The translations under genes were made by a program, and so were the position numbers. The notes beneath the pieces are model-generated. The model ran no database searches. It was not told where the DNA came from and saw nothing but the letters and a program-made list of their open reading frames with translations. Below are positions 1 through 64,000 of a DNA stretch of 64,000 nucleotides, piece by piece. Position 1 is the stretch's first letter, and the number at the start of each line of letters is the position of its first letter. The stretch comes from a virus. The stretch lies in IMG/VR virus record IMGVR_UViG_3300047320_000210, positions 1-64,000 of that record; one strand, written 5' to 3'.

Positions 1-100
1 GAAAAACCTGATCGACGTCGGGCTCTTTGGCGAACGCCTGCGTTTGCAGCGCCAAATTTTGCTTCTCCTTGTCGGAGATCCTGCCGTAGCAGAATTTCAT
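1..100 (-). CDS. Serine recombinase, N-terminal fragment (cut by window edge)
   Basis: Only the first 33 codons are in the window; the gene runs off the left edge. The translation has the start of a resolvase/invertase-type serine recombinase: YGRIS near residues 5-9, whose serine would be the catalytic nucleophile, then QNLALQ and a VDQVF segment matching the first strand-helix-strand of the fold. The ATG at 98-100 follows a strong AGGAGGT ribosome binding site with 7-nt spacing. In phages such enzymes act as integrases, resolvases or invertases. Which one this is cannot be told without the C-terminal DNA-binding part. Confidence 0.75.
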   Translation of the reverse strand, partial: MKFCYGRISDKEKQNLALQTQAFAKEPDVDQVF

Positions 101-129
101 AGCTGTACCTCCTAGGAGAGTGGTGGGAA

Positions 130-293
130 TTCTCAAAACTCAAGGCAAACGGAAATTTTCTCACAACTCGCGTTTGGGGGGTGGTTTCGAGAAAAGGTTT
201 TGAGAGAGGTATTTGAGAACGGGAAACGCCCGGTTTTTGGGCCGGGCTATTTCCCTCTCAAAATTTCGCAAATGCGACCGTTATTGAGAACGG
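130..293. repeat. TTGAGA-type repeats upstream of the recombinase
   Basis: The gap between the recombinase start and the next gene holds repeated short motifs. TTGAGAACGG occurs as a direct repeat at 213-222 and 284-293. TTTTGAGAG at 198-206 is inverted as CTCTCAAAA at 255-263, and TTCTCAAAA is at 130-138. This spacing is typical of operator clusters or a recombination crossover region. Function is inferred only from position. Confidence 0.45.
228..247 (-). terminator. Possible leftward terminator hairpin
   Basis: A six-base-pair GC stem (228-233 with 242-247) and 8-nt loop lie just downstream of the leftward gene ending at 307. On the - strand it is followed only by GTTT, so the U-tract is weak. 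It would separate that gene from the recombinase. Confidence 0.4.
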
Positions 294-306
294 CCAAACG
301 CGGGGT

Positions 307-645
307 TTAGCGCTTTTTGTCGCGCCGGTGGGATTTGCTCATGGCCTTGGCCAACTCCCGGCCAAACGTGCCACGTTGCGCTTTTTTCTCCGCGCGCTGT
401 TTCGCCTGGAGCAGCCCAGGCGCGCGCGGCTGTTGCGCGTTTTCCTCCAGCGCGTGAATCAGTTGCGCTTGCCGAAGTTGGTAAAGCACGCGCGGGATCA
501 AATCGGCCCGGTCGCGCTCGCGATCTGCAAGGTCGGCAGAAAACAGGCTCGCGGGGGACCGGTCGCCGAAGTCGTCGCCCCACATGGATTCCGTCGTGTG
601 GTGTCGTCGCCAGTCACTGGCGCCTGTCGAATCGTCAAAGGCCAT
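307..645 (-). CDS. Hypothetical basic protein
   Basis: This encodes 112 residues with an acidic N-terminal third and a strongly basic C-terminus rich in Lys and Arg, which suggests nucleic acid contact but no known fold. The ATG at 645 is chosen because GGAGGA sits 7 nt upstream; two other in-frame ATGs, at 651 and 669, have worse spacing. I do not recognise the family. The gene is followed by a weak hairpin at 228-247 and preceded by one copy of a 16-bp palindrome at 661-676, which lies immediately upstream of its ribosome binding site and could act on its expression. Confidence 0.6.
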   Translation of the reverse strand: MAFDDSTGASDWRRHHTTESMWGDDFGDRSPASLFSADLADRERDRADLIPRVLYQLRQAQLIHALEENAQQPRAPGLLQAKQRAEKKAQRGTFGRELAKAMSKSHRRDKKR

Positions 646-660
646 GGTCATTCCTCCTAC

Positions 661-676
661 GCGCCACATGTGGCGC
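661..676. repeat. Perfect palindrome GCGCCACATGTGGCGC, copy 1
   Basis: This 16-bp perfect dyad lies about 15 bases upstream of the start of the leftward gene 307-645. It is identical to copies at 1403-1418 and 1656-1671. Its intergenic placement would suit an operator. Confidence 0.8.
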
Positions 677-713
677 GTCACATGCGCCGAAAAAATCAGG
701 CGCGCACACGAAA

Positions 714-735
714 GCCCCCCGACTAGCGGGGGGGC
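714..735 (-). terminator. Leftward intrinsic terminator
   Basis: A seven-base-pair C/G stem (714-720 with 729-735, 8-nt loop) is followed on the - strand by a short T-run. It lies 19 bases downstream of the stop of the leftward gene 754-1941. On the + strand the hairpin is also followed by GTTTTC, so it may work both ways. Confidence 0.6.
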
Positions 736-753
736 GTTTTCACGTCTGGCGGT

Positions 754-1941
754 TTAGCTGTTTTGCGCGTCCAGCTTTGCCGCTGCGCGCGCTGCGTCGT
801 CAGTGGCTTTAGCTTTAATCGCGTTGGCGATAGACAGCGCGCTCAAACTGACGTTTTGCGCCTCCTGCGCCGTCCGGTCACGTTTCGCTTGCTCAGTGGT
901 CACGAATTCGACCATGGCAGACCATGCTGCGCCATCCAGCGCAGCCAACCCCACAAGAGCGCCTTCGGTTGACTTGCCGAAGGCGCCGACGACAGCTTTA
1001 GTCGCTTTTTCGGCAGTGGTCGCGCCCCCCTCAAGATCAACTTCGGAATAGTTGCCGGTCTGCAAATTGACCTTTACGCCATACTTTTTAAGCTGGCGCT
1101 CTATCCGCATGCCGATGGTATTCCGCGCCCCCTTGCAGGCTGCGCTGCGCTGCTTTGCCGTCGCATCGTCGGGCATGCTCTCAAGAGCTTTTTCTTGCGC
1201 TGCTTTTATGGCGATGTTGGCAAGGCCAACATATTCGACCAACAACGGCGCAGAGTCGGCGCAGAGTGGGAAGTCGGCCGCTGTCGGCTCGCCATCCTTG
1301 CCGAATTCGCACAGCTCAAGGTCCAGCAGCACAGCGACAGGGAGAAACATTTTATCGCCCAGCGTCTGCGCCCACTTAACCGCATCTTTTCTATGGGTTG
1401 ACGCGCCACATGTGGCGCCGTGACTGCGTGCACTTTTCACCAACTTGGCAAAGGCGACGTCGTCGGCGCCCCGTTTTTCCGCTTGCTCAACACCGTAGTC
1501 CGACAGCTCTGCCGCCAGCTTGCTTTCGGCGATAGCTGACAAGTCAGGGATAGCAACATCAGCCGTAGCCTTGTATGCGCGCCCCACTGCCGCTGCTTTA
1601 GCTTTGTCGATGGTCACTTTGCTGACAGGCGACAGCTTGCCACCAACATCGACAGGCGCCACATGTGGCGCCGACAGGGTATCGAACTTAGCGCGCAGTG
1701 CTGGCAGAACATCAGCCTCATCTGCCAGCTCTGCAAACAAGGCTGCACAGCCGGTCTCGCCCAGCTTGCCCAGCAAGGCAGCAAGGGGGAGCGGCTCAAG
1801 GCTGCACAGCACAGCGCCTATCTCGCTGCTGTGCAGGCTGCTGAAAGTGTCTTGCAGGCTAGCCCCGTCTGGGCAAGCGGCAAGGGTGGCGGCAAGGTCT
1901 GACAGGCTAGCTGTCTGAGACCACTTGGCTTGACTGTTCAT
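754..1941 (-). CDS. Hypothetical Ala-rich protein
   Basis: This 395-residue protein is rich in Ala, Leu, Lys and Asp, with long predicted helices and no signal peptide or recognised domain. The start overlaps the stop of the upstream small membrane gene by ATGA, so the two are probably translationally coupled. Two copies of the 16-bp palindrome lie inside the coding sequence. They are read in different phases, giving a Gly-Ala-Thr-Cys-Gly-Ala stretch near residue 175 and a Ser-Ala-Pro-His-Val-Ala-Pro stretch near residue 90. The DNA palindrome, not the peptide, is therefore what is conserved. A terminator follows at 714-735. Confidence 0.75.
   Translation of the reverse strand: MNSQAKWSQTASLSDLAATLAACPDGASLQDTFSSLHSSEIGAVLCSLEPLPLAALLGKLGETGCAALFAELADEADVLPALRAKFDTLSAPHVAPVDVGGKLSPVSKVTIDKAKAAAVGRAYKATADVAIPDLSAIAESKLAAELSDYGVEQAEKRGADDVAFAKLVKSARSHGATCGASTHRKDAVKWAQTLGDKMFLPVAVLLDLELCEFGKDGEPTAADFPLCADSAPLLVEYVGLANIAIKAAQEKALESMPDDATAKQRSAACKGARNTIGMRIERQLKKYGVKVNLQTGNYSEVDLEGGATTAEKATKAVVGAFGKSTEGALVGLAALDGAAWSAMVEFVTTEQAKRDRTAQEAQNVSLSALSIANAIKAKATDDAARAAAKLDAQNS
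1403..1418. repeat. Perfect palindrome GCGCCACATGTGGCGC, copy 2
   Basis: Second exact copy of the 16-bp dyad, inside the leftward gene 754-1941. Here the coding frame reads it as part of a Gly-Ala-Thr-Cys-Gly-Ala stretch. Confidence 0.8.
1655..1672. repeat. Perfect palindrome, copy 3 (extended to 18 bp)
   Basis: Third copy, extended by one base on each side to GGCGCCACATGTGGCGCC. It is inside gene 754-1941 in a different reading phase from copy 2. Confidence 0.8.
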
Positions 1942-2066
1942 CTAGTAGCACTCCCGTTGACAGAGAGCGCCAGCTTGCCAATGACATTGTTAGTTACGCC
2001 ACCAACTGCGCCACCTAGGACGACAGCTAGGGCAACGGCGATAAGCACAACGGCAAAGGCTCTCAT
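1938..2066 (-). CDS. Small membrane protein
   Basis: This 42-residue protein has one strongly hydrophobic N-terminal segment (about residues 3-24, Ala/Val/Leu/Gly-rich) and a short polar tail, so it is probably a single-pass inner membrane protein or a signal-anchored peptide. The ATG at 2066 follows AAGGAGA with 8-nt spacing. Its TGA overlaps the ATG of the next leftward gene, forming an operon with 754-1941. It is the promoter-proximal leftward gene next to the large repeat-rich gap. Function unknown; the size would allow a small holin-like or host-inhibitory peptide. Confidence 0.55.
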   Translation of the reverse strand: MRAFAVVLIAVALAVVLGGAVGGVTNNVIGKLALSVNGSATR

Positions 2067-2151
2067 GGCTGGGCTCTCCTTAGTGCTGGCAGTGGCAAGG
2101 CGCCATGGCATCAGCAGAACACGCATACATCTGAGAGCAAGCCTAGTCCAC

Positions 2152-2659
2152 CCCATACCGGCACACAAGCATTTTTTAAAAGAGACGCCACCCCCTGACG
2201 CCTGGGCAACACCTGGACGACAGACGCCTGGGCGCAGCCTGGCTAAAGCATGATAAGCACAGCAACAAACGTGCCAGTATGCAACAAACAAGCCACCCAC
2301 CCCACACTTTTTTCCGACCGACGGACTTGACACACCTCCCTACAGACCCCCTCGCCACCCAGAACCCCCTCAAAATCCCATGGGTACAAAGTACATGAGG
2401 AAATAATCGTGCCAATTAACGCACCACGTTAAAACAATTGCACACCCATACCGGCACACCAAATCACCCCGAAAAGCCCCCCGCCACCGCCGTTCACCCC
2501 CGCCAACCGTGCTACCGTTACCCCCGCGCAGCCCCGGTCAGGTCCCCACGGACGGGTGCCCGACACTCCCCTCGACCGGGGCCGCGCCCTCCCCTTATTT
2601 GCCCCGAAATACCGGCAACCCGCCGCCCTCTTGGAACCGCCCAACGGCCGTGCTACCGT
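2152..2659. repeat. Repeat-rich divergent intergenic region
   Basis: The 720-bp gap 2067-2786 between leftward and rightward genes shows no convincing gene but several repeats. CCCATACCGGCACAC occurs at 2152-2166 and 2445-2459, with a near-inverted copy GTGCCAGTATG at 2271-2281. GACGCCTGGGC occurs at 2197-2207 and 2223-2233. CCGTGCTACCGT occurs at 2507-2518 and 2648-2659. It probably holds divergent promoters, and perhaps a replication or packaging site; that role is inference. Confidence 0.5.
2416..2432. promoter_or_regulatory. Inverted repeat, possible operator
   Basis: TTAACG (2416-2421) is followed after five bases by CGTTAA (2427-2432), a perfect 6-bp dyad in the AT-richest part of the divergent gap. 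It resembles a repressor operator but no cognate protein can be assigned. Confidence 0.35.
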
Positions 2660-2786
2660 GCCCTCGCGAGGCTCGCAACTTCACCGAGGCAACACGGTGG
2701 TGGCCCGTCCCGAGTGGTCCCGGTCCCGGTGCTCATCCCGTCGCTGGACCGGGCGCCGCTCACCCTCTTTCCGCACGGAGCGCCGC

Positions 2787-3098
2787 ATGACCCCCAGTGA
2801 CGCCCTCGACCACGACATTCACAGCTTCGGCCGCCCCGACCTGAACACCCCGCGTGGCTGCACCGTGTACCGCTCCCGGGTGCTGCTGGCGATCACCACG
2901 CGCCTGCTGCTCCTGGGCAGGTTCGGCGCCCGCGAGGCGCTGGCGCTGCACACCCGGATCACCCTGCACCTGTATTCCCTGCACGCCTTGGGTGTGCTCA
3001 CCCGCGTCGAGCTGGACCTTGGCCTCGCCGACGTGCGCCGCCACTACGAACGCGACCAGCCCGCGCTGGTGGACCTGCTATTTGAAAAGGAAGAATGA
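2787..3098 (+). CDS. Hypothetical protein, paralogue pair A copy 1
   Basis: This 103-residue helical protein is the first gene of a nine-gene rightward cluster. Its central and C-terminal parts match the next gene: both share YRS, VLxAI, a LHxLG-type helix, LxLGLADxxRxYERxxP and a closing acidic or polar tail. The two therefore look like an ancient tandem duplication. The ATG at 2787 is preceded by ACGGAG; a longer in-frame extension upstream has no ribosome binding site and lies in the repeat-rich gap. No known domain is recognised. The stop overlaps the next start. Confidence 0.6.
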   Translation: MTPSDALDHDIHSFGRPDLNTPRGCTVYRSRVLLAITTRLLLLGRFGAREALALHTRITLHLYSLHALGVLTRVELDLGLADVRRHYERDQPALVDLLFEKEE

Positions 3099-3406
3099 CG
3101 ATGCCGACCATCGAAACCCTCGACGAAGCCATCAACCGCCTGCCCGCGCCCGACCTGACCGACGCGCAGGCCGCCGCCGACTACCGCAGCGGCGTGCTGA
3201 TCGCCATCGTCCGCCAGTTGCAGATCCTCCACCTGCGCCCGGCCGACAGCGCCTTGCACCTGCACACGCAGATCCTCAAACAGCTGTGGGCGCTGCACGC
3301 CATCGGCCTGCTCGATGACGACCGCCTGCAACTCGGCCTCGCCGATCTGGCCCGCGCCTACGAACGCGAGCACCCCGGCCTGCTGGAGCGTGTCAGTCAT
3401 GCCTGA
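3095..3406 (+). CDS. Hypothetical protein, paralogue pair A copy 2
   Basis: A 103-residue helical protein, diverged paralogue of the preceding gene (shared YRS, LHTQI, LGLAD and YERxHP elements in the same order). It starts by a 4-base overlap with its neighbour and overlaps the following gene by 8 bases, so the cluster is read as one message. No function is known. Retention of both copies suggests either hetero-oligomers or two host targets; this is inference. Confidence 0.65.
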   Translation: MTMPTIETLDEAINRLPAPDLTDAQAAADYRSGVLIAIVRQLQILHLRPADSALHLHTQILKQLWALHAIGLLDDDRLQLGLADLARAYEREHPGLLERVSHA

Positions 3407-3707
3407 GCACACCCGCAACCTCGACGCCGCGAAATTTGCCGCGCTGGCCACCTTTGGTGCGCGCTTTAACGCCTTGTGCGACCAGATCGACCCGTTGTTG
3501 GCCCTCGTCGAAGCCACCCACCTCAAGGGCCGCCTCGCCGTGCTGGTGCAGCTCGATGTGATCGTCCCCGCCGACGCCCATAAGGCCCGGCAGATGCTCG
3601 ACCTGCTGCTGGACAGCATCCTCGACACCTTCCTCGACGAGCGTTACGACACCGCCCCGGTGCGCGGCGTGGTGGCGTCCCTGTGCACCCATGTGAAGGG
3701 CCTCTGA
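3399..3707 (+). CDS. Hypothetical helical protein
   Basis: A 102-residue, mostly helical, soluble protein with no recognised motif. Its ATG at 3399 lies inside the end of the previous gene (8-base overlap), and its stop is one base before the next ATG at 3709. Membership in the tightly overlapped rightward cluster is the main support that it is real. Function unknown. Confidence 0.6.
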   Translation: MPEHTRNLDAAKFAALATFGARFNALCDQIDPLLALVEATHLKGRLAVLVQLDVIVPADAHKARQMLDLLLDSILDTFLDERYDTAPVRGVVASLCTHVKGL

Positions 3708-3708
3708 C

Positions 3709-3975
3709 ATGCCCGAATTTACCGAACACGAACGCGCCCGCTTTCACGCCATGGCCCGCCAGCAGATCCGTTTTGTCACCCTTGCCCCCACCGTCGAGGC
3801 CGCGAGCAACCGCCGCTTCCTCGCGCAGGGTTACCTGTTGGCCATGGCCGAGGTCGAAGCCTGGACGCCGGAAATGGCCGAGCTGCTGGAGGATGAACTG
3901 CGCATGGCGGTGAGTGGGCAGATCGACGAACTGATGCAGCAGGTGTTGGCCAACACCCTGCGGCCGACCGAGTAA
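3709..3975 (+). CDS. Hypothetical protein, paralogue pair B copy 1
   Basis: This 88-residue protein shares with the next gene an N-terminal MPxxTxH, a conserved IRFVxLAPTxEAA block near residue 20, and an xFLAxGYLxxxxExEAxT block around residues 36-53. The two are tandem paralogues. No known domain is recognised and it is probably soluble. It lies between an abutting upstream gene and a 7-base gap to its paralogue. Confidence 0.65.
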   Translation: MPEFTEHERARFHAMARQQIRFVTLAPTVEAASNRRFLAQGYLLAMAEVEAWTPEMAELLEDELRMAVSGQIDELMQQVLANTLRPTE

Positions 3976-3982
3976 CGCCGCC

Positions 3983-4273
3983 ATGCCCTTCTACACCGAC
4001 CACGACCTCGCCCTGCTGCTCAACAATGCGCGGGGGCGCATCCGCTTTGTCAGCCTCGCGCCGACCGCCGAGGCGGCCAACTGCCGCAGCTTCTTGGCCC
4101 TCGGCTACCTGCAATGTCTGGTCGAGAGCGAAGCCTGCACCAGCGAGCAGTTCGACGTGCTGAGCGCCGAGCTGTACGCCGCCACCCTCGCCCACTTCGA
4201 CACGCTCACCGAGTTCGACGCGCTGGCCGTGCAGATGCAGCGCGGTGCGTTGCTGTCGGAGGCGGTGCAATGA
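3983..4273 (+). CDS. Hypothetical protein, paralogue pair B copy 2
   Basis: This 96-residue protein is a paralogue of the gene just upstream, sharing the IRFVSLAPTAEAA and FLALGYLQ blocks at equivalent positions and diverging after residue 60. Its TGA overlaps the ATG of the zinc-finger-like gene that follows. Function unknown. Confidence 0.65.
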   Translation: MPFYTDHDLALLLNNARGRIRFVSLAPTAEAANCRSFLALGYLQCLVESEACTSEQFDVLSAELYAATLAHFDTLTEFDALAVQMQRGALLSEAVQ

Positions 4274-5037
4274 CCTATGACGGCAAATGGCAGGACAGTT
4301 TCGACAAGCTGCCGGTCACCGGCAGCTGCGACGGTGGCTGTGGCAAACCCGCCACCACCTGGTTCGGTCGCACCAGCTGCGCCACCTGTGGCGACAGCGC
4401 CTGCGTGAAGGTGCTGCAGGACAGCTACGACCGCGAGGGCGAGGTGCCGGACTTCGGCCACGTCCAACCGCAACCCGCGTGGCCCCGCCCGACCCTGGAA
4501 CACGAACTGCACGAGGCACTGGCGAAGGTCGCCGGGCTGGAAGAATGGGTGGAGAACCTGCAGCTGGACAGGGCGGGGTTTAAAGCCACGGCGGGGGTGC
4601 TGGCCGCCGAGCTGCGCAGAGCCGAGGACCGCATCGCCGTGCTGGAAGCGGCCGTGCGCGCCAACCATGAGTGGCACCGGGCCTACGACGACCACGGCGG
4701 CTACGCCAAGTCGGGGCTGGACCAGACCAACCTCGCGGCGCTGTATGCGCAGGCCGACCCGGAGCGGGACCAGAAGATCGCCGACTGGCACGAAGGCCGC
4801 GCCGGCCTCGATCAGGAACTGCACGAATACCTCGGCCTGAGCTGGGACGAGTATGCGCAGTGGGCCAACCCCCGGCCGCGACCGCACCCCGCGCTGGCCA
4901 TCGTGCTGGAGAAGGTCGACGACCTCTGCGAACGCTTCGAACTGGAGGGGCTGCACAGCCACCCGACCTACAAGCAGTTCAAGCGGCTGTTTGCCGAGCT
5001 GGCGGCGCTGAAAACGGAACCCCGGAGTGAGCCATGA
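4270..5037 (+). CDS. Putative zinc-binding coiled-coil protein
   Basis: This 255-residue protein has four cysteines in two pairs near the N-terminus (about residues 20-42: CDGGC, then CATC plus a nearby Cys), a plausible zinc ribbon. A long charged helical stretch (about residues 85-140) likely forms a coiled coil, followed by an acidic C-terminal domain. It starts by ATGA overlap with the preceding gene, so a longer in-frame reading upstream is not used. The arrangement suggests nucleic acid or protein binding in the early cluster; the specific role is unknown. Confidence 0.6.
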   Translation: MTYDGKWQDSFDKLPVTGSCDGGCGKPATTWFGRTSCATCGDSACVKVLQDSYDREGEVPDFGHVQPQPAWPRPTLEHELHEALAKVAGLEEWVENLQLDRAGFKATAGVLAAELRRAEDRIAVLEAAVRANHEWHRAYDDHGGYAKSGLDQTNLAALYAQADPERDQKIADWHEGRAGLDQELHEYLGLSWDEYAQWANPRPRPHPALAIVLEKVDDLCERFELEGLHSHPTYKQFKRLFAELAALKTEPRSEP

Positions 5038-5245
5038 CGCCGACCGCAAGGCCCTGCTGGCCTACCTGTACCGCGCGCTGGACCTGTTGCCCGGGGTCCC
5101 CGAGAGCATGCGCCAGACCCTGCGCACCTCGTGCCTGAAGACGGTCAGGCGCCTGCAGGCGCAGGGCGCGTTGACCGTCGGCGAGGCCAAACACCTGAAC
5201 GACCGCGCCCGTGACCCCACCCCCAAAGGACTGTTCCATGACTGA
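5027..5245 (+). CDS. Small hypothetical protein
   Basis: A 72-residue helical, basic protein starting at GTG 5027, inside the end of the preceding gene (11-base overlap). It has no recognised motif. The start is inferred from frame and overlap, as no strong ribosome binding site is visible. The stop overlaps the following gene by 8 bases, in keeping with the rest of the cluster. Confidence 0.5.
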   Translation: MSHDADRKALLAYLYRALDLLPGVPESMRQTLRTSCLKTVRRLQAQGALTVGEAKHLNDRARDPTPKGLFHD

Positions 5246-5654
5246 CGACCCGACCCGCATCCCCGACGACCCGCGCATCCTCAAACTGGTGCCGGGCACG
5301 GTCAGCGTCACCCTGCGCAGCGTGCCGGTGCTGGGCAGCATCAGCGGCGACGACGAGTACACCACCGCCGAGATTGAACAGCTGGCGAAGGCGAAGCAGC
5401 TGCACGACAACCTCAAGCAGCTGACGGAGGTCCGCCAACAGGCCCGCAGCACCAGCGCCATGGGCGCCAATTTCCTGCTCGGCTGCTGCACCGGCACCCT
5501 GATGAACCTGCGCCACCTGCTGCCACACGCGGAAGTCGCGGCGCTGGCCGGGCAGGTCAAGGCCGAGTTCGCCGAACTCTGGCCGGAGATCAACCCGGCC
5601 TTCATCCGCTTGCTGGACCAGATGATCACCCACCCAAAAGGAAGCACCTCATGA
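5238..5654 (+). CDS. Hypothetical protein
   Basis: A 138-residue protein: an N-terminal beta-rich part (about residues 10-35) and a helical remainder. The ATG at 5238 has AAAGGA upstream with about 8-nt spacing, one of the clearer ribosome binding sites of the cluster. It overlaps both neighbours, ending in an ATGA junction. No family recognised. Confidence 0.6.
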   Translation: MTDDPTRIPDDPRILKLVPGTVSVTLRSVPVLGSISGDDEYTTAEIEQLAKAKQLHDNLKQLTEVRQQARSTSAMGANFLLGCCTGTLMNLRHLLPHAEVAALAGQVKAEFAELWPEINPAFIRLLDQMITHPKGSTS

Positions 5655-5890
5655 TTGAGTTAGGGAAGGCAGGACGCGACAAGGTCACCGGTTTTGAAGG
5701 GATCATCACCGCGCGGGCGCAGTACCTCACCGGCTGCGACCAATACAACCTGGTGCCGCCGGTGAAGGACGGCAAACTGGACAACGCGCAGTGGTTTGAC
5801 GAGGGGCGGATCGAGATCGTCGGCATCGGCATCAGCGCCGGCGACGTGGCCGGGCCGAGACCCGGCGGGCCACAGCGCGAGGCGCCGTAA
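5651..5890 (+). CDS. Conserved small phage protein (KVTGFEG family)
   Basis: This 79-residue protein begins with a short strand and the motif DKVTGFEGIITAR, followed by a tyrosine-rich strand, GCDQYNL, and WFDE near residue 48. Small proteins with this motif order recur in many unrelated tailed phages, with no agreed function; a small beta-barrel is the likely fold. It is the last gene of the rightward cluster, translated through an ATGA overlap, and is followed by a strong hairpin terminator at 5897-5928. Confidence 0.7.
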   Translation: MIELGKAGRDKVTGFEGIITARAQYLTGCDQYNLVPPVKDGKLDNAQWFDEGRIEIVGIGISAGDVAGPRPGGPQREAP

Positions 5891-5896
5891 ATAAAA

Positions 5897-5928
5897 GAGC
5901 CCCCGGCGAGTGAGGGCGCCGGGGGCTC
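5897..5928. terminator. Strong bidirectional terminator between convergent genes
   Basis: A perfect 12-bp stem (5897-5908 with 5917-5928, 8-nt loop) lies between the end of the rightward cluster (5890) and the end of the leftward RepL-like gene (6015). On the - strand it is followed by a T-rich tail, so it best terminates leftward transcription; it can also stop the rightward message. Confidence 0.8.
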
Positions 5929-6014
5929 AGTGCTTCAGGACTCACAACAGCAGCAAGCAGCCAAGGAGGGGCCACGGACTTGAGTGTAGCGCAGGGTTTA
6001 CACTTGGCCAGCGG

Positions 6015-6638
6015 TCAATCGTCGTCGGCGTTGGGGTCGCCGAGCAACAAATCGCCCTGCTTGGCCCTGGCCTGCTCCAGCTCCAGCTGTTTGGCGGCCT
6101 TGGTCCCGGCGCGCACGTAGTCGTTGACGACGCGCAGGCGATCCCCTTTGTAGAACAGGTTCGGGTTGACCCAGTAGAGGTTTTCGCGGCGCTGCACCGG
6201 GGCCAGAAAGCCTTTCACGCACAGCTCGTTGATGCCGTTGTTGTAGCTGGTCCGCGACTTACTGAATTCATAGTCGAGGTGGATCACGTCGTAGCTGATG
6301 TACATCTGATCCGGCTGGTGTTTCTGTTCCAAGTACACACCGAGGACCGCCCGAAACACGTCCTTGGCCGGCTTGGTCAGCTCGAACACCTCCATGATCC
6401 CGGCGCCGAAGAATTTGATGAATTCTTCCTTGTCGACTATCTTCTGCACCCCGATCACCGCCATGTCGCCCGCGATCTCGCCGGTGTTCTGGTTGATCAG
6501 GGCGTGGCTGGCACTGGCGAAGCCGGTCACCCGGCGGCCTTTCTTGATGGTGTGCACCAGCTCACCGGCCCACGGGTTGTCCCTGACCGCGATCACTTCG
6601 GCGCGGGAGGTGTAATAGCCCTTTTTCTCATCAGTCAC
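6015..6638 (-). CDS. RepL-like winged-helix replication or regulatory protein
   Basis: This 207-residue protein has a central winged-helix region. A helix with SYNNGINEL (about residues 130-138) and GFLAPVQRRENLYWVNPNLF (about 142-161) followed by YKGDR matches the remembered signature of RepL-type plasmid replication initiators, in which an INP.. element precedes FxGDR. Such proteins bind repeats at a plasmid origin or their own promoter. Here two long palindromes lie directly upstream, supporting DNA binding at its own locus. Translation probably starts at GTG 6638 behind AAGGGGT. A role as transcriptional regulator only is the main alternative. Confidence 0.65.
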   Translation of the reverse strand: MTDEKKGYYTSRAEVIAVRDNPWAGELVHTIKKGRRVTGFASASHALINQNTGEIAGDMAVIGVQKIVDKEEFIKFFGAGIMEVFELTKPAKDVFRAVLGVYLEQKHQPDQMYISYDVIHLDYEFSKSRTSYNNGINELCVKGFLAPVQRRENLYWVNPNLFYKGDRLRVVNDYVRAGTKAAKQLELEQARAKQGDLLLGDPNADDD

Positions 6639-6721
6639 GTAGAATCTACCCCTTGTTTTCTACTTATTCGGTAAGGCTTTCAACAACTTCGGTGCGAATA
6701 CTATAGTCAAATCCACCAAAA

Positions 6722-6750
6722 CGGTAGAAAAATCAGATACTTTTCTACCG
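6722..6750. repeat. Palindrome 1 of the RepL-like locus
   Basis: CGGTAGAAAA (6722-6731) and its exact inverse TTTTCTACCG (6741-6750) are separated by 9 bp. The same core TTTTCTACC or a variant also appears at 6656-6663, 6762-6769 and 6794-6802, and a small dyad GTAGAATCTAC lies at 6639-6649 next to the GTG start of the RepL-like gene. Confidence 0.8.
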
Positions 6751-6804
6751 CCCGGCGCAGACTTTCTACGAATTTGTCTGGAACCTGGTGAGGTTTTCTA
6801 TCGG

Positions 6805-6837
6805 TTTGGTAGAAAATACACATGGTTTTCTACCAAA
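6805..6837. repeat. Palindrome 2 of the RepL-like locus
   Basis: The 12-bp arms TTTGGTAGAAAA (6805-6816) and TTTTCTACCAAA (6826-6837) have the same 9-bp spacing as palindrome 1. The two centres are 85 bp apart, close to eight helical turns, so bound proteins would sit on the same face of the DNA. From 6838 to 7038 I see no gene, only a near-palindrome around 6864-6876 and an AT-rich stretch at 6918-6936. Confidence 0.8.
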
Positions 6838-7038
6838 ACAGTCGCAATTTCGCATCGCCACAGTGTGAATTTCACATCGACCCCCCGCGGAAACAAAGGG
6901 CTGCAGTGATTGCCCTTCTTAATCTTATATATAGGGGTGTTTCAGTGCCCTAACAGCCTGACGCCTCGCTGCGCTCGTTGTCGGGCCTGAAAAGCCCCGG
7001 CGCATGAAGCCGCACCGGACCTTTCCCGACCTGACGTT

Positions 7039-7305
7039 TCACAGCGCCACCACGCTCGGTTCCAACCGCGCCACCCGCAGCACCGAGTGGGCCACCGCGC
7101 CAATGTCGAGGTCCAGCGCCTCGCACAGCTTGGCCACCAGCATGAACGACGGCGCACTCTGCCCGTGCTCGATCTCCCACAGGTAGGACTTCGACGTCCC
7201 GACCAGCTTGGCCACGTCGTCCAGGGTCAGCCGCAGGGCCTTGCGCTGGACGTAGCAGAGTTGCCCCAGGTACTCCATTTCCGGGGTTGCCGGGGTGCCG
7301 CTCAT
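7039..7305 (-). CDS. XRE/Cro-type transcription regulator
   Basis: This 88-residue protein is essentially one helix-turn-helix domain of the Cro/CI (XRE) type. The helix LTLDDVAKLVGTSKSYLWEIE (about residues 26-46) matches the family pattern Q/T-x-x-x-A-x-x-x-G-x-s-x-s-x-x-x-x-E, followed by the usual HGxxxPS and AKLCEAL elements. Short single-domain members are typical phage repressors or antirepressor-control proteins. It is the last gene of the leftward cluster 7039-11928. Its ATG has no ribosome binding site of its own and overlaps the stop of a six-codon leader (7302-7322), so it is probably translated by coupling. Confidence 0.85.
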   Translation of the reverse strand: MSGTPATPEMEYLGQLCYVQRKALRLTLDDVAKLVGTSKSYLWEIEHGQSAPSFMLVAKLCEALDLDIGAVAHSVLRVARLEPSVVAL

Positions 7306-7322
7306 GGTTGTTGTTCACTCAT
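7302..7322 (-). CDS. Six-residue leader peptide coupled to the XRE gene
   Basis: ATG at 7322 begins an open frame of six codons (Met-Ser-Glu-Gln-Gln-Pro) whose TGA overlaps the ATG of the regulator. AAAGGA lies 8 bases upstream of this ATG, ideal for the leader and too far for the regulator. This arrangement is typical of translational coupling. Confidence 0.45.
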   Translation of the reverse strand: MSEQQP

Positions 7323-7326
7323 AGGC

Positions 7327-7566
7327 TCATTCCTTTGAATCTGTTTGTTGTTGTTCGGCATCGCGCAGCGCCCGTCTCAAGTCGCCCTTGGTGCGTTTGC
7401 GGGCAAACGGGCAGCTCGGGGTGTACGAGGCATAGACCGGCCGGGTGTGGGGCCGGCGGAACACCAGGTGGGTGCCGCCGGTGATGTCACAGGTAAAGCC
7501 CAACTCCTTGGCCCAGTCCAGCAGTGCGCGCAGTTCTGGACCGCCGCCCCGCGTGACGGCGGTCAT
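7327..7566 (-). CDS. HicA-like protein without an adjacent HicB
   Basis: This 79-residue protein has a HicA-type double-stranded RNA-binding fold signature: helix LRALLDWAKELGF, strands with DITGGTHLVFRRP in which His33 would be the catalytic residue, a strand with VYASYTPS, and a C-terminal helix. HicA toxins are mRNA interferases, but many phages carry shorter solitary relatives of unknown activity. No HicB-like antitoxin is adjacent; the downstream neighbour is an XRE regulator. The start overlaps the stop of the upstream vWA gene (TGATG). Confidence 0.65.
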   Translation of the reverse strand: MTAVTRGGGPELRALLDWAKELGFTCDITGGTHLVFRRPHTRPVYASYTPSCPFARKRTKGDLRRALRDAEQQQTDSKE

Positions 7567-8222
7567 CACGCACCTTTGCGGCTCTTCGCCGCTTTCTTCG
7601 CCACGGCCTGCTCGACCGCCGCCACCGTCGCGGCCGGTATCGCAGCCGTGGTCGCCGGCCCGGAACGCAAGCTGCGCGTGGCGTTGCTGACACTGGCGTA
7701 GCCTTGCGTCACCCCGGCCCCGCTGGCGGCAAAGGTGTGCGCGTGGGCACCGCTCATGCCGTAGAACTGCGCGGTGGCGAAGGCGTCCTGGTTGGCCGCG
7801 AGGAACACGAAGACCCAGCCCTTGGCCTCGGCCTGCCCCACGAGGTCGCGCACCATCGGCGCGTTGAATTCCTTGCTCTGGTTTTCCCCGCCATCGGTGG
7901 TGATGCAGACGATGACTTTCTCGGCCCAGCCCTCGGCCGCGATCCGTGCCCCTTCCACCTGCAGGGTGCGCCCGATGGCGTCCATCAACGCCGTACCGCC
8001 CCGTGGCACGAAGGTCGCCGAGGTCAGCGGCTCGGCCTCGGCCAGCGGCTTGGCGGCGTACAGCACCTGGTACTGGTCATCGAACAACACGACCGTCAGC
8101 CGCGCTTCGCCCTCGATCGCCTGTTGGTCCTTGAGGAAGGTGTTGAAGCCGCCGATGGCGTCGGCGGCAATCGTGGCCATGGAGCCACTGATGTCGAGTA
8201 CCGCGAGAATTTCAGTATTCAT
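7566..8222 (-). CDS. von Willebrand factor A domain protein
   Basis: A 218-residue protein consisting of a vWA domain (residues 1-165) with a complete metal-ion-dependent adhesion site: Asp10-x-Ser12-x-Ser14 in LDISGSM, Thr77 in RGGTALMD and Asp110 in TTDGGEN. The remaining residues are an Ala-rich, basic tail. There is no signal peptide, so it is cytoplasmic. vWA proteins bind partners through a Mg ion, often with AAA ATPases or in toxin and stress systems; none of those partners is nearby. The start follows AAAGGA in a sequence repeated before neighbouring genes. Confidence 0.85.
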   Translation of the reverse strand: MNTEILAVLDISGSMATIAADAIGGFNTFLKDQQAIEGEARLTVVLFDDQYQVLYAAKPLAEAEPLTSATFVPRGGTALMDAIGRTLQVEGARIAAEGWAEKVIVCITTDGGENQSKEFNAPMVRDLVGQAEAKGWVFVFLAANQDAFATAQFYGMSGAHAHTFAASGAGVTQGYASVSNATRSLRSGPATTAAIPAATVAAVEQAVAKKAAKSRKGA

Positions 8223-8509
8223 GCTTCATTCCTTTGCTCGGTGGGGAGGTGTGAAACGTCGAACAGGTGCCAAACCAAGGCCCCGGTCTGGAAGGTGGCC
8301 ACGTACTCGCCCGGGTCGTCCGGCATCGGGTTGCCGGTGCCGTGGATCATCAGCCGACGCGATTCCAGGGGGGCGTTGGTGTCACACATGCACCACAGCT
8401 GCGGCTCACCGCCCTGTAGCTGCACGTCGAGGTATTTGGCGCCTTTGGGCAGTTGCAGGTCTTGTTCAGCGGCCATCTTGAGTGGCCATTTCCAGATGCG
8501 TAGAGCCAT
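8219..8509 (-). CDS. Conserved phage protein (DUF7352-like)
   Basis: This 96-residue beta-rich protein has the pattern LxLPKGAKYLDVQLQGGEPxLWC near residues 19-40, then RRLMIHGTGNP and a closing YVATFQ..LVWHLF strand. The order matches a small protein family common in phages (remembered as DUF7352) with no assigned function. It overlaps the vWA gene start by 4 bases, so the two are coupled. AAAGGA lies upstream of its ATG. Confidence 0.75.
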   Translation of the reverse strand: MALRIWKWPLKMAAEQDLQLPKGAKYLDVQLQGGEPQLWCMCDTNAPLESRRLMIHGTGNPMPDDPGEYVATFQTGALVWHLFDVSHLPTEQRNEA

Positions 8510-8540
8510 GGTTCATTCCTTTGCATGGTTGGTTTGGGTG

Positions 8541-8813
8541 TTACGGGAAAATGCGTTGGTACTGCTTGGTGGGAGCGTAGAGTTTGGTAATCGTGTGGAG
8601 CTTGATCTGGCCCGGGTACAGTTCCTGAAACAGGCTGAAATCGCGGGTCGCAGTGGCCGAGGTCACCCCGAAAAAGTCGATCAGATGGCGGCGCGTAATG
8701 TGGCCGTAGTGGAATATCTGGAAGTCGATGAATCGCATCCGTTGCTCCATGGCGTAGGTCAACTTCGGTCGCCCACACGGGGTCAGGCCTACCACAACCT
8801 TGTCTATCTCCAC
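8541..8813 (-). CDS. Winged-helix DNA-binding protein, short paralogue
   Basis: This 90-residue protein has a DeoR/WYL-type helix-turn-helix: QRMRFIDFQIFHYGHITRRH followed by LIDFFGVTSATATRDFSLF (about residues 24-62). The block recurs in the C-terminal third of the next upstream gene, so the two are paralogues. It probably binds DNA and regulates transcription. The start is taken as GTG 8813 because AGAAGG precedes it by 8 bases. Confidence 0.65.
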   Translation of the reverse strand: MEIDKVVVGLTPCGRPKLTYAMEQRMRFIDFQIFHYGHITRRHLIDFFGVTSATATRDFSLFQELYPGQIKLHTITKLYAPTKQYQRIFP

Positions 8814-8845
8814 GAACAGTGCCTTCTATATAGTTGTCTTTGTGG

Positions 8846-9529
8846 TCAGGAAAACTGCGGTTTGAAGCCGTCGCTGCGGGTCCAGCGTTTGCGGGAGGGG
8901 TCGTAGAACGCATTCCCGGGGTTGTCGATGTTGTAGCGGCTGATGTCCGCCGAGGCGCAGGGAATGCTGATGCCGAAGAACGCCACCAGCTCGGGGCGCC
9001 CGACGTAGCCGTAGTGTTGCAGCAGGAAATCAATCATCCGCAGGCGTTGTTCGATGGCGTAAGTCAGGGGCATGGTGGCGTTGGCCTTGATTGCGGCCCA
9101 GGCGGCGTCGTGCATGCCGCCGAGGCTGTTGAGAATGCCCTCGCAGGCGGAACGGGACGCTTCGTTGTGCGGGTGCCAGTGCTGCTCGATGACGTCGATC
9201 ACCCCCGACAGCAGATAGGCGTAACCGTCGCGCTGGCCACGCACCAGGGCGAATTCGCTTTCGTTCTGCAGCAGCTCCAGACGCAGCGCCTCGGTCTGCC
9301 GGTACAAGGGTTCCAGCAGTTCGCCCATCACCCCGGATTTCGGCATCGGGTCGGTCAGGGCCTCCTGCCAACGCTGCGCCGCGCCCTTGCAGCCGTCATC
9401 CTGCCCGGCCCAAAAGTGCGCGTTGGCCTCATCGGAGCGGGCGACCTCCAGATCCAACGTCAGGCGCTCGATCTGGTCCTGCAGGGCCTGCATTTCAGCG
9501 GCCCAGTGCTCCCCAGGAGCCGCTGTCAT
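8846..9529 (-). CDS. Coiled-coil protein with C-terminal winged-helix domain
   Basis: A 227-residue protein. Residues 10-100 form a charged helical, probably coiled-coil region. Residues 155-215 repeat the helix-turn-helix of the adjacent short gene (EQRLRMIDFLLQHYGYVGRP, then LVAFFGIS). The long form could dimerise through the coil and the short form could compete with it; this is inference. The ATG at 9529 overlaps the upstream stop by ATGA; the longer open frame has no better start. Confidence 0.65.
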   Translation of the reverse strand: MTAAPGEHWAAEMQALQDQIERLTLDLEVARSDEANAHFWAGQDDGCKGAAQRWQEALTDPMPKSGVMGELLEPLYRQTEALRLELLQNESEFALVRGQRDGYAYLLSGVIDVIEQHWHPHNEASRSACEGILNSLGGMHDAAWAAIKANATMPLTYAIEQRLRMIDFLLQHYGYVGRPELVAFFGISIPCASADISRYNIDNPGNAFYDPSRKRWTRSDGFKPQFS

Positions 9530-9975
9530 TGCGGCGGGTTCCGTTGCGCTTGCAGCATCATGTCGTGCGCCCGGCAGTACGGGCAGGCCTTGTGCCAATC
9601 GGGGACGGTCGCCAGATGGCCGCTGATTTGCTCGGCCATTTCCTGCGACTCATAGTCGATCATCAGAGCGAAGATGGCCCGCCACGCCTGCAGCTGCTCG
9701 ACCGGTACCGGCACCCGCTCCCACGGGTTGAAAATCACCGGGGTGTTCACCGCGCGCGGCGCCTCGCGCTCCCACGTCATCATGTCCTCGGTGCCCTCGG
9801 CGATCAGCCGGGTGATTTCGAGGGTCGGCATCGACTTCGGATACGCCTTGTGATGCCAGCCGTAGACAAAATGCGGACAGTCGCCCTCGGCGCGCACAAA
9901 CGCGTAGACGTGGGTGGCTGCGGGGTCGCGCACGTCGAAGCGCAGTTCGTCAAAAAACGTTGAGCAGTTGCCCAT
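9526..9975 (-). CDS. Hypothetical protein with CPYC motif
   Basis: A 149-residue soluble protein with a beta-rich N-terminal half and a CPYC motif near residue 131, which could be a redox or metal site. It is not a recognised thioredoxin. It starts 2 bases downstream of the previous gene in the leftward cluster and overlaps the next by ATGA. Function unknown. Confidence 0.65.
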   Translation of the reverse strand: MGNCSTFFDELRFDVRDPAATHVYAFVRAEGDCPHFVYGWHHKAYPKSMPTLEITRLIAEGTEDMMTWEREAPRAVNTPVIFNPWERVPVPVEQLQAWRAIFALMIDYESQEMAEQISGHLATVPDWHKACPYCRAHDMMLQAQRNPPQ

Positions 9976-9977
9976 GG

Positions 9978-10370
9978 TCAGGATTCCTCGAATTCAGGGG
10001 TTTTCGGCCCGACCAGGTTGGACGGCGGACGCGGGAAAGCCACGCCAATCGGTCGCCACAGGTGCAGGCAGTAGGGGTGGAACGACACATAATCGGAGCG
10101 CGGCGGGTGGTACTGGATGACGCAGTCTTCGGCGTCCCAAAACAGGTCTTTGACGGTGCACATCACGTCCCAGCTTGGGGTTTTGCTCTGGAAACTGACG
10201 CTGACGTGCTCCCAGCCGTCCCCGTCCGAGGCCATCACCCTAGCCTTCAGCACCTTGTTGCTGCGGGGGTCGGTCAGCGGGATGAAAAACGTGCCGTTGT
10301 TGCCATGGTAAGTGGCGGAAGCCATGCGGCCAGCGGTGATACGGAAACGCTCAGGAACCTTGAAAGCCAT
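9978..10370 (-). CDS. Conserved phage protein (DUF7694-like)
   Basis: This 130-residue protein carries the compact motif EHVSVSF near residue 55, WDVMCTVKDLFWDAEDCVIQ near 66-85 and FHPYCLHLWRP near 97-107. This combination is a recurring small phage domain with no known activity (remembered as DUF7694). The ATG at 10370 is preceded by AAGGAA; the longer open frame upstream overlaps the neighbouring gene and is not used. Confidence 0.75.
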   Translation of the reverse strand: MAFKVPERFRITAGRMASATYHGNNGTFFIPLTDPRSNKVLKARVMASDGDGWEHVSVSFQSKTPSWDVMCTVKDLFWDAEDCVIQYHPPRSDYVSFHPYCLHLWRPIGVAFPRPPSNLVGPKTPEFEES

Positions 10371-10392
10371 GGTGATTTCCTTGTCTTTGGGG

Positions 10393-10602
10393 CTACAACC
10401 GATACTTTTCAGTGGCCTTGAGAAGCGCGTTGATCTCAGCGTCGTGCGCCCTGTCTGCCGCGCTGGCCGCCAGACGCAGGCATTCGCCGAGGCCGTCGCA
10501 ACGCGCGTGGGAGAACTCGGCAATCAGCTTGTCGTTGATCTGCAGGCGGTAGTGGTGGCGGCCTTCGGCGTCCCGCTCACCGGTGTTGATGATCGCGATC
10601 AT
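10393..10602 (-). CDS. Small hypothetical protein
   Basis: A 69-residue protein with two N-terminal strands (MIAIINTGERDAEGRHHYRL) and a helical C-terminus. It starts at the ATG at 10602, which overlaps the stop of the upstream membrane-protein gene by 4 bases. No function recognised. Confidence 0.6.
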   Translation of the reverse strand: MIAIINTGERDAEGRHHYRLQINDKLIAEFSHARCDGLGECLRLAASAADRAHDAEINALLKATEKYRL

Positions 10603-11045
10603 GGGTGCACGACCTTGGCCGTGGCCATGATCTTGCGTTGGCGACGACGGGCCAGCCAACGGCTGGGCGACGGCAGCAGGTCGCGGAATTTCGGTTTGAC
10701 GCGGGGTATGTTGCATTGCTCGACCAGCAACTGGTGCAGGTGCGTCAGCTGATCCACCGCACGGGCGTAGGAGTCGGCCAACGCGAGACGCTTAGCCGGG
10801 GAGAAGCCCTCGTATTCCTCTTGCAGCTCGATGAGTTGCTTGGCCACCAGGCGCTCATGGTCGATGCACCGTTGCTGGATGTCGGCCCAGGCCGCCAAAC
10901 CGCCGAGCTTCCAGGACAACCAAGCACTGAGGATCAAGCCGGTGAACGGCAGGTTGGTGACGTGCATCCACACCTGGACAAACACCTGGGTCGCGATCAG
11001 GGCCAACAGCATGTGGGAAGTCAAAATGGCGCGAAGAATTTTCAA
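10599..11045 (-). CDS. Membrane protein with cytoplasmic helical tail
   Basis: This 148-residue protein has two hydrophobic segments at residues 8-28 and 33-53, followed by about 90 charged, helical residues and a basic end, so it is a probable inner-membrane protein. Size and position inside a regulatory cluster suggest superinfection exclusion or membrane signalling, but nothing in the sequence proves this. It ends in an ATGA overlap with the next gene. Confidence 0.6.
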   Translation of the reverse strand: MKILRAILTSHMLLALIATQVFVQVWMHVTNLPFTGLILSAWLSWKLGGLAAWADIQQRCIDHERLVAKQLIELQEEYEGFSPAKRLALADSYARAVDQLTHLHQLLVEQCNIPRVKPKFRDLLPSPSRWLARRRQRKIMATAKVVHP

Positions 11046-11062
11046 GTGGTAGTCCCTTACGC

Positions 11063-11440
11063 TTATTTGAATTCCCGGTACGGCTCAACACCAAGCCGTT
11101 CGGCCAGCCGGTTCACCAACTTCTGCGCCGGGGTCTGAAACTTCAAACTGGACTCTTGGCGATAGCGCCCGTCGTGCCAGGTGACGTACTCGAAAAGCTC
11201 AAGCGCTTCGCGCAGCAAATCGACGTCCGCGTCGTGCTGGATTTCGACGCGCTCGCCAATCAGCTGCATGCGGTTGACGAAGTCATCCGGCAACCGGCTG
11301 TGCAACTGCCCGGTGTGGATGTTGCGGTAAATCTCGGTGTCGTGACCGCGATCTGTACCGGCGCCGATGCAATGACCCAGCAACTCGTAGGTGCCGTCCT
11401 TACCCTGCGCGATGTACAGCGATTTCGGGGGATTAAGCAT
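11063..11440 (-). CDS. Hypothetical protein, DUF1653-like element
   Basis: This 125-residue protein has an N-terminal beta domain with TYELLGHCIGAGTDRGHDTE and IYRNIHTGQLHSRLPDDF (about residues 17-54). That resembles the small DUF1653-type fold (a YRH..TG.LY..P pattern), followed by a helical C-terminal half. The function of that fold is unknown. The ATG at 11440 overlaps the previous gene by 8 bases. Confidence 0.6.
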   Translation of the reverse strand: MLNPPKSLYIAQGKDGTYELLGHCIGAGTDRGHDTEIYRNIHTGQLHSRLPDDFVNRMQLIGERVEIQHDADVDLLREALELFEYVTWHDGRYRQESSLKFQTPAQKLVNRLAERLGVEPYREFK

Positions 11441-11711
11441 CCATGGACCCCTTGGCAAGTGATGAGATTTTGTCGAAGTCTTTGTCGTTGAGCAGATCGC
11501 GCACGACCTGCAGGGCGAAGGTCTCATCCAGCATAGAGAATAGCTCGACTGCCTTTTCCCGCCCGAGATCAGTGTCAGGCAAGTCGGATTTCAGGGCGCA
11601 AAGCCCCTCCCCATCGGGGTGCAGGAAACGAATCGTAACGGTGTGGTCGCCCTTGACGATCAGCACTTGGCCGAGGTCTTTGGACCAGAAAAGTTTGGCG
11701 AAATCGCGCAT
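11433..11711 (-). CDS. Small hypothetical protein
   Basis: A 92-residue mixed alpha/beta protein without recognised motifs. The start at ATG 11711 is well supported by AAGGAG six bases upstream. It is the gene directly downstream of csrA (28-base gap), so it is probably in the same message and exposed to the same control. Confidence 0.6.
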   Translation of the reverse strand: MRDFAKLFWSKDLGQVLIVKGDHTVTIRFLHPDGEGLCALKSDLPDTDLGREKAVELFSMLDETFALQVVRDLLNDKDFDKISSLAKGSMDA

Positions 11712-11739
11712 GGCGAACTCCTTGTGATGGACCTGTCCG

Positions 11740-11928
11740 TTACTCAGGCAGCAGGGCTTCGGCCTTCTGCTCCAGGATGCGGTTGTAGATTTCTTCACGA
11801 TGGACTTCGACATGCTTGGGCGCGTCAATGCCGATGCGCACCTGCAGGCCATTGACGCCGAACACCGTCAAGGTGATGTCGTCGCCAATCTTGATGGTTT
11901 CGTTAACGCGGCGAGTCAATATCAACAC
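11740..11928 (-). CDS. csrA: CsrA/RsmA-family RNA-binding regulator
   Basis: This 62-residue protein is a full-length match to the CsrA/RsmA family. It starts LILTRR, has [17 protein letters not shown] and HREEIYNRI in the right order and at the right positions, and retains Leu4 and Arg44, the RNA-contacting residues of E. coli CsrA. The family forms a domain-swapped dimer that binds GGA motifs near ribosome binding sites and blocks or protects mRNAs. The start is GTG 11928, giving the canonical family length; GGAG lies 8 bases upstream. It heads the leftward cluster. A phage copy could rewire host translation or control phage mRNAs. Confidence 0.95.
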
Positions 11929-11960
11929 AATCCATTCTCCATGTTTGGGTCTACTGACCC
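11929..11960 (-). promoter_or_regulatory. csrA leader with two GGA motifs and a hairpin
   Basis: On the - strand, two GGA motifs (11938-11940 and 11931-11933) flank and include the ribosome binding site of csrA. A small hairpin (five-base stem 11947-11951 with 11956-11960) lies just upstream. CsrA family proteins are known to repress their own mRNA through such sites; autoregulation here is inference. Confidence 0.45.
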
Positions 11961-12174
11961 GGGATTCATACTGTAACGTTCGTGAGACACATAACCCTAG
12001 CAGGTAAAACAGCGGCTGTCGGGCCGAGGCCCTTGGCACGCCCTATGCTCCCACTGGCGTGGAAGCCCCTAGGTCCGGCCCTTAAAAAAAGGCGTTCCCT
12101 ATGACTCCACGCAGTGGGGATGTTTGGGTAAAAACCCACTCCCACTCCCAGCCGGCGTTCCACACTTTGCGAGG

Positions 12175-12399
12175 TTATGCGTTACAAGCGCCCTCGGCCC
12201 GTCGCGGCGTGTGGCAGGGGTAGGATTTGAGACAGTCAACGTGCACCTTGTCTGGGTTATGTGCGCGCCCTGCCATTGCCTTATCGACCCTTACGGGTTC
12301 GTACCACCTGGCTTTACCGCCCCCCCTCGACCAATGCCCTTGTGGGGGGTAATACGCGTCGTGGTCCAATAGGCGAACAAACGCCCCATCTTGATCCAA
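12175..12399 (-). CDS. Possible small protein in the control region
   Basis: A 74-residue frame with a protein-like composition (Trp, Tyr, His and charged residues well spread) in the gap between csrA and the rightward genes. It has only a weak ribosome binding site and no recognised domain. It would be cotranscribed with csrA. It may equally be noncoding leader sequence. Confidence 0.3.
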   Translation of the reverse strand: MDQDGAFVRLLDHDAYYPPQGHWSRGGGKARWYEPVRVDKAMAGRAHNPDKVHVDCLKSYPCHTPRRAEGACNA

Positions 12400-12438
12400 A
12401 CATCACGACGGAAGGCACTTCGGGGAGAGGGGGCGTAG

Positions 12439-12468
12439 TTGAATACGCGAAGACGATTCGCGTAGAAT
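12439..12468 (+). promoter_or_regulatory. Sigma-70-like promoter with internal operator dyad
   Basis: TTGAAT (12439-12444) and TAGAAT (12463-12468) have an 18-bp spacer. The spacer and its edges form a perfect dyad, TACGCGAA, five bases, TTCGCGTA (12444-12464), so a bound repressor would sit between the -35 and -10 elements. Confidence 0.55.
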
Positions 12469-12474
12469 GGCTAA

Positions 12475-12583
12475 CCCGGTCTCGTATCCCGCCTCTTAAG
12501 CAGAAATCCCCGAGACCTTGGCTGAAGGTACTTGCAATACCCGTCAGTCCGTAAAGCCCTCGCCTAACAGCGGGGGCTTTTTC
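12475..12583 (+). ncRNA. Candidate small RNA, about 108 nt
   Basis: A likely transcript begins about 7 bases after the -10 element at 12463-12468 and ends at a strong terminator. It has a long-range 7-bp stem (GGTCTCG 12478-12484 with CGAGACC 12511-12517) and no convincing reading frame. Promoter, structured body and terminator in 145 bp make an independent small RNA gene likely. It does not have the multiple GGA loops of RsmY/RsmZ, so a CsrA sponge role is not obvious. Confidence 0.5.
12555..12582 (+). terminator. Intrinsic terminator of the candidate small RNA
   Basis: A nine-base-pair stem (12555-12563 with 12570-12578, one G-U pair, 6-nt loop) is followed directly by TTTTT. Textbook rightward terminator. 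Confidence 0.85.
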
Positions 12584-12650
12584 GTTTCAAGGCAACAGGA
12601 TACGGAGCAATCGCGGCCGAATACAAGACGCGATAAGCGCATCTAACGAC

Positions 12651-12679
12651 TTGACATTTGGCTATATGGCACTTTTATG
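12651..12679 (+). promoter_or_regulatory. Probable rightward promoter
   Basis: Consensus TTGACA (12651-12656) is followed after 17 bp by TTTATG (12674-12679), downstream of the small RNA terminator and 230 bp before the first rightward gene. A second TTGACA near 12794 lacks a good -10. Between 12680 and 12908 I see no gene. Confidence 0.45.
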
Positions 12680-12908
12680 GCGCCATTGTCCGACAAGATT
12701 TAGCCGCCAACCGCGCAAAATCAAGGGCTGAAACCGTTCCGCACCGTCGGCCGGAGGTGTCCAAATTATTTACAAAAACGTCACTCTTTTTTGCTTGACA
12801 GCGACATCGCCCCCTACCGATTTTCGATCCTTCGCTAGGCTTACTCTCAAGGCCGCGAACATCTGCACCCACCAAGACGGCCGAGGCAACCCCTAGAAAG
12901 GCCTCCCC

Positions 12909-13199
12909 ATGACCGAGTTCAGCCCTGAAGCGCTGGTGGTTTACCAGCTCGATGACATGCGTCAAGACTTAGAGGTGGTGGGGCTTTACACCCACCCGGA
13001 AGACGCAGAAACCCACGTCGCGGTGATCCCCAAAGAACGCAACCCGATCATCATTCCGATGCCCATGGCCAGCGCCCTGGCGGTGTTGCGCGAAGAAGGC
13101 AACATCGTGCACACCCACCTGTTCGAGCAGCGCCTCGATCGTCTGGCCGAGCGTGTCAGCCAGCTGACGGCGGTGCTTGCCGCGAAGAAGGTGGCGTGA
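12909..13199 (+). CDS. Hypothetical protein preceding the endolysin
   Basis: A 96-residue protein: a beta-rich N-terminal domain (residues 1-60) and a C-terminal amphipathic helix (about 70-93) that could form a coiled coil. There is no transmembrane segment, so it is not an obvious holin. AAAGG lies upstream of the ATG. The stop overlaps the endolysin start by one base, so the two are cotranslated. Function unknown. Confidence 0.65.
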   Translation: MTEFSPEALVVYQLDDMRQDLEVVGLYTHPEDAETHVAVIPKERNPIIIPMPMASALAVLREEGNIVHTHLFEQRLDRLAERVSQLTAVLAAKKVA

Positions 13200-13783
13200 T
13201 GGCGCTGATCACACGGACACCGGAAATCGACAAGATCATCAAAGAGCTGATCGGCATCGAAGGAGACGGAAATGGGCGCATCGACAAAAATGACGCCGGG
13301 GGCGCGACCCGCTGGGGCGTGACCGAAGCGGTGGCGCGCGCGGACGGTTACAAGGGCGCGATGAAAGACTACCCCCGCGACAGCGCCGAGATGCTTTACC
13401 TGCGCAACTACTTCGTGGCGCCGCACTTCGACCAGATTCTGCTGCGCAGCCGCGAACTGGCCGCCGAATTGTTCGAGATCGAGGTCAACCTGCCGCCCGG
13501 GCAGGCCGCCGAATTCCTGCAGCGCGCGCTCAACGCCCTGAACGACCCGGACGGCGACGGCAAGGTCAACTACCCGCAGCTGAAAGTGGACGGTGACCTG
13601 GGCGCGCAGAGTTTTATCGCCCTGGATGCGTTCCTGTTCCTGCGCAAGACACCGGGTATTCACTGCCTGCTGGCCCTGATCAACTCCCAGCAGGCCGTGT
13701 ACTACCTCGGGCGCACCGAAGCGCGGCCACAGAACAAGAAATACGTGTACGGCTGGACCATGAACCGCATTCAACTGGCATAA
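13199..13783 (+). CDS. Endolysin, GH108-type N-acetylmuramidase
   Basis: This 194-residue protein has the GH108 lysozyme pattern: an N-terminal helix ending in LIGIEGDG with Glu21 as the candidate catalytic acid, NDAGGATRWGVTEAVAR (about residues 31-47), GYKGAMKDY, and a C-terminal part with NALNDPDGDGKVNYPQLKVDG resembling the peptidoglycan-binding end of this family. It would cut the glycan backbone during lysis. No signal peptide is present, so it needs a holin; the nearest holin-like genes are 30 kb away. ATG 13199 fits the AAGAAGG ribosome binding site better than the GTG three bases earlier. Confidence 0.85.
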   Translation: MALITRTPEIDKIIKELIGIEGDGNGRIDKNDAGGATRWGVTEAVARADGYKGAMKDYPRDSAEMLYLRNYFVAPHFDQILLRSRELAAELFEIEVNLPPGQAAEFLQRALNALNDPDGDGKVNYPQLKVDGDLGAQSFIALDAFLFLRKTPGIHCLLALINSQQAVYYLGRTEARPQNKKYVYGWTMNRIQLA

Positions 13784-13794
13784 GGCGACAGTCC

Positions 13795-14148
13795 ATGACC
13801 CCACCCCTTGAAGAAATGCTGCGCACGGTGCAAGAGAACCTGAGCCGTGACCCCGACTTGGCCCGGCGGCAGCAGGACATGCACGCCCTGCTGCAAAATG
13901 CGCAGACCGTGGCCGAAATCGCCACCGCTTACCGGATCGGCTGCATCCCCGACAGCGCCAAGCCGATGCAGATCACCGAGACGGAACAAGCGATGTACGC
14001 CGCCTGCCAGATGCTGCTGCAGGTGTTCATGCGCAAGGTCGACGAAGGCGGGGATGCGGCGCAGCAGTGGGTCGAGGCGGTGCTGAAAGAGTGCGCGGAC
14101 TACGCGGCCCGGCGCTACATGGCCATACAGGCGGCGGGCTGTATCTAG
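13795..14148 (+). CDS. Hypothetical helical protein
   Basis: A 117-residue, all-helical, soluble protein directly after the endolysin (11-base gap). It has no membrane segment or lipobox, so it is not a spanin. Its stop is followed at once by heptamer repeat array A, and two hairpins then separate it from the methyltransferase gene. Function unknown. Confidence 0.65.
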   Translation: MTPPLEEMLRTVQENLSRDPDLARRQQDMHALLQNAQTVAEIATAYRIGCIPDSAKPMQITETEQAMYAACQMLLQVFMRKVDEGGDAAQQWVEAVLKECADYAARRYMAIQAAGCI

Positions 14149-14154
14149 CATTAA

Positions 14155-14182
14155 TTCGTAATTCACAATTCGTAATTGCTAG
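14155..14182. repeat. AT-rich heptamer array A
   Basis: Four tandem 7-bp units of the form TTNNNAA/G (TTCGTAA, TTCACAA, TTCGTAA, TTGCTAG) follow the stop of the gene at 14148. Related arrays are at 14979 and 18684. Confidence 0.75.
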
Positions 14183-14185
14183 AAG

Positions 14186-14238
14186 CCGGCACGGGGGCGA
14201 GGGAGTCTACCCCTAGAATTCCCCCACCCCCGTGCCGG
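14186..14238 (+). other. Long hairpin upstream of the methyltransferase
   Basis: A perfect 12-bp stem (14186-14197 with 14227-14238) encloses a 29-nt loop. It is followed 16 bases later by a second 12-bp stem that is a terminator. The two could form a double terminator or an attenuator in the leader of the next gene. Confidence 0.55.
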
Positions 14239-14253
14239 GGGAGTAAACTTACA

Positions 14254-14294
14254 AGCCCCGCACGGTCTGTACAAGCGCCGTGCGGGGCTTTATT
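14254..14294 (+). terminator. Strong rightward terminator
   Basis: A perfect 12-bp stem (14254-14265 with 14278-14289, 12-nt loop) is followed by TTTATT. It ends the transcript carrying the endolysin genes. Confidence 0.85.
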
Positions 14295-14316
14295 CATTCC
14301 ACAGGGGAACCCCACC

Positions 14317-14985
14317 TTGTCCGCACGAATCATCCAATGCAATCCCGATGCCCTGGCACAACTGGCCAGTGAGGCGCTATGCGACGGCGCCCTGAAGGTC
14401 ATGCCCGCAGCGTTCTACCGCCAGTTTGAACAGGTTGACCTGGCAGGCTTCTGCTTAAAACAAGCGGCCTACTGCCTGCCCACGTTCGAGCTACTGGATA
14501 AGATCAACGAGCTGATCTTAGAAGTCAGCCCGACCCGCTCGGCCATCGAGATCGGCAGCGGCAACGGCGTGCTGGGGCAGGCGCTGGGCATCCCCTGCAC
14601 CGACAACTACATGCAAGCAGACGCCGGGATTCAAGCGATGTACGCGAGCGCGATGCAGCCGGTGATCACCTACGGCGCGCACGTCGAAAAGCTCGATGCC
14701 TTCGCCGCCGTCAAGCAATACAAACCTGAAGTCGTGGTCGCGGCATGGGTGACACACAAGTACAACCCCGCCGAGCACTGGCGCGAAGGCAATATGTTTG
14801 GGGTCGATGAAAAGGCGTTGCTGCGTAGGATCAAGCGCTACGTGTTTGTCGGGAACCTCTCCCCGCACGGCAAAAAGCCGCTGCTCGCCGTCCCGCACAA
14901 GCGGATCGAGGTCGACTACGTGTTTTCGAGGTCGCTCGATGCCCACAACAACGCGATCTTGGTGTGGGAATCTCGCAATTGCTAA
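14317..14985 (+). CDS. Class I SAM-dependent methyltransferase-like protein
   Basis: About 222 residues with a Rossmann-type methyltransferase core: motif I EIGSGNGVLGQALG (about residues 74-87), an acidic residue ending the next strand, and VVVAAWVTH around residue 145. The target-recognition part is not recognisable, so DNA, protein or small-molecule substrates are all possible. The start is probably TTG 14317, with AGGGGA eight bases upstream and just behind the terminator at 14254-14294; no ATG has comparable support. Its TAA stop lies within heptamer array B and is convergent with the next leftward gene. Confidence 0.75.
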   Translation: MSARIIQCNPDALAQLASEALCDGALKVMPAAFYRQFEQVDLAGFCLKQAAYCLPTFELLDKINELILEVSPTRSAIEIGSGNGVLGQALGIPCTDNYMQADAGIQAMYASAMQPVITYGAHVEKLDAFAAVKQYKPEVVVAAWVTHKYNPAEHWREGNMFGVDEKALLRRIKRYVFVGNLSPHGKKPLLAVPHKRIEVDYVFSRSLDAHNNAILVWESRNC

Positions 14986-15006
14986 TTAGTAATTGCTAAT
15001 TAATTC
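14979..15006. repeat. AT-rich heptamer array B, shared by two convergent stops
   Basis: Tandem units TTGCTAA, TTAGTAA, TTGCTAA, then a degenerate unit. The array contains the TAA stop of the rightward methyltransferase (14983-14985) and that of the leftward gene (15000-15002), so it closes genes on both strands. Confidence 0.75.
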
Positions 15007-15389
15007 TGATGGTTGTCCATGAAGGCGCGCGCCTCGGCCAGTAACTTGGCCCGGCGCCGCTGGCTGCGCCACGCCATGCAGTGCGCCGCTACGCGCATCA
15101 TGACAATGCCCAGCGGTGACACCACTAGGTAGCCCAGCAGCAGCGCGATGGCCAACAGGCTGAACAGCGCTTTCAACGCCCCGAGCACAATCTGCCCCAG
15201 CCCGGCGAACAGCCGGCGCACCTGCCCCCCGCCCATCCCCAGCTCGATGTCCTCGTCCACGTCCTTGACCCGGAACCGCTCGGGCTTGAACAACAGTGCC
15301 CACAGCGCCCAAGCCATTACCCGCCAATCCTTGAACAGGCTGCGGGTGGGGTTCAGCATTTGCGATTCCACGTAGTCGCTGAGCTTCAT
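15000..15389 (-). CDS. Membrane protein
   Basis: A 129-residue protein with hydrophobic segments around residues 24-34 and 60-95, the latter long enough for one or two spans, and a basic, helical C-terminus. It is translated through an ATGA overlap with the upstream gene. It forms a leftward two-gene unit inside otherwise rightward genes, as is common for phage moron or exclusion genes. That role is inferred from context only. Confidence 0.65.
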   Translation of the reverse strand: MKLSDYVESQMLNPTRSLFKDWRVMAWALWALLFKPERFRVKDVDEDIELGMGGGQVRRLFAGLGQIVLGALKALFSLLAIALLLGYLVVSPLGIVMMRVAAHCMAWRSQRRRAKLLAEARAFMDNHQN

Positions 15390-15643
15390 TCGAACACCGC
15401 CTCTTTGATCAGTTCGTCGCATTCAGTTTTGGACAGAAAACGCTTGACCCCGATCGGGTACCAAACCCCGTCGATGCGCACCCGAAAATACTTGTAGCGC
15501 TGATTCAGGATGATCTCTTCACCCGAGGTGTTATCGAACTCTTTGAGCGGGAATTGCTTGCTCGAAAACAGTTCGATCTTGCGTGTGTGGCCGTCGATTC
15601 GACGCACCCCTACCACAATATCCGCCTTGCGTACTTCGCCCAT
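15386..15643 (-). CDS. Small hypothetical protein
   Basis: An 85-residue beta-rich protein: strands with ADIVVGVRRIDG, KIELF, EEIILNQRYKYFRVRI and VWYPIG, then a short C-terminal helix. The ATG at 15643 follows GGGAGGG at 5 bases; a longer frame would start without one. It is the first gene of the leftward pair and is transcribed away from the terminase operon. No family recognised. Confidence 0.65.
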   Translation of the reverse strand: MGEVRKADIVVGVRRIDGHTRKIELFSSKQFPLKEFDNTSGEEIILNQRYKYFRVRIDGVWYPIGVKRFLSKTECDELIKEAVFE

Positions 15644-15695
15644 TTCAGCCCTCCCGGGCAGGGTAAAACCGAACCGCACCTATACTGAACTTTAC

Positions 15696-15717
15696 CTTGC
15701 CTCACTTTTGGGGCAAG
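15696..15717. promoter_or_regulatory. Inverted repeat in divergent promoter region
   Basis: CTTGCC (15696-15701) and GGCAAG (15712-15717) form a 22-bp dyad in the 169-bp gap between the divergent gene at 15643 and the late operon at 15813. A TATACT at 15681-15686 could be a rightward -10. The dyad may be an operator. Confidence 0.35.
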
Positions 15718-15812
15718 TCAAGCCGAGTGCAACACGCAGTCAGAGGCCGTCAGGCCCGCCGTCCACAAGGACACTGTAGCACCGGCTTTTGCGCGACTTT
15801 GGGGGCACTACC

Positions 15813-16217
15813 TTGTCTCAATCGAGTGTGATTTCACGCACAGGTCACGGCTCCGGCATGTCCGCCGAAGAAGAGGCCTTTCAGAAGTTGGCCGCCAGCC
15901 TGCTCAAACTGCCGTACAACCCCGTGGTCCTCTGCGGCTGGCGCTCCTACGCGCAATGGCTGGAGATCCTGTCCGGCCTGACCCTGGTGACCGATGGCTA
16001 CAGCGCCAAAGGCCAAGGCCCCGACGACTTCGTCAAGCTGGCCACCGCCTGCGGCTGGGTGCGTTTCGAGCTGTCGCGCGAGACCATCATGGTCCGCTCG
16101 AAAATCGCCTACACCGTCGAGCCGCTGCCCGTGCTGCTGATGCAGTCGAAGTCGATGGACCCGGACGACGTGCGGATCTACGACGCCGCAGTGTTCCAAA
16201 CCAAGCGGCGGCACTGA
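15813..16217 (+). CDS. First gene of the late operon, hypothetical
   Basis: A 134-residue mixed alpha/beta soluble protein of unknown function immediately upstream of the terminase genes. The start is taken as TTG 15813 because TTTGGGGG lies 7 bases before it, the same unusual ribosome binding site as before the portal, decoration and capsid genes. ATG 15858 is an alternative. It might be a head-assembly or packaging accessory; this rests only on position. Confidence 0.6.
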   Translation: MSQSSVISRTGHGSGMSAEEEAFQKLAASLLKLPYNPVVLCGWRSYAQWLEILSGLTLVTDGYSAKGQGPDDFVKLATACGWVRFELSRETIMVRSKIAYTVEPLPVLLMQSKSMDPDDVRIYDAAVFQTKRRH

Positions 16218-16218
16218 C

Positions 16219-16794
16219 ATGGCCGAACTCTCTGATTTCGACGCCCCGGCCGTGTTGAAGAAACCGCCTGAGCCCAAAACCGAAGGCATCCAGCCCCTGC
16301 CGCCGGCCATTGAACCGGTGCTGGGCATCAGTCCGCGCGCCGTGGTCTTTGCCGAAACCGACATGGGCCGTGTGGACCATGGCCTGCAGGTGTTCATCCA
16401 CGACTTCCTGCCCAAGCTCAGCAAGGAGCAGTTGCACAAGCTGGTGTCGGCCTTGCCGGCCGGCACCCTGGAAGTGACCGGGCAGGGTTACGGCGCCGAT
16501 TTCTCGTTGGCCGACGAGATTGGCCTGCAGATCGTGGCGGTGCAGAACCTGCGTCAGCACGTTTTCCCCAACGGCCACCTGCGCGAAAGCTGCAACATTC
16601 GCGAGGCCAAAGAGGTGCTGACCACCTGCAACGTCATGATCAAAACCATGATCGACAACCACGACCGCATCATGTCGATGGAGCGCATGCGCGCCGTCGA
16701 AGCGGCCACCATCGACACCCTGGTGGAGCTGGACGACGACCTTAAAGAGCAGTTTCTGGACCGCCTGCGCGTGCGACTGGAGACCCAGTCATGA
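16219..16794 (+). CDS. Probable small terminase subunit
   Basis: A 191-residue protein with a disordered N-terminus, a central mixed region and a C-terminal helical, acidic segment (about residues 120-190). It sits directly before the large terminase and overlaps it by four bases. Size and gene order suit the small terminase, which recognises the packaging site. No classic helix-turn-helix is obvious, so the call depends on position. Confidence 0.5.
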   Translation: MAELSDFDAPAVLKKPPEPKTEGIQPLPPAIEPVLGISPRAVVFAETDMGRVDHGLQVFIHDFLPKLSKEQLHKLVSALPAGTLEVTGQGYGADFSLADEIGLQIVAVQNLRQHVFPNGHLRESCNIREAKEVLTTCNVMIKTMIDNHDRIMSMERMRAVEAATIDTLVELDDDLKEQFLDRLRVRLETQS

Positions 16795-18599
16795 CGCAGT
16801 CGTTGCGCCCCGAACTGGAGGTCTACCTCGAACGCTTGCGCATGCAAGCCTTCGACGCCCGCGACTTCAGCGGCATTCCCAAGTGGCTGACCAACCACAC
16901 CACCGACCCGATGGACCCCAGCCGCTCCTGGTCGTTTAACGAGCACGAGTATCAGCCGGACATTCTGGCCGACACCTGCCCCGACATCGCCATGCAGAAA
17001 TGTTCGCAGGTCGGCGCCTCGGAAATTTGGGTGCGCATGATGTTGGCCATGATGGCGATCAGCAAGAAGATCACCATCATTTACATCATGCCGACCTCGG
17101 CGCTGTCCAAGCGCTTCGCGCAGGGCCGGATCAACCCCGTGCTCGATGACTCGAAAACCTTGAAGGCGATGATCGACAAGGACCTGAACAACAACGAGCA
17201 AAAGCGCATCGGCCGCTCCCTGCTGTACATCAGCGGCACCTTCGGCAAGGTCTCGGCCATTTCGGTACCGGCCCAGGCGTTATTCAGGGACGAAGTCGAT
17301 TTCTGTAACCAGCGGGTTTTGACCACGTTCGATTCCCGACTGGGCCACAGCAAAGAAGGCGACGGGCTCAAACGAAGCTTTTCGACCCCGACGGTGTTCC
17401 GCTACGGGATCAACCTGATGTTCGAGGAAGGCAGCCAAGCCCACTACGCCACCCTCTGCCCGCACTGCGGCGAATGGATGATCCTCGACTACTTCCGCGA
17501 CGTGGTGATCCCCGGGTTCGAGGGCACGCTGCGGGATTTCGAGAAGTCCGACCTGTCCAACCCCGAGGTCAAGATCCTCGACGCGTTCTTTCTCTGCCCG
17601 TGCTGCCGGCACAGCCTGAAGCACAAAGACTTCACCAACCCGGAACGCCGGCAGTGGATTCACACCTACCCCGACCGCGTCGACAAGCACTCCTACCAGG
17701 TGATCCCGATTGACGTGCCGGCGATCAACCCGCTGTCGCGCACCCTGCTGCAGATCAACGACTACGACAGCAAAAAGGACTGGGTCAACTTCAAGTTGGG
17801 CTTGCCGTCCGAGGACGCGCAGTCGTCCTTCCTCGACGAGGAAATGACCAAACACGCCACCACCATCCACGTCCCGCGCCCGGAAGACGCCGACTTCAAG
17901 GGCGTGCGCCTGATGTCCGGCACCTACCTCGGGCTCGACGTGGGCAAGACCTGCTGGCTGACCATCACCCAGCCGAATGACCGTGGTGGCGAGGATGTGC
18001 TGTACCAGGAGCGCGTGCGGCAGGACGGTGACAACTACGTGGCCAAGCGCACCATGCAGCTGTTCCAGCTGTTTGGGTGTGTGTGCGGGGTGGTCGACTC
18101 CGGGCCGGACTCGACCCTCGCGCAGATGCTGGTCAAGGCCGGCGCCGGGCGATTCTACGCCTGCCGCTACTACACCGGCCCGGCCAAAAGCCTCAAGACC
18201 CTGGACGTGCTGATCGCCCGCGACGAAGAAGAGGGGCTGGTCACGGTCAACCGCACCGCCCTTTACGACAACCTGGTGCGCCGGGTGAACAAGGGCAACA
18301 CCCGCCTGACCAAGAGCTGCGGCGAGTACGACTTGGCCCGGGCGCACCTGCGCTCGTTCAAGCGGATCGAGACCCGCGACGTCGAAACCGGCGAAAGCCT
18401 GGTGCAGTGGGTGGCCACCGCCGACGACCACTACACCCACTCGCTGGGCTACGCCGACGTGGCCCGGCGGATCATCGCCGTACCACCGAAAGAGGTGGTC
18501 ATCCCCTACATTCCCACCCTCGGCCGGGTCACGTTGAAGAGCAGCGACAGCCTCGGTGACCGCTCGGACCTCTGGTTGCCGCCCGGTTTTAAACGCTAA
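16791..18599 (+). CDS. terL: Large terminase subunit, lambda GpA family
   Basis: This 602-residue packaging motor has a typical length for GpA-type terminases. The N-terminal ATPase has the variant Walker A KCSQVGASE (about residues 69-77) and FRDEVDF as a Walker B region (about 165-171). CPHC and CPCC (about 225-265) look like the zinc-finger insertion seen in this family. The C-terminal RuvC-like nuclease has GLDVGKTCW (about 382-390) and VVDSGPDS as metal-binding strands. It cuts concatemers and pumps DNA into the prohead. The GpA type suggests, but does not prove, cohesive-end packaging. Confidence 0.92.
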   Translation: MTQSLRPELEVYLERLRMQAFDARDFSGIPKWLTNHTTDPMDPSRSWSFNEHEYQPDILADTCPDIAMQKCSQVGASEIWVRMMLAMMAISKKITIIYIMPTSALSKRFAQGRINPVLDDSKTLKAMIDKDLNNNEQKRIGRSLLYISGTFGKVSAISVPAQALFRDEVDFCNQRVLTTFDSRLGHSKEGDGLKRSFSTPTVFRYGINLMFEEGSQAHYATLCPHCGEWMILDYFRDVVIPGFEGTLRDFEKSDLSNPEVKILDAFFLCPCCRHSLKHKDFTNPERRQWIHTYPDRVDKHSYQVIPIDVPAINPLSRTLLQINDYDSKKDWVNFKLGLPSEDAQSSFLDEEMTKHATTIHVPRPEDADFKGVRLMSGTYLGLDVGKTCWLTITQPNDRGGEDVLYQERVRQDGDNYVAKRTMQLFQLFGCVCGVVDSGPDSTLAQMLVKAGAGRFYACRYYTGPAKSLKTLDVLIARDEEEGLVTVNRTALYDNLVRRVNKGNTRLTKSCGEYDLARAHLRSFKRIETRDVETGESLVQWVATADDHYTHSLGYADVARRIIAVPPKEVVIPYIPTLGRVTLKSSDSLGDRSDLWLPPGFKR

Positions 18600-18670
18600 A
18601 CCCCTGAGTATTGCGGCTTTTTTCGACTTCGCAACCACCGTTTGGAAAACCACGTCTACGCTAGTTCTAA

Positions 18671-18685
18671 GAGCGGATAACAATT
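18671..18685. other. 15-bp match to the lac operator half
   Basis: GAGCGGATAACAATT is identical to 15 bases of the E. coli lac operator, lying between the terminase and portal genes and running into heptamer array C. The other operator half is absent. Confidence 0.4.
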
Positions 18686-18718
18686 AGTAATTGCCGATTG
18701 GTAATTGCTAATTGCTAA
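18684..18718. repeat. AT-rich heptamer array C
   Basis: Five tandem units (TTAGTAA, TTGCCGA, TTGGTAA, TTGCTAA, TTGCTAA) lie between the terminase stop (18599) and the portal start (18751). The consensus is that of arrays A and B. Confidence 0.75.
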
Positions 18719-18750
18719 CTAAGCCGCCGGGCCTTTGGGGGGCCAACTAC

Positions 18751-20202
18751 GTGCCTGGAGTCATTTCGCAGCCGATCATTCTGCCCAAGTCGTTGGTGAA
18801 CAAGGCCGTCACCGAGACGGTGTTTCAGCGCGCCGGTGCAAATCAGGTCGTGGCCCGCGACAACCGCACAACGGTCAACGAATCGATCACGGCCAGTCGG
18901 GCGCGCAACAACCTGATCGCCTCGATCCGTGACCTGTATTCGCGCGAAGGCACGTTCAGTTCGGCGGCGTTCAGCTTTGTCGAGGTGGCCATCGCCGGCT
19001 ACAGCGCCAAGGCGTACAACACGCAGACCGGGCAATTCGATCTCGCCGGCAGCCTGATGGCACGCCAGATCATCGCCAGTTTCGACACCCTGTTCGACTA
19101 CAGCCAAGGCTATGGCGACAAGACCAGCTTCGACAGCCTGCTGGAGCAATCGCTGCTGGAAGTGGTGCTGACCAGCGCCCTCGCCCAGGAACTGGTGCTG
19201 GATAAGGCGCGGTTTCCCAGCAAAATCAACGTCATCCCGTTTGAAACGTTGGATTGGAAGAACGTCGGCAGCGGCGCCAAGGCGAAGAAGATTCCGCAGC
19301 AGAACCGCAGCGAAGGCGATCCGATCCAGCTGGACTACCCGACCATCTTCATTTGCGAGCTGCACCGTCAGGCTAACCGCGCCTACTCCGACTCGATGCT
19401 CGCCGCCGGCGTCAACAACACCTACACCTACGGCGAGTTCCTGCAGGAAATGCGCCGCGCGGTGCGCCATCAGGGCCACGGGCGCCTGGTGCTGAAAATC
19501 AGCATCGAGCAGGTGATGGCAGCCCTGCCCGAGGACATCAAGGCCGACAAGGACAAGTTGCAGACGGCGCTGGATGCGGTGAAATCCAACATCGAGACCG
19601 CGCTCAAGGACATCAACCCGGAAGACGCCCTGGTGATGTACGACACCGTGACCCCGGACATGCTCAAGGGGAACGGCGAGAAGTCCGACTACGTGCCGCT
19701 GATCGAGACTTTGTCCGGCCTGCTGGCCACCTCGCTCAAGTCCAACCCGTCAATGCTCGGCCTGCGCATGCAGGGCTCGCAATCGCTGAGCAACACCGAA
19801 TCGCTGGTGTTCCTGAAGATTGCCAACGCCGCCCGCCGCCCGGTCGAAACCAACCTCTCGCGCATCCTCACCTTGGCCGCCCGCCTGTACGGCGCCGACG
19901 TCTACGTCAAGTTCAAGTTCGACCCGATCAACCTGCGCCCGGATCTGGAACTCGAAGCGTTCAAGACCATGCAGCAGGCCCGCACCCTCGAATTGCTTTC
20001 CGAAGGGTTCCTCACCGACGACGAAGCCGCTTGGGATCTGGGCACCGGCCCCCGTGCGCCGGCCGCCCCGCCGCTGTCCGGCACCGGCTTTCGCCGGGGC
20101 AGCAAGGGCATCGACGCCACCAACGCCAGTCCGAATGCCGATCCGCAGGGCCGCGCCCTGCAATCCAACGAACCGAAAAAAGCCGGGGGAGCCAGCCAAT
20201 GA
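18751..20202 (+). CDS. Portal protein
   Basis: A protein of about 483 residues placed between terminase and head protease, with the long helical C-terminal region (about residues 330-430, NTESLVFLKIANAARRPVET) typical of the portal stem and crown. It would form the dodecameric ring through which DNA enters. The start is taken at GTG 18751, where TTTGGGGGG lies 8 bases upstream; no ATG is in frame nearby. The C-terminus is Pro/Ala-rich and disordered. The identification rests on gene order plus general features rather than a sharp motif. Confidence 0.75.
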   Translation: MPGVISQPIILPKSLVNKAVTETVFQRAGANQVVARDNRTTVNESITASRARNNLIASIRDLYSREGTFSSAAFSFVEVAIAGYSAKAYNTQTGQFDLAGSLMARQIIASFDTLFDYSQGYGDKTSFDSLLEQSLLEVVLTSALAQELVLDKARFPSKINVIPFETLDWKNVGSGAKAKKIPQQNRSEGDPIQLDYPTIFICELHRQANRAYSDSMLAAGVNNTYTYGEFLQEMRRAVRHQGHGRLVLKISIEQVMAALPEDIKADKDKLQTALDAVKSNIETALKDINPEDALVMYDTVTPDMLKGNGEKSDYVPLIETLSGLLATSLKSNPSMLGLRMQGSQSLSNTESLVFLKIANAARRPVETNLSRILTLAARLYGADVYVKFKFDPINLRPDLELEAFKTMQQARTLELLSEGFLTDDEAAWDLGTGPRAPAAPPLSGTGFRRGSKGIDATNASPNADPQGRALQSNEPKKAGGASQ

Positions 20203-21695
20203 GCAAGCCGCGCCAGCGCAGCCAAATGCCTCGTGGCCAGATCCTGCAGCTTGGGGATTTCTGGTACGGCGACGACCAAAGCATGCTCAGCGCCCGTCAG
20301 GCGCTGGTGCAGCTGGCCGCCATCGATCCAAAGCTTTACGTCGGGGACGACAGCGAAGAACCGGAAGACTTCCCCGATTACGCGTACATGCTGACCCGCC
20401 ACTCGGATGTGGCCGTGCTCTCGCTCAGCGGGAGCATGGTTAGCAAGGAAACCTTCTGGAATCGCTACGTCGGCCTGGTCTCGTATCAGGAAGCGCGTAA
20501 CGCCGCGATTGTCGCCGCCGAGGCCGGGTGCCGCGGGCTGTTGCTCGACATCGACACCAATGGCGGCAGCGCCGAAGGCATCGGCGAATTGAGCGACTTC
20601 CTGTCCGAGTTCGACCGCACCGTCATGCCGGTCTTCACCTACACCGGCACCAAGATGCTCTCGGCCGGCTACTGGGTCGGCTGCGTCGGCCGCAGGGTTT
20701 TCAGTTCGTCGATGGCCAACAGCGGCTCGATCGGCGTGGTGAGCGCACACATCAGTTACGCCCGGATGCTCAAGGAACAGGGCATCGACGTGACCATGTT
20801 CCGCCAAGGCGAATTCAAGGCACTTGGTTCGCCCTATGAAACGTTGGATGACAAAGCAAAGGCTGACATCGAAGCGCGGATGAAGAATTTCTACGAACCA
20901 TTCCTCAGTCACGTTTCCGCCAACCGGGGCATCGCCATTCCAGCGCTGATCGAAACCGCAGCGGAAGGCAGGGTCTTCATGGGCTCTGACGCCGTGAAAG
21001 CGGGGCTAGTAGATGAGATCACCACATTCGACAAGGCGGTTTCCGCCGTGATCAGCCTGGTGGGCGCTCGACAGCCAACGGTCTCTGTACCCCTCCCATC
21101 GACCTCCAACGTAGGTATGGATTCTATGAAACGGCATCTGAACGACGCAGGCCTTGCGGCCGTGCAGTCGGGGCTGGCTGAAAAAACCGCCCTGGCTGAC
21201 CCGAAGCTTTCCGAAGAAGTGAAGGACAAAACCCCTGAAGAACTGGCGACCGAAGAAGCGGCAGCCGCCGCCGCTTTGGCCGAGAAAGATCCGAAGGTCG
21301 AGCCCGAAGCCACTCCGGCACCGGCGGCAAAAGCTGAGCAGCTGACGGACCAAACCTTGGACAAGATCATCGCCCTGTCGGGCGAATTGGCCGAGACCAA
21401 GTCCGAGCTGAAGCGCCTGCAAGCCAGTGAGCACGAACGTGCGGCCAGCATGGGCACCCTTATGAAAATTTGCGGTGACGCCATCAACAAAATGGAACTG
21501 CCACTGAGCCGCAGCCCGACCAGCACTGCGGGCATGTCCGCCGAGACCCTGATCTCCACCTACCACCGAACCCTCTCCGACTTTAACGGGCGGATGAAGA
21601 TCGGCGCGCAGGCGGAAGTGCCGGGTGACAGCGACCTCGGGGGTGCACCCAAGGCGACAGCCTACGTGCCCGGCGCGGACTGCGTGAAGCTTTAA
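20199..21695 (+). CDS. Head maturation protease (S49) fused to scaffold domain
   Basis: A 498-residue protein. Residues 60-290 form a ClpP/S49-type serine protease with GLLLDIDTNGGSAEGI, the nucleophile serine in MANSGSIGVV (about residue 174) and the general-base lysine in GEFKALGSPYE (about 206). Residues 310-450 are Ala/Glu/Lys-rich and helical, ending in a coiled coil, like a scaffold. The lambda C/Nu3 pair has the same architecture, with scaffold made from an internal start. ATG 21118 or 21127 could serve here but lack a strong ribosome binding site. The gene overlaps portal by ATGA. Confidence 0.85.
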   Translation: MSKPRQRSQMPRGQILQLGDFWYGDDQSMLSARQALVQLAAIDPKLYVGDDSEEPEDFPDYAYMLTRHSDVAVLSLSGSMVSKETFWNRYVGLVSYQEARNAAIVAAEAGCRGLLLDIDTNGGSAEGIGELSDFLSEFDRTVMPVFTYTGTKMLSAGYWVGCVGRRVFSSSMANSGSIGVVSAHISYARMLKEQGIDVTMFRQGEFKALGSPYETLDDKAKADIEARMKNFYEPFLSHVSANRGIAIPALIETAAEGRVFMGSDAVKAGLVDEITTFDKAVSAVISLVGARQPTVSVPLPSTSNVGMDSMKRHLNDAGLAAVQSGLAEKTALADPKLSEEVKDKTPEELATEEAAAAAALAEKDPKVEPEATPAPAAKAEQLTDQTLDKIIALSGELAETKSELKRLQASEHERAASMGTLMKICGDAINKMELPLSRSPTSTAGMSAETLISTYHRTLSDFNGRMKIGAQAEVPGDSDLGGAPKATAYVPGADCVKL

Positions 21696-21721
21696 ACCAT
21701 CTTTCTTTGGGGGATTGATCC

Positions 21722-22219
21722 ATGACCACTTTTGCCTACAACGAGAGCGTTACCGACGCCATCAAGGACACGATTTCGGTAGCCCTCGGCGCCAGTTCGT
21801 CCGCGACCTTCGGTAACAACGACCTCGGCAAAGCCGTGAAACGCGGCACCGCACAGAACTATGTGCTGTGCGCCGACAACGACCCGATCGAGGGCTTCGT
21901 CACCGCGATCGAGCCGTGGACGGTGAACGCCGGCTTCAGCTTCGGTTCGGTGCAGCGCCGTGGCCGCATGACGGTGCAAGTCGGGACCGGCGAGACCGTG
22001 ACCTTGAACGGTTACGTCGTTGCCTACACCCAGACCGCGTTGGGCACCGCCGGCTACGCACAGGTCGCTCCGCGCCCTGTCGTGGTGGTTCAGGTTGATG
22101 CGACCCCTGCACCGGACGAGGCGACCATTCCGATGGCCAGCCCCTACGTCTGGCAGGTGATCCGCATCGTTTCGGGTACTGGAGTAGCGGGCGACCTCGT
22201 CCTGGTTGAGCGCGTTTAA
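21722..22219 (+). CDS. Probable capsid decoration protein
   Basis: A 165-residue, beta-rich, Gly/Ala/Val/Thr-rich protein with no long helices, between the protease and the major capsid gene, where lambda-like phages keep the decoration protein (gpD). The TTTGGGGG ribosome binding site suggests high late expression like the capsid gene. Assignment is by position and composition; the trimeric gpD fold cannot be confirmed by eye. Confidence 0.65.
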   Translation: MTTFAYNESVTDAIKDTISVALGASSSATFGNNDLGKAVKRGTAQNYVLCADNDPIEGFVTAIEPWTVNAGFSFGSVQRRGRMTVQVGTGETVTLNGYVVAYTQTALGTAGYAQVAPRPVVVVQVDATPAPDEATIPMASPYVWQVIRIVSGTGVAGDLVLVERV

Positions 22220-22255
22220 GCGCAGCTCAGCACACACATTTTGGGGGAATAAGAA

Positions 22256-23461
22256 ATGAGCGATCTCCAGACCACGCTGAAGCTGCGCAACGCGCAAGGT
22301 GACCTCCACGAGGTGCCCTTCCACGTTCAGATGTACGCCGAAGCCGCATTGAAGGGCCTGTCCCTGTCGCAGCACCTGAACCAGTTGTACGGCGAAGGTA
22401 CCGACCTGGTGAAGTACGGCGACGTGCTGCAGCAGGCCATGCTGCACTCCGGCATGCTCACCAGTACCGACCACCGCATGGGCATGCGTCCGCCGACCAT
22501 GAAGGAGATGCTGGAAACTGGCATCAACATGGGCTCGATCACCCGCGGCGACGGTTCCGACCGCCACACCGTGGCCGGGCGGATGCTCTATCCAGAGATC
22601 CTGATGCGGGCCATCGAGTCGAAACTGCGTGATGACTACGGTGACCTGTTGGGCACCTGGTCGAGCTTCATCGCGCAGACCCAGACCGTGACGGGGCCGA
22701 AGTTCGATCAGCCCATCATCAACATCACCCGCCCGGAATCGGCGACCTCGAATCCGATCGCTCAGCTCGCTGAGCCGGATGTGATGCTGTCGATCACCAC
22801 CAGTGATCGCTCGAACGCCATTCCAACCAAGTCCATCGGCTTGATCATTTCGGACCAGGCGGCGCAAGCGTCGACGCTGGACCTGGTGAACCTCGCGATG
22901 ACTGCACAAGCCCGTCAAGAGCGTGTGCGCATGGTGGAAGGTGACATCGCGGCCATCGTGGCTGGTGACGTCGACCGTGGCGAGACCGCCAAGGCCAGCT
23001 TCACTGCGGACTCCCTCGACCCTGTCGGGATCACTGCCGCAGGGCAGATGACCCACAAGGCGTGGGTCAAGTACATGCACAAATACCGTCGCCGCATGAT
23101 GACCATCGGCGGGATTTGTGACCTGGACACCGCCATGGCCATCGAGGCGCGCACCGGCAAGCCGACCCGCGACACCGTGTTCATCAAGGAAGCCGAAGCC
23201 TTTAACCAGGGCATCACCGTCGACAACCTGACCGGCCCGGACCCTCGCATCCTGATCGTCGATGACGGCGTGATCGCGACCAACACGTTTGTTGGTATCG
23301 ACACCCGCTTCGCCCTGCGCCGGGTGATCAACATTTCCGCACAGTATTCCGCGATCGAGCAGTTCGTCCTGCGCCGTGCGACCGCGTTCCGTGTGGACTA
23401 TGGCGAAATCACCCACACGCTCTACACCGATGCTTTCAAGGTGATGACCCTCACCCTGTAA
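22256..23461 (+). CDS. Major capsid protein
   Basis: A 401-residue protein in the expected slot after protease and decoration genes. The N-terminal 110 residues are helical and acidic, the body is mixed, and the C-terminal third (DPRILIVDDGVIATNTFVGI, then FALRRVINIS) fits the P- and A-domain strands of an HK97-fold capsid protein. TTTTGGGGG precedes the ATG. The gene is followed by a hairpin at 23470-23491, often seen after highly expressed capsid genes. Confidence 0.82.
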   Translation: MSDLQTTLKLRNAQGDLHEVPFHVQMYAEAALKGLSLSQHLNQLYGEGTDLVKYGDVLQQAMLHSGMLTSTDHRMGMRPPTMKEMLETGINMGSITRGDGSDRHTVAGRMLYPEILMRAIESKLRDDYGDLLGTWSSFIAQTQTVTGPKFDQPIINITRPESATSNPIAQLAEPDVMLSITTSDRSNAIPTKSIGLIISDQAAQASTLDLVNLAMTAQARQERVRMVEGDIAAIVAGDVDRGETAKASFTADSLDPVGITAAGQMTHKAWVKYMHKYRRRMMTIGGICDLDTAMAIEARTGKPTRDTVFIKEAEAFNQGITVDNLTGPDPRILIVDDGVIATNTFVGIDTRFALRRVINISAQYSAIEQFVLRRATAFRVDYGEITHTLYTDAFKVMTLTL

Positions 23462-23469
23462 TCGGAATC

Positions 23470-23491
23470 GAGGGGGCCGCAAGGTCCCCTC
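23470..23491 (+). other. Hairpin after the capsid gene
   Basis: GAGGGG (23470-23475) pairs with CCCCTC (23486-23491). No T-run follows, so it may protect the capsid mRNA 3' end or act as a weak Rho-type barrier. Confidence 0.4.
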
Positions 23492-23511
23492 AACCACTTC
23501 GGAGCAGAGAC

Positions 23512-23781
23512 ATGACACGCCCAAAAGACAAGACCCCAGAGTTGATTCCAGAAGCCGGCGCTACAGAAGTGGCCGCCGACCCTGCGCCTGAAGTCGCACC
23601 GGCCCCTGCGGCCAAGAGTGACTGGCCCAAATTCCTCAAGTCGATGACGCCGTTCGGGTACACCGACCCGGAAAGCAACATCCACTACGGCCCGGTCGTG
23701 TTTGTACGGATCGAGGCAGCACCAAAAGACGGCAGCTGGCTGCACAGCCAGATGAAAGCCCAGTTGATCGGCGAAGCGTAA
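23512..23781 (+). CDS. Small head-region protein
   Basis: An 89-residue protein with an Ala/Pro/Glu-rich disordered N-terminus (residues 1-38) and a compact C-terminal part containing FGYTDPESNIHYGP. It lies between the capsid gene and the connector genes. AGCAGAGAC precedes the ATG. It may be a minor head protein; no family recognised. Confidence 0.65.
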   Translation: MTRPKDKTPELIPEAGATEVAADPAPEVAPAPAAKSDWPKFLKSMTPFGYTDPESNIHYGPVVFVRIEAAPKDGSWLHSQMKAQLIGEA

Positions 23782-23794
23782 GGAGAACGATGCC

Positions 23795-24274
23795 ATGACT
23801 GCCCTCGGCAATTACACCACCACCCAAGCGGTGCGCGGCTGCCTGGGCATCGACGTGAACGATTGCCCGGACACGTACATGGTGGATTCGCAGGTCGCCC
23901 TGGAACTGAAACTCGACCTCGACGGCTGGCTGCCGACGCACGCCGCGCTGTACACCGCCGGCACCACCGGCTCGCCGACGGCGCCACAGACCGCGATCTC
24001 TGACCGGATCAAGCTGTATGCACAGTGGTTCGTCGCGCTGGAATTCGCCAACCGGCCGTTGACCGTGCCGCAGATCAACACCGACGGCAAGGCGCAGATC
24101 GACCGATTCAAAGTCGACTTGGCCAAGGTGGCGGAACTGGCGGCGGCCAAGGTGGCCAAGTACAAGGCCGAACTCGTCAGCGTGATCGGTGGCGGCGCCG
24201 TCACGGCGCCGTATGCCAACTACGTCAGCGTGGCCACCCCGGGTTCCGATCCGGTGACCGAGGTGATCCAGTAA
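23795..24274 (+). CDS. Head-tail connector protein
   Basis: A 159-residue helical protein with helices around residues 65-85 and 95-130, in the position of a gp6-like adaptor that docks under the portal. Its TAA overlaps the next ATG by one base. The function is inferred from synteny with HK97- and lambda-type phages. Confidence 0.5.
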   Translation: MTALGNYTTTQAVRGCLGIDVNDCPDTYMVDSQVALELKLDLDGWLPTHAALYTAGTTGSPTAPQTAISDRIKLYAQWFVALEFANRPLTVPQINTDGKAQIDRFKVDLAKVAELAAAKVAKYKAELVSVIGGGAVTAPYANYVSVATPGSDPVTEVIQ

Positions 24275-24879
24275 TGGCCGACCTCGCCCGCGCCTTCGGC
24301 CGTCACGCCCAAACCCCAATTTTCGGGTGGAACGCCACGACCAGCGTTTGGGTGGACACCGGCCTGCGTGGTCGGCTGCAGGCCTACGACCGGTTTATCA
24401 CCGAGCGCGACTTCGGGCAGCGCAAACGCATCCTGACCTTGGCCGGCGACCAGACGCTGCCAGCGCCTTATGCGGTGGTCCGTCTGGGCAACAGCACCAC
24501 CGTCTACCTGCTGGAAAGCCTGAACAAGGACATCGAAGGTGACACGGTGTACGGCACCACCTTCGCCCTGCACCAGGCGCCGTTCCGTGTGCAGATTTGC
24601 AAGGAAGTCACCACCGTCCTGCAGTCCGGGGTCAAGCACAAGACCGGCGCGGAAACGGTGCTGTTTGACACCTGGGTCAACATGTCCCGCTACTCGGCCG
24701 TTGACTCGCGGGAGTTCCCGCTCAGCGATTACACGATCTACACCGTGTACTTCCCGAGCAACGTGGTGCCCACCACCGACATGTACGTGCGCCGATTGGA
24801 CAACGGCGATCTGCTGGACATCACCGAGGTGTTTCAGTCCCTGGAGATTCCTGCAGGGAGGTGCCAACGCCGTGGCTGA
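24274..24879 (+). CDS. Probable head closure or neck protein
   Basis: A 201-residue, beta-rich protein following the adaptor-like gene. Position and beta content suit a stopper that closes the portal channel after packaging. No diagnostic motif is seen. ATG 24274 overlaps the previous stop by one base; an in-frame extension further upstream is not needed. Confidence 0.5.
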   Translation: MADLARAFGRHAQTPIFGWNATTSVWVDTGLRGRLQAYDRFITERDFGQRKRILTLAGDQTLPAPYAVVRLGNSTTVYLLESLNKDIEGDTVYGTTFALHQAPFRVQICKEVTTVLQSGVKHKTGAETVLFDTWVNMSRYSAVDSREFPLSDYTIYTVYFPSNVVPTTDMYVRRLDNGDLLDITEVFQSLEIPAGRCQRRG

Positions 24880-25345
24880 TGACTTCCCGCTGATTATCAA
24901 AGGCACCATCGACCGACTTGTCAGCGACAAGTGTACCGCCCTGCAAGGCCAGTTTCCCGGCCTGCGCTGGGCCGAAGTCGACGACATGCTGCAGACCGAC
25001 GAGGTGTTCAAGGGTGAGGCCCCGGCCCTGCTCTGGCAGTTCGGCGCGTACTCCCCGGACCCCCGGGCGCCGCTGTACGAGATCGAGTTCTCGGTGGGCG
25101 CGCGCACGGTGGCCGACCCGGGCAACTACTCCTTGATCGACCTGGTGTCGCAGCTCCGCGACGTGTTCAAGGCGGACCAGGAATTCCAGCTGTTCAACTA
25201 CATCCTGGCCACCACCGCCCCCGTCGACACCGTGAGCAAGGGCTTTGTGCGGGTGGTTTCCAACGAAATCTCGCCACAGATGTTTGATCGCATGTCAGGC
25301 ATTCGCTACGCGGTGATCCGTGGCAAGGCGGTGAAATATGGCTAA
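24872..25345 (+). CDS. Probable tail terminator or neck protein
   Basis: A 157-residue alpha/beta protein. GTG 24872 is preceded by GGGAGGTG and overlaps the end of the previous gene by 8 bases. Its size and place, between head closure and the gp10-like protein, match the neck/tail-terminator group. The stop overlaps the next ATG by 8 bases. The assignment is positional. Confidence 0.45.
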   Translation: MADDFPLIIKGTIDRLVSDKCTALQGQFPGLRWAEVDDMLQTDEVFKGEAPALLWQFGAYSPDPRAPLYEIEFSVGARTVADPGNYSLIDLVSQLRDVFKADQEFQLFNYILATTAPVDTVSKGFVRVVSNEISPQMFDRMSGIRYAVIRGKAVKYG

Positions 25346-26066
25346 GGCCAACGTCATCCGCCTGCAGATTGACAAGGAAAAGTTGCTGGGCGTCGTGCTG
25401 CGCGACAAGGGCATGTTGGCCGCCGTGACCGCGCGGGCCGTGGCGCGCCAGAAGGAACTGGAAGCCATCGGCGCCTCCTTTTATTCGGCCACCTTGAAGG
25501 CCACCGGCGGGTTGCTTGAGAGCGGGGTGCAAGGGGCTGACAAACCCCGCCAACAGATCCGCGTGCCCCTGCCCAACGGCGCGAGCGCCCAAGTCAACGT
25601 GGCGTGGAACCCGCTGACCGCCCGCTGGCTGAAGGACAAGGCGCGCCGCGGGCGCAAGAAATACGCCGGGCCGCACAAGAGCTACGGCCCCGGCATGTTC
25701 TGGCTGGACACCGGCCAGTTGCGCACCGCGTTCGCGGGTTGGTTGCCCGGCAAAGGCAAGGTGACCCCCTCGAAACCGCGCATTCGATTAGCAAGTGGTC
25801 GGGATGGCTTCCTGGTCAGCCACCCGATTGCGTTCAAAAAACTTTCGCCAGGCTTCCTCGACCAAGCGCTTCGTAGGGCGCTGATCGCGGGGGCTGTTGC
25901 GGGAAGGCGCGGCGCCGCGCTGGAAGCTCTACGCCGGTCGAGCAAGCGGGGTGGTTTGTACCGCGCGATCGTGCCCGAGGGTTACCGACCGACGATGCGA
26001 CCACTGGCCATGCGGCTGGGCAGAGCAATGCAAGAACAAATTCTTAAAACCCTTCGCAGGAGATAA
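25338..26066 (+). CDS. Probable tail completion protein (gp10-like)
   Basis: A 242-residue basic protein with a helical N-terminus (residues 1-60), a central region rich in Lys/Arg and Gly, and a helical C-terminus. HK97 gp10-like tail-joining proteins occupy this position just before the major tail gene and are similarly basic. It overlaps the preceding gene by 8 bases. Moderate certainty only. Confidence 0.5.
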   Translation: MAKANVIRLQIDKEKLLGVVLRDKGMLAAVTARAVARQKELEAIGASFYSATLKATGGLLESGVQGADKPRQQIRVPLPNGASAQVNVAWNPLTARWLKDKARRGRKKYAGPHKSYGPGMFWLDTGQLRTAFAGWLPGKGKVTPSKPRIRLASGRDGFLVSHPIAFKKLSPGFLDQALRRALIAGAVAGRRGAALEALRRSSKRGGLYRAIVPEGYRPTMRPLAMRLGRAMQEQILKTLRRR

Positions 26067-26070
26067 CGCC

Positions 26071-26874
26071 ATGTCCCTCGGCGCACCCGTCACAAACAAG
26101 TTCCAGATCGGCACTGCCGAACTGCGCGTCGGGCCGATGACCTCGGCCATGAAACTGCTGCAAGCCAACTCCGTGGGGCTGGTCGACAGCTGCTCGGTGA
26201 CCATCGGCCAAGAGTCGGTCGATTTGGAAGGCGGCTTCCCGAAACAACTGATGGACTCTGCGGTGGTGCGTCAAACCGCCGAGGTGTCGACGGTGCTGCG
26301 TGAGTACAGCCGTCGCAACCTGAAGATGGCCATCGGCGACGGCGTGACCACGGCGGTTGCCGACGTGGCCACCACTGTCGGTACTGCGGCCTCGGCGGCA
26401 GCCACCTCGCTGATCGTTGCCAGCGGCACCGGCATTTCGGCCAGTGACCTGGTGGTGGCCTACCCGGTCAACACCCCGGAAACCGTGCAGATCGTGCGCG
26501 TGGCCTCGATCGCTACCAACACCCTGACCCTGGACACCGCCACCCCGCTGTTGTTCGACCTAGCGGTGGGTGCGGTGGTGTTCGTGGCCAAGCAGGTAGC
26601 CATCGGTGCGGTGTCGCAGACCAACTACATGTCGGCCTCGATTGTCCAGAAAGAGAACTCCAGCGGCCGTCCTCTGGTGTGGAACTTCTGGAAGGCGTCG
26701 ATCTCCGGCAACTTGGAATACGCCACCAACGCCAGCGATTTCGCCAGCACCACCATGACCCTCAAGTGCCTGCAGCCTGCAGCCTCTGAGTACGGCGTGG
26801 GCGCCAACTTGGCGCACCTGTCGAACATCATCCCCACACACCCCACTGGCTTCCTCGCCATCGGCGGCAGCTAA
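26071..26874 (+). CDS. Major tail (tube) protein
   Basis: A 267-residue, Thr/Val/Ala-rich beta protein. An insertion between about residues 90 and 185 (Ala/Thr-rich, with VASGTGIS and VQIVRVASI) looks like an added Ig-like or beta-sandwich domain within the tube fold. AGGAGATAACGCC precedes the ATG. The strong terminator directly after it (26893-26916), the usual device for high tube-protein expression, and the next two genes (tail assembly, tape measure) support the call. Confidence 0.75.
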   Translation: MSLGAPVTNKFQIGTAELRVGPMTSAMKLLQANSVGLVDSCSVTIGQESVDLEGGFPKQLMDSAVVRQTAEVSTVLREYSRRNLKMAIGDGVTTAVADVATTVGTAASAAATSLIVASGTGISASDLVVAYPVNTPETVQIVRVASIATNTLTLDTATPLLFDLAVGAVVFVAKQVAIGAVSQTNYMSASIVQKENSSGRPLVWNFWKASISGNLEYATNASDFASTTMTLKCLQPAASEYGVGANLAHLSNIIPTHPTGFLAIGGS

Positions 26875-26892
26875 TCCCGGGTGCGCAACAGA

Positions 26893-26916
26893 GGCCGGGC
26901 GCTGCCCGGCCTTTTT
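26893..26916 (+). terminator. Terminator after the major tail gene
   Basis: A perfect 8-bp stem GGCCGGGC/GCCCGGCC with a 3-nt loop (26893-26911) is followed by TTTTT. Partial read-through would reduce expression of the downstream tail genes relative to the tube protein. Confidence 0.9.
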
Positions 26917-26936
26917 CCAAGTGACGGAGGTGCGCG

Positions 26937-27473
26937 ATGTCGTTGTTCCGCCAAAGCAAGCCGAAGGTCACGCTGCTGTTCAAGGAAGTCCTTGGCGAAA
27001 TCATCGAAACCCAGCCCGACCTGCCCCTTGGGGTGGCCATCGAACTGGCGGCCGAACAAGCCAAGCTCCCCTGCCCCGATTTGGAGGCGATGGCCCGGCG
27101 CCTGATGGAAGACGCCGCACCGCCGCCCGAGGAAAAGCCGTCCCAGCCCGGCCCGAAAGGCAATGGCTACGGCGCGAACTGGAGCACCTGGTTAAACGGC
27201 CTGAAGACCGACCAGCTGTGCTTGTGGCTGTCCGACTACGACGCGCAACGGGCGCAGCACTTGTACTGCGAGGTCGAGATGGACCTCGTCAAGGCAATGA
27301 TCGAACTGAAGACCGCCCACATCTGGCAAGACCTGCGCACCCGCTTTGAAGCCTGTCTGCTCGGCTTCGGCGGCAAGTTGGGCAGTCAGGACACCACCGT
27401 CCATGACATCGACATGACCGACAAGCAGTCGGTGGACTCGATGATCGACATCATGAAAAAACTGGGGTTCTAA
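26937..27473 (+). CDS. Tail assembly chaperone-like protein
   Basis: A 178-residue protein between the major tail gene and the tape measure, the place of the lambda G/GT chaperone. It is soluble and acidic, with a Pro/Glu-rich linker near residues 60-75. Near its end there is an A6 run (ATG AAA AAA), but the phase is wrong for the canonical slippery heptamer and no long second frame follows, so I see no programmed frameshift product. Confidence 0.65.
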   Translation: MSLFRQSKPKVTLLFKEVLGEIIETQPDLPLGVAIELAAEQAKLPCPDLEAMARRLMEDAAPPPEEKPSQPGPKGNGYGANWSTWLNGLKTDQLCLWLSDYDAQRAQHLYCEVEMDLVKAMIELKTAHIWQDLRTRFEACLLGFGGKLGSQDTTVHDIDMTDKQSVDSMIDIMKKLGF

Positions 27474-27476
27474 GCC

Positions 27477-30400
27477 ATGGCCGCCGAGTTCATCATTGAG
27501 ACGCTGTTGCAGGTGGGCCTCGACCTCAAGGGCGATGACCTAGCCGCCCTGAAGAAAAAGCTGTCCGCTATAGAAGTCACCGTCGACGTCGACATGAAAA
27601 AGGTCAAGGCGCAGACCGACGAGCTGACGAAGACGTTCAAGAAGCTGCAGGGTGACCGCAGCCTGCTCGAACGCGCGGCGACCAAAGGCCCTCTGACCAA
27701 GGCGGATAAGGAGAACCTGCCGGCGGCGTTCAACAACCTGAAGGCGTTTCAGGGCCAGTTGAACAAGGTGGTGAACACCCTCAAAAACCTCGGGGACAGT
27801 GAAGGCAAGCCGGTGTCCACGGACTTGGCCTCGCTGCACCGGGTGATCACCGAGCTGGGCGCGACGTCCCGCAACATCGCCCCGCTGATCGACAACGTCA
27901 GCCAGGCGTTCAAGGAAAACTCGAAAGCCATCAGCAAGGCGCAGGCCGATACCGCCAAGTATCAGCGCACCGTGCTGTCCCAGCAGCGCACCGCCGAGAT
28001 CCTTGAACGTGCCCGCCGCACGCGGGCCACGCAAACCCCGGAAGGCCGCAAGGTGTTTCTCAGCGCCGCCCGGGGCAATGCCGAAGCGATCAGCACGGCG
28101 GACAAGGCCAAGCAGGGGCGCAGCTTCGCCGCCTCGGCGGTGACCGCCAGTGAACGTGCCCTGCAGCTGGAACGTGACCGCCCGGTACCCAACCCGCTGG
28201 CCATCCAGCGCGCCGAACGCAAGCTGAATCTGGCGGCGCGGACCTTCAACGACCTCAACGTGCGCGCCAATGATCTGGCAGCGAGTGAGGCGGAAACCAA
28301 GCGCATCGACCGCGAGCAGAAACAGGCGGCGGACAAAGCGGCGCGCCGGGCGCAGACCCGCGAGGCCAAGCAGCAGACCCTCGAACGCAACGTGCGCGCC
28401 GAGGTGGCGAAAAGCCCCGAAGGGCAGAAAGCCTATTTCGCGGCCGAGCGTGGCAAAACCTCGTCGGTCCTCACCGCCAAGGACGCCAGCGCGGGGGTCG
28501 CGTTTGCCAACAAGGAGCTGGTAGCGCGCAAGGAAGTCCACCGCCTGACCCAGGAAATCTTCGACAAGGACTCGGAGGAAGTCCGCCGCGCGCTGCGCGA
28601 CGTGGAAGCCGCCGGCACGGCCTACCACCGCCTGACCCAGCGGGTCCAGGAACTGGCGGAAGTCGAGAACCTGCGCAAAACCAACAAACGCAAGGCCGAC
28701 AAACTGGAGCGTGACGAAGCCTCGATCGCCCTTGACCGGACCAACCGGGGCCGCCAGCAGCGGGTCGGGCGCAGCGCGCTGGAACGCGCCGGCGGGGTCG
28801 ATGCCGACGCCTCGGCCTTCGGCGACGTCGAGGCGGCGAAGAAAGCCCAGACCTTCGTCAAAGGTGAACTGGGCGACCTGGTCAAGCTGCAGAAGGCCTA
28901 CGGCAATACCTTCGGCTTTACCAGCGATCAGGCCAAACGCGCAACCGTCGAGGTCGAGCGCTACCAGGAGTTCCTGCGCAAGCTGGAAGGTCGTATCCAG
29001 TCGCTGGGCGCGACCGCGCAGACCCAAGAGCAGATCAACAAGCACGCCGAAGCGGTGCGCACCTCGGAAGAACGCCGCCGCAACAACGCCCTGAAGCTGG
29101 CCAACGGCAAACAGTTGCTGGAGGAAGCCAACGGGGATTTCAGCGGCCACACCGACCGCCGCGCCCTGCAGCGCGCCAGAACCTTTGCCAACGCCGAGCT
29201 GAACCAGCTGCGCGCGCAACAAGAGTCGGCGGCGCGCACCGTAGGGGTTAGCACTGGCGAGTTCGACACGGCGCGCAAGGCAGGTGACGAGTACGCCAAG
29301 ACCATCGCCCTGATCGACCAGCGCCTCGACCACCTGGCGACCACCGTGCGCGGCATGCCGAGGCTGAACACCTTCGGCAGCTCGCAGGCGCATGCCGAAG
29401 GCAAGCGGATTTATGAAACCGCCTCGCTGAGCGGCGGCGGGGTGGCGAGCCTTGAAGGGTCTGAAGCGAAAAAGGCGCTGGGGTACTTGCGAGCCCGGCA
29501 GGCCGAGCAGGTCACGTATGGCAAGCAGCTGGAAAAACTGGGCGGTAACAACAAGGAAGCGTTGAACGCGGCCGGTGACGCCTCGCGCAAGTTCGCCGCT
29601 GATCTGGACATCCTGACCGCCGCAGCCAAACCCGCCGGTGCCGGCCTCAACCTGCTGCAACAAACCCTGCGCTCGTTCCTCAAGTACGCCATTGGCTACG
29701 GCTCGCTGTACGGGCTGGTCGCCGTCTTCACCGCGCTGGGGAAATCGCTGATCGACCTGCAAACCGAGCTGCTGGATATTCAGGCGGTCACGGGGTCGAC
29801 CGATGCGCAGATGGGCAAGCTGACCAGTACCATTTCGGACGTGGCCCGCACCAGTAAGTTCTCCTTGCTGGACCTGACCAAGGCGACCAAGGTCCTCGCG
29901 CAGGCCGGTATCTCGGTCGAGGAACTGAACACCTCGCTGCAGGCCACCGCCAACTTTGCGGCGGCCACTGGGGCCAACCTTGAGGTGGCGGCGGATCTGC
30001 TGTCGACCACGCGCTCGGTGTTCAAGGATCTGTCGGACGACACGATCAGCAACCAGCTGGCCAAAGCGATCAACATTTCCAAGCTGACCGCCGAGGATCT
30101 GAAGACCATCCTGTCCTTGGGCGCGCAGACCGCCAAGAGCTTTAACCTGACCTCAGAGCAGTTCCTGGCCGCCGTGGCCACGCTGAGAAATGCCGGCTTG
30201 AAACAAAGCACGGCGGCGACGGGACTTCGGCAAGGCATGCTGGAAATCTTCAGCCCTGACGCCAAGCTGATCAAGGCGCTGCAAGCGCGCTACCGCGACC
30301 TCGGTGAGAACATGGGCGCCGAAGCGGTGCGCGCCCGCTTCTTCGCGTTCAGCCGTGGCCGGTCGCCGCTGATTGCCGCCCTGACCGAACTGAAACGCCT

Positions 30401-33400
30401 GGGCTTCAACGATGAGGGGGCGATGGACCTCTCGCGCGCCTTCGACATCCGTTCGACGAACGCCATCAAGGCGATGATTTCGAACCTGGAGGAACTGGCC
30501 GCCAACGAAGGCAAGATCACCTTCGGCCGCGCTGCGGCAGAAGGCGCCGCCACCACCATCGAAGGGTTGAACGCCAGTTTTACCCGCCTGATCTCGACCA
30601 TTACCAGCTTCACCTACAACCGCAGTGAAGGCCTGCTGGGCTACTTCGCCGATGTGTTCCAGGGCCTCGACAACGCCATCCAGAAGCTGGATGAGTGGGA
30701 CCTCAAGCGCCGCTCGATGGGCGAGGTGTCGCTGTCGGGACCCAACAGCCTTTTCGGTTCGATTGACTCGGCGGTTAACCCGTTCGCCGCGCCGCGCAAC
30801 TACTTCAAAAACAAGATCGGGGAAATGTTCTCCAGCGGGCCAACCCCCGAAGAAGCGGTGGATCAGGCCAACTCCGGCGCCCAAGGCTTGTCGCGGAAAC
30901 GGTTGGAATTCCAACAATTCGAAGACTCGGCGCGCAACACGGACATCCGCCTGGCCAAACTCGGCGAGACCGTAGGCAGCGCAGGCGACGGGCTGGTCAA
31001 GATCGAGAAGGTGTCCGACGACCTGAACCTGACCATTGCCCGGGTGTTCGGCCCGGGGCTGGAGGACCAGCGCCAGCAGCTGGTGAAGCTGGCGCAGAGC
31101 TACAGCAACCTGACCATCAGCGAACGTGAAGTTCGCATCGACGAGCTGATTAAGAAGTACCCGAAACTAAAAGAGATCGACCCTGTCCAGCTGGACCGCA
31201 GCTTGGCCTCCATCGCCGGCATGGGCACGGCGGTGGACGGCTACCTCAAAGGGCAGGCCGACAGCCTGTCGAACGAACTGGCGAAAGCCCACGAAACGCT
31301 GGAAAAGCTGGCACTAAAGGACAAGAAACCCACATCCCCGAAAGAGATCGAGGCGGTGGTCACTGAAGAAGTGGCCCTTCGATTCCCTGAACTGATGGAC
31401 ATCATGCGCGGCGACAGCAAGCTCGTGGCTGGCCAGCAGATCACCATCATGCAAATGGCCTCGCAGGCGTTCTCCGACCTGATGCGGTCCAAGGGTGGCG
31501 GCGGGTTCCTAGAGAATGAGGCCAAGCTACAGGCCGAAGCCCTGCTGCAGAAAATCAAGGCGATCTCGCTGACCCGCCCCCCGGCCACTGCCGGGGTGGA
31601 CATCCGGCAGGCGGTGCAGTCGCTGGAAAAGGAAAACGAAAAGCTCGGCAAAAACGCCGTCAGCCGCATGCAGCAGATCAAGGAATTCCTGATCCAGGCG
31701 GCGGACAAGCTGGACCCGGGGGCCAACAAGACCCTCGTGGGAGCTGGGGTCCAGGAGATCACCAAAGGGCAGGAAATCACCGGCGCCAAGTCGGTGGCCG
31801 AGATTGACGCACGGGTCGCGGTCAACAACGAACTGTTTGAGAAGGTTCGCACCAACCCGGATTTCCGCACCAACCTGTTGCAGATGCCGGACACCACGGT
31901 GGGCCGGGAGAAGGCGCTGTCCTACACGGCGCCGGGTAGCCAAGGCATCCCGATGGAGGATGTGCTGAATGGCACGGATGCCTACAAGGATTTCTTGGCG
32001 CTGGCCAAGACGTTTAACGACACCTACCTGAAACAGGCCGAAGTCCGCAAGGCCTATAAAAAGGAGCTGGATCAAGGCCGGGCGCTGGGCGATGCGGTGG
32101 AAAAAGCCACCACCCAGTACAACGACGACCGCACCAACAAGCAGTTCCCCGCCGCCCGCGACTCGCTGAACGCCAAGATCAACGCGCAGATCGCGGTGGA
32201 GAATGAAAACCTCGCCGAGGCGGAACGCCAGCGCGTGGCCAACTTGTCGAACACCGACATCGACAAAGACAAGACCATTCTCAAGAACGAGCTGGACGCC
32301 AAAGCACGGGTTGCCAAGCTGGAGATCGAGCGCGCCAAAGAACTGGAGCAGATCAACCGCGAAGAGAAGAAGGTCAACCTCAAACGCACCGAGGGTGAAC
32401 TGCAGGGCCGCGAGAAACGCCTGCTGGGCGTGCTGGACAACGCCACCAACGCGACCCCACAGGGGGTCATCGACGACACCATTGCCGAGCTGAATGATGT
32501 CCGCGAACAGTTGAAGGTGGCGTTCCGTGAGCGCATCAAGCTGCAAGGGACGGAGAACGACCTCTCGGAAGCCGAGATCGCCGAGCGGGAGAAGGCGCTC
32601 GACCAGTACCAGAAACAGGTCGGCTTCCTCGAACTGAATTACCGTCGCGAGAAAGGTGCACGCGAAGACCTCGCCTCCCTGCTCGACATCACCATGACCA
32701 CCGGCAATCCGGTGCGGGACGCCGAACTGGAAGACCGTGGGCTGATCCCCGGGAATCGCGGCCGGCGCACCGAGTTCCTGCAGGGACGCATGGGCATCCT
32801 GCAGGAACTCGTCAAATCCAGCAGCAGCGACCTGGGCAAGGCGTCCGCCGACGTAACCCGGCTGCAGGCCGCCTCGGATGCCGACACCGGCAATGCCGAA
32901 CTGAGCAAGTCGTTGCGCTTGGCGAAGGAGTACGAGCGCGACCTGGTGCACGAGACCGCCAACTGGAACCGCGAGCTGGGGCAAACCGGGCTCGCGCTGG
33001 AACGCGTCAGCGGCACCTGGAAAAGCGGGTTCACCAAAGCCTTCGACCCGAACGTCATTTCCCGCGCACTGGAGCAGTCGGAATCCTCCCTGGAGCATTT
33101 CGGCGAGGTCATCAACAGCGAGGTGGTGACCGCGCTGGAAAGTGTCGGGGATGCGTTCGCCGATGCCGCGCTGGAAGGCGAGAGCCTGTCCGGCTCCATC
33201 GAGAAGGTGTTCTCCCAGCTGAAGAAGGAGACTCTGCGCACCCTGATCAAAACCCTGAGCAACGAGACGATCAGCACCCTGACCGGCACGTTGTTTGGTG
33301 CTCAGAACGGCAAAGGCCAGGGGTTCTTCCCGGCGCTGCTGCAGAAATTCGGCCTTGGCGGGGCAGGCACGCCTGCGTCCAAAGCACCGGCCAGTGGCAC

Positions 33401-34190
33401 CACCGCGACCGAGGCGCCCGTCCAGGCCGGCGGCTTCATGGACAGCGTCGTCAGCACGCTGTTTGGCAGCGGCCCCAAGGAAAGCGACACCAAAGACGGC
33501 AGCTGCCTGCCGAAAGAAACCGCCGAGGCGCTGAAGAAAGTCGCCGAAAGCCCGGGCCTCGCCGACACGGCGGCCATCGAAGGCAAGGTGTTTTTCACCT
33601 CGCTCGGCAGCGGGTTCGCCAACCTGCTCGACAACGTCACCAACGGCTTCGGCAAAGTCTTCGGCAACATCGGCGGGCTGTTGGGGCTGGGCAGTTCCAA
33701 GGGCGACGATCAGGCGATTGGCCTGTTCAGTCTGGCCACCAACCTGATGGGTGCGTTCGCCGGGGGTGGCGGCGGGTCGGCCACCTACAAGGGCGCCTAT
33801 GGCTTCGCCGGCGGCGGGATCATCCACGGCCCCGGCTCGGGCACCTCCGACTCGATTCCCACCTATGTCACCGGCGCCGGCGGTCAGGTGTCCGGGCTGC
33901 GGGTTTCCAACGGCGAAGGGATTCTCAACGCCAAGGCCACCGCCGCGCTGGGGCCGGACTTCATCCACGCGGTCAACAGCGGGCGGATGCTCAACGCGCG
34001 TTCCGGGGCCATCGTCACCGACCAGGCCAACCTGTCGCGGTCGACCCCTGCGGCGCCTGCGGCCAGCCAGTCCGGCAACGTGGCCGGCGGTACCAGCGTG
34101 TACCAGGTGCGGGTCGAACCGGCGCAAATGCGCATGCGCATGGGTGATTGGCTGGATCAACAGATCCTCAACGAGAGGGCACGCCGATGA
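27477..34190 (+). CDS. Tail tape measure protein, 2,237 residues
   Basis: This is the longest gene in the window. Residues 1-720 are highly charged helices and coiled coils. A hydrophobic segment lies at about 733-760. Residues 765-960 match the TP901-type tape measure core (LTKATKVLAQAGISVEELN, FAAATGANLEVAADLL, LAAVATLRNAG). More coiled coil follows to about 1900. The end has the typical GFAGGGIIHGPGSGTSDSIP and GEGILNAKA motif. At about 1.5 angstrom per residue it predicts a tail near 330 nm, which is long for a siphovirus. No lysozyme or peptidase domain was seen. The stop overlaps the next ATG. Confidence 0.92.
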   Translation: MAAEFIIETLLQVGLDLKGDDLAALKKKLSAIEVTVDVDMKKVKAQTDELTKTFKKLQGDRSLLERAATKGPLTKADKENLPAAFNNLKAFQGQLNKVVNTLKNLGDSEGKPVSTDLASLHRVITELGATSRNIAPLIDNVSQAFKENSKAISKAQADTAKYQRTVLSQQRTAEILERARRTRATQTPEGRKVFLSAARGNAEAISTADKAKQGRSFAASAVTASERALQLERDRPVPNPLAIQRAERKLNLAARTFNDLNVRANDLAASEAETKRIDREQKQAADKAARRAQTREAKQQTLERNVRAEVAKSPEGQKAYFAAERGKTSSVLTAKDASAGVAFANKELVARKEVHRLTQEIFDKDSEEVRRALRDVEAAGTAYHRLTQRVQELAEVENLRKTNKRKADKLERDEASIALDRTNRGRQQRVGRSALERAGGVDADASAFGDVEAAKKAQTFVKGELGDLVKLQKAYGNTFGFTSDQAKRATVEVERYQEFLRKLEGRIQSLGATAQTQEQINKHAEAVRTSEERRRNNALKLANGKQLLEEANGDFSGHTDRRALQRARTFANAELNQLRAQQESAARTVGVSTGEFDTARKAGDEYAKTIALIDQRLDHLATTVRGMPRLNTFGSSQAHAEGKRIYETASLSGGGVASLEGSEAKKALGYLRARQAEQVTYGKQLEKLGGNNKEALNAAGDASRKFAADLDILTAAAKPAGAGLNLLQQTLRSFLKYAIGYGSLYGLVAVFTALGKSLIDLQTELLDIQAVTGSTDAQMGKLTSTISDVARTSKFSLLDLTKATKVLAQAGISVEELNTSLQATANFAAATGANLEVAADLLSTTRSVFKDLSDDTISNQLAKAINISKLTAEDLKTILSLGAQTAKSFNLTSEQFLAAVATLRNAGLKQSTAATGLRQGMLEIFSPDAKLIKALQARYRDLGENMGAEAVRARFFAFSRGRSPLIAALTELKRLGFNDEGAMDLSRAFDIRSTNAIKAMISNLEELAANEGKITFGRAAAEGAATTIEGLNASFTRLISTITSFTYNRSEGLLGYFADVFQGLDNAIQKLDEWDLKRRSMGEVSLSGPNSLFGSIDSAVNPFAAPRNYFKNKIGEMFSSGPTPEEAVDQANSGAQGLSRKRLEFQQFEDSARNTDIRLAKLGETVGSAGDGLVKIEKVSDDLNLTIARVFGPGLEDQRQQLVKLAQSYSNLTISEREVRIDELIKKYPKLKEIDPVQLDRSLASIAGMGTAVDGYLKGQADSLSNELAKAHETLEKLALKDKKPTSPKEIEAVVTEEVALRFPELMDIMRGDSKLVAGQQITIMQMASQAFSDLMRSKGGGGFLENEAKLQAEALLQKIKAISLTRPPATAGVDIRQAVQSLEKENEKLGKNAVSRMQQIKEFLIQAADKLDPGANKTLVGAGVQEITKGQEITGAKSVAEIDARVAVNNELFEKVRTNPDFRTNLLQMPDTTVGREKALSYTAPGSQGIPMEDVLNGTDAYKDFLALAKTFNDTYLKQAEVRKAYKKELDQGRALGDAVEKATTQYNDDRTNKQFPAARDSLNAKINAQIAVENENLAEAERQRVANLSNTDIDKDKTILKNELDAKARVAKLEIERAKELEQINREEKKVNLKRTEGELQGREKRLLGVLDNATNATPQGVIDDTIAELNDVREQLKVAFRERIKLQGTENDLSEAEIAEREKALDQYQKQVGFLELNYRREKGAREDLASLLDITMTTGNPVRDAELEDRGLIPGNRGRRTEFLQGRMGILQELVKSSSSDLGKASADVTRLQAASDADTGNAELSKSLRLAKEYERDLVHETANWNRELGQTGLALERVSGTWKSGFTKAFDPNVISRALEQSESSLEHFGEVINSEVVTALESVGDAFADAALEGESLSGSIEKVFSQLKKETLRTLIKTLSNETISTLTGTLFGAQNGKGQGFFPALLQKFGLGGAGTPASKAPASGTTATEAPVQAGGFMDSVVSTLFGSGPKESDTKDGSCLPKETAEALKKVAESPGLADTAAIEGKVFFTSLGSGFANLLDNVTNGFGKVFGNIGGLLGLGSSKGDDQAIGLFSLATNLMGAFAGGGGGSATYKGAYGFAGGGIIHGPGSGTSDSIPTYVTGAGGQVSGLRVSNGEGILNAKATAALGPDFIHAVNSGRMLNARSGAIVTDQANLSRSTPAAPAASQSGNVAGGTSVYQVRVEPAQMRMRMGDWLDQQILNERARR

Positions 34191-34408
34191 CCCTTCGCGC
34201 CTTGACCGGCACTCAGGTGCCCGTGGACGGCCACTGCTTGCTGGTGTTCACCGGCCCGGCCTACCGCGCGGTGCAGTGGACCCTGAGCGGCCCCGGCACC
34301 CTGACCCTGATCAGCGAGGTCACCGACGCCCAAGGCGTGGCGCTGGCCCGCTACAACCCTGGCAGCGCCGGCGACACGCCGACCGTCAGCGTTCACTACG
34401 TCCCGTGA
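34187..34408 (+). CDS. Single Ig-like domain tail protein
   Basis: A 73-residue protein that is essentially one bacterial Ig-like domain: VTDAQGVALARYNPGSAGDTPTVSVHY matches the last strands of the Big family. It starts by ATGA overlap with the tape measure gene. Small Ig-like proteins decorate phage tails and bind cell-surface sugars. Similar Ig-like ends occur in two of the following proteins. Confidence 0.65.
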   Translation: MTLRALTGTQVPVDGHCLLVFTGPAYRAVQWTLSGPGTLTLISEVTDAQGVALARYNPGSAGDTPTVSVHYVP

Positions 34409-34415
34409 GGTGGTT

Positions 34416-34958
34416 ATGGCCCTACTGACTGCAACGACCAACTTCACCATCCTCGACGCCAGCCCGGTGATCGAGAGCATCGCCTTATCGGTGGTCGCGG
34501 CGGCGGCGCCCGGCACCGGCAGGGGCCGGATGATCCACCCGACGCTGGGCTCGTTGGAGTACACGCTGGCCCCTCACGAGTGGACCAACATGGCCGAGGA
34601 CGCGGTGATCGCGCCGATCTGGACCTCGCAGATGACCTTGGCGTCGACGGCCAACACCCTGTGGCCCGGGGTCTTGCGCGACGTGGCCCCCGAGGAACGC
34701 TGGCTGCCCAGCGCTGGCCTGTCGATGCCCTTGGACATGCTCAAGGCCTTGGCCGCGTTCTGGATGAACCCGCCGGACCCGGCGGTGGGCTACATCGAGT
34801 GGCACCCATCTTACGTCACCAGCCTGAAGTTCCAGGTGATCATCACCGCGATCGAGGTCGGCGGTGCGCCCATGACCATGTCACCGCAGACGGTCGGCAC
34901 CGACCTGGTGGAGTACCCGGTGACGGTCAAGCTGCGCATTGTCGGCAGGGTGGCCTGA
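34416..34958 (+). CDS. Probable distal tail protein
   Basis: A 180-residue beta-rich protein directly after the tape measure region. GAGGTGG precedes ATG 34416; an in-frame GTG six bases earlier is less well spaced. Gene order suggests a distal tail or tail-tip component joining tube and hub. There is no specific motif. Confidence 0.5.
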   Translation: MALLTATTNFTILDASPVIESIALSVVAAAAPGTGRGRMIHPTLGSLEYTLAPHEWTNMAEDAVIAPIWTSQMTLASTANTLWPGVLRDVAPEERWLPSAGLSMPLDMLKALAAFWMNPPDPAVGYIEWHPSYVTSLKFQVIITAIEVGGAPMTMSPQTVGTDLVEYPVTVKLRIVGRVA

Positions 34959-34959
34959 T

Positions 34960-35922
34960 ATGGCCCTGCGTCTGCTGGCTGGGCCGTTCCCGATGAAGGA
35001 CATCGACGGCAACTATGCGCGGATCACCAGTAAGCCAATGTGGTTCGATTCGCTGATGGCCTTGGTCTGCGGGACTAATGTTCACAAGTCTACGGGCGAC
35101 GTGTATAGCTCCGGCACGCTGGTGCAGATTGACGGCTTCACGGGGGTGCGCAACCCCTCGCTGTCGGCCTATGACATCTTTGTCCACGACACGCAGTACA
35201 CCGGTATCGCCCGAGTTTCCAACGGGGGTTTCGTGGTTTCCGCCAATCGCTCGGTCCACCCGGTGACCCTATACCCCGAAGGGGCTGATGTTCCGGACTC
35301 CATCTGGCTGAGCAGCGGCGCCTATTTTCTGGCGGATCGGGTGCTGTTCGGGGCGCTGCGCAGTCGCCTGCACAGCGAGACCGGCTCCGGCACCATCGAG
35401 GCCACGCTGCCGGTCATGGACTACGGCGGCATCGGGGTCAGCTTCAGCCCCGGCCCTGCCGCCGGGACCGTGTTCATCGCGGCGAGGGACGGCGCCGTAC
35501 TGTACGACCACGTCAATCGGGAGGTCGTCGGCTGGCACCGCAAGCTCGGTTTTAGTGCCCAACTTCCGCCGGTCTACTCACCCGCCCTTGGGGTGTGGCT
35601 TGTGGTGCGCACGGAGTACAGCCCCGAGGCCCACGACACCATCAGCGTTTATGCCGATGAGCCCGTGCCCACTTCCCTCTCCGCGCCCGTGGCGCTCGGC
35701 ACCGTGGGCCAAGGCGGTTCGGTCGAGTACCGCGCCCGCCTGCTCGGCGCCAATGGCGAGCCCTGTGCCGGCGTGCTGGTGGATTGGTCCTGCACCACGC
35801 CGGCCGTGGTGCAGATCGCGCAGTCGACCACCGACGCGGACGGCTATGCACGCACCCGGGTGTCCTTGCCGATCGGCAGCACTGGGGCCAACTTCAACCT
35901 CACCGCAGGGGTGCTGCTCTAA
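34960..35922 (+). CDS. Tail protein: beta-propeller-like with C-terminal Ig-like domain
   Basis: A 320-residue protein. Residues 20-220 are repeated short strands with aromatic and Gly turns, reminiscent of a beta-propeller. Residues 230-320 resemble a bacterial Ig-like domain (GQGGSVEYRARLLGANGEPC, then TTDADGYARTRVSL). The same plan occurs in the next gene. It is likely a tail-tip or side-fibre protein involved in surface contact. Propeller assignment by eye is uncertain. Confidence 0.5.
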   Translation: MALRLLAGPFPMKDIDGNYARITSKPMWFDSLMALVCGTNVHKSTGDVYSSGTLVQIDGFTGVRNPSLSAYDIFVHDTQYTGIARVSNGGFVVSANRSVHPVTLYPEGADVPDSIWLSSGAYFLADRVLFGALRSRLHSETGSGTIEATLPVMDYGGIGVSFSPGPAAGTVFIAARDGAVLYDHVNREVVGWHRKLGFSAQLPPVYSPALGVWLVVRTEYSPEAHDTISVYADEPVPTSLSAPVALGTVGQGGSVEYRARLLGANGEPCAGVLVDWSCTTPAVVQIAQSTTDADGYARTRVSLPIGSTGANFNLTAGVLL

Positions 35923-37067
35923 TGCCGATCAAACAGGTTTTCGAGTCTGCGAAGGCAACCTACCCGCTGACCACTCGCGACGTACCCCGCACGAGTTTGT
36001 TTCCGCCCGGCGGGGGCATCAGCTACTTCTACGGGCTGAGTCCTACGGTCGACGCCTACCGGATCTACACCATGTACATGGGCTTTTTCCGCGGGCTGTT
36101 CACGATCAAGGACCCCACCTATCCCGGGGAATTCGAAATCCACCTGGTAATGGTGGTGAACCAAGACGAGTGGCCAAGCTGGAGCGTGCAAACCTTCGTG
36201 TGGAATGGTCGCACGGGGGCATTTAAGGGCATGCGTCAGACCGTCACCAGCTTCTTGATCGGCTTCATGTTTTCCGCCCCGGACGGCAGCATTTGGGCCA
36301 CCAGCCTCTACACCGCTGCGCTGATGAAGTTCAACCCGGTGACCTGGTTGAGCACGGATCACCCGGTGCTGCTGACCGACATGGGGGCCAACATCGGCAG
36401 CGGTGGCGCGTTTCCCGGGACCAGTACCTTTGCTGTTGACCCGACCCGAGACGTGGTGATCACCCGTCTGCACAACAATACGTCTTCGCAACTGTCGGTC
36501 TGCCAACTGTCCACCGGCGACTGGCTGCGCACGATCAACGTGGCCGGCAACATCGAGTTCATTTTCATCGCGGAACCGCCAATGGCTTACGCCGTGGAAA
36601 CCACCGGCAACCTGACCGCCTTCAACTACGAAACCGGTGAAGTGACAGGCGTGCTGCACACCGGGTTGGTCAGCGGCGGCTTCAGTTGGGGCGATACCGC
36701 GTTCACTTGGGACCCGTTCATGCGCCGGGTGCTGTTCTGCCACAGAGCCCCCGACACCTTGCCCGATGGCGACTGCAACACGGTGATCAAGGGTTTCTAC
36801 CCGGTGGCGTTGCCGGTTGGTATGACCCCGCCGATCCCCCTGCGCTACCCGCAGAAGGACAAAGTCGTGCCGGTGTTCAACCGGGTGTACGGCGGTGCGG
36901 CGGAAGGGATCGTAGGTCAGGAGCTGACCTACACTCTAGGAGATGAAGCAGCGGCAACCGTGAGCCCGTCCAGGAAGTCGACGGAAAACAACGGAACCGT
37001 GCAAGTCCAACTGGCTGGCGTACTTGCCGGCGCAAATTCCATCACTAGTGAAGTGACGGTACCCTAA
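35922..37067 (+). CDS. Tail protein: beta-propeller-like with C-terminal Ig-like strands
   Basis: A 381-residue protein. Residues 100-290 contain repeated blades (for example TFAVDPTRDVVITRL, LSVCQLSTGDWLRTI, GNLTAFNYETGEVTGVL) typical of YVTN/WD-type propellers. The last 60 residues look like Ig-type strands. It overlaps both neighbours by one base. It is probably a tail-tip adhesin or structural protein paralogous in design to the preceding gene. Confidence 0.55.
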   Translation: MPIKQVFESAKATYPLTTRDVPRTSLFPPGGGISYFYGLSPTVDAYRIYTMYMGFFRGLFTIKDPTYPGEFEIHLVMVVNQDEWPSWSVQTFVWNGRTGAFKGMRQTVTSFLIGFMFSAPDGSIWATSLYTAALMKFNPVTWLSTDHPVLLTDMGANIGSGGAFPGTSTFAVDPTRDVVITRLHNNTSSQLSVCQLSTGDWLRTINVAGNIEFIFIAEPPMAYAVETTGNLTAFNYETGEVTGVLHTGLVSGGFSWGDTAFTWDPFMRRVLFCHRAPDTLPDGDCNTVIKGFYPVALPVGMTPPIPLRYPQKDKVVPVFNRVYGGAAEGIVGQELTYTLGDEAAATVSPSRKSTENNGTVQVQLAGVLAGANSITSEVTVP

Positions 37068-38542
37068 TGGTCACGGATTACCCTTACGCGCGCTACCCCA
37101 GTGAGGACGTACTGCGGAACGTCCAATTGCTGCATTTCCAGGCAGCGACCACCTCATGGGCACAGCTGATCGCCGGCACCGCAACGGCGTATCAGGACCT
37201 GAGCCCCTACGCCGACAACGTCAGCCACAACGAAACCGGCCTCACCGTGGGCCTAGTGTTCCATACGGAACTCTACGGCGTGGCGCAGCCGAAGATCGGC
37301 GACCTGATTCAGGTCAAGCTGGACGGCTACCCGCTGGTCAACGGGCAGATCGAGGACCTGTCGAACTACACCGAGGCGCGCGGCGAGCGGGCGATGGGCC
37401 TGACCGTGCGCAGTCGCGACAGCAACCCGTTGTGGCGCAACACCAACTGGGTCGGCAACATCTACCCGGCCGGCAGTGAGCTGGGCATTATTGCCCGCGA
37501 CGTGCTCTTGGCCGTCGGCCTGACCACCTCGGAAATTCGGGGCTCCCTGACCCTTGGCGTCAGCACCGTGCACGGCGACACCCAGCTGGCCGACCTGCCG
37601 GCGTGGGACATGCTGACGCAGATCCTGCAGGTCGCCGGACAGGAACCCCGGGTCGATGCCCTCGGCAAATTCAAGCCGATCTCGCGCGACATCGTGCGCG
37701 CCCCTGACCTGATCCTGACCTCTGAACGGCTGCTGAAAATCAGCGGCTCGCGCAACAAGTTGCCGGTGACCAGCGTCGTCCTCAAGTGGCTCGACCCCAA
37801 CCTGAGCAAGAGCTTGCAGCAGTCGCAAGTGCTGGCCCGCGAGAGCATCACCGCCGGGTTCTTCAAGCTGAAGCAGGAACGCGAGCTGTACTGGTCCGAG
37901 GACCGCCGACAGCGCGCCGAAAACACCTGGATGAAAGTGGTCGCCTCCGTCAACGACAGCCTGCTGCCGGTGGGGGACGAGGACTACGAACAGAGAAGCG
38001 AATTCAGCGGGAAGATCACCGTCACCACCGATGCCTGGGTGCCAACCTTGGCCACCGCCGCGATGGCGGCGATGTTGTACGCGGCGACCGAACCGGACGG
38101 TGTGGCCGCCCTCGGCGGCGGCGTGACCATCCCGATTGGCCGGATCTACGAAGCCATCGGGCAGGTGGCGTTCTTTCTGATCATCATGTCGCTGGGTACC
38201 GGCGTGTATGAAATCTGGGGCGAGCCGTTCGACTACGTCCACGAATCCAACACCACTGAGGCCTACAACGACAGCACCCCGGAGTGGCTGCGCCTCGAAG
38301 AAACGATGGACAGCGACTTCGTGATGAACGAAGGCCACGCCCAGCAGATCACCGTGCGTGAACTGCTGTACCGCTCCCTCGCGGCGATCAGCTGGAACGT
38401 CGAGATCATCGACCACCCGGCCATCGAACCCGGCGACATCCTGCAGCTGCCGGACAATTCGCGCCTGTACGTCACCGGCTTCAACCGTGACCTGAGCCGC
38501 GGCGCGCCGGCCTCCCTCGCCGTGAACGGGTTCCGCGTCTGA
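37067..38542 (+). CDS. Probable tail hub protein
   Basis: A 491-residue protein with features of baseplate hubs: an N-terminal beta domain (residues 1-130, including a VGLVFHTELYGVAQPKIGDL strand set), a middle alpha/beta part with LADLPAWDMLTQILQVAGQEP (about 170-195), and a C-terminal beta barrel ending in GDILQLPDNSRLYVTGF. The long tail, hub and fibre order of siphoviruses supports this. The stop overlaps the next ATG by one base. Confidence 0.6.
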   Translation: MVTDYPYARYPSEDVLRNVQLLHFQAATTSWAQLIAGTATAYQDLSPYADNVSHNETGLTVGLVFHTELYGVAQPKIGDLIQVKLDGYPLVNGQIEDLSNYTEARGERAMGLTVRSRDSNPLWRNTNWVGNIYPAGSELGIIARDVLLAVGLTTSEIRGSLTLGVSTVHGDTQLADLPAWDMLTQILQVAGQEPRVDALGKFKPISRDIVRAPDLILTSERLLKISGSRNKLPVTSVVLKWLDPNLSKSLQQSQVLARESITAGFFKLKQERELYWSEDRRQRAENTWMKVVASVNDSLLPVGDEDYEQRSEFSGKITVTTDAWVPTLATAAMAAMLYAATEPDGVAALGGGVTIPIGRIYEAIGQVAFFLIIMSLGTGVYEIWGEPFDYVHESNTTEAYNDSTPEWLRLEETMDSDFVMNEGHAQQITVRELLYRSLAAISWNVEIIDHPAIEPGDILQLPDNSRLYVTGFNRDLSRGAPASLAVNGFRV

Positions 38543-39054
38543 TGGCCGGGTTACTGACGTACCTCATCCGGGGCGAGATCGACCAGTCGATCCGCGAGAT
38601 CGACGGCACCATCCTGACGCGCCCGACCCTGCTGGTGACCGATGGCCTGGCCCTGACCTACGGCTGCGACGTTGACGTGGGCATCAAGACCCTCGACAGC
38701 AACACCGGCGACGAGGTGGTGACGCCGCTGCGCAACGTGCCGATCGCCGCCAACAGCCGCAACTTGATCTATTCCGATGCCGGCACCGCCGTGCGCCTGC
38801 GCCGTTCCGAGACCGGGCGCTGGGAAGTCATCGGCCTGTCGAAGCGCCGCCCGGGCACCTACACCCGCGTGCCGGTGCACATCCCCGACCCGAGCTTCGG
38901 CCCGATCCCCTACGACCTTGGCCCGACGGCCGAGATCGGCCTGGTGGCGCGTGCCCTGACCTATGACGAACTGGCCACCTTCGGTGGTTATGGCGTGGTG
39001 CCGTATGGCGCCACCGGGATTTTCCGCGACGGCGTTCTGATCGAGTTGAGGTAA
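38542..39054 (+). CDS. Tail-tip associated protein
   Basis: A 170-residue beta-rich protein between the hub and the tail fibre, overlapping the hub gene by one base and ending 4 bases before the fibre gene. It contains an SH3- or OB-like run of strands (residues 60-110). It probably links hub and fibre; the family is not recognised. Confidence 0.55.
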   Translation: MAGLLTYLIRGEIDQSIREIDGTILTRPTLLVTDGLALTYGCDVDVGIKTLDSNTGDEVVTPLRNVPIAANSRNLIYSDAGTAVRLRRSETGRWEVIGLSKRRPGTYTRVPVHIPDPSFGPIPYDLGPTAEIGLVARALTYDELATFGGYGVVPYGATGIFRDGVLIELR

Positions 39055-39058
39055 AGGA

Positions 39059-41488
39059 ATGACAATCACACTGCAGCGCCTAGCGACGACCGGTGAAACG
39101 GCCTACATCGCCAAGCACAACGCGAACTACGACACCCTCGAATCCTCGGTCAACACCCTGCAGGGCACGGTCTACACCTTGCAGCAAGCGTCGGCCAGTC
39201 CGGGGAACCTGTTCAACATCGGCAAGGCGATGTTCGGCCCGACCGCCGTGGCGGTGATCGGCGAGACCTCGTTCGCCAGCAGCACCTCGGGCACCAACCT
39301 GACGCTGCAGCCCGGCTTCTATTGGAACGCCAGCAGCGCGCTGATGGCGTACAAGGCCACCACCACGGTGATTCCGTTCAGTGGCGCCACCGCCGGCACC
39401 TACTACGTGCGCATGGGGATTGACGGCATCCCCTACCGGGACACCAGCAGCGCGGCGGCGCTGTACTCGGTGGTCTGGACCGGCTCGGCGTTCGGCACGG
39501 TGGCCAAGCTGGCCAGCTACGCTCCGGGCTACCAGGACCTGCTCGATCTGCTCAGCAGCAGCTACTCCGGCCTGAGTTACGCCAGCCCGGACAAGCGCAT
39601 CGAAGCCACGGAAAAGGCCTTCAGCGCTTTGCTCAGCAAGGCGATCACCACCGCCGACGTCACCCTGACCGCCACCGAAGCCCTGGAACAGGGGGTGATC
39701 CGCCTGACCGGGACCCCAACAGCGGCGCGCAACCTGATCGTGCCGGCCAAGGCCAAGGTCTACTTCATCGACAACGACACCGCCGGCGCCTTCGCCGTGA
39801 CTGTGAAGACCGCCAGCGGCACCGGCGTGGCACTGGCCAGCGGCACCAACGGCGCGTTGTTCTGCGACGGTACCAACGTGGTGTCGATTGCGACCGCCGC
39901 CGGCAGCGGCGGCGCCTCGGTGTTCACCGACTTGACCGACGTGCCGGCGAGCTATGCCGGGCAGGCGAACAAAGTAGTCAAGGTCAAGGCCGACGAGAGC
40001 GGGCTGGAGTATTCCAGCGCCGCCGCTCCCACTGTGTTTACCGGCCTCACCGACGCCCCAGCGAGCTACACCGGGCAGGCGGGCAAGGTGCCGATCGTCA
40101 ACGTCGGCGAAACCGCACTGGTGTTTGGCGACCCGGTGTCCACCTATCTGGCCCTGACCGACACCCCGGCGAGTTACGCCGGTCAGGCCTACCGCGTTGT
40201 GTCGGTCAAGGGGGACGAGAGCGGGCTGGAGTTTACGGCGGCAGCGGCCCCATCGACCCTACTCGCCTTGACCGACACGCCTGACAGCTACGCCGCCAGC
40301 GCCCTGATGGTGCTGCGGGTCAATGCCGCCGGCACCGCCGTCGAGTTCGCCGCCGGCACCGGCCCGCAGAATTTTCTGGAGTTGCCGGACACCCCGGCCA
40401 ACTACACCTCCAGCGCCTTGAAATTCGTCCGGGTCAACGCGGCGATGACGGCGCTGGAGTTCGCCCCGCTGACCATGACAACCCTGCTCGGTCTGACCGA
40501 CACGCCGGACTCCTATGCGGGTTCCGCGTTCAAGGTGGTCACCGTCAAGGGCGATGAGAGTGGTATCGAGTTTTCGGCCGGCGCCACCCCCACCAGTTTC
40601 ATCGGGCTCACGGATGCGCCCACCAGTTACACCGGGCAAGGCAGCAAGACGGTCAAAGTCAAGTCCGACGCCTCGGGGTTGGAGTTTGTCACGGTGCCGG
40701 CGGGCATCACCGCCTTCACCGGCCTGAGTGACGCACCGGCCAACTACACTGGCGCGGCGAACATGAAGGTCAAGGTCAACTCTGCGGGTACAGGGCTGGA
40801 GTTTGTCACCGACACTGCCGGGGTCACTGCTTTCACAGGCCTCAGTGATGCCCCAGCCAACTACACCGGCGCGGCCACCTACAAAGTGCGCGTCAACTCG
40901 GCCGGCACGGCATTGGAGTTTGTGGCAGACACACGCGCCTTTACCAGCCTCACAGACGTGCCGGCGAACTACACCGGCGCCGCCAACAAAAAGGTTCGGG
41001 TCAACTCGGCAGGGACTGGCTTGGAGTTCGTTACCGACACCACTGGGGCCACGGCGTTTACCGGCCTGTCCGATGTGCCGGCCAACTACACCGGCGCGGC
41101 ACTCAAGAAAGTACGGGTCAACAGCGGCGCCACGGCGCTGGAGTTTGTCGACGAACCCTTTGCTGCCAACTGCACCTGGAACGGCGTAACCACCGCGAGC
41201 CTGGTGCTGATCCACCTGCCCATGCCGGTCGCCGTGACCTTCGCCGCCGCATTCGCCGGGTCGTATGGGGTTGCCACTACGGCCGCCACCGCGCAGACCG
41301 ACTTCGACATCAAGAAAAATGGCACCTCGGTGGGCACCCTGCGCTTCGCTGCGGCAGCCACCACCGCCACTTTTATCGCCGCTTCGCCCGTGAGTTTCGC
41401 TGCGGGCGACGTGTTGAAACTGGTCGGACCGGCCACGCCGGATGCCACCTTGGCCACGCTTGGCCTCACCCTCAAAGGAGTACGCTGA
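39059..41488 (+). CDS. Repeat-built tail fibre protein
   Basis: An 809-residue fibre. An N-terminal tail-attachment region (residues 1-60) contains a short coiled coil. A beta-rich domain extends to about 285. Eleven imperfect repeats of about 36-40 residues follow (about 289-700), each with the pattern F-x-x-L-x-D-x-P-x-x-Y and ending in a LEF strand. A C-terminal domain (about 700-809) carries AAFAGSYGVATTAA and GTSVGTLRFA, typical of fibre or lectin ends. It is likely a trimeric receptor-binding fibre. The last five repeats are most alike, pointing to recent expansion. Confidence 0.85.
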   Translation: MTITLQRLATTGETAYIAKHNANYDTLESSVNTLQGTVYTLQQASASPGNLFNIGKAMFGPTAVAVIGETSFASSTSGTNLTLQPGFYWNASSALMAYKATTTVIPFSGATAGTYYVRMGIDGIPYRDTSSAAALYSVVWTGSAFGTVAKLASYAPGYQDLLDLLSSSYSGLSYASPDKRIEATEKAFSALLSKAITTADVTLTATEALEQGVIRLTGTPTAARNLIVPAKAKVYFIDNDTAGAFAVTVKTASGTGVALASGTNGALFCDGTNVVSIATAAGSGGASVFTDLTDVPASYAGQANKVVKVKADESGLEYSSAAAPTVFTGLTDAPASYTGQAGKVPIVNVGETALVFGDPVSTYLALTDTPASYAGQAYRVVSVKGDESGLEFTAAAAPSTLLALTDTPDSYAASALMVLRVNAAGTAVEFAAGTGPQNFLELPDTPANYTSSALKFVRVNAAMTALEFAPLTMTTLLGLTDTPDSYAGSAFKVVTVKGDESGIEFSAGATPTSFIGLTDAPTSYTGQGSKTVKVKSDASGLEFVTVPAGITAFTGLSDAPANYTGAANMKVKVNSAGTGLEFVTDTAGVTAFTGLSDAPANYTGAATYKVRVNSAGTALEFVADTRAFTSLTDVPANYTGAANKKVRVNSAGTGLEFVTDTTGATAFTGLSDVPANYTGAALKKVRVNSGATALEFVDEPFAANCTWNGVTTASLVLIHLPMPVAVTFAAAFAGSYGVATTAATAQTDFDIKKNGTSVGTLRFAAAATTATFIAASPVSFAAGDVLKLVGPATPDATLATLGLTLKGVR
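39922..41157 (+). repeat. Eleven coding repeats in the tail fibre
   Basis: Coding repeats of about 108-120 bp encode the LTD.P..YTGQA..KV.....G.LEF module. Copies 8 to 11 (from about 40,710) are the most similar and share the PANYTGAA core, so this part can recombine to change fibre length. Confidence 0.8.
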
Positions 41489-41489
41489 T

Positions 41490-42557
41490 ATGGCCTGGGA
41501 CTACACCTTTCTCGATGGGTTTGACCACTACGCCTCTGCGGACATTGACAAAAAGTGGGACTACTCCCCCGACGGCGCCTCCATCCAGAGCACCACTGCG
41601 CGCAATGGGGGGAAAGCAAACAATATCGGTACAAGCACCAGATTGACCAAGATCACCCCCACGAGTCGAAACTTCTGCATGGGGTTGGCGTTTCATATGT
41701 ACGGTGTTCCTGGCGCTACGGTGGGCTCAAACGGCACCGTAGTTTGGTCCGTGGGCAACGACCTAGCCGGCAACACCGGGACTACGCAGATTTCTCTCAA
41801 CTTGCTGAGCGACGGCAAGTTCAGGATTGTGCGATCTACTAGCGCCGGGATCACCGGGGCAAGTGGTTCGGCGGCTACCCTCGCCACGGGCAGCTTTACC
41901 ATGCCTATGAGCACCTTCGTCTACATCGAGTTCAAGGTCTTCCTGGATGACACAGTGGGCACCGCCGAACTCAAGATCAATGGCGTGGTCGATGCCACCT
42001 TCACGGGCGATACCGTGTCACAGAGCTACAACACGGCGAACCGGGTGATTCTGATTTCCCCTGCATCCGGGTACTGGGATGATGTGTACATCCGCAGCAG
42101 CACCAGCAGCAGCGCGGAGTCCGGGGGCTACTTGGGCGACGTGAGTGTCAAGGCGTACTACACGAACGCAGACGGCACTTACACCGGCATGACGTGCAGC
42201 ACCGGCTCCACACACTACACCCTGGTCGACGAAACCACTCCGAACACCTCCGACTATGTGTCGTCGGCCGTTGCATTGACCAAGGATTCCTTCGGGTTCC
42301 AGGACGTGTCGGGGTCAGGGACCATCCAGGCAGTGCAGCTCAACGCCTACACCAGCAAAAACGACTCGGGGTTCCGTGGGGCTGACCTGTTCTGCAAGTC
42401 CGGCGCGACGGAGAACTTCGCGGCGTCCGCGCCGCTGTCGACCACTTGGAAGTACCTGATGCAGGGGTGGCAAACGGACCCTAACACCGGGGCGGCCTGG
42501 ACAATTGCGAACTTCAACGCGGCCGAGTTCGGCGTGCGCGTGTCCGCTGACCTGTAA
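41490..42557 (+). CDS. Lectin-like (concanavalin fold) tail protein
   Basis: A 355-residue protein. Residues 1-215 look like a LamG/concanavalin-type jelly roll: an N-terminal DGFDHYA strand, a central FCMGLAFHMYG region, and YIEFKVFLDDTVGTAELKING, which is a hallmark strand pair of the fold. The C-terminal 140 residues are beta-rich and unassigned. It is a probable carbohydrate-binding or receptor-binding tail accessory. AAAGGAG precedes ATG 41490. Confidence 0.65.
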   Translation: MAWDYTFLDGFDHYASADIDKKWDYSPDGASIQSTTARNGGKANNIGTSTRLTKITPTSRNFCMGLAFHMYGVPGATVGSNGTVVWSVGNDLAGNTGTTQISLNLLSDGKFRIVRSTSAGITGASGSAATLATGSFTMPMSTFVYIEFKVFLDDTVGTAELKINGVVDATFTGDTVSQSYNTANRVILISPASGYWDDVYIRSSTSSSAESGGYLGDVSVKAYYTNADGTYTGMTCSTGSTHYTLVDETTPNTSDYVSSAVALTKDSFGFQDVSGSGTIQAVQLNAYTSKNDSGFRGADLFCKSGATENFAASAPLSTTWKYLMQGWQTDPNTGAAWTIANFNAAEFGVRVSADL

Positions 42558-42566
42558 GGGACTCCA

Positions 42567-43406
42567 ATGACCACCTACAGCACGAACTTCGGCAGCTACA
42601 CTGCCGCCGCACAGCCATCGGACTGGACGGCGCGCTGGGTCACCAGCAACGTCACTTGGTTGGCCACGACGCTGGCCAACACCGAAGGCGGGAAGGTACT
42701 GCGCAAGGCCTCCACGGCCGATGCACGCCGGTTGCTGTCGTGGGACGCCGTATCAGCCCACGCGGACAGCGAGGGGCTGATTCGTTTCAAAGCCAGTGTG
42801 GTGGGATTTGGCGCGTTCCTCCAAACCTACCTCCATCTGCGCGGGTCTGGGGCTTCAGGCGCGGAAACTTCGTACTGGGTAACCTTCTCGACCACGAACC
42901 AGGGCACGCTGCAACTCGGCAAGTGGGTGGCGGGGACAGCTACCAACCTCGGCACGGCCTATGACAACGGCAGTTTCAAGTCGGCTACTTGGTATTACCT
43001 ACGGTTCCGGGTTAACGGGACCTCGCTACAGGCCCGCATATGGGAGGACGGCACGGTCGAGCCCAGTGCTTGGCAGGTCAGCGCCACCGACAGTGCTATC
43101 ACTGCCGCAGGCTGGGCCGGGGTGGGCAACTTTGAGTCGACCGGCGACATCGACATCGACTTCGCAGCGTTTGGCACCGCAGGGGATACCGCGCCGCTAA
43201 CCAGTGGCACAGGGACCGTGGCCCTCTCCCAAGCCGTGATGGAGGTGGCGAACTCGGGGACCCCGAGCACGACCGTTTCACAGCTGGCTATCGAGGTGGC
43301 GAACACCGGCACCCCGAGCACAGTCGTTTCACAGTTGGTTATCGAAGTGGCGTATTCCAGTGTCGTGGCCACCGTGCAGCAGCCTATTGTCACCGTCGTT
43401 TGTTGA
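42567..43406 (+). CDS. Second lectin-like tail protein with C-terminal repeats
   Basis: A 279-residue protein with a jelly-roll-like domain (residues 1-210; YYLRFRVNGTSLQARIWEDG corresponds to the LamG strand pair of the neighbour), then a low-complexity end. The motif SQ-x-x-x-EVA with GTPSTxV is repeated three times (about residues 220-270). The repeats could mediate trimerisation or attachment. It follows the first lectin-like gene by 9 bases. Confidence 0.6.
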   Translation: MTTYSTNFGSYTAAAQPSDWTARWVTSNVTWLATTLANTEGGKVLRKASTADARRLLSWDAVSAHADSEGLIRFKASVVGFGAFLQTYLHLRGSGASGAETSYWVTFSTTNQGTLQLGKWVAGTATNLGTAYDNGSFKSATWYYLRFRVNGTSLQARIWEDGTVEPSAWQVSATDSAITAAGWAGVGNFESTGDIDIDFAAFGTAGDTAPLTSGTGTVALSQAVMEVANSGTPSTTVSQLAIEVANTGTPSTVVSQLVIEVAYSSVVATVQQPIVTVVC

Positions 43407-43428
43407 CCTAACCGAAGGAGAGCCAACA

Positions 43429-43815
43429 ATGCCTACGACCATCGAAGAACGCCGGGCCGGGTATTCGCGGCTTGCCCGCATTGTCACCGCCGTGAGTGCC
43501 ACGCTGGCCACCGCGATCCTGTTTGGTTTCCTGTCCAGCGTGCAGGACCTGGTGAAACAAGGCCCCGTCCTGGCCGCCCACATGGCGGCCACCAACCAGA
43601 AACTCAGCGCGATTGAGAACGAACAGGCCTCGGCCAAGATGGCCATCGCCTCCCTGTTGAAGGACTACACCTCGCGCGAGCAACTGCAGGGTGAGTTGGA
43701 AAAGCTCAACGAGAAGATCCGCGCGCTGCAGGTGCAGCAGGCCGTGATCGAGATGATTTTGAAGTCGGGGAAGACCGGAACAATCCGGCAGGGGGGGAAT
43801 TATGGGCAGTCCTGA
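43429..43815 (+). CDS. Membrane-anchored coiled-coil protein, spanin- or XhlA-like
   Basis: A 128-residue protein with one N-terminal transmembrane segment (about residues 18-38) and a long coiled coil (about 55-115), the layout of inner-membrane spanins and of XhlA-type lysis proteins. AAGGAG precedes the ATG. It overlaps the next, holin-like gene by 14 bases, supporting a lysis role. No outer-membrane lipoprotein partner is seen nearby. Confidence 0.5.
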   Translation: MPTTIEERRAGYSRLARIVTAVSATLATAILFGFLSSVQDLVKQGPVLAAHMAATNQKLSAIENEQASAKMAIASLLKDYTSREQLQGELEKLNEKIRALQVQQAVIEMILKSGKTGTIRQGGNYGQS

Positions 43816-44086
43816 AAGTCGTAAGCGGTTGTTGGATCTCTTGCTGCGCTACCTGCAGCAGCCGTCAACGTGGCAGGGGCTGACCCTTGGGTTGGGGGCG
43901 GTTTCGGCCAAGTTCGGGGTGCCCATCGAGCAGGCGGCGGCCGGGGTCGCACTGGTGCTGTCGCTGATCCTGATCTTCCGTGACGAGCGCAAGCCGACCG
44001 AAGTGATCGAGGACGCGGTGGCCAAGGCGCTGGAAGACAACGTCGACCGGTTGGACAAGGTCATCGACAAGGTTGACCGGTTATGA
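43802..44086 (+). CDS. Holin-like membrane protein
   Basis: A 94-residue protein with two hydrophobic segments (about residues 24-40 and 43-59), separated by a short turn, and a charged helical C-terminus. Size and topology suit a class II holin. It follows a spanin/XhlA-like gene. The endolysin is far away at 13,199. GGGGGG lies shortly before the ATG. Confidence 0.55.
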   Translation: MGSPESRKRLLDLLLRYLQQPSTWQGLTLGLGAVSAKFGVPIEQAAAGVALVLSLILIFRDERKPTEVIEDAVAKALEDNVDRLDKVIDKVDRL

Positions 44087-44529
44087 GCGCCTTCCAGTTC
44101 ATCAGCACCCTAGACCTGCAGGAGTTCATGCTCAACGGCTTGTCCGTGCCGAATGAGTGGGTGGTGGATCAGCCGCTGATTGCCCTGCACAACGATGACA
44201 AACTGATCGTGCCCCGGGGCTACATCACCGACCTGGCCTCGATCCCGCGCGTGTTCCGCAACGTGTTCAACGTCAACGGCCCGCTGCGGGCGCCGGCGGT
44301 GCTGCACGACTGGCTGTACAGTTCGCAGCGCTTCACCCGGGCGCAGTCCGATGCGATCTTTCTGGCGGCCATGGAAGCCCGGGGCATCGACAAAGCCGAG
44401 CGCTACGCCATCTACTCAGCGGTGCGCAGCTTCGGCTGGGCCTACTGGAACAAGCGCAAGGCGGGCCTGGGCCTGAACGCCCAGGACTTCGTGCCGCCCG
44501 GTTACTTCACCGGCGTCTCGACGCGCTGA
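44083..44529 (+). CDS. DUF1353-family phage protein
   Basis: A 148-residue protein with the DUF1353 pattern: VPRGYITDLASIPRVFRNVF (about residues 43-62) and LHDWLYSSQRFTRAQSDAIF (about 74-93), then a C-terminal helix. The family is widespread in phages near lysis and tail genes; its function is unsettled. It starts by ATGA overlap with the holin-like gene and its last 23 bases overlap the convergent zinc-ribbon gene. Confidence 0.85.
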   Translation: MSAFQFISTLDLQEFMLNGLSVPNEWVVDQPLIALHNDDKLIVPRGYITDLASIPRVFRNVFNVNGPLRAPAVLHDWLYSSQRFTRAQSDAIFLAAMEARGIDKAERYAIYSAVRSFGWAYWNKRKAGLGLNAQDFVPPGYFTGVSTR

Positions 44530-44725
44530 CCCGCTTTTCGTGGTCGACGCGGCAGTTCTCATCGCAATAGCGCCCCGTTTCTAGGGGCGCGTCACAGTTC
44601 AGGCATTCGCCGGTGAACGCATTCAGCGCCTCTCGGTGTTTGGCCGCCGCCTCCTGATGCTGCCGCAGCAGCAAGGCCTCGACCAACTCCTGTTCGTCCC
44701 CCGCAGCATCGGCCGCATCGCTCAT
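44507..44725 (-). CDS. Small zinc-ribbon phage protein
   Basis: A 72-residue protein with CLNCDAPL and YCDENCRVDHEKR near the C-terminus, four cysteines forming a probable zinc ribbon of a kind frequent in phages (also seen in DksA/TraR-like small proteins). It ends the leftward replication operon. ATG 44725 follows GGAG, three bases after the stop of the SbcC-like gene. Its 3' end overlaps the rightward gene by 23 bases, with no terminator between the convergent operons. Confidence 0.75.
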   Translation of the reverse strand: MSDAADAAGDEQELVEALLLRQHQEAAAKHREALNAFTGECLNCDAPLETGRYCDENCRVDHEKRVSASRRR

Positions 44726-44727
44726 GA

Positions 44728-46938
44728 TCAAATCTCCAAGGTGTTATCAAAGACCGTGGCGTCCATTTCGCGGTGGGACACCATCACCACCTGCTTGCCG
44801 CTGCCGACCAGCAGGGTGCTGAAGGCCAGCGCCCGCTCCGGGTCCATGTCGGCGGTGGGTTCGTCCAGCAGCACCAGGTTCAGCGGCGACAGCGCGGCGG
44901 CGTCCAGTGCCAGTTGCACGGCAGTGCCGATGATCGCCAGCTGCGCGCCCGAGGCTTCGGCCTGCTCCATCTCGAACCCGTCCTCGACGAAGGTGAAGGC
45001 CCCGTCCTCGCCGCGACTGATCGACTCGATCACGCCGCCGGTGGCGTTGTTGGCGAACATCGAGGCCGAGGCCATGAACACGTCCCACACCTGCTTGCTG
45101 TAGCGGTCGCGGTTGTTGCGGATGTGTCCGAGCAGTTCGGTCAGCTGGATGACCTTGAGGGCCGCCTGCTCGTGCTGGCGGTTGCGCTCGGCGGCGGCCA
45201 TCAGGCTGCGCTCTAGGGCGATGCGCTGCTCATGCACCGCGTGTTGCTGGTTGCCCAGCCCGGTGACCTGCTCGTTCAGGCGGCGGATCTGGATGTCGAG
45301 GCGGTCGGCTTCCAGCCGGTGGTGTTGCAGCGCGACCGGCAGGTCCACCCCCACCACCATGTGCTCGACCTGGATCTGCTGCAGCGCGGAGCGCGCCGCT
45401 TCTAGGGCCATGTTGCGGCGCAACAGGTCGCTCTGCCCCGTGGTCAGGTTCTGCTGCAGCGTTGCCTGACGCAGGGCGTCCTGCCGCCCGGTGGTGATTT
45501 GCCCCTGCAGCTGCTCGATCTGCGGGCTGATCGATTCCATCGGGGGCAGGCCCAGCACCGCGACGGTGGCCGCCTGCAGCTGGGTGGTGAGGCGGCTGCC
45601 GGCCTGCTGCAGGGCGTGCACCTGGTTGCCGGCCTGGCTCAACCGGCTTTCGGCCAGCGCCAGATCCGTGCGGTAGGAGATCCCGCCGTCGAGCGCGGCC
45701 TTGGCGGCGTCGGCCTCCCGCATCTTCAGGTGCAGTTCTTCCTGCAGGCGCTCGACGTGCTCGGCATGCGCCTGCGGGTCGAAGGCCTCGAACGGACGCT
45801 GACAGCCTTCGCAGACCCCGTCCTTGCCGGCCTCGATCAGCCCCTGCAACTTGACGCTGCAGGTCTGGACTGCGGCCTTGGTGTCCGCCGCCGCCTCGTG
45901 CAGGGTGTCCAGATCGACCCCGGTGCCGGCGTTGCGCAGGCGTTCGGCCGCCTCGCGCAGCGGCGTGGTCTTGTCCGTGGCGCGCTGCAGGTCGGCCTGC
46001 ACGTCCTGCAGGTCGGCTTCGATCTGCTTGGCTTGGGCGCGCACCTGCTTGTCGGCCTGCAGCTGCTCGCGCAGCGCGGTCAGACGCTGTTCCAGTTCGG
46101 CCAGCGTCTGCTCGTCCAGGGGCGCCCCCCGGAACTCGTCGACCTTGCGCTCGGCCTCGTCCAGGTGGGCGCGGGCGCTGGTGACTTCGTGTTCCGCCTG
46201 GCGCACGGTGGTGGTGGCGCTGTACACCGCCGTTTGTGCAGTGGCCAGCCGCCGTTCATGGTCACCGGCTTTGGTGCGGTTGACCTTCAGCGTGGTCAGC
46301 TCCTTGTGCAGTTCAGCCAGCTCGGTGTCGCACCCGGTTTCCTCGGTCAGCCAGCGCAACACCTGCCCCTGTTGCTCGCTGATGTCGGTCAGCGGGGTTT
46401 CGTCCTGCACCAGACGCCAGGCCTTGAGCTGGCCGCTGACCCGGTCCATCACCAGGCTGACGCGCTCCAGCCCGGTCAGCTCGGTGATGATCTTGAACAA
46501 CTCGGTGCTGCCGGCCTCCAGCAGGGCGGCGGCCTTGCGCTGCTTGGCGTACTTGATCTGCGCGAAGCGCTTGAGCGGCATGCCCAGCAGCCGCGAGATC
46601 GCCTGATTGACCGGGTTGGTGCCGGTGGCCACCGGTTGCTCGGTGTTGTCGGGGCACAGCTCGGTCAGGCTGGCGCCGTTCTTCGTGCGCTCGATGCGGT
46701 AGCGCCCCTTGCCGCTGAAGGACAGCGTCAGCACTTGCCGGAAGCCGCTGTTGGTGCCCCGGGTGTGCAGGCGCGTGCCCGGCACCAGCCGCGCACCGCC
46801 GAGGCAATAGAGGATGCCGTAGAGCACCGTGGTCTTGCCGCAGTAGTTCGGCGCCATCAGTCCGTTGAGCCCGGCGGTGAAGTTCAGCACCAGGTGTTCG
46901 TGTTTCTTGAAGAAGTTGAGTTCCAGGCGCTCCAGCAT
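44728..46938 (-). CDS. SbcC/Rad50-like ATPase (gp46-like)
   Basis: A 736-residue SMC-type ATPase. Walker A is APNYCGKTT (about residues 29-37). Two long coiled-coil arms surround a CEGC zinc hook (about 373-376). The signature motif region is ASGAQLAIIG and Walker B is LVLLDEPTADMD (about 686-697). With the SbcD-like nuclease at 47227-48321 it would form a Mre11-Rad50-type complex that processes DNA ends during replication and recombination. The ATG at 46938 shares one base with the upstream stop. Confidence 0.9.
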   Translation of the reverse strand: MLERLELNFFKKHEHLVLNFTAGLNGLMAPNYCGKTTVLYGILYCLGGARLVPGTRLHTRGTNSGFRQVLTLSFSGKGRYRIERTKNGASLTELCPDNTEQPVATGTNPVNQAISRLLGMPLKRFAQIKYAKQRKAAALLEAGSTELFKIITELTGLERVSLVMDRVSGQLKAWRLVQDETPLTDISEQQGQVLRWLTEETGCDTELAELHKELTTLKVNRTKAGDHERRLATAQTAVYSATTTVRQAEHEVTSARAHLDEAERKVDEFRGAPLDEQTLAELEQRLTALREQLQADKQVRAQAKQIEADLQDVQADLQRATDKTTPLREAAERLRNAGTGVDLDTLHEAAADTKAAVQTCSVKLQGLIEAGKDGVCEGCQRPFEAFDPQAHAEHVERLQEELHLKMREADAAKAALDGGISYRTDLALAESRLSQAGNQVHALQQAGSRLTTQLQAATVAVLGLPPMESISPQIEQLQGQITTGRQDALRQATLQQNLTTGQSDLLRRNMALEAARSALQQIQVEHMVVGVDLPVALQHHRLEADRLDIQIRRLNEQVTGLGNQQHAVHEQRIALERSLMAAAERNRQHEQAALKVIQLTELLGHIRNNRDRYSKQVWDVFMASASMFANNATGGVIESISRGEDGAFTFVEDGFEMEQAEASGAQLAIIGTAVQLALDAAALSPLNLVLLDEPTADMDPERALAFSTLLVGSGKQVVMVSHREMDATVFDNTLEI

Positions 46939-47225
46939 CACGCAGCCTCCACGATGTAGAGTTTCAGGTCGCAGTCCATGCGTTCCTCGATCTCTTTCTG
47001 TGCCCGCAACAGCTTCTTCAGTTTGTCTTTCGAGCAGTCGTCGAGCATCACCGCCGCGTAGCCCTGCAAGCCAGCGAGGATCAGGCGCCGGCGGATGCCA
47101 GCGAGGGTGAACTCCGAGTGGATGTGCAGCACCGCCTTGCCGGCGTTCTGGTACTCCTGTTCGTACTGACGCAGCTTGGTGGTTTTGCCGCTGGCTGGTG
47201 GACCGCTGATGATTTCGATTTCCAT
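46938..47225 (-). CDS. Small P-loop ATPase
   Basis: A 95-residue protein with Walker A GPPASGKTTK (residues 8-17) and a hydrophobic strand ending in MLDD (about 59-62) that could be Walker B. It is only a minimal nucleotide-binding core. It sits between the SbcD-like and SbcC-like genes and is cotranslated with both, so it may assist that complex. I do not recognise a specific family. Confidence 0.75.
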   Translation of the reverse strand: MEIEIISGPPASGKTTKLRQYEQEYQNAGKAVLHIHSEFTLAGIRRRLILAGLQGYAAVMLDDCSKDKLKKLLRAQKEIEERMDCDLKLYIVEAA

Positions 47226-47226
47226 G

Positions 47227-48321
47227 TCACGCTTCCTCTTCTTGCATAGCGGGCGCGGTGTCGGCCCAAAAGGCGTCGAACAGTTCGACCAGATCGGCGC
47301 GCTTGATCAGCTCGGCGCGGATCACCATGTCCAACTGGTGAAAGTCGTGGTCGGCCAGCGTCTCGCAGGTGCCGGCCTTGGTCACCTCGACACGGTTGCG
47401 CACGGCATACGGCTGGCAGACCTGCCAGAGCTTGCGCACCGCCCGGGCCAGATCCATCACCTGGCTGGCCGCCAGTTCACCGATGATTTCCACGAACTGG
47501 GCAAACCCCAGTACGTCAAAGTCAAAGTCCGGGGCGAGCAGGTCGTTGACATCGAGCAGCCGGAAGCCGGCCGCCTGCAGCCACACGGGGTGGAATTCGT
47601 GGCGGCCATCCGGGCGGATCAGCAACACGCGCTTGTCGGTGATGTCGCCGAAGCCGGTGGGGTGCGTGTTGCCGAGGATGATCACCCGCCCTTCCCAGTC
47701 TTCCCGGGGGTGGTGGTCGTGGCCGATCAGCAGGTAGTCGAAGCCGTCATCGAGCAGGTCCTTGGCCTGCTTGCGCGTCAACGACAGCGCGGTGTCGTCG
47801 GTGGCAAAGCCGGAGTCGTAGTTGCAGTGCAGGCACAAGTAGGCCTTGGTCAGCGACGGTTTGCTGCCGCGCACCCAGTCGCTGGCGGCCTTCAGCGATT
47901 CATGGAAAAGCTCATCGGTGCTGTGGTGCGGCACGAACAGGAACGCCACCCCCGGCAGCACGTAATGCACGAACCCCTGCGCCTCGCCGAACGGCGTCAG
48001 CTGAATCGGCCCGGCCTCCCCCTTGTGCAACAGTTGCAGGGTGCCGATACGGTCGCGGTCGTTGAGCAGGTCGTGGTTGCCCGCCATCAGGTAGTCCAGC
48101 CGCTTGGTGATTTTCATCCCCTGCCAGATCACGTCCTCCTGGTTCTGGTAGCGGTCGAACAGGTCGCCGAGGCAGACCTTCTTGGCCCGCGGGAAGCGAT
48201 CGAGGACGCCGAACACCTGTTCATACAGGCTGTCACGCAGGCGCCGGCGGCTGTCCGGGGTGGTGTGCGACACGAGGTTCTTGCCCAGGTGCGGGTCCGT
48301 GAACACGAGAATGTCCGTCAT
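47227..48321 (-). CDS. SbcD/Mre11-like nuclease (gp47-like)
   Basis: A 364-residue calcineurin-type phosphoesterase with all metal-binding motifs: DPHLG (9-13), GDLFDR (52-57), GNHD (81-84), the LHCN histidine (164-167) and GHDHH (200-204). This is the nuclease subunit paired with the SbcC-like ATPase two genes downstream. The stop is one base from the next ATG and the start overlaps the upstream nuclease gene by four bases. Confidence 0.92.
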   Translation of the reverse strand: MTDILVFTDPHLGKNLVSHTTPDSRRRLRDSLYEQVFGVLDRFPRAKKVCLGDLFDRYQNQEDVIWQGMKITKRLDYLMAGNHDLLNDRDRIGTLQLLHKGEAGPIQLTPFGEAQGFVHYVLPGVAFLFVPHHSTDELFHESLKAASDWVRGSKPSLTKAYLCLHCNYDSGFATDDTALSLTRKQAKDLLDDGFDYLLIGHDHHPREDWEGRVIILGNTHPTGFGDITDKRVLLIRPDGRHEFHPVWLQAAGFRLLDVNDLLAPDFDFDVLGFAQFVEIIGELAASQVMDLARAVRKLWQVCQPYAVRNRVEVTKAGTCETLADHDFHQLDMVIRAELIKRADLVELFDAFWADTAPAMQEEEA

Positions 48322-48815
48322 CTGTATACCTTCTTCGCGGTGTACCGCGGGTTGTTCAATAGGGCTGCGGTGAAGCCGGTCTTGAAGGCTTCAAAGTCGG
48401 GGTAGATGTCGCAGACGCCGTCGGCCTTGAGGCGCATGTGCGGTTCGTTGCGGACGATGGCCACCGCCTCGCCGTCCCACAGTTCAACCGCCCCGGTGTG
48501 CTGCTGCCAGAACACGACGTGGGTGCTGGCCCCGGCGCGTGCCCAAATCTTCAGGTGCGAGGCCTGGTGATGGGCCAGCAGCTTGGACAGGCCGGCGGTC
48601 AGGCTGCTGTGCACCTCGCTGGACTTGAGTTCGAACAGGTGGCAGATCCCGCGCACGCAGGCGATGGTGTCGCCGGGTTGGTCCGGCAGGTAGGTGCCGG
48701 CCGAGTGGGTGTCGTAGAAGCGTGCGCTGGCCACCGGGTGCTTGTGCATCAAGTCCTTGAGGAACAAGCGGAATTGTTCCTCGAACTCCTTGCCCTTCTC
48801 TTGAGGTGTCTTCAT
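48318..48815 (-). CDS. PD-(D/E)XK nuclease, RecU/resolvase-like
   Basis: A 165-residue protein with the order of a restriction-fold nuclease: helix KGKEFEEQF (8-15), an acidic residue in LPDQPGD (43-49), and FELKSSE with Glu62 and Lys64 as the ExK motif. Length and the N-terminal GKEFE helix resemble RecU-type Holliday junction resolvases. It lies between helicase and SbcD-like genes, with 4-base overlaps on both sides. The exact substrate is uncertain. Confidence 0.75.
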   Translation of the reverse strand: MKTPQEKGKEFEEQFRLFLKDLMHKHPVASARFYDTHSAGTYLPDQPGDTIACVRGICHLFELKSSEVHSSLTAGLSKLLAHHQASHLKIWARAGASTHVVFWQQHTGAVELWDGEAVAIVRNEPHMRLKADGVCDIYPDFEAFKTGFTAALLNNPRYTAKKVYR

Positions 48816-50092
48816 TTGCTGATCGCCAGGATGCGTCGCGGCCGGGTGCAGGCCACGTTCAGGCATTGCAGGGATTCCAGGTAGTTTTTGTTCAGCAGGA
48901 TGTCAGCGGAGTCGACGAACACGGACTCGTAGGTCGAGCCCTGCGCGCGGTGGGCGGTGATCGCGTGGCTGGGGCGCACGTCGTGGATGGCTTCCTTGGC
49001 CTTCCAGAACGCCGGCCAGCCGCCGCCCGCCTTGGCGTTGTTGGACAGGTCGATGAGCAGGCGCTTGTGGGCGCGTTCCGAGCTTTCATGGATGACCCAG
49101 CAGGTCACCAGCATGTGGGCTTCCAGTTCCGGCTGGACCTCGACGCGGTAGCAGGTCAGTTCGGAGAACACCGGGTGCTGCTGGACATCGATCGAGAACA
49201 CCGTGCCCTCTTCGTCCGTGGTCATGAGTGTCTCTTTGCCGTCCGGGGACATGATCGGCTGGCAGACCACCACCCGCTCGCCCGGCTGGAACGGGGCCTC
49301 GGCGGCGAGCTTGGCGCCATACATGGCCTCGCGGATCATGCCGTTGTACATGGCCACGGTGTCGTTGCGCCAGGCGATCACCTTGATCGAGCCGGGGTCC
49401 TTCGCGTAGCTGTCGCTGGTGAAGGCGTCGACCGCCTTGGCCCGCAGCTTCTTGTAGTTGAGCAGGTAGACCCCACCCTTCTCGTCGTTTGCGCTGAACA
49501 GGTTCAAGGACACCCCGTGCAGGATGCACTCACGCATGTGCGTGGCCATGGCCAGAATCTGGTTGTCGTGGCGCTCGACCTTGGTCAGCTCACGGCGGTA
49601 GCCGATGTCGAACACCGGCGACTGTTCCTCCCCCACCGGTGGCAACTGGGTGCGGTCGGCCATGAACAGGAACTTCACCCCTTCGGTGCGGGCGGTGCGC
49701 TCGATGTGGTACATCAGCCCGTTGTTGGCCATCGAGCCTTCGTCGACGATCACCACGTTGTAGGCGCTGGCCTGGTTGAAACCCTCGGCTGCGCGCACCT
49801 GCTTGACCTCGCCGCTGTTGTCCATGCGCAACCCGAGCAGGGAGTAGATCGTGCGGGTCGGCACCATCCCCTGCAGCTCGGTCTCGCACATCTGCTTGAG
49901 GACCTTGGTCGCCTTGTTGGTCGGCGCGGTCATCACTACGCTCTGGCGCGTCTCGCGGCAGAAGGTCTGCGCGCTGGTACTTTTGCCCGTGCCGGCGCGG
50001 CCTTCAAGCATGAAATACGACTCTTCGCTCTCGGCGAAGGTGAGCATTTCATCCACGGCATCGCGCTGCTGGTCGTTCAGTTGAATAGTCAT
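48812..50092 (-). CDS. SF1B DNA helicase, RecD/Dda-like
   Basis: A 426-residue helicase: Walker A GRAGTGKST (about 29-37), motif Ia TAPTNKA, Walker B VIVDEGS (about 113-119), motif III FMADRTQLPPVGE, and motif VI region ITAHRAQGSTY (about 378-388) with VACTRPR near the end. The arrangement matches phage T4 Dda and RecD-type 5'-3' helicases that load on forks. ATG 50092 overlaps the polymerase stop by four bases. Confidence 0.9.
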   Translation of the reverse strand: MTIQLNDQQRDAVDEMLTFAESEESYFMLEGRAGTGKSTSAQTFCRETRQSVVMTAPTNKATKVLKQMCETELQGMVPTRTIYSLLGLRMDNSGEVKQVRAAEGFNQASAYNVVIVDEGSMANNGLMYHIERTARTEGVKFLFMADRTQLPPVGEEQSPVFDIGYRRELTKVERHDNQILAMATHMRECILHGVSLNLFSANDEKGGVYLLNYKKLRAKAVDAFTSDSYAKDPGSIKVIAWRNDTVAMYNGMIREAMYGAKLAAEAPFQPGERVVVCQPIMSPDGKETLMTTDEEGTVFSIDVQQHPVFSELTCYRVEVQPELEAHMLVTCWVIHESSERAHKRLLIDLSNNAKAGGGWPAFWKAKEAIHDVRPSHAITAHRAQGSTYESVFVDSADILLNKNYLESLQCLNVACTRPRRILAISK

Positions 50093-53000
50093 GCGACCCA
50101 CCCCTCTTTGGCCCACTGGTCGAACAGCGCTTCAACCTTGCGCTGCGACGGTCGATCCCCCAGTTCGTTCTGGCTGGCGTCGTACCAGTTGCGCCCCACC
50201 GACACCTCGGCCAGCATCGGGATGACGTGGCCCGGCGGGGTGAGGTTCATCAGGTCCTGAGCGCGGGATGCGAACTCGAACACGTTGTCGATCGGCACCG
50301 AGTTGACCAGTTCGTCGTACACCGGCGCGATCAGGTGCGAGCGGGTCTCTTCGTAGAGCTGGGTGTGGTGGGCCTTGGTCAGCACCACCTTGAGGATGTC
50401 GGCGGCGCAGCCCTGGATCTGGTGGTTGTTGGTCTGGCGTTCTGCGCGGGCGCGCAGCGAACCGTCGCGGCTGAGAATGTTCGGGTCGCAATGTTTGCGG
50501 GTGCCGAAGGCGGTGGTGATGTACCCCTGCCGCTTGGCCACGGCGATGTTTTCCTGCTGCCACGGCGCGAGGCGCGGGTAGCCGGCGAACACGCCGTCGA
50601 TGATCTGCTGGGCGAACACCTGCGGGACGCCCAGTTTCATGCCCATGCTGAAGGCCTGACCGCCGTAGATGATCAGGAAGTTGACGGTCTTGGCCATCTT
50701 GCGGATCTTGACGATGACCTTGCCCAGCGGCAGCGCGAGGTCGCCGACCATTTCATAGACGTGGTCGCCGCCGTGCAGCAGGCTGACGAACTGCTCGTAG
50801 TCCATGCTGCCGGTTTCATCGAACGCCAGGCGCTTCAGGATCTCGCTACCCAGCGCCTTCTCCAGCACCTTGCCGGCAAACGTACAGCCGGTGACGGAGT
50901 GGATGTCCTTGAAGATCGCCCGGGTCATGCCGTCGTCGTCGACGTAGGTGCCGCCGCCGGTGTAGGCCTCGATCAGCACCGGGTCGCGCGACTCGCTGCC
51001 GGTAATGCGCAGTTCCTGCCCGCTGAAGTCGAGGGCGACGATGACGTGCCCCTTGAACCGCGGCAGGAAGATCGAGCGCAACGGCCCCTTGCTCACCGCG
51101 AGGATGTTCAGGCTGCTGCCGGCCGGGCGCCGCGTCTTGGTCCCGCAGTTGCGCGTGCCGGGGTGCCACACGCCGGTGGCTGGGTGCCGCCAGTGCGGGT
51201 ACTTGGCGTAATACAGCGACTGCCGGGTCATGCACTCCTTGGTTTCCAGCAGCAGCTGGAGCACTTCGCGGCGCCAGTCGCCCTCGGGGCAGTCCTCGGC
51301 GATGGCCGCCTGCATGGCGTCCTTGTCCGTTCCGGGGTTGCCTTCCAGGCCGAGTTCGTCGCGCCGGCTGCCCTTCTGCGGCAGGGTGCGCAGGCGCACC
51401 GGCAGCTGCAGTTTGCAATACAGCAGTTCCTGCATCTGCTTGGGCGAGTTCAGATTGAGTTCGTCGCCGGAGATTTCGCGCACACCGTCCTGGTGAATCA
51501 CCTCGCTCTCGATGAACGCCTTCAGCGCAAGGAACGCCTCGCCTTTGCGGGTGCGGATCTCGCCGGCGGCGGCCTGCACCAGCTCGACCAGCCGCGCCGC
51601 GCGGGGGTCGGTGCTGCCGCGTTGCTTGAGGTAGTTCTGGCTGGCCACCAGCCACGCGGTGATGCCCTTGGCACTGACGCCGGCCATGGCCACCGGCAGC
51701 CCGACCAGATCCGCCACGCGGGTGAAGCCCTTGTCGGTGGCGGTGAACTCGGCCGGGCAGAAGGTTTCGCAATACGGCCGGTACACCGAGCCCTGCCGCC
51801 AGCGCTCATAGGTCTCGGCGACCTTGGCCTGGGCCTGCGCCCGGTTCAGTTTGTCGTGCAGGTGCAGCTGCAGCAGGTTGTTGCCCTCGGCCAGCCGCAG
51901 GCCCTCGGCCCCGGTCTCGTCGATGTCCTTGCAGTGCTCGGCCAGCAGGCTGTGCATGCGTTCGTTGTTGTTCTTCACCACCTTCGCATCGGCGTCGGCC
52001 AGCTCGGTCATGCCCGGGCTGTCGAGCTGGACCCCGGTCTCAAAGCTGCGGTTGAACGGGTGGACGGTGAACCGGTCTTCTTCGTAGGCGAACTTCCATT
52101 GCTGTTCGAGTTTGAGGATGAAGAAGAACAGCACCGCCAGCCGCGCGGCGACAAAGGCGTCATCGCAGGCGTAGTGCAGCACCTGGGCGCCGGTCAGGTC
52201 GCGCATGTCGCGCGCGCCGAACTGGGCCATCAGGCTCGCGTACTCGACCTGGTCGTACTTCAGCCACTGGCGCGCGTGCGCCTTCAGGCCCTGCTCCATG
52301 TTCTCGTCGACGTAGGTGCCGAGCATCTGCGTGCACACCGGGCCGTCGAGCTGGAAATCGAGGTCCTGTTTGGTCAGCTGCTCTTCGAAGCGGGTGTTGT
52401 GCGCGACGAAGTCGAGGCCTGCGTCTTCGATGTCGAGCAGCAGGTCGACCAGCCGCACCTTGTCCAGGTTGGCCGTGTCGCGGTGCTGCACCGGCAGGTA
52501 AAAGGTGTGCTGCAGGTTCGACCCGTAGGTGAACGAGCCGCCGGTGAGGCGGGCCGACAGCACGTCGACGTAGCTCTTGACCGTGTCGGGCAAGGCCGGG
52601 CGCCAGTCATGGCCGAGCGAGTCATAGGTCTCGTAGTCAAAGCTGGCCAGCGGCGTGTCGCGCAGGCCCTCGGCATACGCGGCGTGCACTTCTTCCCAGT
52701 TGTCCGGGGTGACCAGGGTCATGGTCGGCATGTGCGGCGCGAAGTGCTCGAACAGGTCCGCATCGCCGGCGATCTTCAGCAGGTCCTGCACTTTGGTCGC
52801 GTCCGGTAAGCGCACGTACCATTCCGGGCGGATGATCTTGCGGCCCAGCGTGCCGTACAACAGTTCCGGGTGCAGCCCGGCCAGCGTGTACATCAGGCGC
52901 CAGGTGGTGCGGTGCTCGTAGATTTTGCGCAGCACCTTGCAGCCGGTGGCCTCGACCGCTTCCAGCAGAAAGGTGTAGTCGTTGCTGGCCACGCAGGCTT

Positions 53001-53655
53001 CCAGCTGCTCGATGCCGTCCCAGCCATAGGTGTCGACGAGGAACTTAAAGGCCGCCACCCCGACCTGCGGCACGCCGCCGTATTCGTCGGTCTTGTCCCC
53101 CACCAGCGACTTGTAGATGCGCACGTAGCGGACGGGGTAGCCTTCGAAGTCGTCGGCGGGCAGGGCCTTGACCAGCACCAGGGTGTTGTCGTCGGCCAGC
53201 TGCAGCAGGTCGCGGTCGACCGTGTGCACCAGCTTCTGGAGTTCGGGGAAGTAGCGGCAGAAGGCACCGATCACGTCGTCCGCCTCGACCCCTTCCACGC
53301 GCACGTTGAACGCGCCGCAGTAGGCGAGCAAGGCCTTGGCCATGTCGAGCATCTTGGTGAGCTGCGCCTCAACGGCGGGGTCTTTCTCTTCGGCGTGGCG
53401 CTTGGCTTTGTAGCCGGCGAACAGGCCTTCGCGGTAGTTGTTGCCGCCATCCCACACCGCGACGATGTTGAGCGGGGAGAAATCGTGAAGCAGGGGAATG
53501 AGATATGTGTCGAGGAAGCCGCGCAGACCATAGCCGGCCGAGTTCACCGGCTTGTCAGTCAACGGGCTCAATTTGGCGTCGGGGTCGATGCCCCGGTGGT
53601 AGGCGTGCATGAGCAAACCACGCACGTCGAGCAATGCAAGTCCTTGAATTTTCAC
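50089..53655 (-). CDS. Family A DNA polymerase with 5'-3' and 3'-5' exonuclease domains
   Basis: 1,188 residues, longer than bacterial Pol I (about 930). Residues 1-290 are a FEN-type 5' nuclease (VEADDVIGAF near 123-132 and TVDRDLLQL). About 330-520 is a DEDD 3'-5' exonuclease: FDYET (338), AHNTRFEEQ (about 415), YACDDAF (about 495). The polymerase domain has motif A ALDFSGQELR (about 872-881), motif B RKMAKTVNFLIIYGG (about 984-998) and motif C VYDEL (about 1111-1115), where Tyr replaces the usual His. About 200 residues between the 3'-5' exonuclease and motif A exceed the usual length. This is the main replicative polymerase. Confidence 0.95.
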   Translation of the reverse strand: MKIQGLALLDVRGLLMHAYHRGIDPDAKLSPLTDKPVNSAGYGLRGFLDTYLIPLLHDFSPLNIVAVWDGGNNYREGLFAGYKAKRHAEEKDPAVEAQLTKMLDMAKALLAYCGAFNVRVEGVEADDVIGAFCRYFPELQKLVHTVDRDLLQLADDNTLVLVKALPADDFEGYPVRYVRIYKSLVGDKTDEYGGVPQVGVAAFKFLVDTYGWDGIEQLEACVASNDYTFLLEAVEATGCKVLRKIYEHRTTWRLMYTLAGLHPELLYGTLGRKIIRPEWYVRLPDATKVQDLLKIAGDADLFEHFAPHMPTMTLVTPDNWEEVHAAYAEGLRDTPLASFDYETYDSLGHDWRPALPDTVKSYVDVLSARLTGGSFTYGSNLQHTFYLPVQHRDTANLDKVRLVDLLLDIEDAGLDFVAHNTRFEEQLTKQDLDFQLDGPVCTQMLGTYVDENMEQGLKAHARQWLKYDQVEYASLMAQFGARDMRDLTGAQVLHYACDDAFVAARLAVLFFFILKLEQQWKFAYEEDRFTVHPFNRSFETGVQLDSPGMTELADADAKVVKNNNERMHSLLAEHCKDIDETGAEGLRLAEGNNLLQLHLHDKLNRAQAQAKVAETYERWRQGSVYRPYCETFCPAEFTATDKGFTRVADLVGLPVAMAGVSAKGITAWLVASQNYLKQRGSTDPRAARLVELVQAAAGEIRTRKGEAFLALKAFIESEVIHQDGVREISGDELNLNSPKQMQELLYCKLQLPVRLRTLPQKGSRRDELGLEGNPGTDKDAMQAAIAEDCPEGDWRREVLQLLLETKECMTRQSLYYAKYPHWRHPATGVWHPGTRNCGTKTRRPAGSSLNILAVSKGPLRSIFLPRFKGHVIVALDFSGQELRITGSESRDPVLIEAYTGGGTYVDDDGMTRAIFKDIHSVTGCTFAGKVLEKALGSEILKRLAFDETGSMDYEQFVSLLHGGDHVYEMVGDLALPLGKVIVKIRKMAKTVNFLIIYGGQAFSMGMKLGVPQVFAQQIIDGVFAGYPRLAPWQQENIAVAKRQGYITTAFGTRKHCDPNILSRDGSLRARAERQTNNHQIQGCAADILKVVLTKAHHTQLYEETRSHLIAPVYDELVNSVPIDNVFEFASRAQDLMNLTPPGHVIPMLAEVSVGRNWYDASQNELGDRPSQRKVEALFDQWAKEGWVA

Positions 53656-53689
53656 GGTCCACCCCTTTCCTTAGACGACAAGAGAGCAT

Positions 53690-53714
53690 GCCGGCGGGCG
53701 TCGTGCCCGCCGGC
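53690..53714 (-). other. Intergenic hairpin upstream of the polymerase gene
   Basis: A perfect 10-bp GC stem (53690-53699 with 53705-53714, 5-nt loop) lies between the gene ending at 53737 and the polymerase start at 53655, without a T-run. It may tune polymerase expression or protect the upstream message. Confidence 0.55.
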
Positions 53715-53736
53715 AAACCACAGCTAGCCGTGAGGC

Positions 53737-54522
53737 TTAGGGGATCAGCGCGACAAATTTAAAGTCCCATGGGTAGAAGGGGAATTTCGCGGCGGTGACT
53801 TTCTCGCCACGGAAGAAGTGCGTCAGGTAGCCGTTAGGGTTGCGGCCGGTGCGGCTGCGCAGCTTGAACTTATAGCCAGCCCATCGGCCAATCGACATCG
53901 GCGACACCTGGACCACCACCGCATCGCCTTCCAGCTCCTTGCAATCGGCGGATTTCACGGTCTCGACCATCACGAACAGCTCGGCGTATTCCTTCAGCTC
54001 AGGCTTCAAGCCTTCGGCGCGCCACTCCGCGACGTGGGCACCGGCCTCGGTTTCCACGTTGTTGAAGTCTGCCTTGTCGTAGGCGAACACCACGTCGGCC
54101 TCGTCGTCGTTGCCGCAGCGCATGGCAAATTTCGCCTTCGACTGCAGGACGGTGCCGATGAAACCTTCCGTGGCCGAGAACGACTTGGTGGTCCCTACCA
54201 GCTGGAACTCCCCGTCTTTCAGGACGATGTTGGTGAAACTGGTGAAGTCGATGTGTCCCCCACCGAACCCCGCGTCTTCCATTTCCTGCATGGTTGCGGA
54301 CTGTCCGCCGACGCGCGCCACTTGACCTTCAGCGCGCGGGGCGACGTCGGTGCGGGTGGATTGCGGTGGCGGTTCGGCTGAGAGTTCAGTTTCCAGGACC
54401 GCCGGTCCCTCCAACACGGAGGCCTCGTCCTGCAAGGTGGTGTCGTTGTCCTGCGCCGCGTTGGCCTCGGCGGTCTGGACAGCTTCCTTGCTTACAGCAT
54501 TACCATCTTTGATGAGTGGCAT
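53737..54522 (-). CDS. Replication-module protein, possible ssDNA-binding protein
   Basis: A 261-residue protein: an acidic disordered N-terminus (residues 1-85), then a beta-rich core (about 90-261) with alternating strands and aromatic residues (FTSFTNIVLKDGEFQLVG, WAGYKFKLRSRTGRNPNGYL). An OB-fold ssDNA-binding role would fit its place directly before the polymerase, but the usual SSB acidic tail is at the wrong end. No firm family. AGGAG precedes the ATG with 8-nt spacing. Confidence 0.6.
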   Translation of the reverse strand: MPLIKDGNAVSKEAVQTAEANAAQDNDTTLQDEASVLEGPAVLETELSAEPPPQSTRTDVAPRAEGQVARVGGQSATMQEMEDAGFGGGHIDFTSFTNIVLKDGEFQLVGTTKSFSATEGFIGTVLQSKAKFAMRCGNDDEADVVFAYDKADFNNVETEAGAHVAEWRAEGLKPELKEYAELFVMVETVKSADCKELEGDAVVVQVSPMSIGRWAGYKFKLRSRTGRNPNGYLTHFFRGEKVTAAKFPFYPWDFKFVALIP

Positions 54523-54595
54523 TTTTGATACTCCTAGGTCTTCAGCTTCAACTTCAGCTTGTCGTTCTCAGTGCGGCTGTTCTCGCCGCTTGTTG

Positions 54596-54611
54596 TTCCG
54601 GCATGCCGGAA
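54596..54611. promoter_or_regulatory. 16-bp palindrome in a replication-operon gap
   Basis: TTCCGGCATGCCGGAA is a perfect dyad between the SNF2-like helicase (ending 54624) and the next leftward gene (starting 54522). It could be an operator or an mRNA hairpin. It lacks a T-run. Confidence 0.45.
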
Positions 54612-54623
54612 TCCTGCACGGGC

Positions 54624-56156
54624 TTACGCCACGTTATAAAAGTGCCGCAGGGTGCGAGGATCGAGCGTGACCTGCCCGATGTCCTGATCCCTTCTGAGCA
54701 TGTTCTTGATCGCATTCGGCGCGAGGGTTTCCAGCGCCTTGAGCACGTAGATGTTGCACTGCCAGAGCTGGCCCGGCCGGACGACCCGGTCCATCGCCTG
54801 TTTGAATTCGCCCGGCGAGCCGGTCGGTTCGGCGAAAATTACCGTGTGGCTGACCGACTGGAAGTTGAAGCCGGCGCCGGCGGATCGCGGGTTGGCCACC
54901 AGCAGGCGGCAGGTCGGGTCGTTGAGGAACTTGTCGGTGTTGGCCTGACGCTGGGTCGGCGACAGGTCGCCGTTCATGGTCGCCGGGTTCAGGTCGGCGA
55001 AGAAGGTGGCGTAGCGCGCCACGGTCTCGCGGAAGTTGACGAACAGGATCACCTTCGATTCCGCGCCCACGCCCTCGACCAGCTCGCGGCAGGTGGCCAA
55101 CACCTGGTTGTCGATTTTCTGCCCGTCCTGCAGGAACAGTTCGGGGCAGGTCACGACCTGCAGGGACTTCTGTCGCAGGTCCTGTTCCTGCAACGCGGTG
55201 AGGATGGTGCCGTCACCCATGTCGAGGAAACGTTCCACGGTCAACTTGCGGTACAGCTCGCGGTGCGCCGGGCTCAACTTGATCGGCACTTCGGTGATGA
55301 TCGGTTCCTTCAGGTCACGCAGCTCGGGGATCGCGCTTTTCAGCACACGGCGGGCCTTGGCGTACAGGTTGGCCGACAGTTCGGCGTGGCGCTGGTAGCC
55401 GGCCAGCGTGCGTACCTTGCTGATGCGCTTGCCCCCCTTGGTGATCTTCGGCACCTTCAGGCGGATCAGGCGGAAGCGGCAGTGCCGGCGCAGGAACTGG
55501 TCGTAGGAGTCATACGCCCCGGGACTGAGGAAGGTCATCAGGGTGTAGCAATCGGTCAGGTAGGTGTGCATGGGCGTCCCCGTCATCGGGAAAAACGCCG
55601 TGTCCGGGGCCAGCGGGTCGCCGACGTACTCGCCGATGCGCTTGGCCAGCGTGCACTCCGGGGCCTTCCACTTCTGGCTCTCGTCGGTGATCAGCACGTC
55701 GTAGCCCTGCGCCTTTAGGGTCTGGAACAGTTTCTGGTGGGCGAACAGCTCATAGCTGAGCACCATCATTTCAGGCCAGCCGTCGACGTCCCACTGGGCG
55801 AACAGCTTGGCGCGCTTGGCCGGGGCTTCGTCCAGCACATGCACCTTCACGTACTTGTCGATGCCGTGGAACTCTTCGACCACGGACTCGGCGAACTGGT
55901 AGATCAGGGTGGCCAGCGTCAGCACCACGACCTTGTTGCCCATGCCGATGTAGTGCAGCGCGGCACCGACCACCGGAATGGTCTTGCCGGCGCCGGTCTC
56001 ATCGAGCAGGCCGTACCACTGGTGGTGCACGCACAGGCTCAGGCCGTCGACCTGGGTCTGGAACGGCGGGTGCTTCAGTTGCACGAACGGCGCGAACGCG
56101 GGATAGCGGTCGATGCCGGCGCGCTGGAAGTATTCAGCTAAAGTGGGACCCTGCAT
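54624..56156 (-). CDS. SNF2-type SF2 helicase
   Basis: A 510-residue helicase: motif I DETGAGKTI (about 50-58), motif II DESQ (about 156-159) in place of the usual DEAH/DESH, motif III MTGTPM, SAGAGFNFQS (motif V) and QAMDRVVRPGQ (motif VI, about 451-461). Phages use such proteins for fork remodelling or branch migration. Start at ATG 56156 behind GGGAGGT. It overlaps the end of the primase-helicase gene by 23 bases. Confidence 0.9.
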   Translation of the reverse strand: MQGPTLAEYFQRAGIDRYPAFAPFVQLKHPPFQTQVDGLSLCVHHQWYGLLDETGAGKTIPVVGAALHYIGMGNKVVVLTLATLIYQFAESVVEEFHGIDKYVKVHVLDEAPAKRAKLFAQWDVDGWPEMMVLSYELFAHQKLFQTLKAQGYDVLITDESQKWKAPECTLAKRIGEYVGDPLAPDTAFFPMTGTPMHTYLTDCYTLMTFLSPGAYDSYDQFLRRHCRFRLIRLKVPKITKGGKRISKVRTLAGYQRHAELSANLYAKARRVLKSAIPELRDLKEPIITEVPIKLSPAHRELYRKLTVERFLDMGDGTILTALQEQDLRQKSLQVVTCPELFLQDGQKIDNQVLATCRELVEGVGAESKVILFVNFRETVARYATFFADLNPATMNGDLSPTQRQANTDKFLNDPTCRLLVANPRSAGAGFNFQSVSHTVIFAEPTGSPGEFKQAMDRVVRPGQLWQCNIYVLKALETLAPNAIKNMLRRDQDIGQVTLDPRTLRHFYNVA

Positions 56157-58959
56157 GGTTACCTCCCATGCCCAGCAAACTGGTGTCGATGTCCTTCGCC
56201 TGCAATTCCTGCAGCGATAGGAACAGCATAGGTCGACCGCCGCCCATCCCGGCGAACGGGGCGTATTTGACGAAGTACGGTTCTTCGTTGATCAGCTTGA
56301 CGAACTGCGCGCCGCTGTTGATCACCGGCGTGCTGCGTTCGTCGACGTTGCAATAGCGGGTGTAACTGGCGTGGGCCAGCACCGGGTCGAGCACCAGATA
56401 CTCGGGCGTGACCGCGTAGTGCAGACCATCGGTGAGGTACACGTTGCCCTTGGTGGCTTCCTCGGCGCTGCGCGAAATGGCCACGATGACCGCGATCTTC
56501 TGCATCACCAGGTCGATCTCGCTCTGCACGTAGCCGTCGCCGTTGCTGGTGAAGCGGGTGACCACCATCTTGATGATCGGTTCGAGGGTCTTCAGCGCGT
56601 TGAACAGGTGCAGTTCCTCGCAGACCTGCTGCAGTTTCCACAGGCCGACGAGGATCACCTGCAAGGAGTAGCGCGGGCGGTCGTCCATTTGCTCGGGCAG
56701 CAGCAGGTCGGCCTTGTCCATCAGCGCCTCGATCTCTTCGGGCGGGGTGGTCAGGGCCACGGCCATGATCGCCTTGCCCAGCTTGCGCAGTTCCTCGCGG
56801 TTCTTGTTGGCATGGTAGAAGTGCTCGCGGCAGTGGGCGCGCTTGAGTTTGGTCAGGTGGATCTGCACGCTGCGTTCCTGAATCGCCGGCACCTCGATTT
56901 CCTGTTCGGAAATCACAATCAGCGGTGAGGACAGCGGGATGGCAATCGCTTCGGCGCTGGAGCGGCCCATGTGGCCACGGCCGATGCGGCCCTTGAGGGT
57001 CGACTCGCCGTTCCACGCCTGCTTGATCCGTTCGCCGACGTCCTTGTAGGCCATGGTGGTCATCTTCGACTTGTTGAATTCCTCGATCACCCGGGGGATG
57101 GTCGTGGTGCTCGACAGGTATTCGAGCATCCCGTAGTGCGAGGTCGACGGGGCGCTGACCCCGCTGTCCTTGAGCATGTAGTCGGTGCCGTTGAGCCAAG
57201 TGATCAGCCCGGCGGTCTTGGACTTGCCGGAGCCGGCGCTACCCCACAGGCAGAGGACCGGGAACTGGCTGTACAGGTGCATGAAGTGGGTCTTGAAGTG
57301 CGCCGCGATGGTCCAGCCGACCATCAGCCCGATCTCGTGCTTCTGGTTGATCTTCAGCAACCGGTGCAGGGCCTGGTCCACCGCCTCGTCAGCGCGTTCC
57401 GCCATGGCGGTGTGCGCGAAGTACGGCCGGGCCAGCAGGTTGCCAAGGAACTGGTGGGTGCCGCGCACCTTGACCGAGTTGACGCTCATGTCCGGTTCCA
57501 CGTAAGTGAACACCGGGCTGTTGTCGACGAAATCCAGGTGGACCCCGGCGGTGTAGACCTGAAAAATCTCGCCCACGTCCTGGTCCTCCCGAAACACAGC
57601 AATCTTGATTTTCTGGATGTCGAGGTCCGTGCCCTGAAACGTCAGGTCGGTGATGCCTTCGAGTTCTCGCAGAAAGGCCGAGCGGCTAGAGAACGCCGGC
57701 TCTTTGAAAATGATCTTGCCCAGGTCCACGCCGTCCTTCATCACCGACATGCGGGTGCCGACCCGGCGCGGCCGGGTGCCGTCCTGCGGCACGTCGATGA
57801 ACACGTCCACCGGCTGCAGGATGAAGTTGCTGATGCGCCGCTTGCCGTCACCCTGACGGATGTAATAGCCGTCCGGTTCCGCCACCGCGCACAGGCCGGC
57901 GTCCGGGTTGCCGTCCTTGTTGGTACCGGTCTCGATCGCGCAGCCTTCACACGGGCGCTTGCTCAGCAGCGAGCGGATCGCGTTGCAGCCGAAGCTGAAG
58001 GTCGGGGTGTGTTCGACGTAGCGGATCTGCGCTTCGATGTGGTCGCGGCGCAACTTCGGCGTGTTGTACTTGCTCGACTTGGCGCTGCTGGCCAGCCGCG
58101 CGGCGAGGCTTTCGGCCACGCTCTGCGACACCCGGGCGCGCACGATGTAGGTGGCCAGCTGGGTCGCGGCCTGGTTGTAGGAGGCGTCCGCCTTCAGCGA
58201 GTCGTTGTCGCACAGCATCTGGATGCACGCCGGCACCGGTTCGCGGATGGCTTCCATGTCCGCCGACGAGGCGATGATCACCAGCTTCGGCTTGGCGTTG
58301 ACGCGCTTCTTGGCCTCTTCAAACAGGGCCTTGAGTTCGTGTATCACCAGCCCCTGCGGGTCGTCGACTTCGACCACGCGCGGCGCCTGGACCAGTTCGC
58401 GGTAGCGGTCGACGGTCAGCTCGGCCAGTTCCTCGGCGGTCACCGGCACCCGGTACTTGCCGTCATGCCGCTGCAGGTTGACGATGCGGAAACTGTTGCC
58501 CCGGCCGCTGCTGTACACCGAGAAGTCGAGGCCGATGACGAACAGGTCGCGGGCCATTTCCTTGTAGATTTCCGGCAGCCGCAGGGTGAAGCGGCGCGCG
58601 GCGAACAGCGCTTCATTGACGAGGATGTGCAGGCCCTTGCTGCCCGACAGGTAGATTTCGATGCAGCCCTTCGGCACGCCCATGCGGGTCAGCTTGCCAA
58701 GCAGTTCCTGGCCGCTGCTGATCGCCTGACCGAGGTCGTCCTTGCAGTCGATGTCAAAATACAACGGCCCGCGGTAGCCGATCTTGTCGCGGTTGCGCGG
58801 GATCTCGGGGTCAGTGCCGTCGCTGACCATCTGGTTCAAGGCAAGGATCGTCAGCTTTTTCGCGCCCTGCGCCTTGGCCAGTTCGACCGGGTCTTCTTCA
58901 CCCTGACTGGAAAGCAGGAACCAGGCGTCGTGCTCCGACCGCTGATAGTAGTGATACAT
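56134..58959 (-). CDS. AEP-type primase fused to SF3/D5-like helicase
   Basis: A 941-residue protein. The N-terminal archaeo-eukaryotic primase-like domain has the catalytic acidic pair in YFDIDCKDD (about 65-72) and the nucleotide-binding SGSKGLHIL (about 105-113). A cysteine pair CEGC (about 337-340), with a later Cys, may bind zinc. The C-terminal ATPase has Walker A GSAGSGKSK (about 571-579). This single protein can prime and unwind at the origin, replacing separate DnaG- and DnaB-type enzymes, which I do not find in the window. AGGGGTC lies upstream of the ATG. Confidence 0.85.
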   Translation of the reverse strand: MYHYYQRSEHDAWFLLSSQGEEDPVELAKAQGAKKLTILALNQMVSDGTDPEIPRNRDKIGYRGPLYFDIDCKDDLGQAISSGQELLGKLTRMGVPKGCIEIYLSGSKGLHILVNEALFAARRFTLRLPEIYKEMARDLFVIGLDFSVYSSGRGNSFRIVNLQRHDGKYRVPVTAEELAELTVDRYRELVQAPRVVEVDDPQGLVIHELKALFEEAKKRVNAKPKLVIIASSADMEAIREPVPACIQMLCDNDSLKADASYNQAATQLATYIVRARVSQSVAESLAARLASSAKSSKYNTPKLRRDHIEAQIRYVEHTPTFSFGCNAIRSLLSKRPCEGCAIETGTNKDGNPDAGLCAVAEPDGYYIRQGDGKRRISNFILQPVDVFIDVPQDGTRPRRVGTRMSVMKDGVDLGKIIFKEPAFSSRSAFLRELEGITDLTFQGTDLDIQKIKIAVFREDQDVGEIFQVYTAGVHLDFVDNSPVFTYVEPDMSVNSVKVRGTHQFLGNLLARPYFAHTAMAERADEAVDQALHRLLKINQKHEIGLMVGWTIAAHFKTHFMHLYSQFPVLCLWGSAGSGKSKTAGLITWLNGTDYMLKDSGVSAPSTSHYGMLEYLSSTTTIPRVIEEFNKSKMTTMAYKDVGERIKQAWNGESTLKGRIGRGHMGRSSAEAIAIPLSSPLIVISEQEIEVPAIQERSVQIHLTKLKRAHCREHFYHANKNREELRKLGKAIMAVALTTPPEEIEALMDKADLLLPEQMDDRPRYSLQVILVGLWKLQQVCEELHLFNALKTLEPIIKMVVTRFTSNGDGYVQSEIDLVMQKIAVIVAISRSAEEATKGNVYLTDGLHYAVTPEYLVLDPVLAHASYTRYCNVDERSTPVINSGAQFVKLINEEPYFVKYAPFAGMGGGRPMLFLSLQELQAKDIDTSLLGMGGNHAGSHFS

Positions 58960-58967
58960 GCCGACCC

Positions 58968-59219
58968 CTATTTGCTGCCTTTTACGAGACCTGAACGCAG
59001 TTCGTGCATCAGACGGTCGACAGCGCGGGCGGGTACGATGCGGTGGCGCGGGGAGTCGGTGTCAGACAGCCAGCCGCCGACGCTGTCCTGGGAATACCCA
59101 GTGAAAAAGGCGAGGTCCTTGTGGGACAGGCTGTGCTTTTCAGCGGTGGTGCGGATGAACGCCAGGCGTTCAGATTCGGGCATGCGATCCCCGACAGTGG
59201 TCCGGTCGTTCTTGTCCAT
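58968..59219 (-). CDS. Small helix-turn-helix protein
   Basis: An 83-residue protein with RLAFIRTTAEKHSLSHKDLA followed by FFTGYSQDSVGGWLSD (about residues 18-53), a helix-turn-helix of the XRE-like type used by small phage regulators. It lies just upstream of the primase-helicase and may regulate it. ATG 59219 has GGGGGC upstream; the longer frame to 59363 crosses a terminator and is rejected. Confidence 0.7.
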   Translation of the reverse strand: MDKNDRTTVGDRMPESERLAFIRTTAEKHSLSHKDLAFFTGYSQDSVGGWLSDTDSPRHRIVPARAVDRLMHELRSGLVKGSK

Positions 59220-59282
59220 TTTGCCCCCGGGTGAATCCCCCCAAACCGGAGGGTGGCTGTACCTAGTACAGAAGCTCTGAGG

Positions 59283-59306
59283 AAAAAAAGGCCCGGTTGC
59301 CCGGGC
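59283..59306 (-). terminator. Leftward intrinsic terminator
   Basis: On the - strand a 6-bp stem (59301-59306 with 59291-59296) closed by a GCAA tetraloop is followed by seven T residues. It separates the upstream small genes from the helix-turn-helix/primase unit. Confidence 0.85.
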
Positions 59307-59366
59307 TCTAAACTTTGTGTGCCGTCCTTTCGCGCGGGAGCGGTCACACCAACTTACCCTCAAGAT

Positions 59367-59894
59367 TCAAGTATGAATCACGTTCTCGATTCCTGCCGAA
59401 ATCTCCTCTGCAGGCCACGGGTTTACTGGAATTTCACTCGTCTGGAACTCCGGCGAAGTGCCGCGCTGCTCGGCCAGTTTTGCCAGCTTGGCGGCATGCG
59501 CCGGGAACGGTTGGATGGTGGTCATCAGCTTCTTCGTCAGCCGCTGCAACACCAGCGGGCGCTGGTTGATGTGGTAGGGCCGACCGCTTTCATCGTGGGA
59601 CGGACGGAACAGGCGATAGTCGCCGTCGCCCATGCCGCGCGCCTTCAGATTCTTGCGCAGGTTGCTGATGCTGGGCTTGTTGGGCAGCGAGAGGATGAAC
59701 AGATCCCCGGGCTCGCACTGGTTGTACCGCAGGGCGACCGAGTCATACAGCACGGTGGTCGGTTGGCCCGGGGTGCCCCGCCCCCGGAACTCCTGCGTCA
59801 TCTGGTCGTAGCCGACCGCGCCCTGTTTGATCACCTTGAACGTTGCGTCTTCCGGTGACCACTTCGTTGGTTTCTTGACCTTGTCGTCGTTCAT
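59367..59894 (-). CDS. Hypothetical protein
   Basis: A 175-residue, basic protein with a beta-rich core (DLFILSLPNKPSISNLRKNL, DYRLFRPSHDESGRPYH) and no membrane segment. Its polar and basic character could mean nucleic acid binding. GGGGGT lies before the ATG; a terminator follows its stop at 59283-59306. No family recognised. Confidence 0.65.
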   Translation of the reverse strand: MNDDKVKKPTKWSPEDATFKVIKQGAVGYDQMTQEFRGRGTPGQPTTVLYDSVALRYNQCEPGDLFILSLPNKPSISNLRKNLKARGMGDGDYRLFRPSHDESGRPYHINQRPLVLQRLTKKLMTTIQPFPAHAAKLAKLAEQRGTSPEFQTSEIPVNPWPAEEISAGIENVIHT

Positions 59895-59947
59895 GAACTA
59901 CCCCCAGCTCTGGTTCGGATAGCGGTCGAATACCCGCCGCCTACCTG

Positions 59948-60385
59948 TCAGCTTAGACGGTAGAAATCCGACATCGGCAGGGTCATCAACGGTTTGAACG
60001 CGCCTTTGCTGCGCGGCAGCCGTGCCAGCGGCTGCGGTTCGAGGGTGGTGCGGACCATCTGAAATACCTGTGCGTTCCATGGGCCACCCGCCGGGCCGAT
60101 GCGGTTGACCCTGACCTGCAGCAGCTCGCCATCGGCGAAGAACTGGAAGCGCGCCGCGCCGTCGACCATGCGCCCCTGCTGCACGGCCCACAGCACGATC
60201 GAGGTCGCGCAGGAACTGGCCAGCAGGCGCATGGCGTTCTCCGGCTGGACCTTGCGGGTCAGGCACATGTCGAATTTTCCGTAGTGCCTGAGCACCCGTT
60301 CCAGCGGGCCACACTCGACCGGGATCACGGCCGGGGGCATGCCGCGTTTGGCGCGGAAGTCCGCGAGACTGGCAATTTTGTTCAT
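59948..60385 (-). CDS. Hypothetical protein
   Basis: A 145-residue soluble alpha/beta protein. A very good ribosome binding site (AAGGAG, 8-nt spacing) supports the ATG at 60385. It lies four bases downstream of the neighbouring gene in the leftward operon. No motif is recognised. Confidence 0.7.
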   Translation of the reverse strand: MNKIASLADFRAKRGMPPAVIPVECGPLERVLRHYGKFDMCLTRKVQPENAMRLLASSCATSIVLWAVQQGRMVDGAARFQFFADGELLQVRVNRIGPAGGPWNAQVFQMVRTTLEPQPLARLPRSKGAFKPLMTLPMSDFYRLS

Positions 60386-60389
60386 GGTG

Positions 60390-61118
60390 TCACTCCTTCT
60401 CAGGTGGGTTCAGCAGACGCAAGATCCAGTGCTCCTTGAACAGCCGGTCGCTCGGGTCTTTGTCAGGGTCTACATCGATGTCGGGGCGCGCCGGCAGGAA
60501 CTGGATGCGTTCCAGTGGCGCGGCCTTGGGGAATTCCAGTTTGAACACTGGGCGTGGCAGGCGCGTCAGCGGGCTGGGTTCCTGCAGGTAGGCGGCGAGC
60601 TGAAACTCGTCGCCGAGCAAGCGCTCGCCGAGGCCCAGGATTTCGTAGGACGGGTACTCGTTGGCGAGGAACACCAGCACCAGCCAGTCCTCGCCCGGCA
60701 GCACGAGGCCGAACAGGTCGGTGAGGATGGTCAGGGTGAATTCGGCTTCGTCCGGTTCCAGCACCACGCCCTCGGGCCAATCCCTGCGCAGGTCGGCCAG
60801 CGGGAACGTGACACGCGACCAGCTGCTGCGGGCCACGGCCTTGAGGGTGTAGGCCGCCCACAGGTCGCCGGCGAAACCAAGGGCCAGGGTCCATTGCCCT
60901 GGTGCCAGTTCCGACAGGCCGACCGACTTCAACCGGCGGCGCGCTTCGGCGTGCAGGATGTAGGTCAGGAAGCCTTCACCGTCGCGGCCGGTGAGCAGTT
61001 CGATCCACTCGTCCGGCTCGGCGGCCTGCGGAAACAGATGGAACGCCCGGCACGGCGACTGCTCGTAGGTGAGCGCCGCGAGGCGGCGCTCTTGTTCGCG
61101 GATCTGTTCAGGTTTCAT
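60390..61118 (-). CDS. Hypothetical protein
   Basis: A 242-residue, Leu- and Glu-rich soluble protein. The start overlaps the upstream gene by ATGA. It has a beta-rich middle (FTLTILTDLFGLVL, WLVLVFLANEYPSYEILGLG) and an acidic C-terminus. I do not recognise the family. Its place in the early leftward block suggests a host-takeover or replication accessory role, which is inference. Confidence 0.65.
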   Translation of the reverse strand: MKPEQIREQERRLAALTYEQSPCRAFHLFPQAAEPDEWIELLTGRDGEGFLTYILHAEARRRLKSVGLSELAPGQWTLALGFAGDLWAAYTLKAVARSSWSRVTFPLADLRRDWPEGVVLEPDEAEFTLTILTDLFGLVLPGEDWLVLVFLANEYPSYEILGLGERLLGDEFQLAAYLQEPSPLTRLPRPVFKLEFPKAAPLERIQFLPARPDIDVDPDKDPSDRLFKEHWILRLLNPPEKE

Positions 61119-61378
61119 AGGCTCTCCAGCAAAACGGGCGCTTCCAACAAGCGCCCGACGTTAAAACTGCGCAGCGCCTTCGCCTCCATGTCCCACACCA
61201 GCAGGTGATCGTCGGGCATGGGGCGACCGGGGCGTCCTCCCGGGGAGGACGGCGGTGGCGGTGGCATGTGAGTGGGGTGCAGCGTGGCCAGCATGGTGCG
61301 CTCGGTGTTGTCGGCTTTGAGGAACACGAGTCGAATGACGCCTTTTTCCAGCAGCGCTCTGAGGTCTTGGGTGTGCAT
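61115..61378 (-). CDS. Small SH3-like phage protein (DUF2693-like)
   Basis: An 87-residue protein with the pattern LLEKGVIRLVFLKADNTERT followed by MLATL (about residues 9-33) and a C-terminal LLVWDMEAKALRSFNVGRLL strand pair. This is a small beta-barrel family found in T4-like and many other phages (remembered as DUF2693). The middle holds a proline-rich loop. Function unknown. The stop overlaps the next gene. Confidence 0.7.
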   Translation of the reverse strand: MHTQDLRALLEKGVIRLVFLKADNTERTMLATLHPTHMPPPPPSSPGGRPGRPMPDDHLLVWDMEAKALRSFNVGRLLEAPVLLESL

Positions 61379-61530
61379 CGCGGAGGTCTCGCCTACGTTC
61401 CGACTCGGGCGGTCGGATTCATTTGAGCGTAGTCAGCGGTCAGCGATTTCGGATTCGATGCCACACTGTAGGTGGGGCTAGCGCCCTTCCCTCTTTTCAG
61501 CCGCCGCCCACTGCGGGCATGGAGAACGAC

Positions 61531-61755
61531 GTGAGCAACGCACCCACCCCAACCCCTGCCCAACCCCCTGCCCCAGTCAAGAAGACCAAGCCATGGCCGG
61601 AGGCGCACGCCACGAACGGTGCGTGGGAGGCCAACTCCAACACCGGGCGGGCGCACACCTGCATCCAGTTCCTGCAGGCCCACGGCTTCCTCACCGAGGG
61701 CCAGGCCGAAACGCTGCGCACCCAGGTGGTGGAGCGCAGCGCCGACGCCGGCTAG
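61531..61755 (+). CDS. Small rightward gene inside the leftward block
   Basis: A 74-residue protein with a Pro/Thr-rich start and a compact helical domain (WEANSNTGRAHTCIQFLQAH, FLTEGQAETLRTQV). GTG 61531 has GGAG 6 bases upstream; ATG 61519 is an in-frame alternative. It is the only rightward gene between 44.5 and 64 kb and has its own upstream gap, so it is probably an independently controlled insertion. Its stop overlaps the convergent neighbour by four bases. Confidence 0.6.
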   Translation: MSNAPTPTPAQPPAPVKKTKPWPEAHATNGAWEANSNTGRAHTCIQFLQAHGFLTEGQAETLRTQVVERSADAG

Positions 61756-61991
61756 GGTTTGCCATCGCGCTGGGCGGTCCCGCCCAGCGCATACCACGTC
61801 ATCAGGTTACCGCTGGCGTCCGTGGGCCACTCGGGGTGTTCCTCGTGGCCGCTGGGGGCCGTGAACTCCATGCAGTCTTCGTCCGGGCAGTGTTCGCCCG
61901 AGGGCGAGTGACAGTCGCGGGTCGGTTCCTGCCACGCGTTACCGCACGCCTCGCACAGGAACATCCGATAGCCCGGGGTCAGGCGTCTCAT
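61752..61991 (-). CDS. Zinc-ribbon protein
   Basis: A 79-residue protein with FLCEACGNAW (about residues 11-20) and HCPDEDC (about 34-40), four cysteines and a histidine forming a probable zinc ribbon, followed by an acidic end. It lies downstream of a conserved phage gene and converges with the rightward gene. It may bind RNA polymerase or nucleic acid; unproven. Confidence 0.65.
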   Translation of the reverse strand: MRRLTPGYRMFLCEACGNAWQEPTRDCHSPSGEHCPDEDCMEFTAPSGHEEHPEWPTDASGNLMTWYALGGTAQRDGKP

Positions 61992-62004
61992 GACCCGCAC
62001 TTCG

Positions 62005-62451
62005 TCAGGTAGCTGTCCGTTTCCATTTGCGTCGGGGCTCCTTGAAGATGGTGCTCGGGCACCAAAACGGCGCCCGCTTGGGTTTAGGGAAGCGCAGGTA
62101 ACGATCATGCTCGCGCAGCGCGTCGTAGCGCTGCAGGCGGTCGGCATACGCCTGCACCGTTTCGACCACGTCCTTGTGCCCGGCTTCCGCTTCGGCCCAG
62201 GTGCAGTAGCGCACCATTTCTTCGTTGAGAAACCCGCCGCCGAAGACCATGGTTTCAAACAACACCGGCGGATGGTTGGGGCCGTACCAGTTGTGGTCCA
62301 TGCTGAGAAAGACCGTACTGATTTCCGCCCTGCCGACGAAGTCCTTGGCCACACGGCGGTCGGCCTTCTGATACCAGTTGGCCCACTCCATCAAGTCGAA
62401 GACCTGCACCGGCGTCTGCCCGTCGAGGATGTATTTATCTTCAACGCGCAT
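62005..62451 (-). CDS. Conserved phage protein
   Basis: A 148-residue protein with EISTVFLSMDHNWYGPNHPPVLFETMVFGG (positions about 43-72, key residues Asp-His-Asn and Phe-Glu-Thr-Met) and RYCTWAEAEAGH (about 81-92). This motif set recurs in many phages and prophages without assigned function. The start is four bases from the upstream MvaT-like stop. No clear ribosome binding site is seen, so coupling is likely. Confidence 0.75.
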   Translation of the reverse strand: MRVEDKYILDGQTPVQVFDLMEWANWYQKADRRVAKDFVGRAEISTVFLSMDHNWYGPNHPPVLFETMVFGGGFLNEEMVRYCTWAEAEAGHKDVVETVQAYADRLQRYDALREHDRYLRFPKPKRAPFWCPSTIFKEPRRKWKRTAT

Positions 62452-62455
62452 GGGG

Positions 62456-62830
62456 TTAGATCGGCTTCGCCCAAGTCAGGACGGTCTTCAAACCGAACTG
62501 CTCGATCCAGCCCTTGATGGTGAGGTGATCGCGGCGGCCGGAGTCAACCACGTCGCCGCTGTGCGGGTTGGTCCAGCGTTTCATCTTGCCCACATGCGCC
62601 TTGCCTTTAGGCGCGCTCGACTTCTCGGCGGCCTTGATCGCCATCTGCTGCCCGTGCATGAAGGCGTACAGCTTGTCCTTGGACATCGAGTATTTAGACA
62701 GCAGGTCTTCCAGCTCGGCGTCGAATTCCAGTTCGCGTTTCAGCTCAGGATCATTCCTGAGTTCTTCGACGGCGGTAACTTGTTTGGCCAGCGCCAATTG
62801 CGCGGCTTTAAACTCGGCGATCTTGAACAT
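62456..62830 (-). CDS. MvaT/MvaU-like DNA-binding protein, copy 1
   Basis: A 124-residue protein of the same length as Pseudomonas MvaT. The N-terminal coiled coil with ELKRELEFDAELEDLLSKY (about residues 30-48) matches the MvaT KLKKELEFEEKL oligomerisation element. After a basic linker, NPHSGDVVDSGRRDHLTIKGW (about 86-106) matches the C-terminal DNA-binding domain, ending in VLTWA. MvaT, the pseudomonad H-NS counterpart, silences AT-rich DNA. The Gly-Asn pair of the MvaT AT-pincer is Arg-Asp here, so DNA specificity may differ. AAGGAA precedes the ATG. Confidence 0.85.
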   Translation of the reverse strand: MFKIAEFKAAQLALAKQVTAVEELRNDPELKRELEFDAELEDLLSKYSMSKDKLYAFMHGQQMAIKAAEKSSAPKGKAHVGKMKRWTNPHSGDVVDSGRRDHLTIKGWIEQFGLKTVLTWAKPI

Positions 62831-62876
62831 CTGTACTTCCTTAGTGGGGTAATTTCAACGGTTCAGCAGGTGGAAC

Positions 62877-63257
62877 TTAGGCCTGTAGCCACGACTGCAC
62901 GACGTCTTCGCCGTAGGTCTCGACCCACAGTTTGTAGGTGCCGTGGCTCAGGCGTTTGATCGTCAGCACGTCGCCGGTGTGGGGGTTGAGGAACGTCTTT
63001 GCGTCCTCGGGACCAGTCGCGCGAGTCGCCTTAGTCTTGCTGGCGACCGGCTTCTTGTAGAAGTCCGAGGTGATGTCCGCTTTCAAGAACAGCTGCAGCT
63101 TGACCTTGTTCATCGAGTGCTGCGCAAGGAAGTCGTCCAGGGCCACGTCGAAGGCTATCTCTTTCTGCAGTTGCGGGTCTTGCTTGAGGGCTTCGAGGTA
63201 GGTGTACTTCTGAGCAAGTTGCAGTTCGAGTTCGCGGTACTGTTCAATAGCTAACAT
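62877..63257 (-). CDS. MvaT/MvaU-like DNA-binding protein, copy 2
   Basis: A 126-residue diverged paralogue of the downstream copy: QLQKEIAFDVALDDFLAQHS (about residues 29-48) in the coiled-coil part, a basic linker, then FLNPHTGDVLTIKRLSHGTY (about 89-108) and a closing VVQSWLQ. The region equivalent to the Gly-Asn AT-pincer reads Leu-Ser. The tandem pair may form hetero-oligomers with each other or with host MvaT. The second ATG (63257) is preferred because AAGGA lies 7 bases upstream. Confidence 0.82.
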   Translation of the reverse strand: MLAIEQYRELELQLAQKYTYLEALKQDPQLQKEIAFDVALDDFLAQHSMNKVKLQLFLKADITSDFYKKPVASKTKATRATGPEDAKTFLNPHTGDVLTIKRLSHGTYKLWVETYGEDVVQSWLQA

Positions 63258-63285
63258 AGGCATGTCCTTATTATTAAAAGAATAT

Positions 63286-63305
63286 GGGCAGCTAAGAAGC
63301 TGCCC
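63286..63305 (-). terminator. Attenuator-like hairpin before the MvaT-like genes
   Basis: A perfect 7-bp stem GGGCAGC/GCTGCCC with a 6-nt loop (63286-63305), followed on the - strand after a few bases by TTTT, lies between gene 63326-63940 and the MvaT-like pair. It would partially separate their expression. Confidence 0.55.
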
Positions 63306-63325
63306 GGCACGCAGACTACACGAAG

Positions 63326-63940
63326 TTAAATCTCGCGAGCATATTCTTTGCGGGTGATGGCGATGGTTTCGATAACACGTAAGCCGTACTCGCGGGCCTT
63401 ACGGCCTGCCGCTAGTTCGGCTTCTAAGGTATTGATACCGGGGTCACAGTGATAGAACGGAATTAGCGTGCCATCAGCACGCGCCACCTGTAGCACCACT
63501 TCGATCTGCCGCTTGATTAGCGTGGCGTGGTGTTTGGTTTTAGGGCGCGTGAAGGCCGCTTCGGCTGTTTCTAACGGCGGCTTGGCTTTAAGCGGGGTTT
63601 TCTTCTTAACGACAACGGGAGCAGGTTCAGCGGGGGTTGTATCTAAGCCCCAGTCGCGCCGCAGTTGCGCTGCGAGGTCGTCTAACTCGGCCCGCTGTTG
63701 GGCGGCGGCGGTTAGCGGGGACGGGTCTGAACTGTTGAACGTTATCTGATCTAGGGTAGACGCTTGAAGCAAGGCCAGCTGGGCTTGTTGTTCAGCTAAT
63801 TTGCGCTTGGCTTCTTTCTTCTTGGATACAAAGGGGCGGTGCTTGGGCTCGGGCTCTACGATGATTGACGCTAACACACTGCGTATGCCGGCCTCTGTGT
63901 TAGCCAGTCTGCTAAATCCTGATGATGTATTCAAAGCCAT
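63326..63940 (-). CDS. Hypothetical Lys/Ala-rich protein
   Basis: A 204-residue protein. The N-terminal two-thirds are low-complexity, Ala/Gln/Lys/Pro-rich and probably helical or disordered; the C-terminal part (residues 130-204) has an alpha/beta look (VVLQVARADGTLIPFYHCDPG). Base composition is visibly more AT-rich than in the neighbouring genes. AAGGA lies about 10 bases before the ATG. Function unknown. Confidence 0.65.
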   Translation of the reverse strand: MALNTSSGFSRLANTEAGIRSVLASIIVEPEPKHRPFVSKKKEAKRKLAEQQAQLALLQASTLDQITFNSSDPSPLTAAAQQRAELDDLAAQLRRDWGLDTTPAEPAPVVVKKKTPLKAKPPLETAEAAFTRPKTKHHATLIKRQIEVVLQVARADGTLIPFYHCDPGINTLEAELAAGRKAREYGLRVIETIAITRKEYAREI

Positions 63941-63944
63941 TCGT

Positions 63945-64000
63945 CTAGTCCTTTTCTTCTTCGAGTGTTAGGGCGTCCTGCAGCGCATAAACTGCCAACA
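63945..64000 (-). CDS. C-terminal end of a gene cut by the window edge
   Basis: The last 18 codons of a leftward gene, ending in an acidic run Leu-Glu-Glu-Glu-Lys-Asp and TAG at 63945-63947, four bases before the next ATG. Too little is present to identify it. Confidence 0.5.
   Translation of the reverse strand, partial: LAVYALQDALTLEEEKD

Follow-up and report, generated by a model that had tools for sequence, protein, structure and literature searches.

The repL locus and its surroundings

The window analysed here (the whole stretch of 64,000 nucleotides) comprises bases 1-64000 of the record of an uncultivated virus, 83,921 b in total, which encodes TerL, portal, major head, tape measure and tail proteins and which is presumably a soil phage, judging from the kinds of samples behind the IMG identifiers of its relatives. 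The region of interest contains a repL/repY-like initiator gene, with the top coding score in its neighbourhood, and upstream of it a series of repeats, palindromes and short conserved elements (Table 1). The 240 bp upstream of repL have the lowest GC content in the window (42% vs 63%). Directly upstream of this region there is an Xre-type regulator gene (7039-7305), and a gene for a von Willebrand factor A-like protein (7566-8222, minus strand; phrog_7371, E 6.5e-58) is found beside repL in relatives too. The phage also encodes a CsrA-like translational regulator (11740-12039, minus strand; PF02599, E 1e-22), and one tail gene (39059-41488) contains internal repeats (39904-41152, 64-74% identity).

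Table 1. Features of the repL region (window coordinates)
Feature	Position	Strand	Remarks
repL/repY-like initiator gene	6015-6638	-	207 aa, GTG start; recognition-helix residues 128-134 are SRTSYNN
Start-proximal unit, AGTAGAAAACAAGGGGTAGATTCTAC	6639-6664	-	imperfect palindrome abutting the start codon; start-proximal half-site also at several plasmid repY genes
Superunit 2	6665-6749	-	85 bp (32-32-21): P1, degenerate unit with TATAGT -10-like hexamer (6700-6705), single half-site
Palindrome P1	6722-6750		arms 6722-6731 and 6741-6750 (10 bp), 9-bp spacer ATCAGATAC, centre 6736
Superunit 1	6750-6834	-	85 bp (32-32-21): P2, degenerate palindrome, single half-site
Palindrome P2	6805-6837		arms 6805-6816 and 6826-6837 (12 bp), 9-bp spacer TACACATGG, centre 6821
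Two degenerate 21-22-bp direct iterons, ATGCGAAATT.., ATGTGAAATT..	6835-6877	-	equivalents in relative L002 read GGTAGAAT
Origin box, AGATTAAGAAGGG	6913-6925	-	upstream of the array, on its far side from the gene
A+T-rich stretch, ..CCCCTATATATA..	6926-6941	-	directly past the box; kept in the phage group (alignment)

The initiator and its closest families

The preliminary description of this DNA regarded the repL product as a RepL-like winged-helix protein that should be compared with RepL by structure. A winged-helix core is indeed predicted by AlphaFold2 (residues ~70-160, pLDDT ~70-89), and a RepL-domain protein from a crAss-like phage is the best match in a viral fold collection (BFVD; E 3.1e-3), but a fold search of the PDB returned generic winged helices alone (E>=0.13) and a sequence search of the PDB gave no match. 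Direct assignment with Pfam and NCBIfam was likewise negative. The window protein and the two relatives that were scanned did not match Pfam RepL (PF05732) at E<=1, missing the gathering threshold, and the sole match of the window protein in PHROGs was phrog_270 at E 0.25.

Plasmids proved more informative. In a tblastn search, 187 plasmid records match at E<=0.01 (best E 2e-19), many of them annotated RepL, with values of 1e-14 for pMOS6 and 2e-15 for pDSM110277_f. Since several of these plasmid homologues, some of them Gram-negative, exceed the PF05732 cut-off, the window protein is tied to that family transitively. In a maximum-likelihood tree, the four phage proteins form one long branch (2.4) that groups with the RepY plasmids and Sulfuriferula SGTM_pl2 (support 94/92), and the phage and RepY group is set apart from other RepL-like plasmids. 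By sequence comparison, the window protein is clearly a sister, if a distant one, of the proteobacterial plasmid RepY/RepL initiators.

Two other systems deserve comparison. Firmicute RepL (PF05732; the pSN2 family) is, like the window protein, a small winged-helix/HTH initiator, but differs from it in family membership, as described above. The pSN2 plasmids are classed as rolling-circle replicons with a dso (PMC5703833). A dso was not identified in the window replicon, which may replicate by either the theta or the rolling-circle mode.

The second system is RepL/oriL of phage P1, which shares with the window protein the name and the presence of a small initiator in a phage-plasmid, the plasmid maintenance of P1 relying on machinery other than RepL. 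Membership of the P1-type RepL proteins was considered and dropped, as the nearest family is RepY/pMOS6; a sequence search of the phage collection, which is expected to include P1, gave no match to the window protein. Moreover, P1 oriL is thought to lie inside the repL gene (PMC9948254), whereas the repeats of the window are located upstream of it, and the origin search presented here covered this upstream DNA.

A phased iteron array built from 85-bp superunits

Two exact palindromes with 10- and 12-bp arms, identical 9-bp spacers and a centre-to-centre distance of 85 bp had been noticed before; they are confirmed here as the sole inverted repeats with arms of at least 10 bp and a 9-bp spacer in the 64 kb. 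About seven half-sites in all had also been noted, and they are present, but this count was too low: in full, the array consists of nine lattice positions and two inverted partners. It extends over ~6639-6877 and is helically phased, with half-sites on the repL strand following each other toward the start codon in steps of 22-21-(32-32-21)-(32-32-21)-26, that is, with two copies of a 32-32-21-bp superunit.

As this is the most A+T-rich region of the window, where more chance matches are to be expected, the array and its palindromes could in principle be simple-repeat artefacts of intergenic DNA, an explanation whose probability we regard as negligible in view of the following numbers. The half-site motif GGTAGAAA occurs seven times (<=1 mismatch) within the 420 bp that precede repL, against a mean of 0.34 and a maximum of 3 in 2000 mononucleotide shuffles and a mean of 0.18 in segments drawn at random from the 64 kb. 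Against dinucleotide-preserving shuffles, the array shows autocorrelation at lags of 32 (z=5.2), 85 (z=5.6), 117 (z=4.1) and 170 bp (z=4.2). Furthermore, the spacing is kept in a relative (L002) with a protein 73% identical, where the steps are 21, 21, three times 32-32-21, and 27, and the lag-85 signal rises to z=8.9 (dinucleotide shuffling). This relative thus has three copies of the superunit, one more than the window and, judged from these sequences, the array enlarges by 85-bp units across the phage relatives. In two others (L005 and L007) the half-sites resemble TCTTGAA and the repeats measure closer to 54 bp; the periodicity of L007 falls below the 99% null over all lags (0.391 vs 0.415).

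An origin plan shared with RepY plasmids

The box on the far side of the array, absent from the preliminary description, lies just outside the segment then considered. Its form AGANTRAGAA is present with zero mismatches in four phage relatives and ten RepY plasmids, with the array in every case between it and the gene, and its chance expectation is ~0.02 per 500 b (<=1 mismatch of the 12-bp form). The recognition of this box as a shared feature of RepY-type replicons is a result of the present analysis. It lies at -287 to -370 from the start codon in all four phages and at -154 to -219 in the ten plasmids, the phage box being displaced from the start by the enlarged array. The A+T-rich stretch directly past it (6926-6941) is a candidate unwinding region.

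The name RepY was given by Freese and colleagues for pDSM110277_f, where rep with at least 450 bp of upstream DNA is reported to replicate (PMC9025767). The related pMOS6, which has a single Rep and carries upstream two 18-bp repeats 3 bp apart, likewise reportedly needs no more than rep and the DNA preceding it (PMC3832669), and such autonomous replication is reported for these two plasmids alone. Upstream of the ten RepY plasmid genes we found first the box and then 21-22-bp iterons, with a palindrome where the promoter is presumed to lie and, in many cases, a start-adjacent half-site; the smallest plasmids with this box-iteron-palindrome-rep layout measure 2.7 kb (CP057607.1). pMOS6 (Paracoccus marcusii), pDSM110277_f (Sulfitobacter pontiacus), SGTM_pl1 (Sulfuriferula nivalis) and pPsv48C share with the phage a homologous initiator, the exact box, 21-bp direct iterons and a palindrome upstream of rep. 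SGTM_pl1 has, in addition, an adjacent parA and a 78-aa gene of the size of a ParA partner, and its array is intermediate, with a 54-bp step.

By contrast, the phage protein is only 27-34% identical to those of the RepY plasmids and sits on a long separate branch, its half-site GGTAGAA (TCTTGAA in other phage relatives) is unlike theirs, and its origin has 85-bp superunits, a more distant box (287-370 vs 154-219 bp) and a carrier phage of 82-84 kb. Altogether, the phage origin looks like an enlarged version of the origin of small bacterial plasmids. The earlier proposal of an initiator beside its origin is supported by this homology and layout, but the origin would consist of iterons arrayed in 85-bp superunits, together with a box, and not of two isolated palindromes. 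GC skew, which had been suggested as a further check, gave no origin signature and was rejected as evidence, since it follows gene orientation.

The same palindromes might instead be the operator of a domesticated DNA-binding regulator that has lost initiation. They cover the likely promoter, the gene immediately upstream encodes an Xre-type regulator and the PDB fold matches are dominated by generic winged-helix repressors. We nevertheless consider this very improbable, because a phased array of nine positions is superfluous for a repressor, the distant box, shared with plasmids at ~30% protein identity, would have no role for it, the array changes in size by whole 85-bp units and RepY plasmids down to 2.7 kb share the layout. 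As for the promoter, a search found no good -35 beside the -10-like hexamer, and a canonical repL promoter was rejected.

Correspondence between recognition helix and iteron

The sequence of the iteron varies between replicons, and its similarity tracks that of residues 128-134 of the recognition helix. For instance, helices of the SDRTFHN type are paired with AGCGAA, those of the SEKTFQR type with GACAA, those of the SRTSYNN type with GGTAGAA, and SPSTYYN with TCTTGAA. For seven residues in 15 replicons, with half-sites read by hand, helix and half-site similarity remain correlated when overall identity is removed (partial Mantel r=0.36, p=0.0013), also in plasmids alone (r=0.46, p=0.008). 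Contigs outside this set-up agree where comparable: L073 (SDRTFHN, AGCGAAG), L081 (SEKTFQR, GACA-type) and L084. This covariation is indirect evidence that the repL protein binds the array.

Maintenance genes and genome ends

The phage-plasmid lifestyle suggested in the preliminary description is supported by ParA, resolvases and the RepY-like replicon, together with the lack of a detected tyrosine integrase. ParA is encoded outside the window, at 68,194-68,940 of the record (PF13614, E 3.8e-18; phrog_164, E 3e-38), and is present in all three of the largest records. Its 78-aa ribbon-helix-helix-like partner is kept in relatives, with a weak RHH match (PF01402, E 0.048); convincing parS repeats were not found near parA. 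Two adjacent serine recombinase genes lie at 80,345-81,620 of the record (L013:16345-17620), and relatives G001 and G004 have one. A tyrosine integrase (PF00589) was found in none of five related records, the control genomes being positive, and the serine recombinases could in principle integrate.

Two relatives have exact end overlaps of 120 and 127 b, as assemblers give for circular maps, and such maps fit terminally redundant lytic genomes too. The ends of the present record (1-2438 and 81485-83921) overlap over 2.4 kb at 89.6%, beginning inside a serine recombinase gene; either strains differ at a circular junction or a duplication has diverged. A perfect 16-18-bp palindrome, GGCGCCACATGTGGCGCC, is confined to this self-overlapping region, mostly within a 395-aa gene; it occurs at 661-676, 1403-1418 and 1656-1671 of the window and in four more copies from position 82,145 of the record, and had no exact 18-bp match in IMG/VR.

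No near-identical phages were found, nor was any close relative found as an isolate, a plasmid record or a bacterial genome in scans that reach close relatives alone; genome contigs with a RepL or TerL match, sought to identify the host, were likewise absent. Because no close relative turned up in the plasmid and genome collections, neither an extrachromosomal nor an integrated form has been seen.

RepY in a second phage lineage

A scan with SGTM_pl1 RepY as single sequence found no viral relative, but a wider, alignment-based scan did, giving 16 more matches in 15 IMG/VR contigs. In four of these (L075, L081, L082 and L085), a P2-like terminase and/or portal lies near RepY, and ParA is nearby in three of the four; another contig, L079, resembles them by its translation. 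Neither the integrase PF00589 nor the P2 GPA family PF05840 was found in five P2-like RepY records, three of which have a serine resolvase and one of which closes with a 127-b overlap. By gene content, these contigs are a second, unrelated phage lineage with the RepY-ParA-resolvase set.

RepY genes also occur on two viral contigs of ~11 kb, one beside lysozyme and tail-fibre genes (L074:3070-3669) and the other at L078:2949-3587, the former perhaps representing a third phage type. The P2-like plasmid record pPHPALO552 of P. aeruginosa was rejected as a RepY case, as it has an annotated integrase and no annotated RepL. A known parallel is paPv10 of Arsenophonus nasoniae (33.8 kb), a P2-like phage-plasmid with a circular complete plasmid record, which, like the RepY contigs, combines phage genes, a plasmid initiator and a ParA-type AAA ATPase. 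However, its annotation includes a RepA-type initiator and a P2-type replication endonuclease, while the contigs have RepY and no PF05840 match. The exchange of an integrase for a plasmid replicon thus has a precedent in paPv10.

A probable plasmid replicon in a phage

Considering all these observations together, we propose, with a probability of about 0.8, that 6015-6941 is a self-contained plasmid replicon of the RepY/RepL type carried by a phage-plasmid. The main competing reading, which we consider unlikely, makes this region the origin for lytic growth, a role in plasmid maintenance being absent or secondary, in a phage that may be virulent or pseudolysogenic. RepL of P1 is a lytic initiator (PMC9948254), and the phage has, as noted previously, a lytic replisome of its own (PolA, helicases, primase and SbcCD, at 44.7-59 kb), which needs an origin somewhere; besides, its nearest terminases are those of Pseudomonas phages Lana and PMBT3 (~32%). 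However, a purely lytic cycle offers no evident function for ParA and resolvases, the nearest homologues of the initiator drive autonomous plasmids, the presumed P1 origin is internal to the gene and not upstream of it, and the RepY-ParA-resolvase set is found again in P2-like contigs, an unrelated phage background. It is also possible that one origin serves both the lytic and the plasmid cycle.

If the region is a plasmid replicon, RepL/RepY would bind the array through its winged helix, with single half-sites acting as iterons and palindromes taking two protomers. As the latter overlap the presumed promoter, the protein probably represses its own gene. Loading of the phased array beside the conserved AGANTRAGAAGGG box would melt the A+T-rich flank and bring in the machinery for replication, and the prophage would thereby replicate as a low-copy plasmid. 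ParA and the small ribbon-helix-helix-like protein may then segregate it, with the serine resolvase(s) resolving multimers, and lytic growth would use the polymerase, helicase and primase set of the phage. The sequences themselves show the homology, the conserved layout of array and box, the covariation of helix and iteron, the linked maintenance genes and the circular maps of two relatives; in this scheme, binding, autoregulation, melting at the box, the plasmid prophage state and a role of the enlarged array in copy number are all inferred.

A broader model, which we put forward tentatively and rate at slightly less than even odds, is that RepY phage-plasmids are an undescribed group comprising at least two unrelated lineages (82-84 kb tailed phages and P2-like phages), that the 82-84 kb group has enlarged its origin through the tandem gain of 85-bp iteron-operator modules, which set a low copy number, and that a helix/iteron code defines incompatibility throughout the family.

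The replicon family itself has been described before. No phage employing it came up in the phage collection or in the papers searched, which cover part of the literature. As far as could be checked, the enlargement of the array by superunits is new, and so is the correspondence between helix and iteron.

The lifestyle of most uncultured phages is unknown, and a group of presumed soil phages now gains a concrete, testable reason for the phage-plasmid label. The combination of box, phased iterons, palindrome and repY, plus ParA and resolvase, provides a search signature for more such phages. Finally, these results suggest that at least two unrelated kinds of phage have acquired a plasmid replicon that was familiar chiefly from small plasmids. 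The code linking recognition helix and iteron could be used to predict which plasmids and phages are incompatible.

Follow-up and report, generated by a model that had tools for sequence, protein, structure and literature searches.

A small antisense RNA gene in an ~84-kb phage contig as the probable RNAI of a ColE1-type replication origin

ColE1-type replication origins are known from small plasmids. In ColE1 itself RNAII is 555 nt and RNAI 108 nt long, a TTGGA-TCAAG element is present and the RNA-binding protein Rop (rop/rom) is encoded near the origin. ColE1 plasmids have been reported in Vibrionales, with two- or three-loop versions mentioned in a figure legend, while only two were found in Pseudomonadales with a method that may lack sensitivity (PMC8683028, in excerpt). 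Antisense control modules accompanied by Rep genes have been described in Pseudomonas (PMC5304414, in excerpt). The Pseudomonas plasmid pLz4W is maintained at ~10 copies per cell, a number that rises without RNase R, and the excerpt of PMC11375266 names no origin for it; for a set of Antarctic plasmids that includes pA4J1 iteron-type origins were predicted throughout (PMC6896180, in excerpt). Cluster A mycobacteriophages have RNA-based, par-proximal prophage origins, which their authors called the first to their knowledge (PMC7157519, in excerpt). Our search of the literature found no report of a ColE1-type origin in a phage genome.

Here we describe a noncoding locus that belongs to the core of a phage lineage of ~84 kb. 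It lies in the analysed stretch of DNA (hereafter the window), which comprises the first 64 kb of a viral contig of 83,921 bp. The small RNA gene of this locus very probably encodes the RNAI of a ColE1-type (class B theta) replication origin that the phage carries. Like such origins it has an RNAI of ~110 nt with three stem-loops, the third of which is the terminator, that is antisense to the 5' end of a predicted RNAII of ~545 nt, and no recognised Rep; unlike them it has an RNAI that scores below the Rfam cut-off and an RNAII body of PAGEV type, and is located in a phage contig. Beside the origin lies csrA, where ColE1 has rop/rom. The likeness to the cluster A mycobacteriophages consists in the lack of integrase and RepA, the par genes and a noncoding RNA region for prophage-plasmid replication, but their regions are par-proximal with no RNAI-type antisense RNA of their own described (PMC7157519, in excerpt), whereas the present phage has recognisable ColE1-type RNAs and a ParA gene ~25 kb away, so its origin is not par-proximal. 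A homologous RNAI/RNAII module in the same order as in the phage occurs on the small cryptic plasmids pLz4W, pA4J1, pLKYC.ZH and pPMA4326D, which differ from it in being 4-11 kb long and devoid of phage genes. The features of the locus are as follows.

11740-11934, minus strand: csrA homolog (PF02599, phrog_9500), directly downstream of RNAII on the same strand
12030-12075, minus strand: approximate replication start (oriV) at the 3' end of the conserved block, placed by analogy with ColE1
12046-12590, minus strand: predicted RNAII pre-primer of ~545 nt, running leftward from ~12590, in a block (12046-12609) conserved in phages and plasmids
12153-12405, minus strand: PAGEV RNA (RF03037), body of RNAII; 69.5 bits, gathering threshold 61.1, E 1.4e-16
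12439-12468, plus strand: RNAI promoter, -35 TTGAAT (12439-12444), 18-nt spacer, -10 TAGAAT (12463-12468)
12444-12464, minus strand: probable stem-loop IV of RNAII, a dyad earlier read as an operator; based on wobbles on the RNAII strand and a double change in relative L009
12475-12585, plus strand: RNAI, antisense RNA of ~110 nt; based on RF00106 alignment and covariation, with the start set by the -10 box
12478-12517, ~12520-12550 and 12553-12580, plus strand: the three stem-loops of RNAI
12553-12587, plus strand: intrinsic terminator of RNAI, 11 pairs (12553-12580) plus T run; its complement is stem-loop I of RNAII
12597-12626, minus strand: predicted RNAII promoter, -35 TTGTAT (12626-12621), 18 nt, -10 TATCCT (12602-12597), read from the sequence

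RNAI folds into its three stem-loops at -39.3 kcal/mol and conforms to the ColE1-type pattern of an RNA of ~100 nt that ends in an intrinsic terminator. A preliminary description of this DNA had proposed a small RNA gene complete with promoter and terminator, a predicted transcript of ~108 nt with a long stem, and no fitting coding frame. At the level of the sequence all of this was borne out: the TTGAAT-18-TAGAAT promoter is present, three stem-loops fold with the terminator hairpin as the last, the gene calls agree that the segment is noncoding, and the elements are in place and kept in relatives. Taken singly, promoter, terminator and dyad are within chance expectation. In the interval 10000-15000 one promoter-like site was found (1.8 +/- 1.3 in shuffles) together with five terminators (5.1 in shuffles), and the whole 64-kb window contains 44 perfect 8-bp dyads with spacers of 3-10 nt, overlapping counts included. 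The RNA gene stands above chance because it is conserved in relatives.

Relatives of the window were collected by scans of viral contigs, which gave 7 loci for the endolysin and 27 for TerL; a 96-aa protein used as query returned 0 relatives from the viral contigs. The central part of the small RNA is held by nine viral contigs besides the window. The entire noncoding block 12,046-12,609 aligns at ~80-82% identity in close relatives, and in the diverged phage L010 only about 12,459-12,610 of it does. Across relatives the -10 box of RNAI reads TAGAAT, TATACT or TATTAT, and the terminator stem with its T run is kept in 12/12 aligned sequences. In these 12 sequences, 11 of them distinct, 98.3% of cells in the RNAI helices pair. 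Covariation, which had been proposed as a check in related phages, is present in these 12 sequences, with 17 double-change cells in the helices against 5.0 in shuffles (reached in 0 of 500) and 0-2 when the helices were slid. RNAalifold predicted 22 pairs on the RNAI strand, 6 of them with compensatory changes (12 sequences), and 19 pairs on the RNAII strand, again 6 with compensatory changes (13 sequences). Judged from these alignments, the compensatory changes support a real RNA.

In a permissive Rfam scan the RNAI model RF00106 aligned over its full length (1-102/102) to 12471-12585 (+) with 25.5 bits and E 0.021, which is below its gathering cut-off of 47 bits, and hence the window RNAI is not counted as a family member. 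Full-length matches were found at the orthologous place in 9/9 phage records holding the region (the window and 8 relatives) and in 6/6 plasmids, with E between 1.4e-6 and 0.018. None of 16 records reached the gathering cut-off, these being the 9 phage records with the region, the 6 plasmids and L011, which has just 2.5 kb upstream of TerL. Since scores stay below cut-off and 10/14 control genomes also match RF00106 at E <= 1, none over cut-off, the weight of these matches rests on their shared position. From 12 RNAI sequences we built a covariance model (hereafter R1), which was searched against plasmids outside its training and matched at the corresponding place in pPMA4326D (E 4.6e-9), pA62H2 (1.9e-5) and p_apl32 (5.1e-7), a test that was not fully blind since blastn with queries from related plasmids had already brought up these three. 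R1 gave no RNAI match in L021-L024, L026-L033 and L073, which are more distant relatives by TerL, and its match on the Oceanimonas plasmid pOCEGK02 reached no better than E 0.21.

On the minus strand the order, which recurs in the plasmids, is the predicted promoter, a start near 12,590, stem-loops I-III, stem-loop IV, PAGEV and an end near 12,046. Stem-loops I-III of RNAII are the exact complement of RNAI; RNAI would thereby be antisense to the 5' portion of RNAII, and the predicted RNAII promoter is found just past the RNAI terminator. This promoter has 8/12 consensus positions and is weak by itself; its pattern TTGTNN-18-TATCCT is kept in the aligned phage relatives including L010. The presumed origin carries an A6 run after GGGAGC in most relatives, and none in the window.

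The body of RNAII is a member of Rfam family RF03037 by score, although it surfaced solely in the permissive scan, the scan of the whole window at gathering thresholds with fast filters giving no match. PAGEV was over cut-off in 7/23 records of relatives and also in small Pseudomonas plasmids, and the RNAII body of L010 is without it. Rfam 15 gives its type as gene/sRNA with no role named, we know of no published function, and PAGEV was not found as an RNA name in a literature search. Searched against plasmids, the PAGEV consensus matched 27 records, 17 from Vibrio and 10 from Pseudomonas. Four small Vibrio plasmids contain PAGEV well over cut-off (116-125 bits), and by eye each shows an A-run and hairpin ~100 nt upstream of it, equivalent to a terminator on the opposite strand. 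R1 found no RNAI in these four; RF00106 matched weakly on the antisense strand of two (L089, L091) and on the sense strand of L090 and also L091. For Pseudomonas there is good support that PAGEV forms the RNAII body of ColE1-like replicons; for Vibrio this is plausible.

The perfect 8-bp dyad, with arms at 12444-12451 and 12457-12464 in and around the promoter spacer, had been taken for an operator inside the promoter. The dyad itself is there, but the operator role found no support. In the six distinct phage rows, reading the pairing on the RNAII strand gives 37 Watson-Crick, 6 wobble and 5 unpaired cells, against 37, 1 and 10 on the opposite (RNAI) strand. Since G-U wobbles on the RNAII strand help to preserve the pairing in relatives, the dyad is more likely an RNAII hairpin, stem-loop IV, that would overlap the RNAI promoter by happenstance than a DNA operator. 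L009 has a compensatory double change in it and the plasmids have a hairpin of different sequence at its place (TCGGG...CCCGA); in L010 and pA4J1 it is weak, no better than in shuffles.

When the conserved block was compared with plasmids by blastn, 10 records were matched, all from Pseudomonas, and no annotated feature lies beneath any match. Among them are pLz4W (4,482 bp), pLKYC.ZH (9,180 bp, two copies) and pA4J1 (10,609 bp), the annotations of which name no Rep. As in ColE1-type replicons, no initiator Rep was recognised in the proteins scanned: no Pfam Rep domain was found in 6/7 pLz4W proteins, nor any Rep family by Pfam among the phage proteins scanned, several leftward genes of the window having been scanned with PHROGs only. 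Comparison of the phage contig, minus its last ~0.9 kb, with pLz4W returned 12047-12319 and 12464-12522 as the sole DNA matches, and the sole match at the protein level overlaps that same block in translation. The homologous small plasmids carry none of the phage genes that flank the module. These data put in question the iteron-type origin predicted for pA4J1. A phage search with the plasmid origin as query gave no match.

A further replicon, pOCEGK02, has an RNAI that scores 57.2 bits and passes the Rfam cut-off. The RNAII body of L010 aligns with it over ~270 nt, and this ties the origins of the phages to a plasmid that Rfam itself accepts as having an RNAI. The TTGGA-TCAAG element (ATTGGATTCAAG) is found in the phage RNAII and also in pOCEGK02. 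The data suggest that RNAI and RNAII body are exchangeable.

Some observations on these plasmids stand apart. pLKYC.ZH (L047) has two copies of the RNAI/RNAII origin, as do records W04 and W06, and its copies differ in stem-loop II, as expected of two compatible origins in a cointegrate. It also contains a traJ-II RNA (RF01760) at 4751-4845 (-), with 40.1 bits against a cut-off of 40, although the plasmid is typed as non-mobilizable. pA4J1 and the phage share a resolvase-like protein (43% over 180 aa).

The phage encodes TerL, a major head protein, a GH108 endolysin, ParA, two serine recombinases and an antirestriction protein. Its late genes occupy 12.9-44.5 kb and point rightward, most of the others leftward. 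The genome is probably circular, because the contig ends repeat: 1-2438 of the window and ~81486-83921 of the record form a direct repeat of ~2.4 kb with 87-93% identity. This repeat adjoins the two serine recombinase genes, and its imperfection may mean that a circular genome was put together from reads of a mixed population, or that the segment is variable. No tyrosine integrase (PF00589) was found in the phage. ParA lies at ~68.2-68.8 kb of the record, which on a circular map places it ~25 kb away from the origin, and was found in 4/9 records, the five without it being fragments of 8-60 kb. Structural genes, a partition gene and an origin, with no integrase, are the traits of a phage-plasmid, here known from metagenomic contigs. 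Because ParA is encoded, a tyrosine integrase is lacking and the contig ends are repeated, it is reasonably likely that the phage uses the origin as a plasmid prophage. The closest cultured phages by TerL are the Pseudomonas phages Lana and PMBT3 (32%), and the only TerL relative in the genome collection is in a Desulfobacteraceae MAG (49% identity). The host is probably a Pseudomonas, mainly because the plasmid relatives of the origin are from Pseudomonas. As a side observation, L004, L005, L007 and L008 have, from ~1,340-1,607 to 4,001 in their own coordinates, ~2.4-2.7 kb inserted between the gene of the 96-aa protein and the endolysin gene relative to the window.

The mechanism that we propose follows ColE1. 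RNAII would be transcribed leftward from ~12,590 and form an RNA-DNA hybrid near ~12,050, where it would be cut by RNase H and then prime DNA synthesis by a PolA-type polymerase. RNAI would pair with stem-loops I-III of RNAII and block primer formation, which would set copy number and incompatibility. With the phage ParA the origin may, less certainly, maintain a circular plasmid prophage, and lytic replication may start elsewhere. The phage encodes a family A DNA polymerase (PolA) with an N-terminal 5'-3' exonuclease domain (1,181 aa; window 50089-53634, minus strand), and this Pol I could in principle extend the RNAII primer. The minimum of GC skew is near 43 kb and leaves 12 kb unmarked as an origin, which fits a separate lytic start as well as a non-functional module.

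The csrA gene was found in 9/9 records with the origin, and beside it where loci were aligned or read; it was found in 0/5 relatives that lacked an R1 match to the origin, each of these five records being incomplete. RNAI (12475-12585, plus strand) contains no GGA and thus lacks the repeated GGA in loops expected of a CsrA sponge, in agreement with the earlier opinion that it is probably not a simple one. GGA positions in RNAII revealed no CsrA site that is both phage-specific and of good consensus, so that a role for CsrA draws its support from co-occurrence. Candidate CsrA-binding sites after the RNAI terminator (CAACAGGATACGGAGC) were rejected, the conserved stretch being the -10 region of the RNAII promoter on the other strand. 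In a wider reading, the entire PAGEV family would supply the RNAII pre-primers of ColE1-like replicons in a Pseudomonas/Vibrio branch, and CsrA would be the functional counterpart of Rop/Rom that tunes the encounter of RNAI and RNAII. This reading is tentative and as a joint claim rather doubtful; we rate a Rop-like CsrA low because the RNAs showed no convincing CsrA site. If true, it would tie the copy number of the phage-plasmid, and perhaps the lytic switch, to the Gac/Rsm state of the host.

Gene order had first suggested a leader of the lambda 6S/pR'-tR' type, in which a sigma-70 promoter with a Q site in its spacer gives a leader RNA that ends at a terminator before the late genes. The RNA gene is indeed just upstream of rightward late genes (endolysin, terminase, capsid) and has a dyad inside its promoter spacer, yet the same gene occurs on small plasmids without late genes, its RNA is antisense to a conserved RNA and none of the scanned proteins was assigned to a Q family. 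This candidate was dropped on the match of the block to Rep-less plasmids, and we regard it as highly improbable. The preliminary description had also thought of a switch RNA, given its place between csrA and the genes that run rightward, which was not upheld either, as the RNA is antisense to a longer conserved RNA and the pair is homologous to that of plasmids without the flanking phage genes. The plasmids, which have the RNA pair but no annotated csrA, similarly argue against RNAII being the 5' leader of a csrA mRNA attenuated by RNAI; in the phage records csrA does follow RNAII in the same orientation, and such control could exist in addition to an origin function, but as a substitute for it this is very unlikely.

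Equally remote as the late leader is an antisense RNA that controls a Rep protein, of the ColE2 or REx-C type known from the RepA/RepJ replicons of Pseudomonas. No common protein gene follows RNAII in the phage (where it is csrA), pLz4W, pA4J1 and pPMA4326D, and the Pfam scans of pLz4W and phage proteins gave no Rep family, even if three-hairpin control modules of this kind are known from Pseudomonas plasmids (PMC5304414, in excerpt) and the large plasmid pA62H2, which has a degenerate copy of the module, has a 'protein rep' annotated elsewhere. More credible than these, though still unlikely, is a plasmid remnant, i.e. a captured module that no longer replicates and serves for instance as a mere incompatibility factor against resident plasmids. 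The unmarked GC skew at the site and the missing A-run at the presumed origin of the window would fit a remnant; ~80% identity and compensatory changes kept across the clade, and the presence of the RNAI part in the diverged L010 as well, argue against one.

With a ColE1-type origin, copy number in the phage would depend on a switch made of RNA alone, free of protein, and the orphan RNA family PAGEV gains a testable role. The finding also touches on the remark about scarce ColE1 plasmids in Pseudomonadales and the sensitivity of the method (PMC8683028, in excerpt). It offers a possible reason for the rise in pLz4W copies without RNase R (PMC11375266, in excerpt), as both control molecules would be structured RNAs. 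Furthermore, these phages and small Pseudomonas plasmids are predicted to be capable of incompatibility. As for stem-loop II of RNAII (window 12520-12550), its loop is of type TTGCAA in the window, L006 and L007, of type TTACAA in L009, L002, L004 and L005, and of another type in L010; these loop types could represent incompatibility groups.
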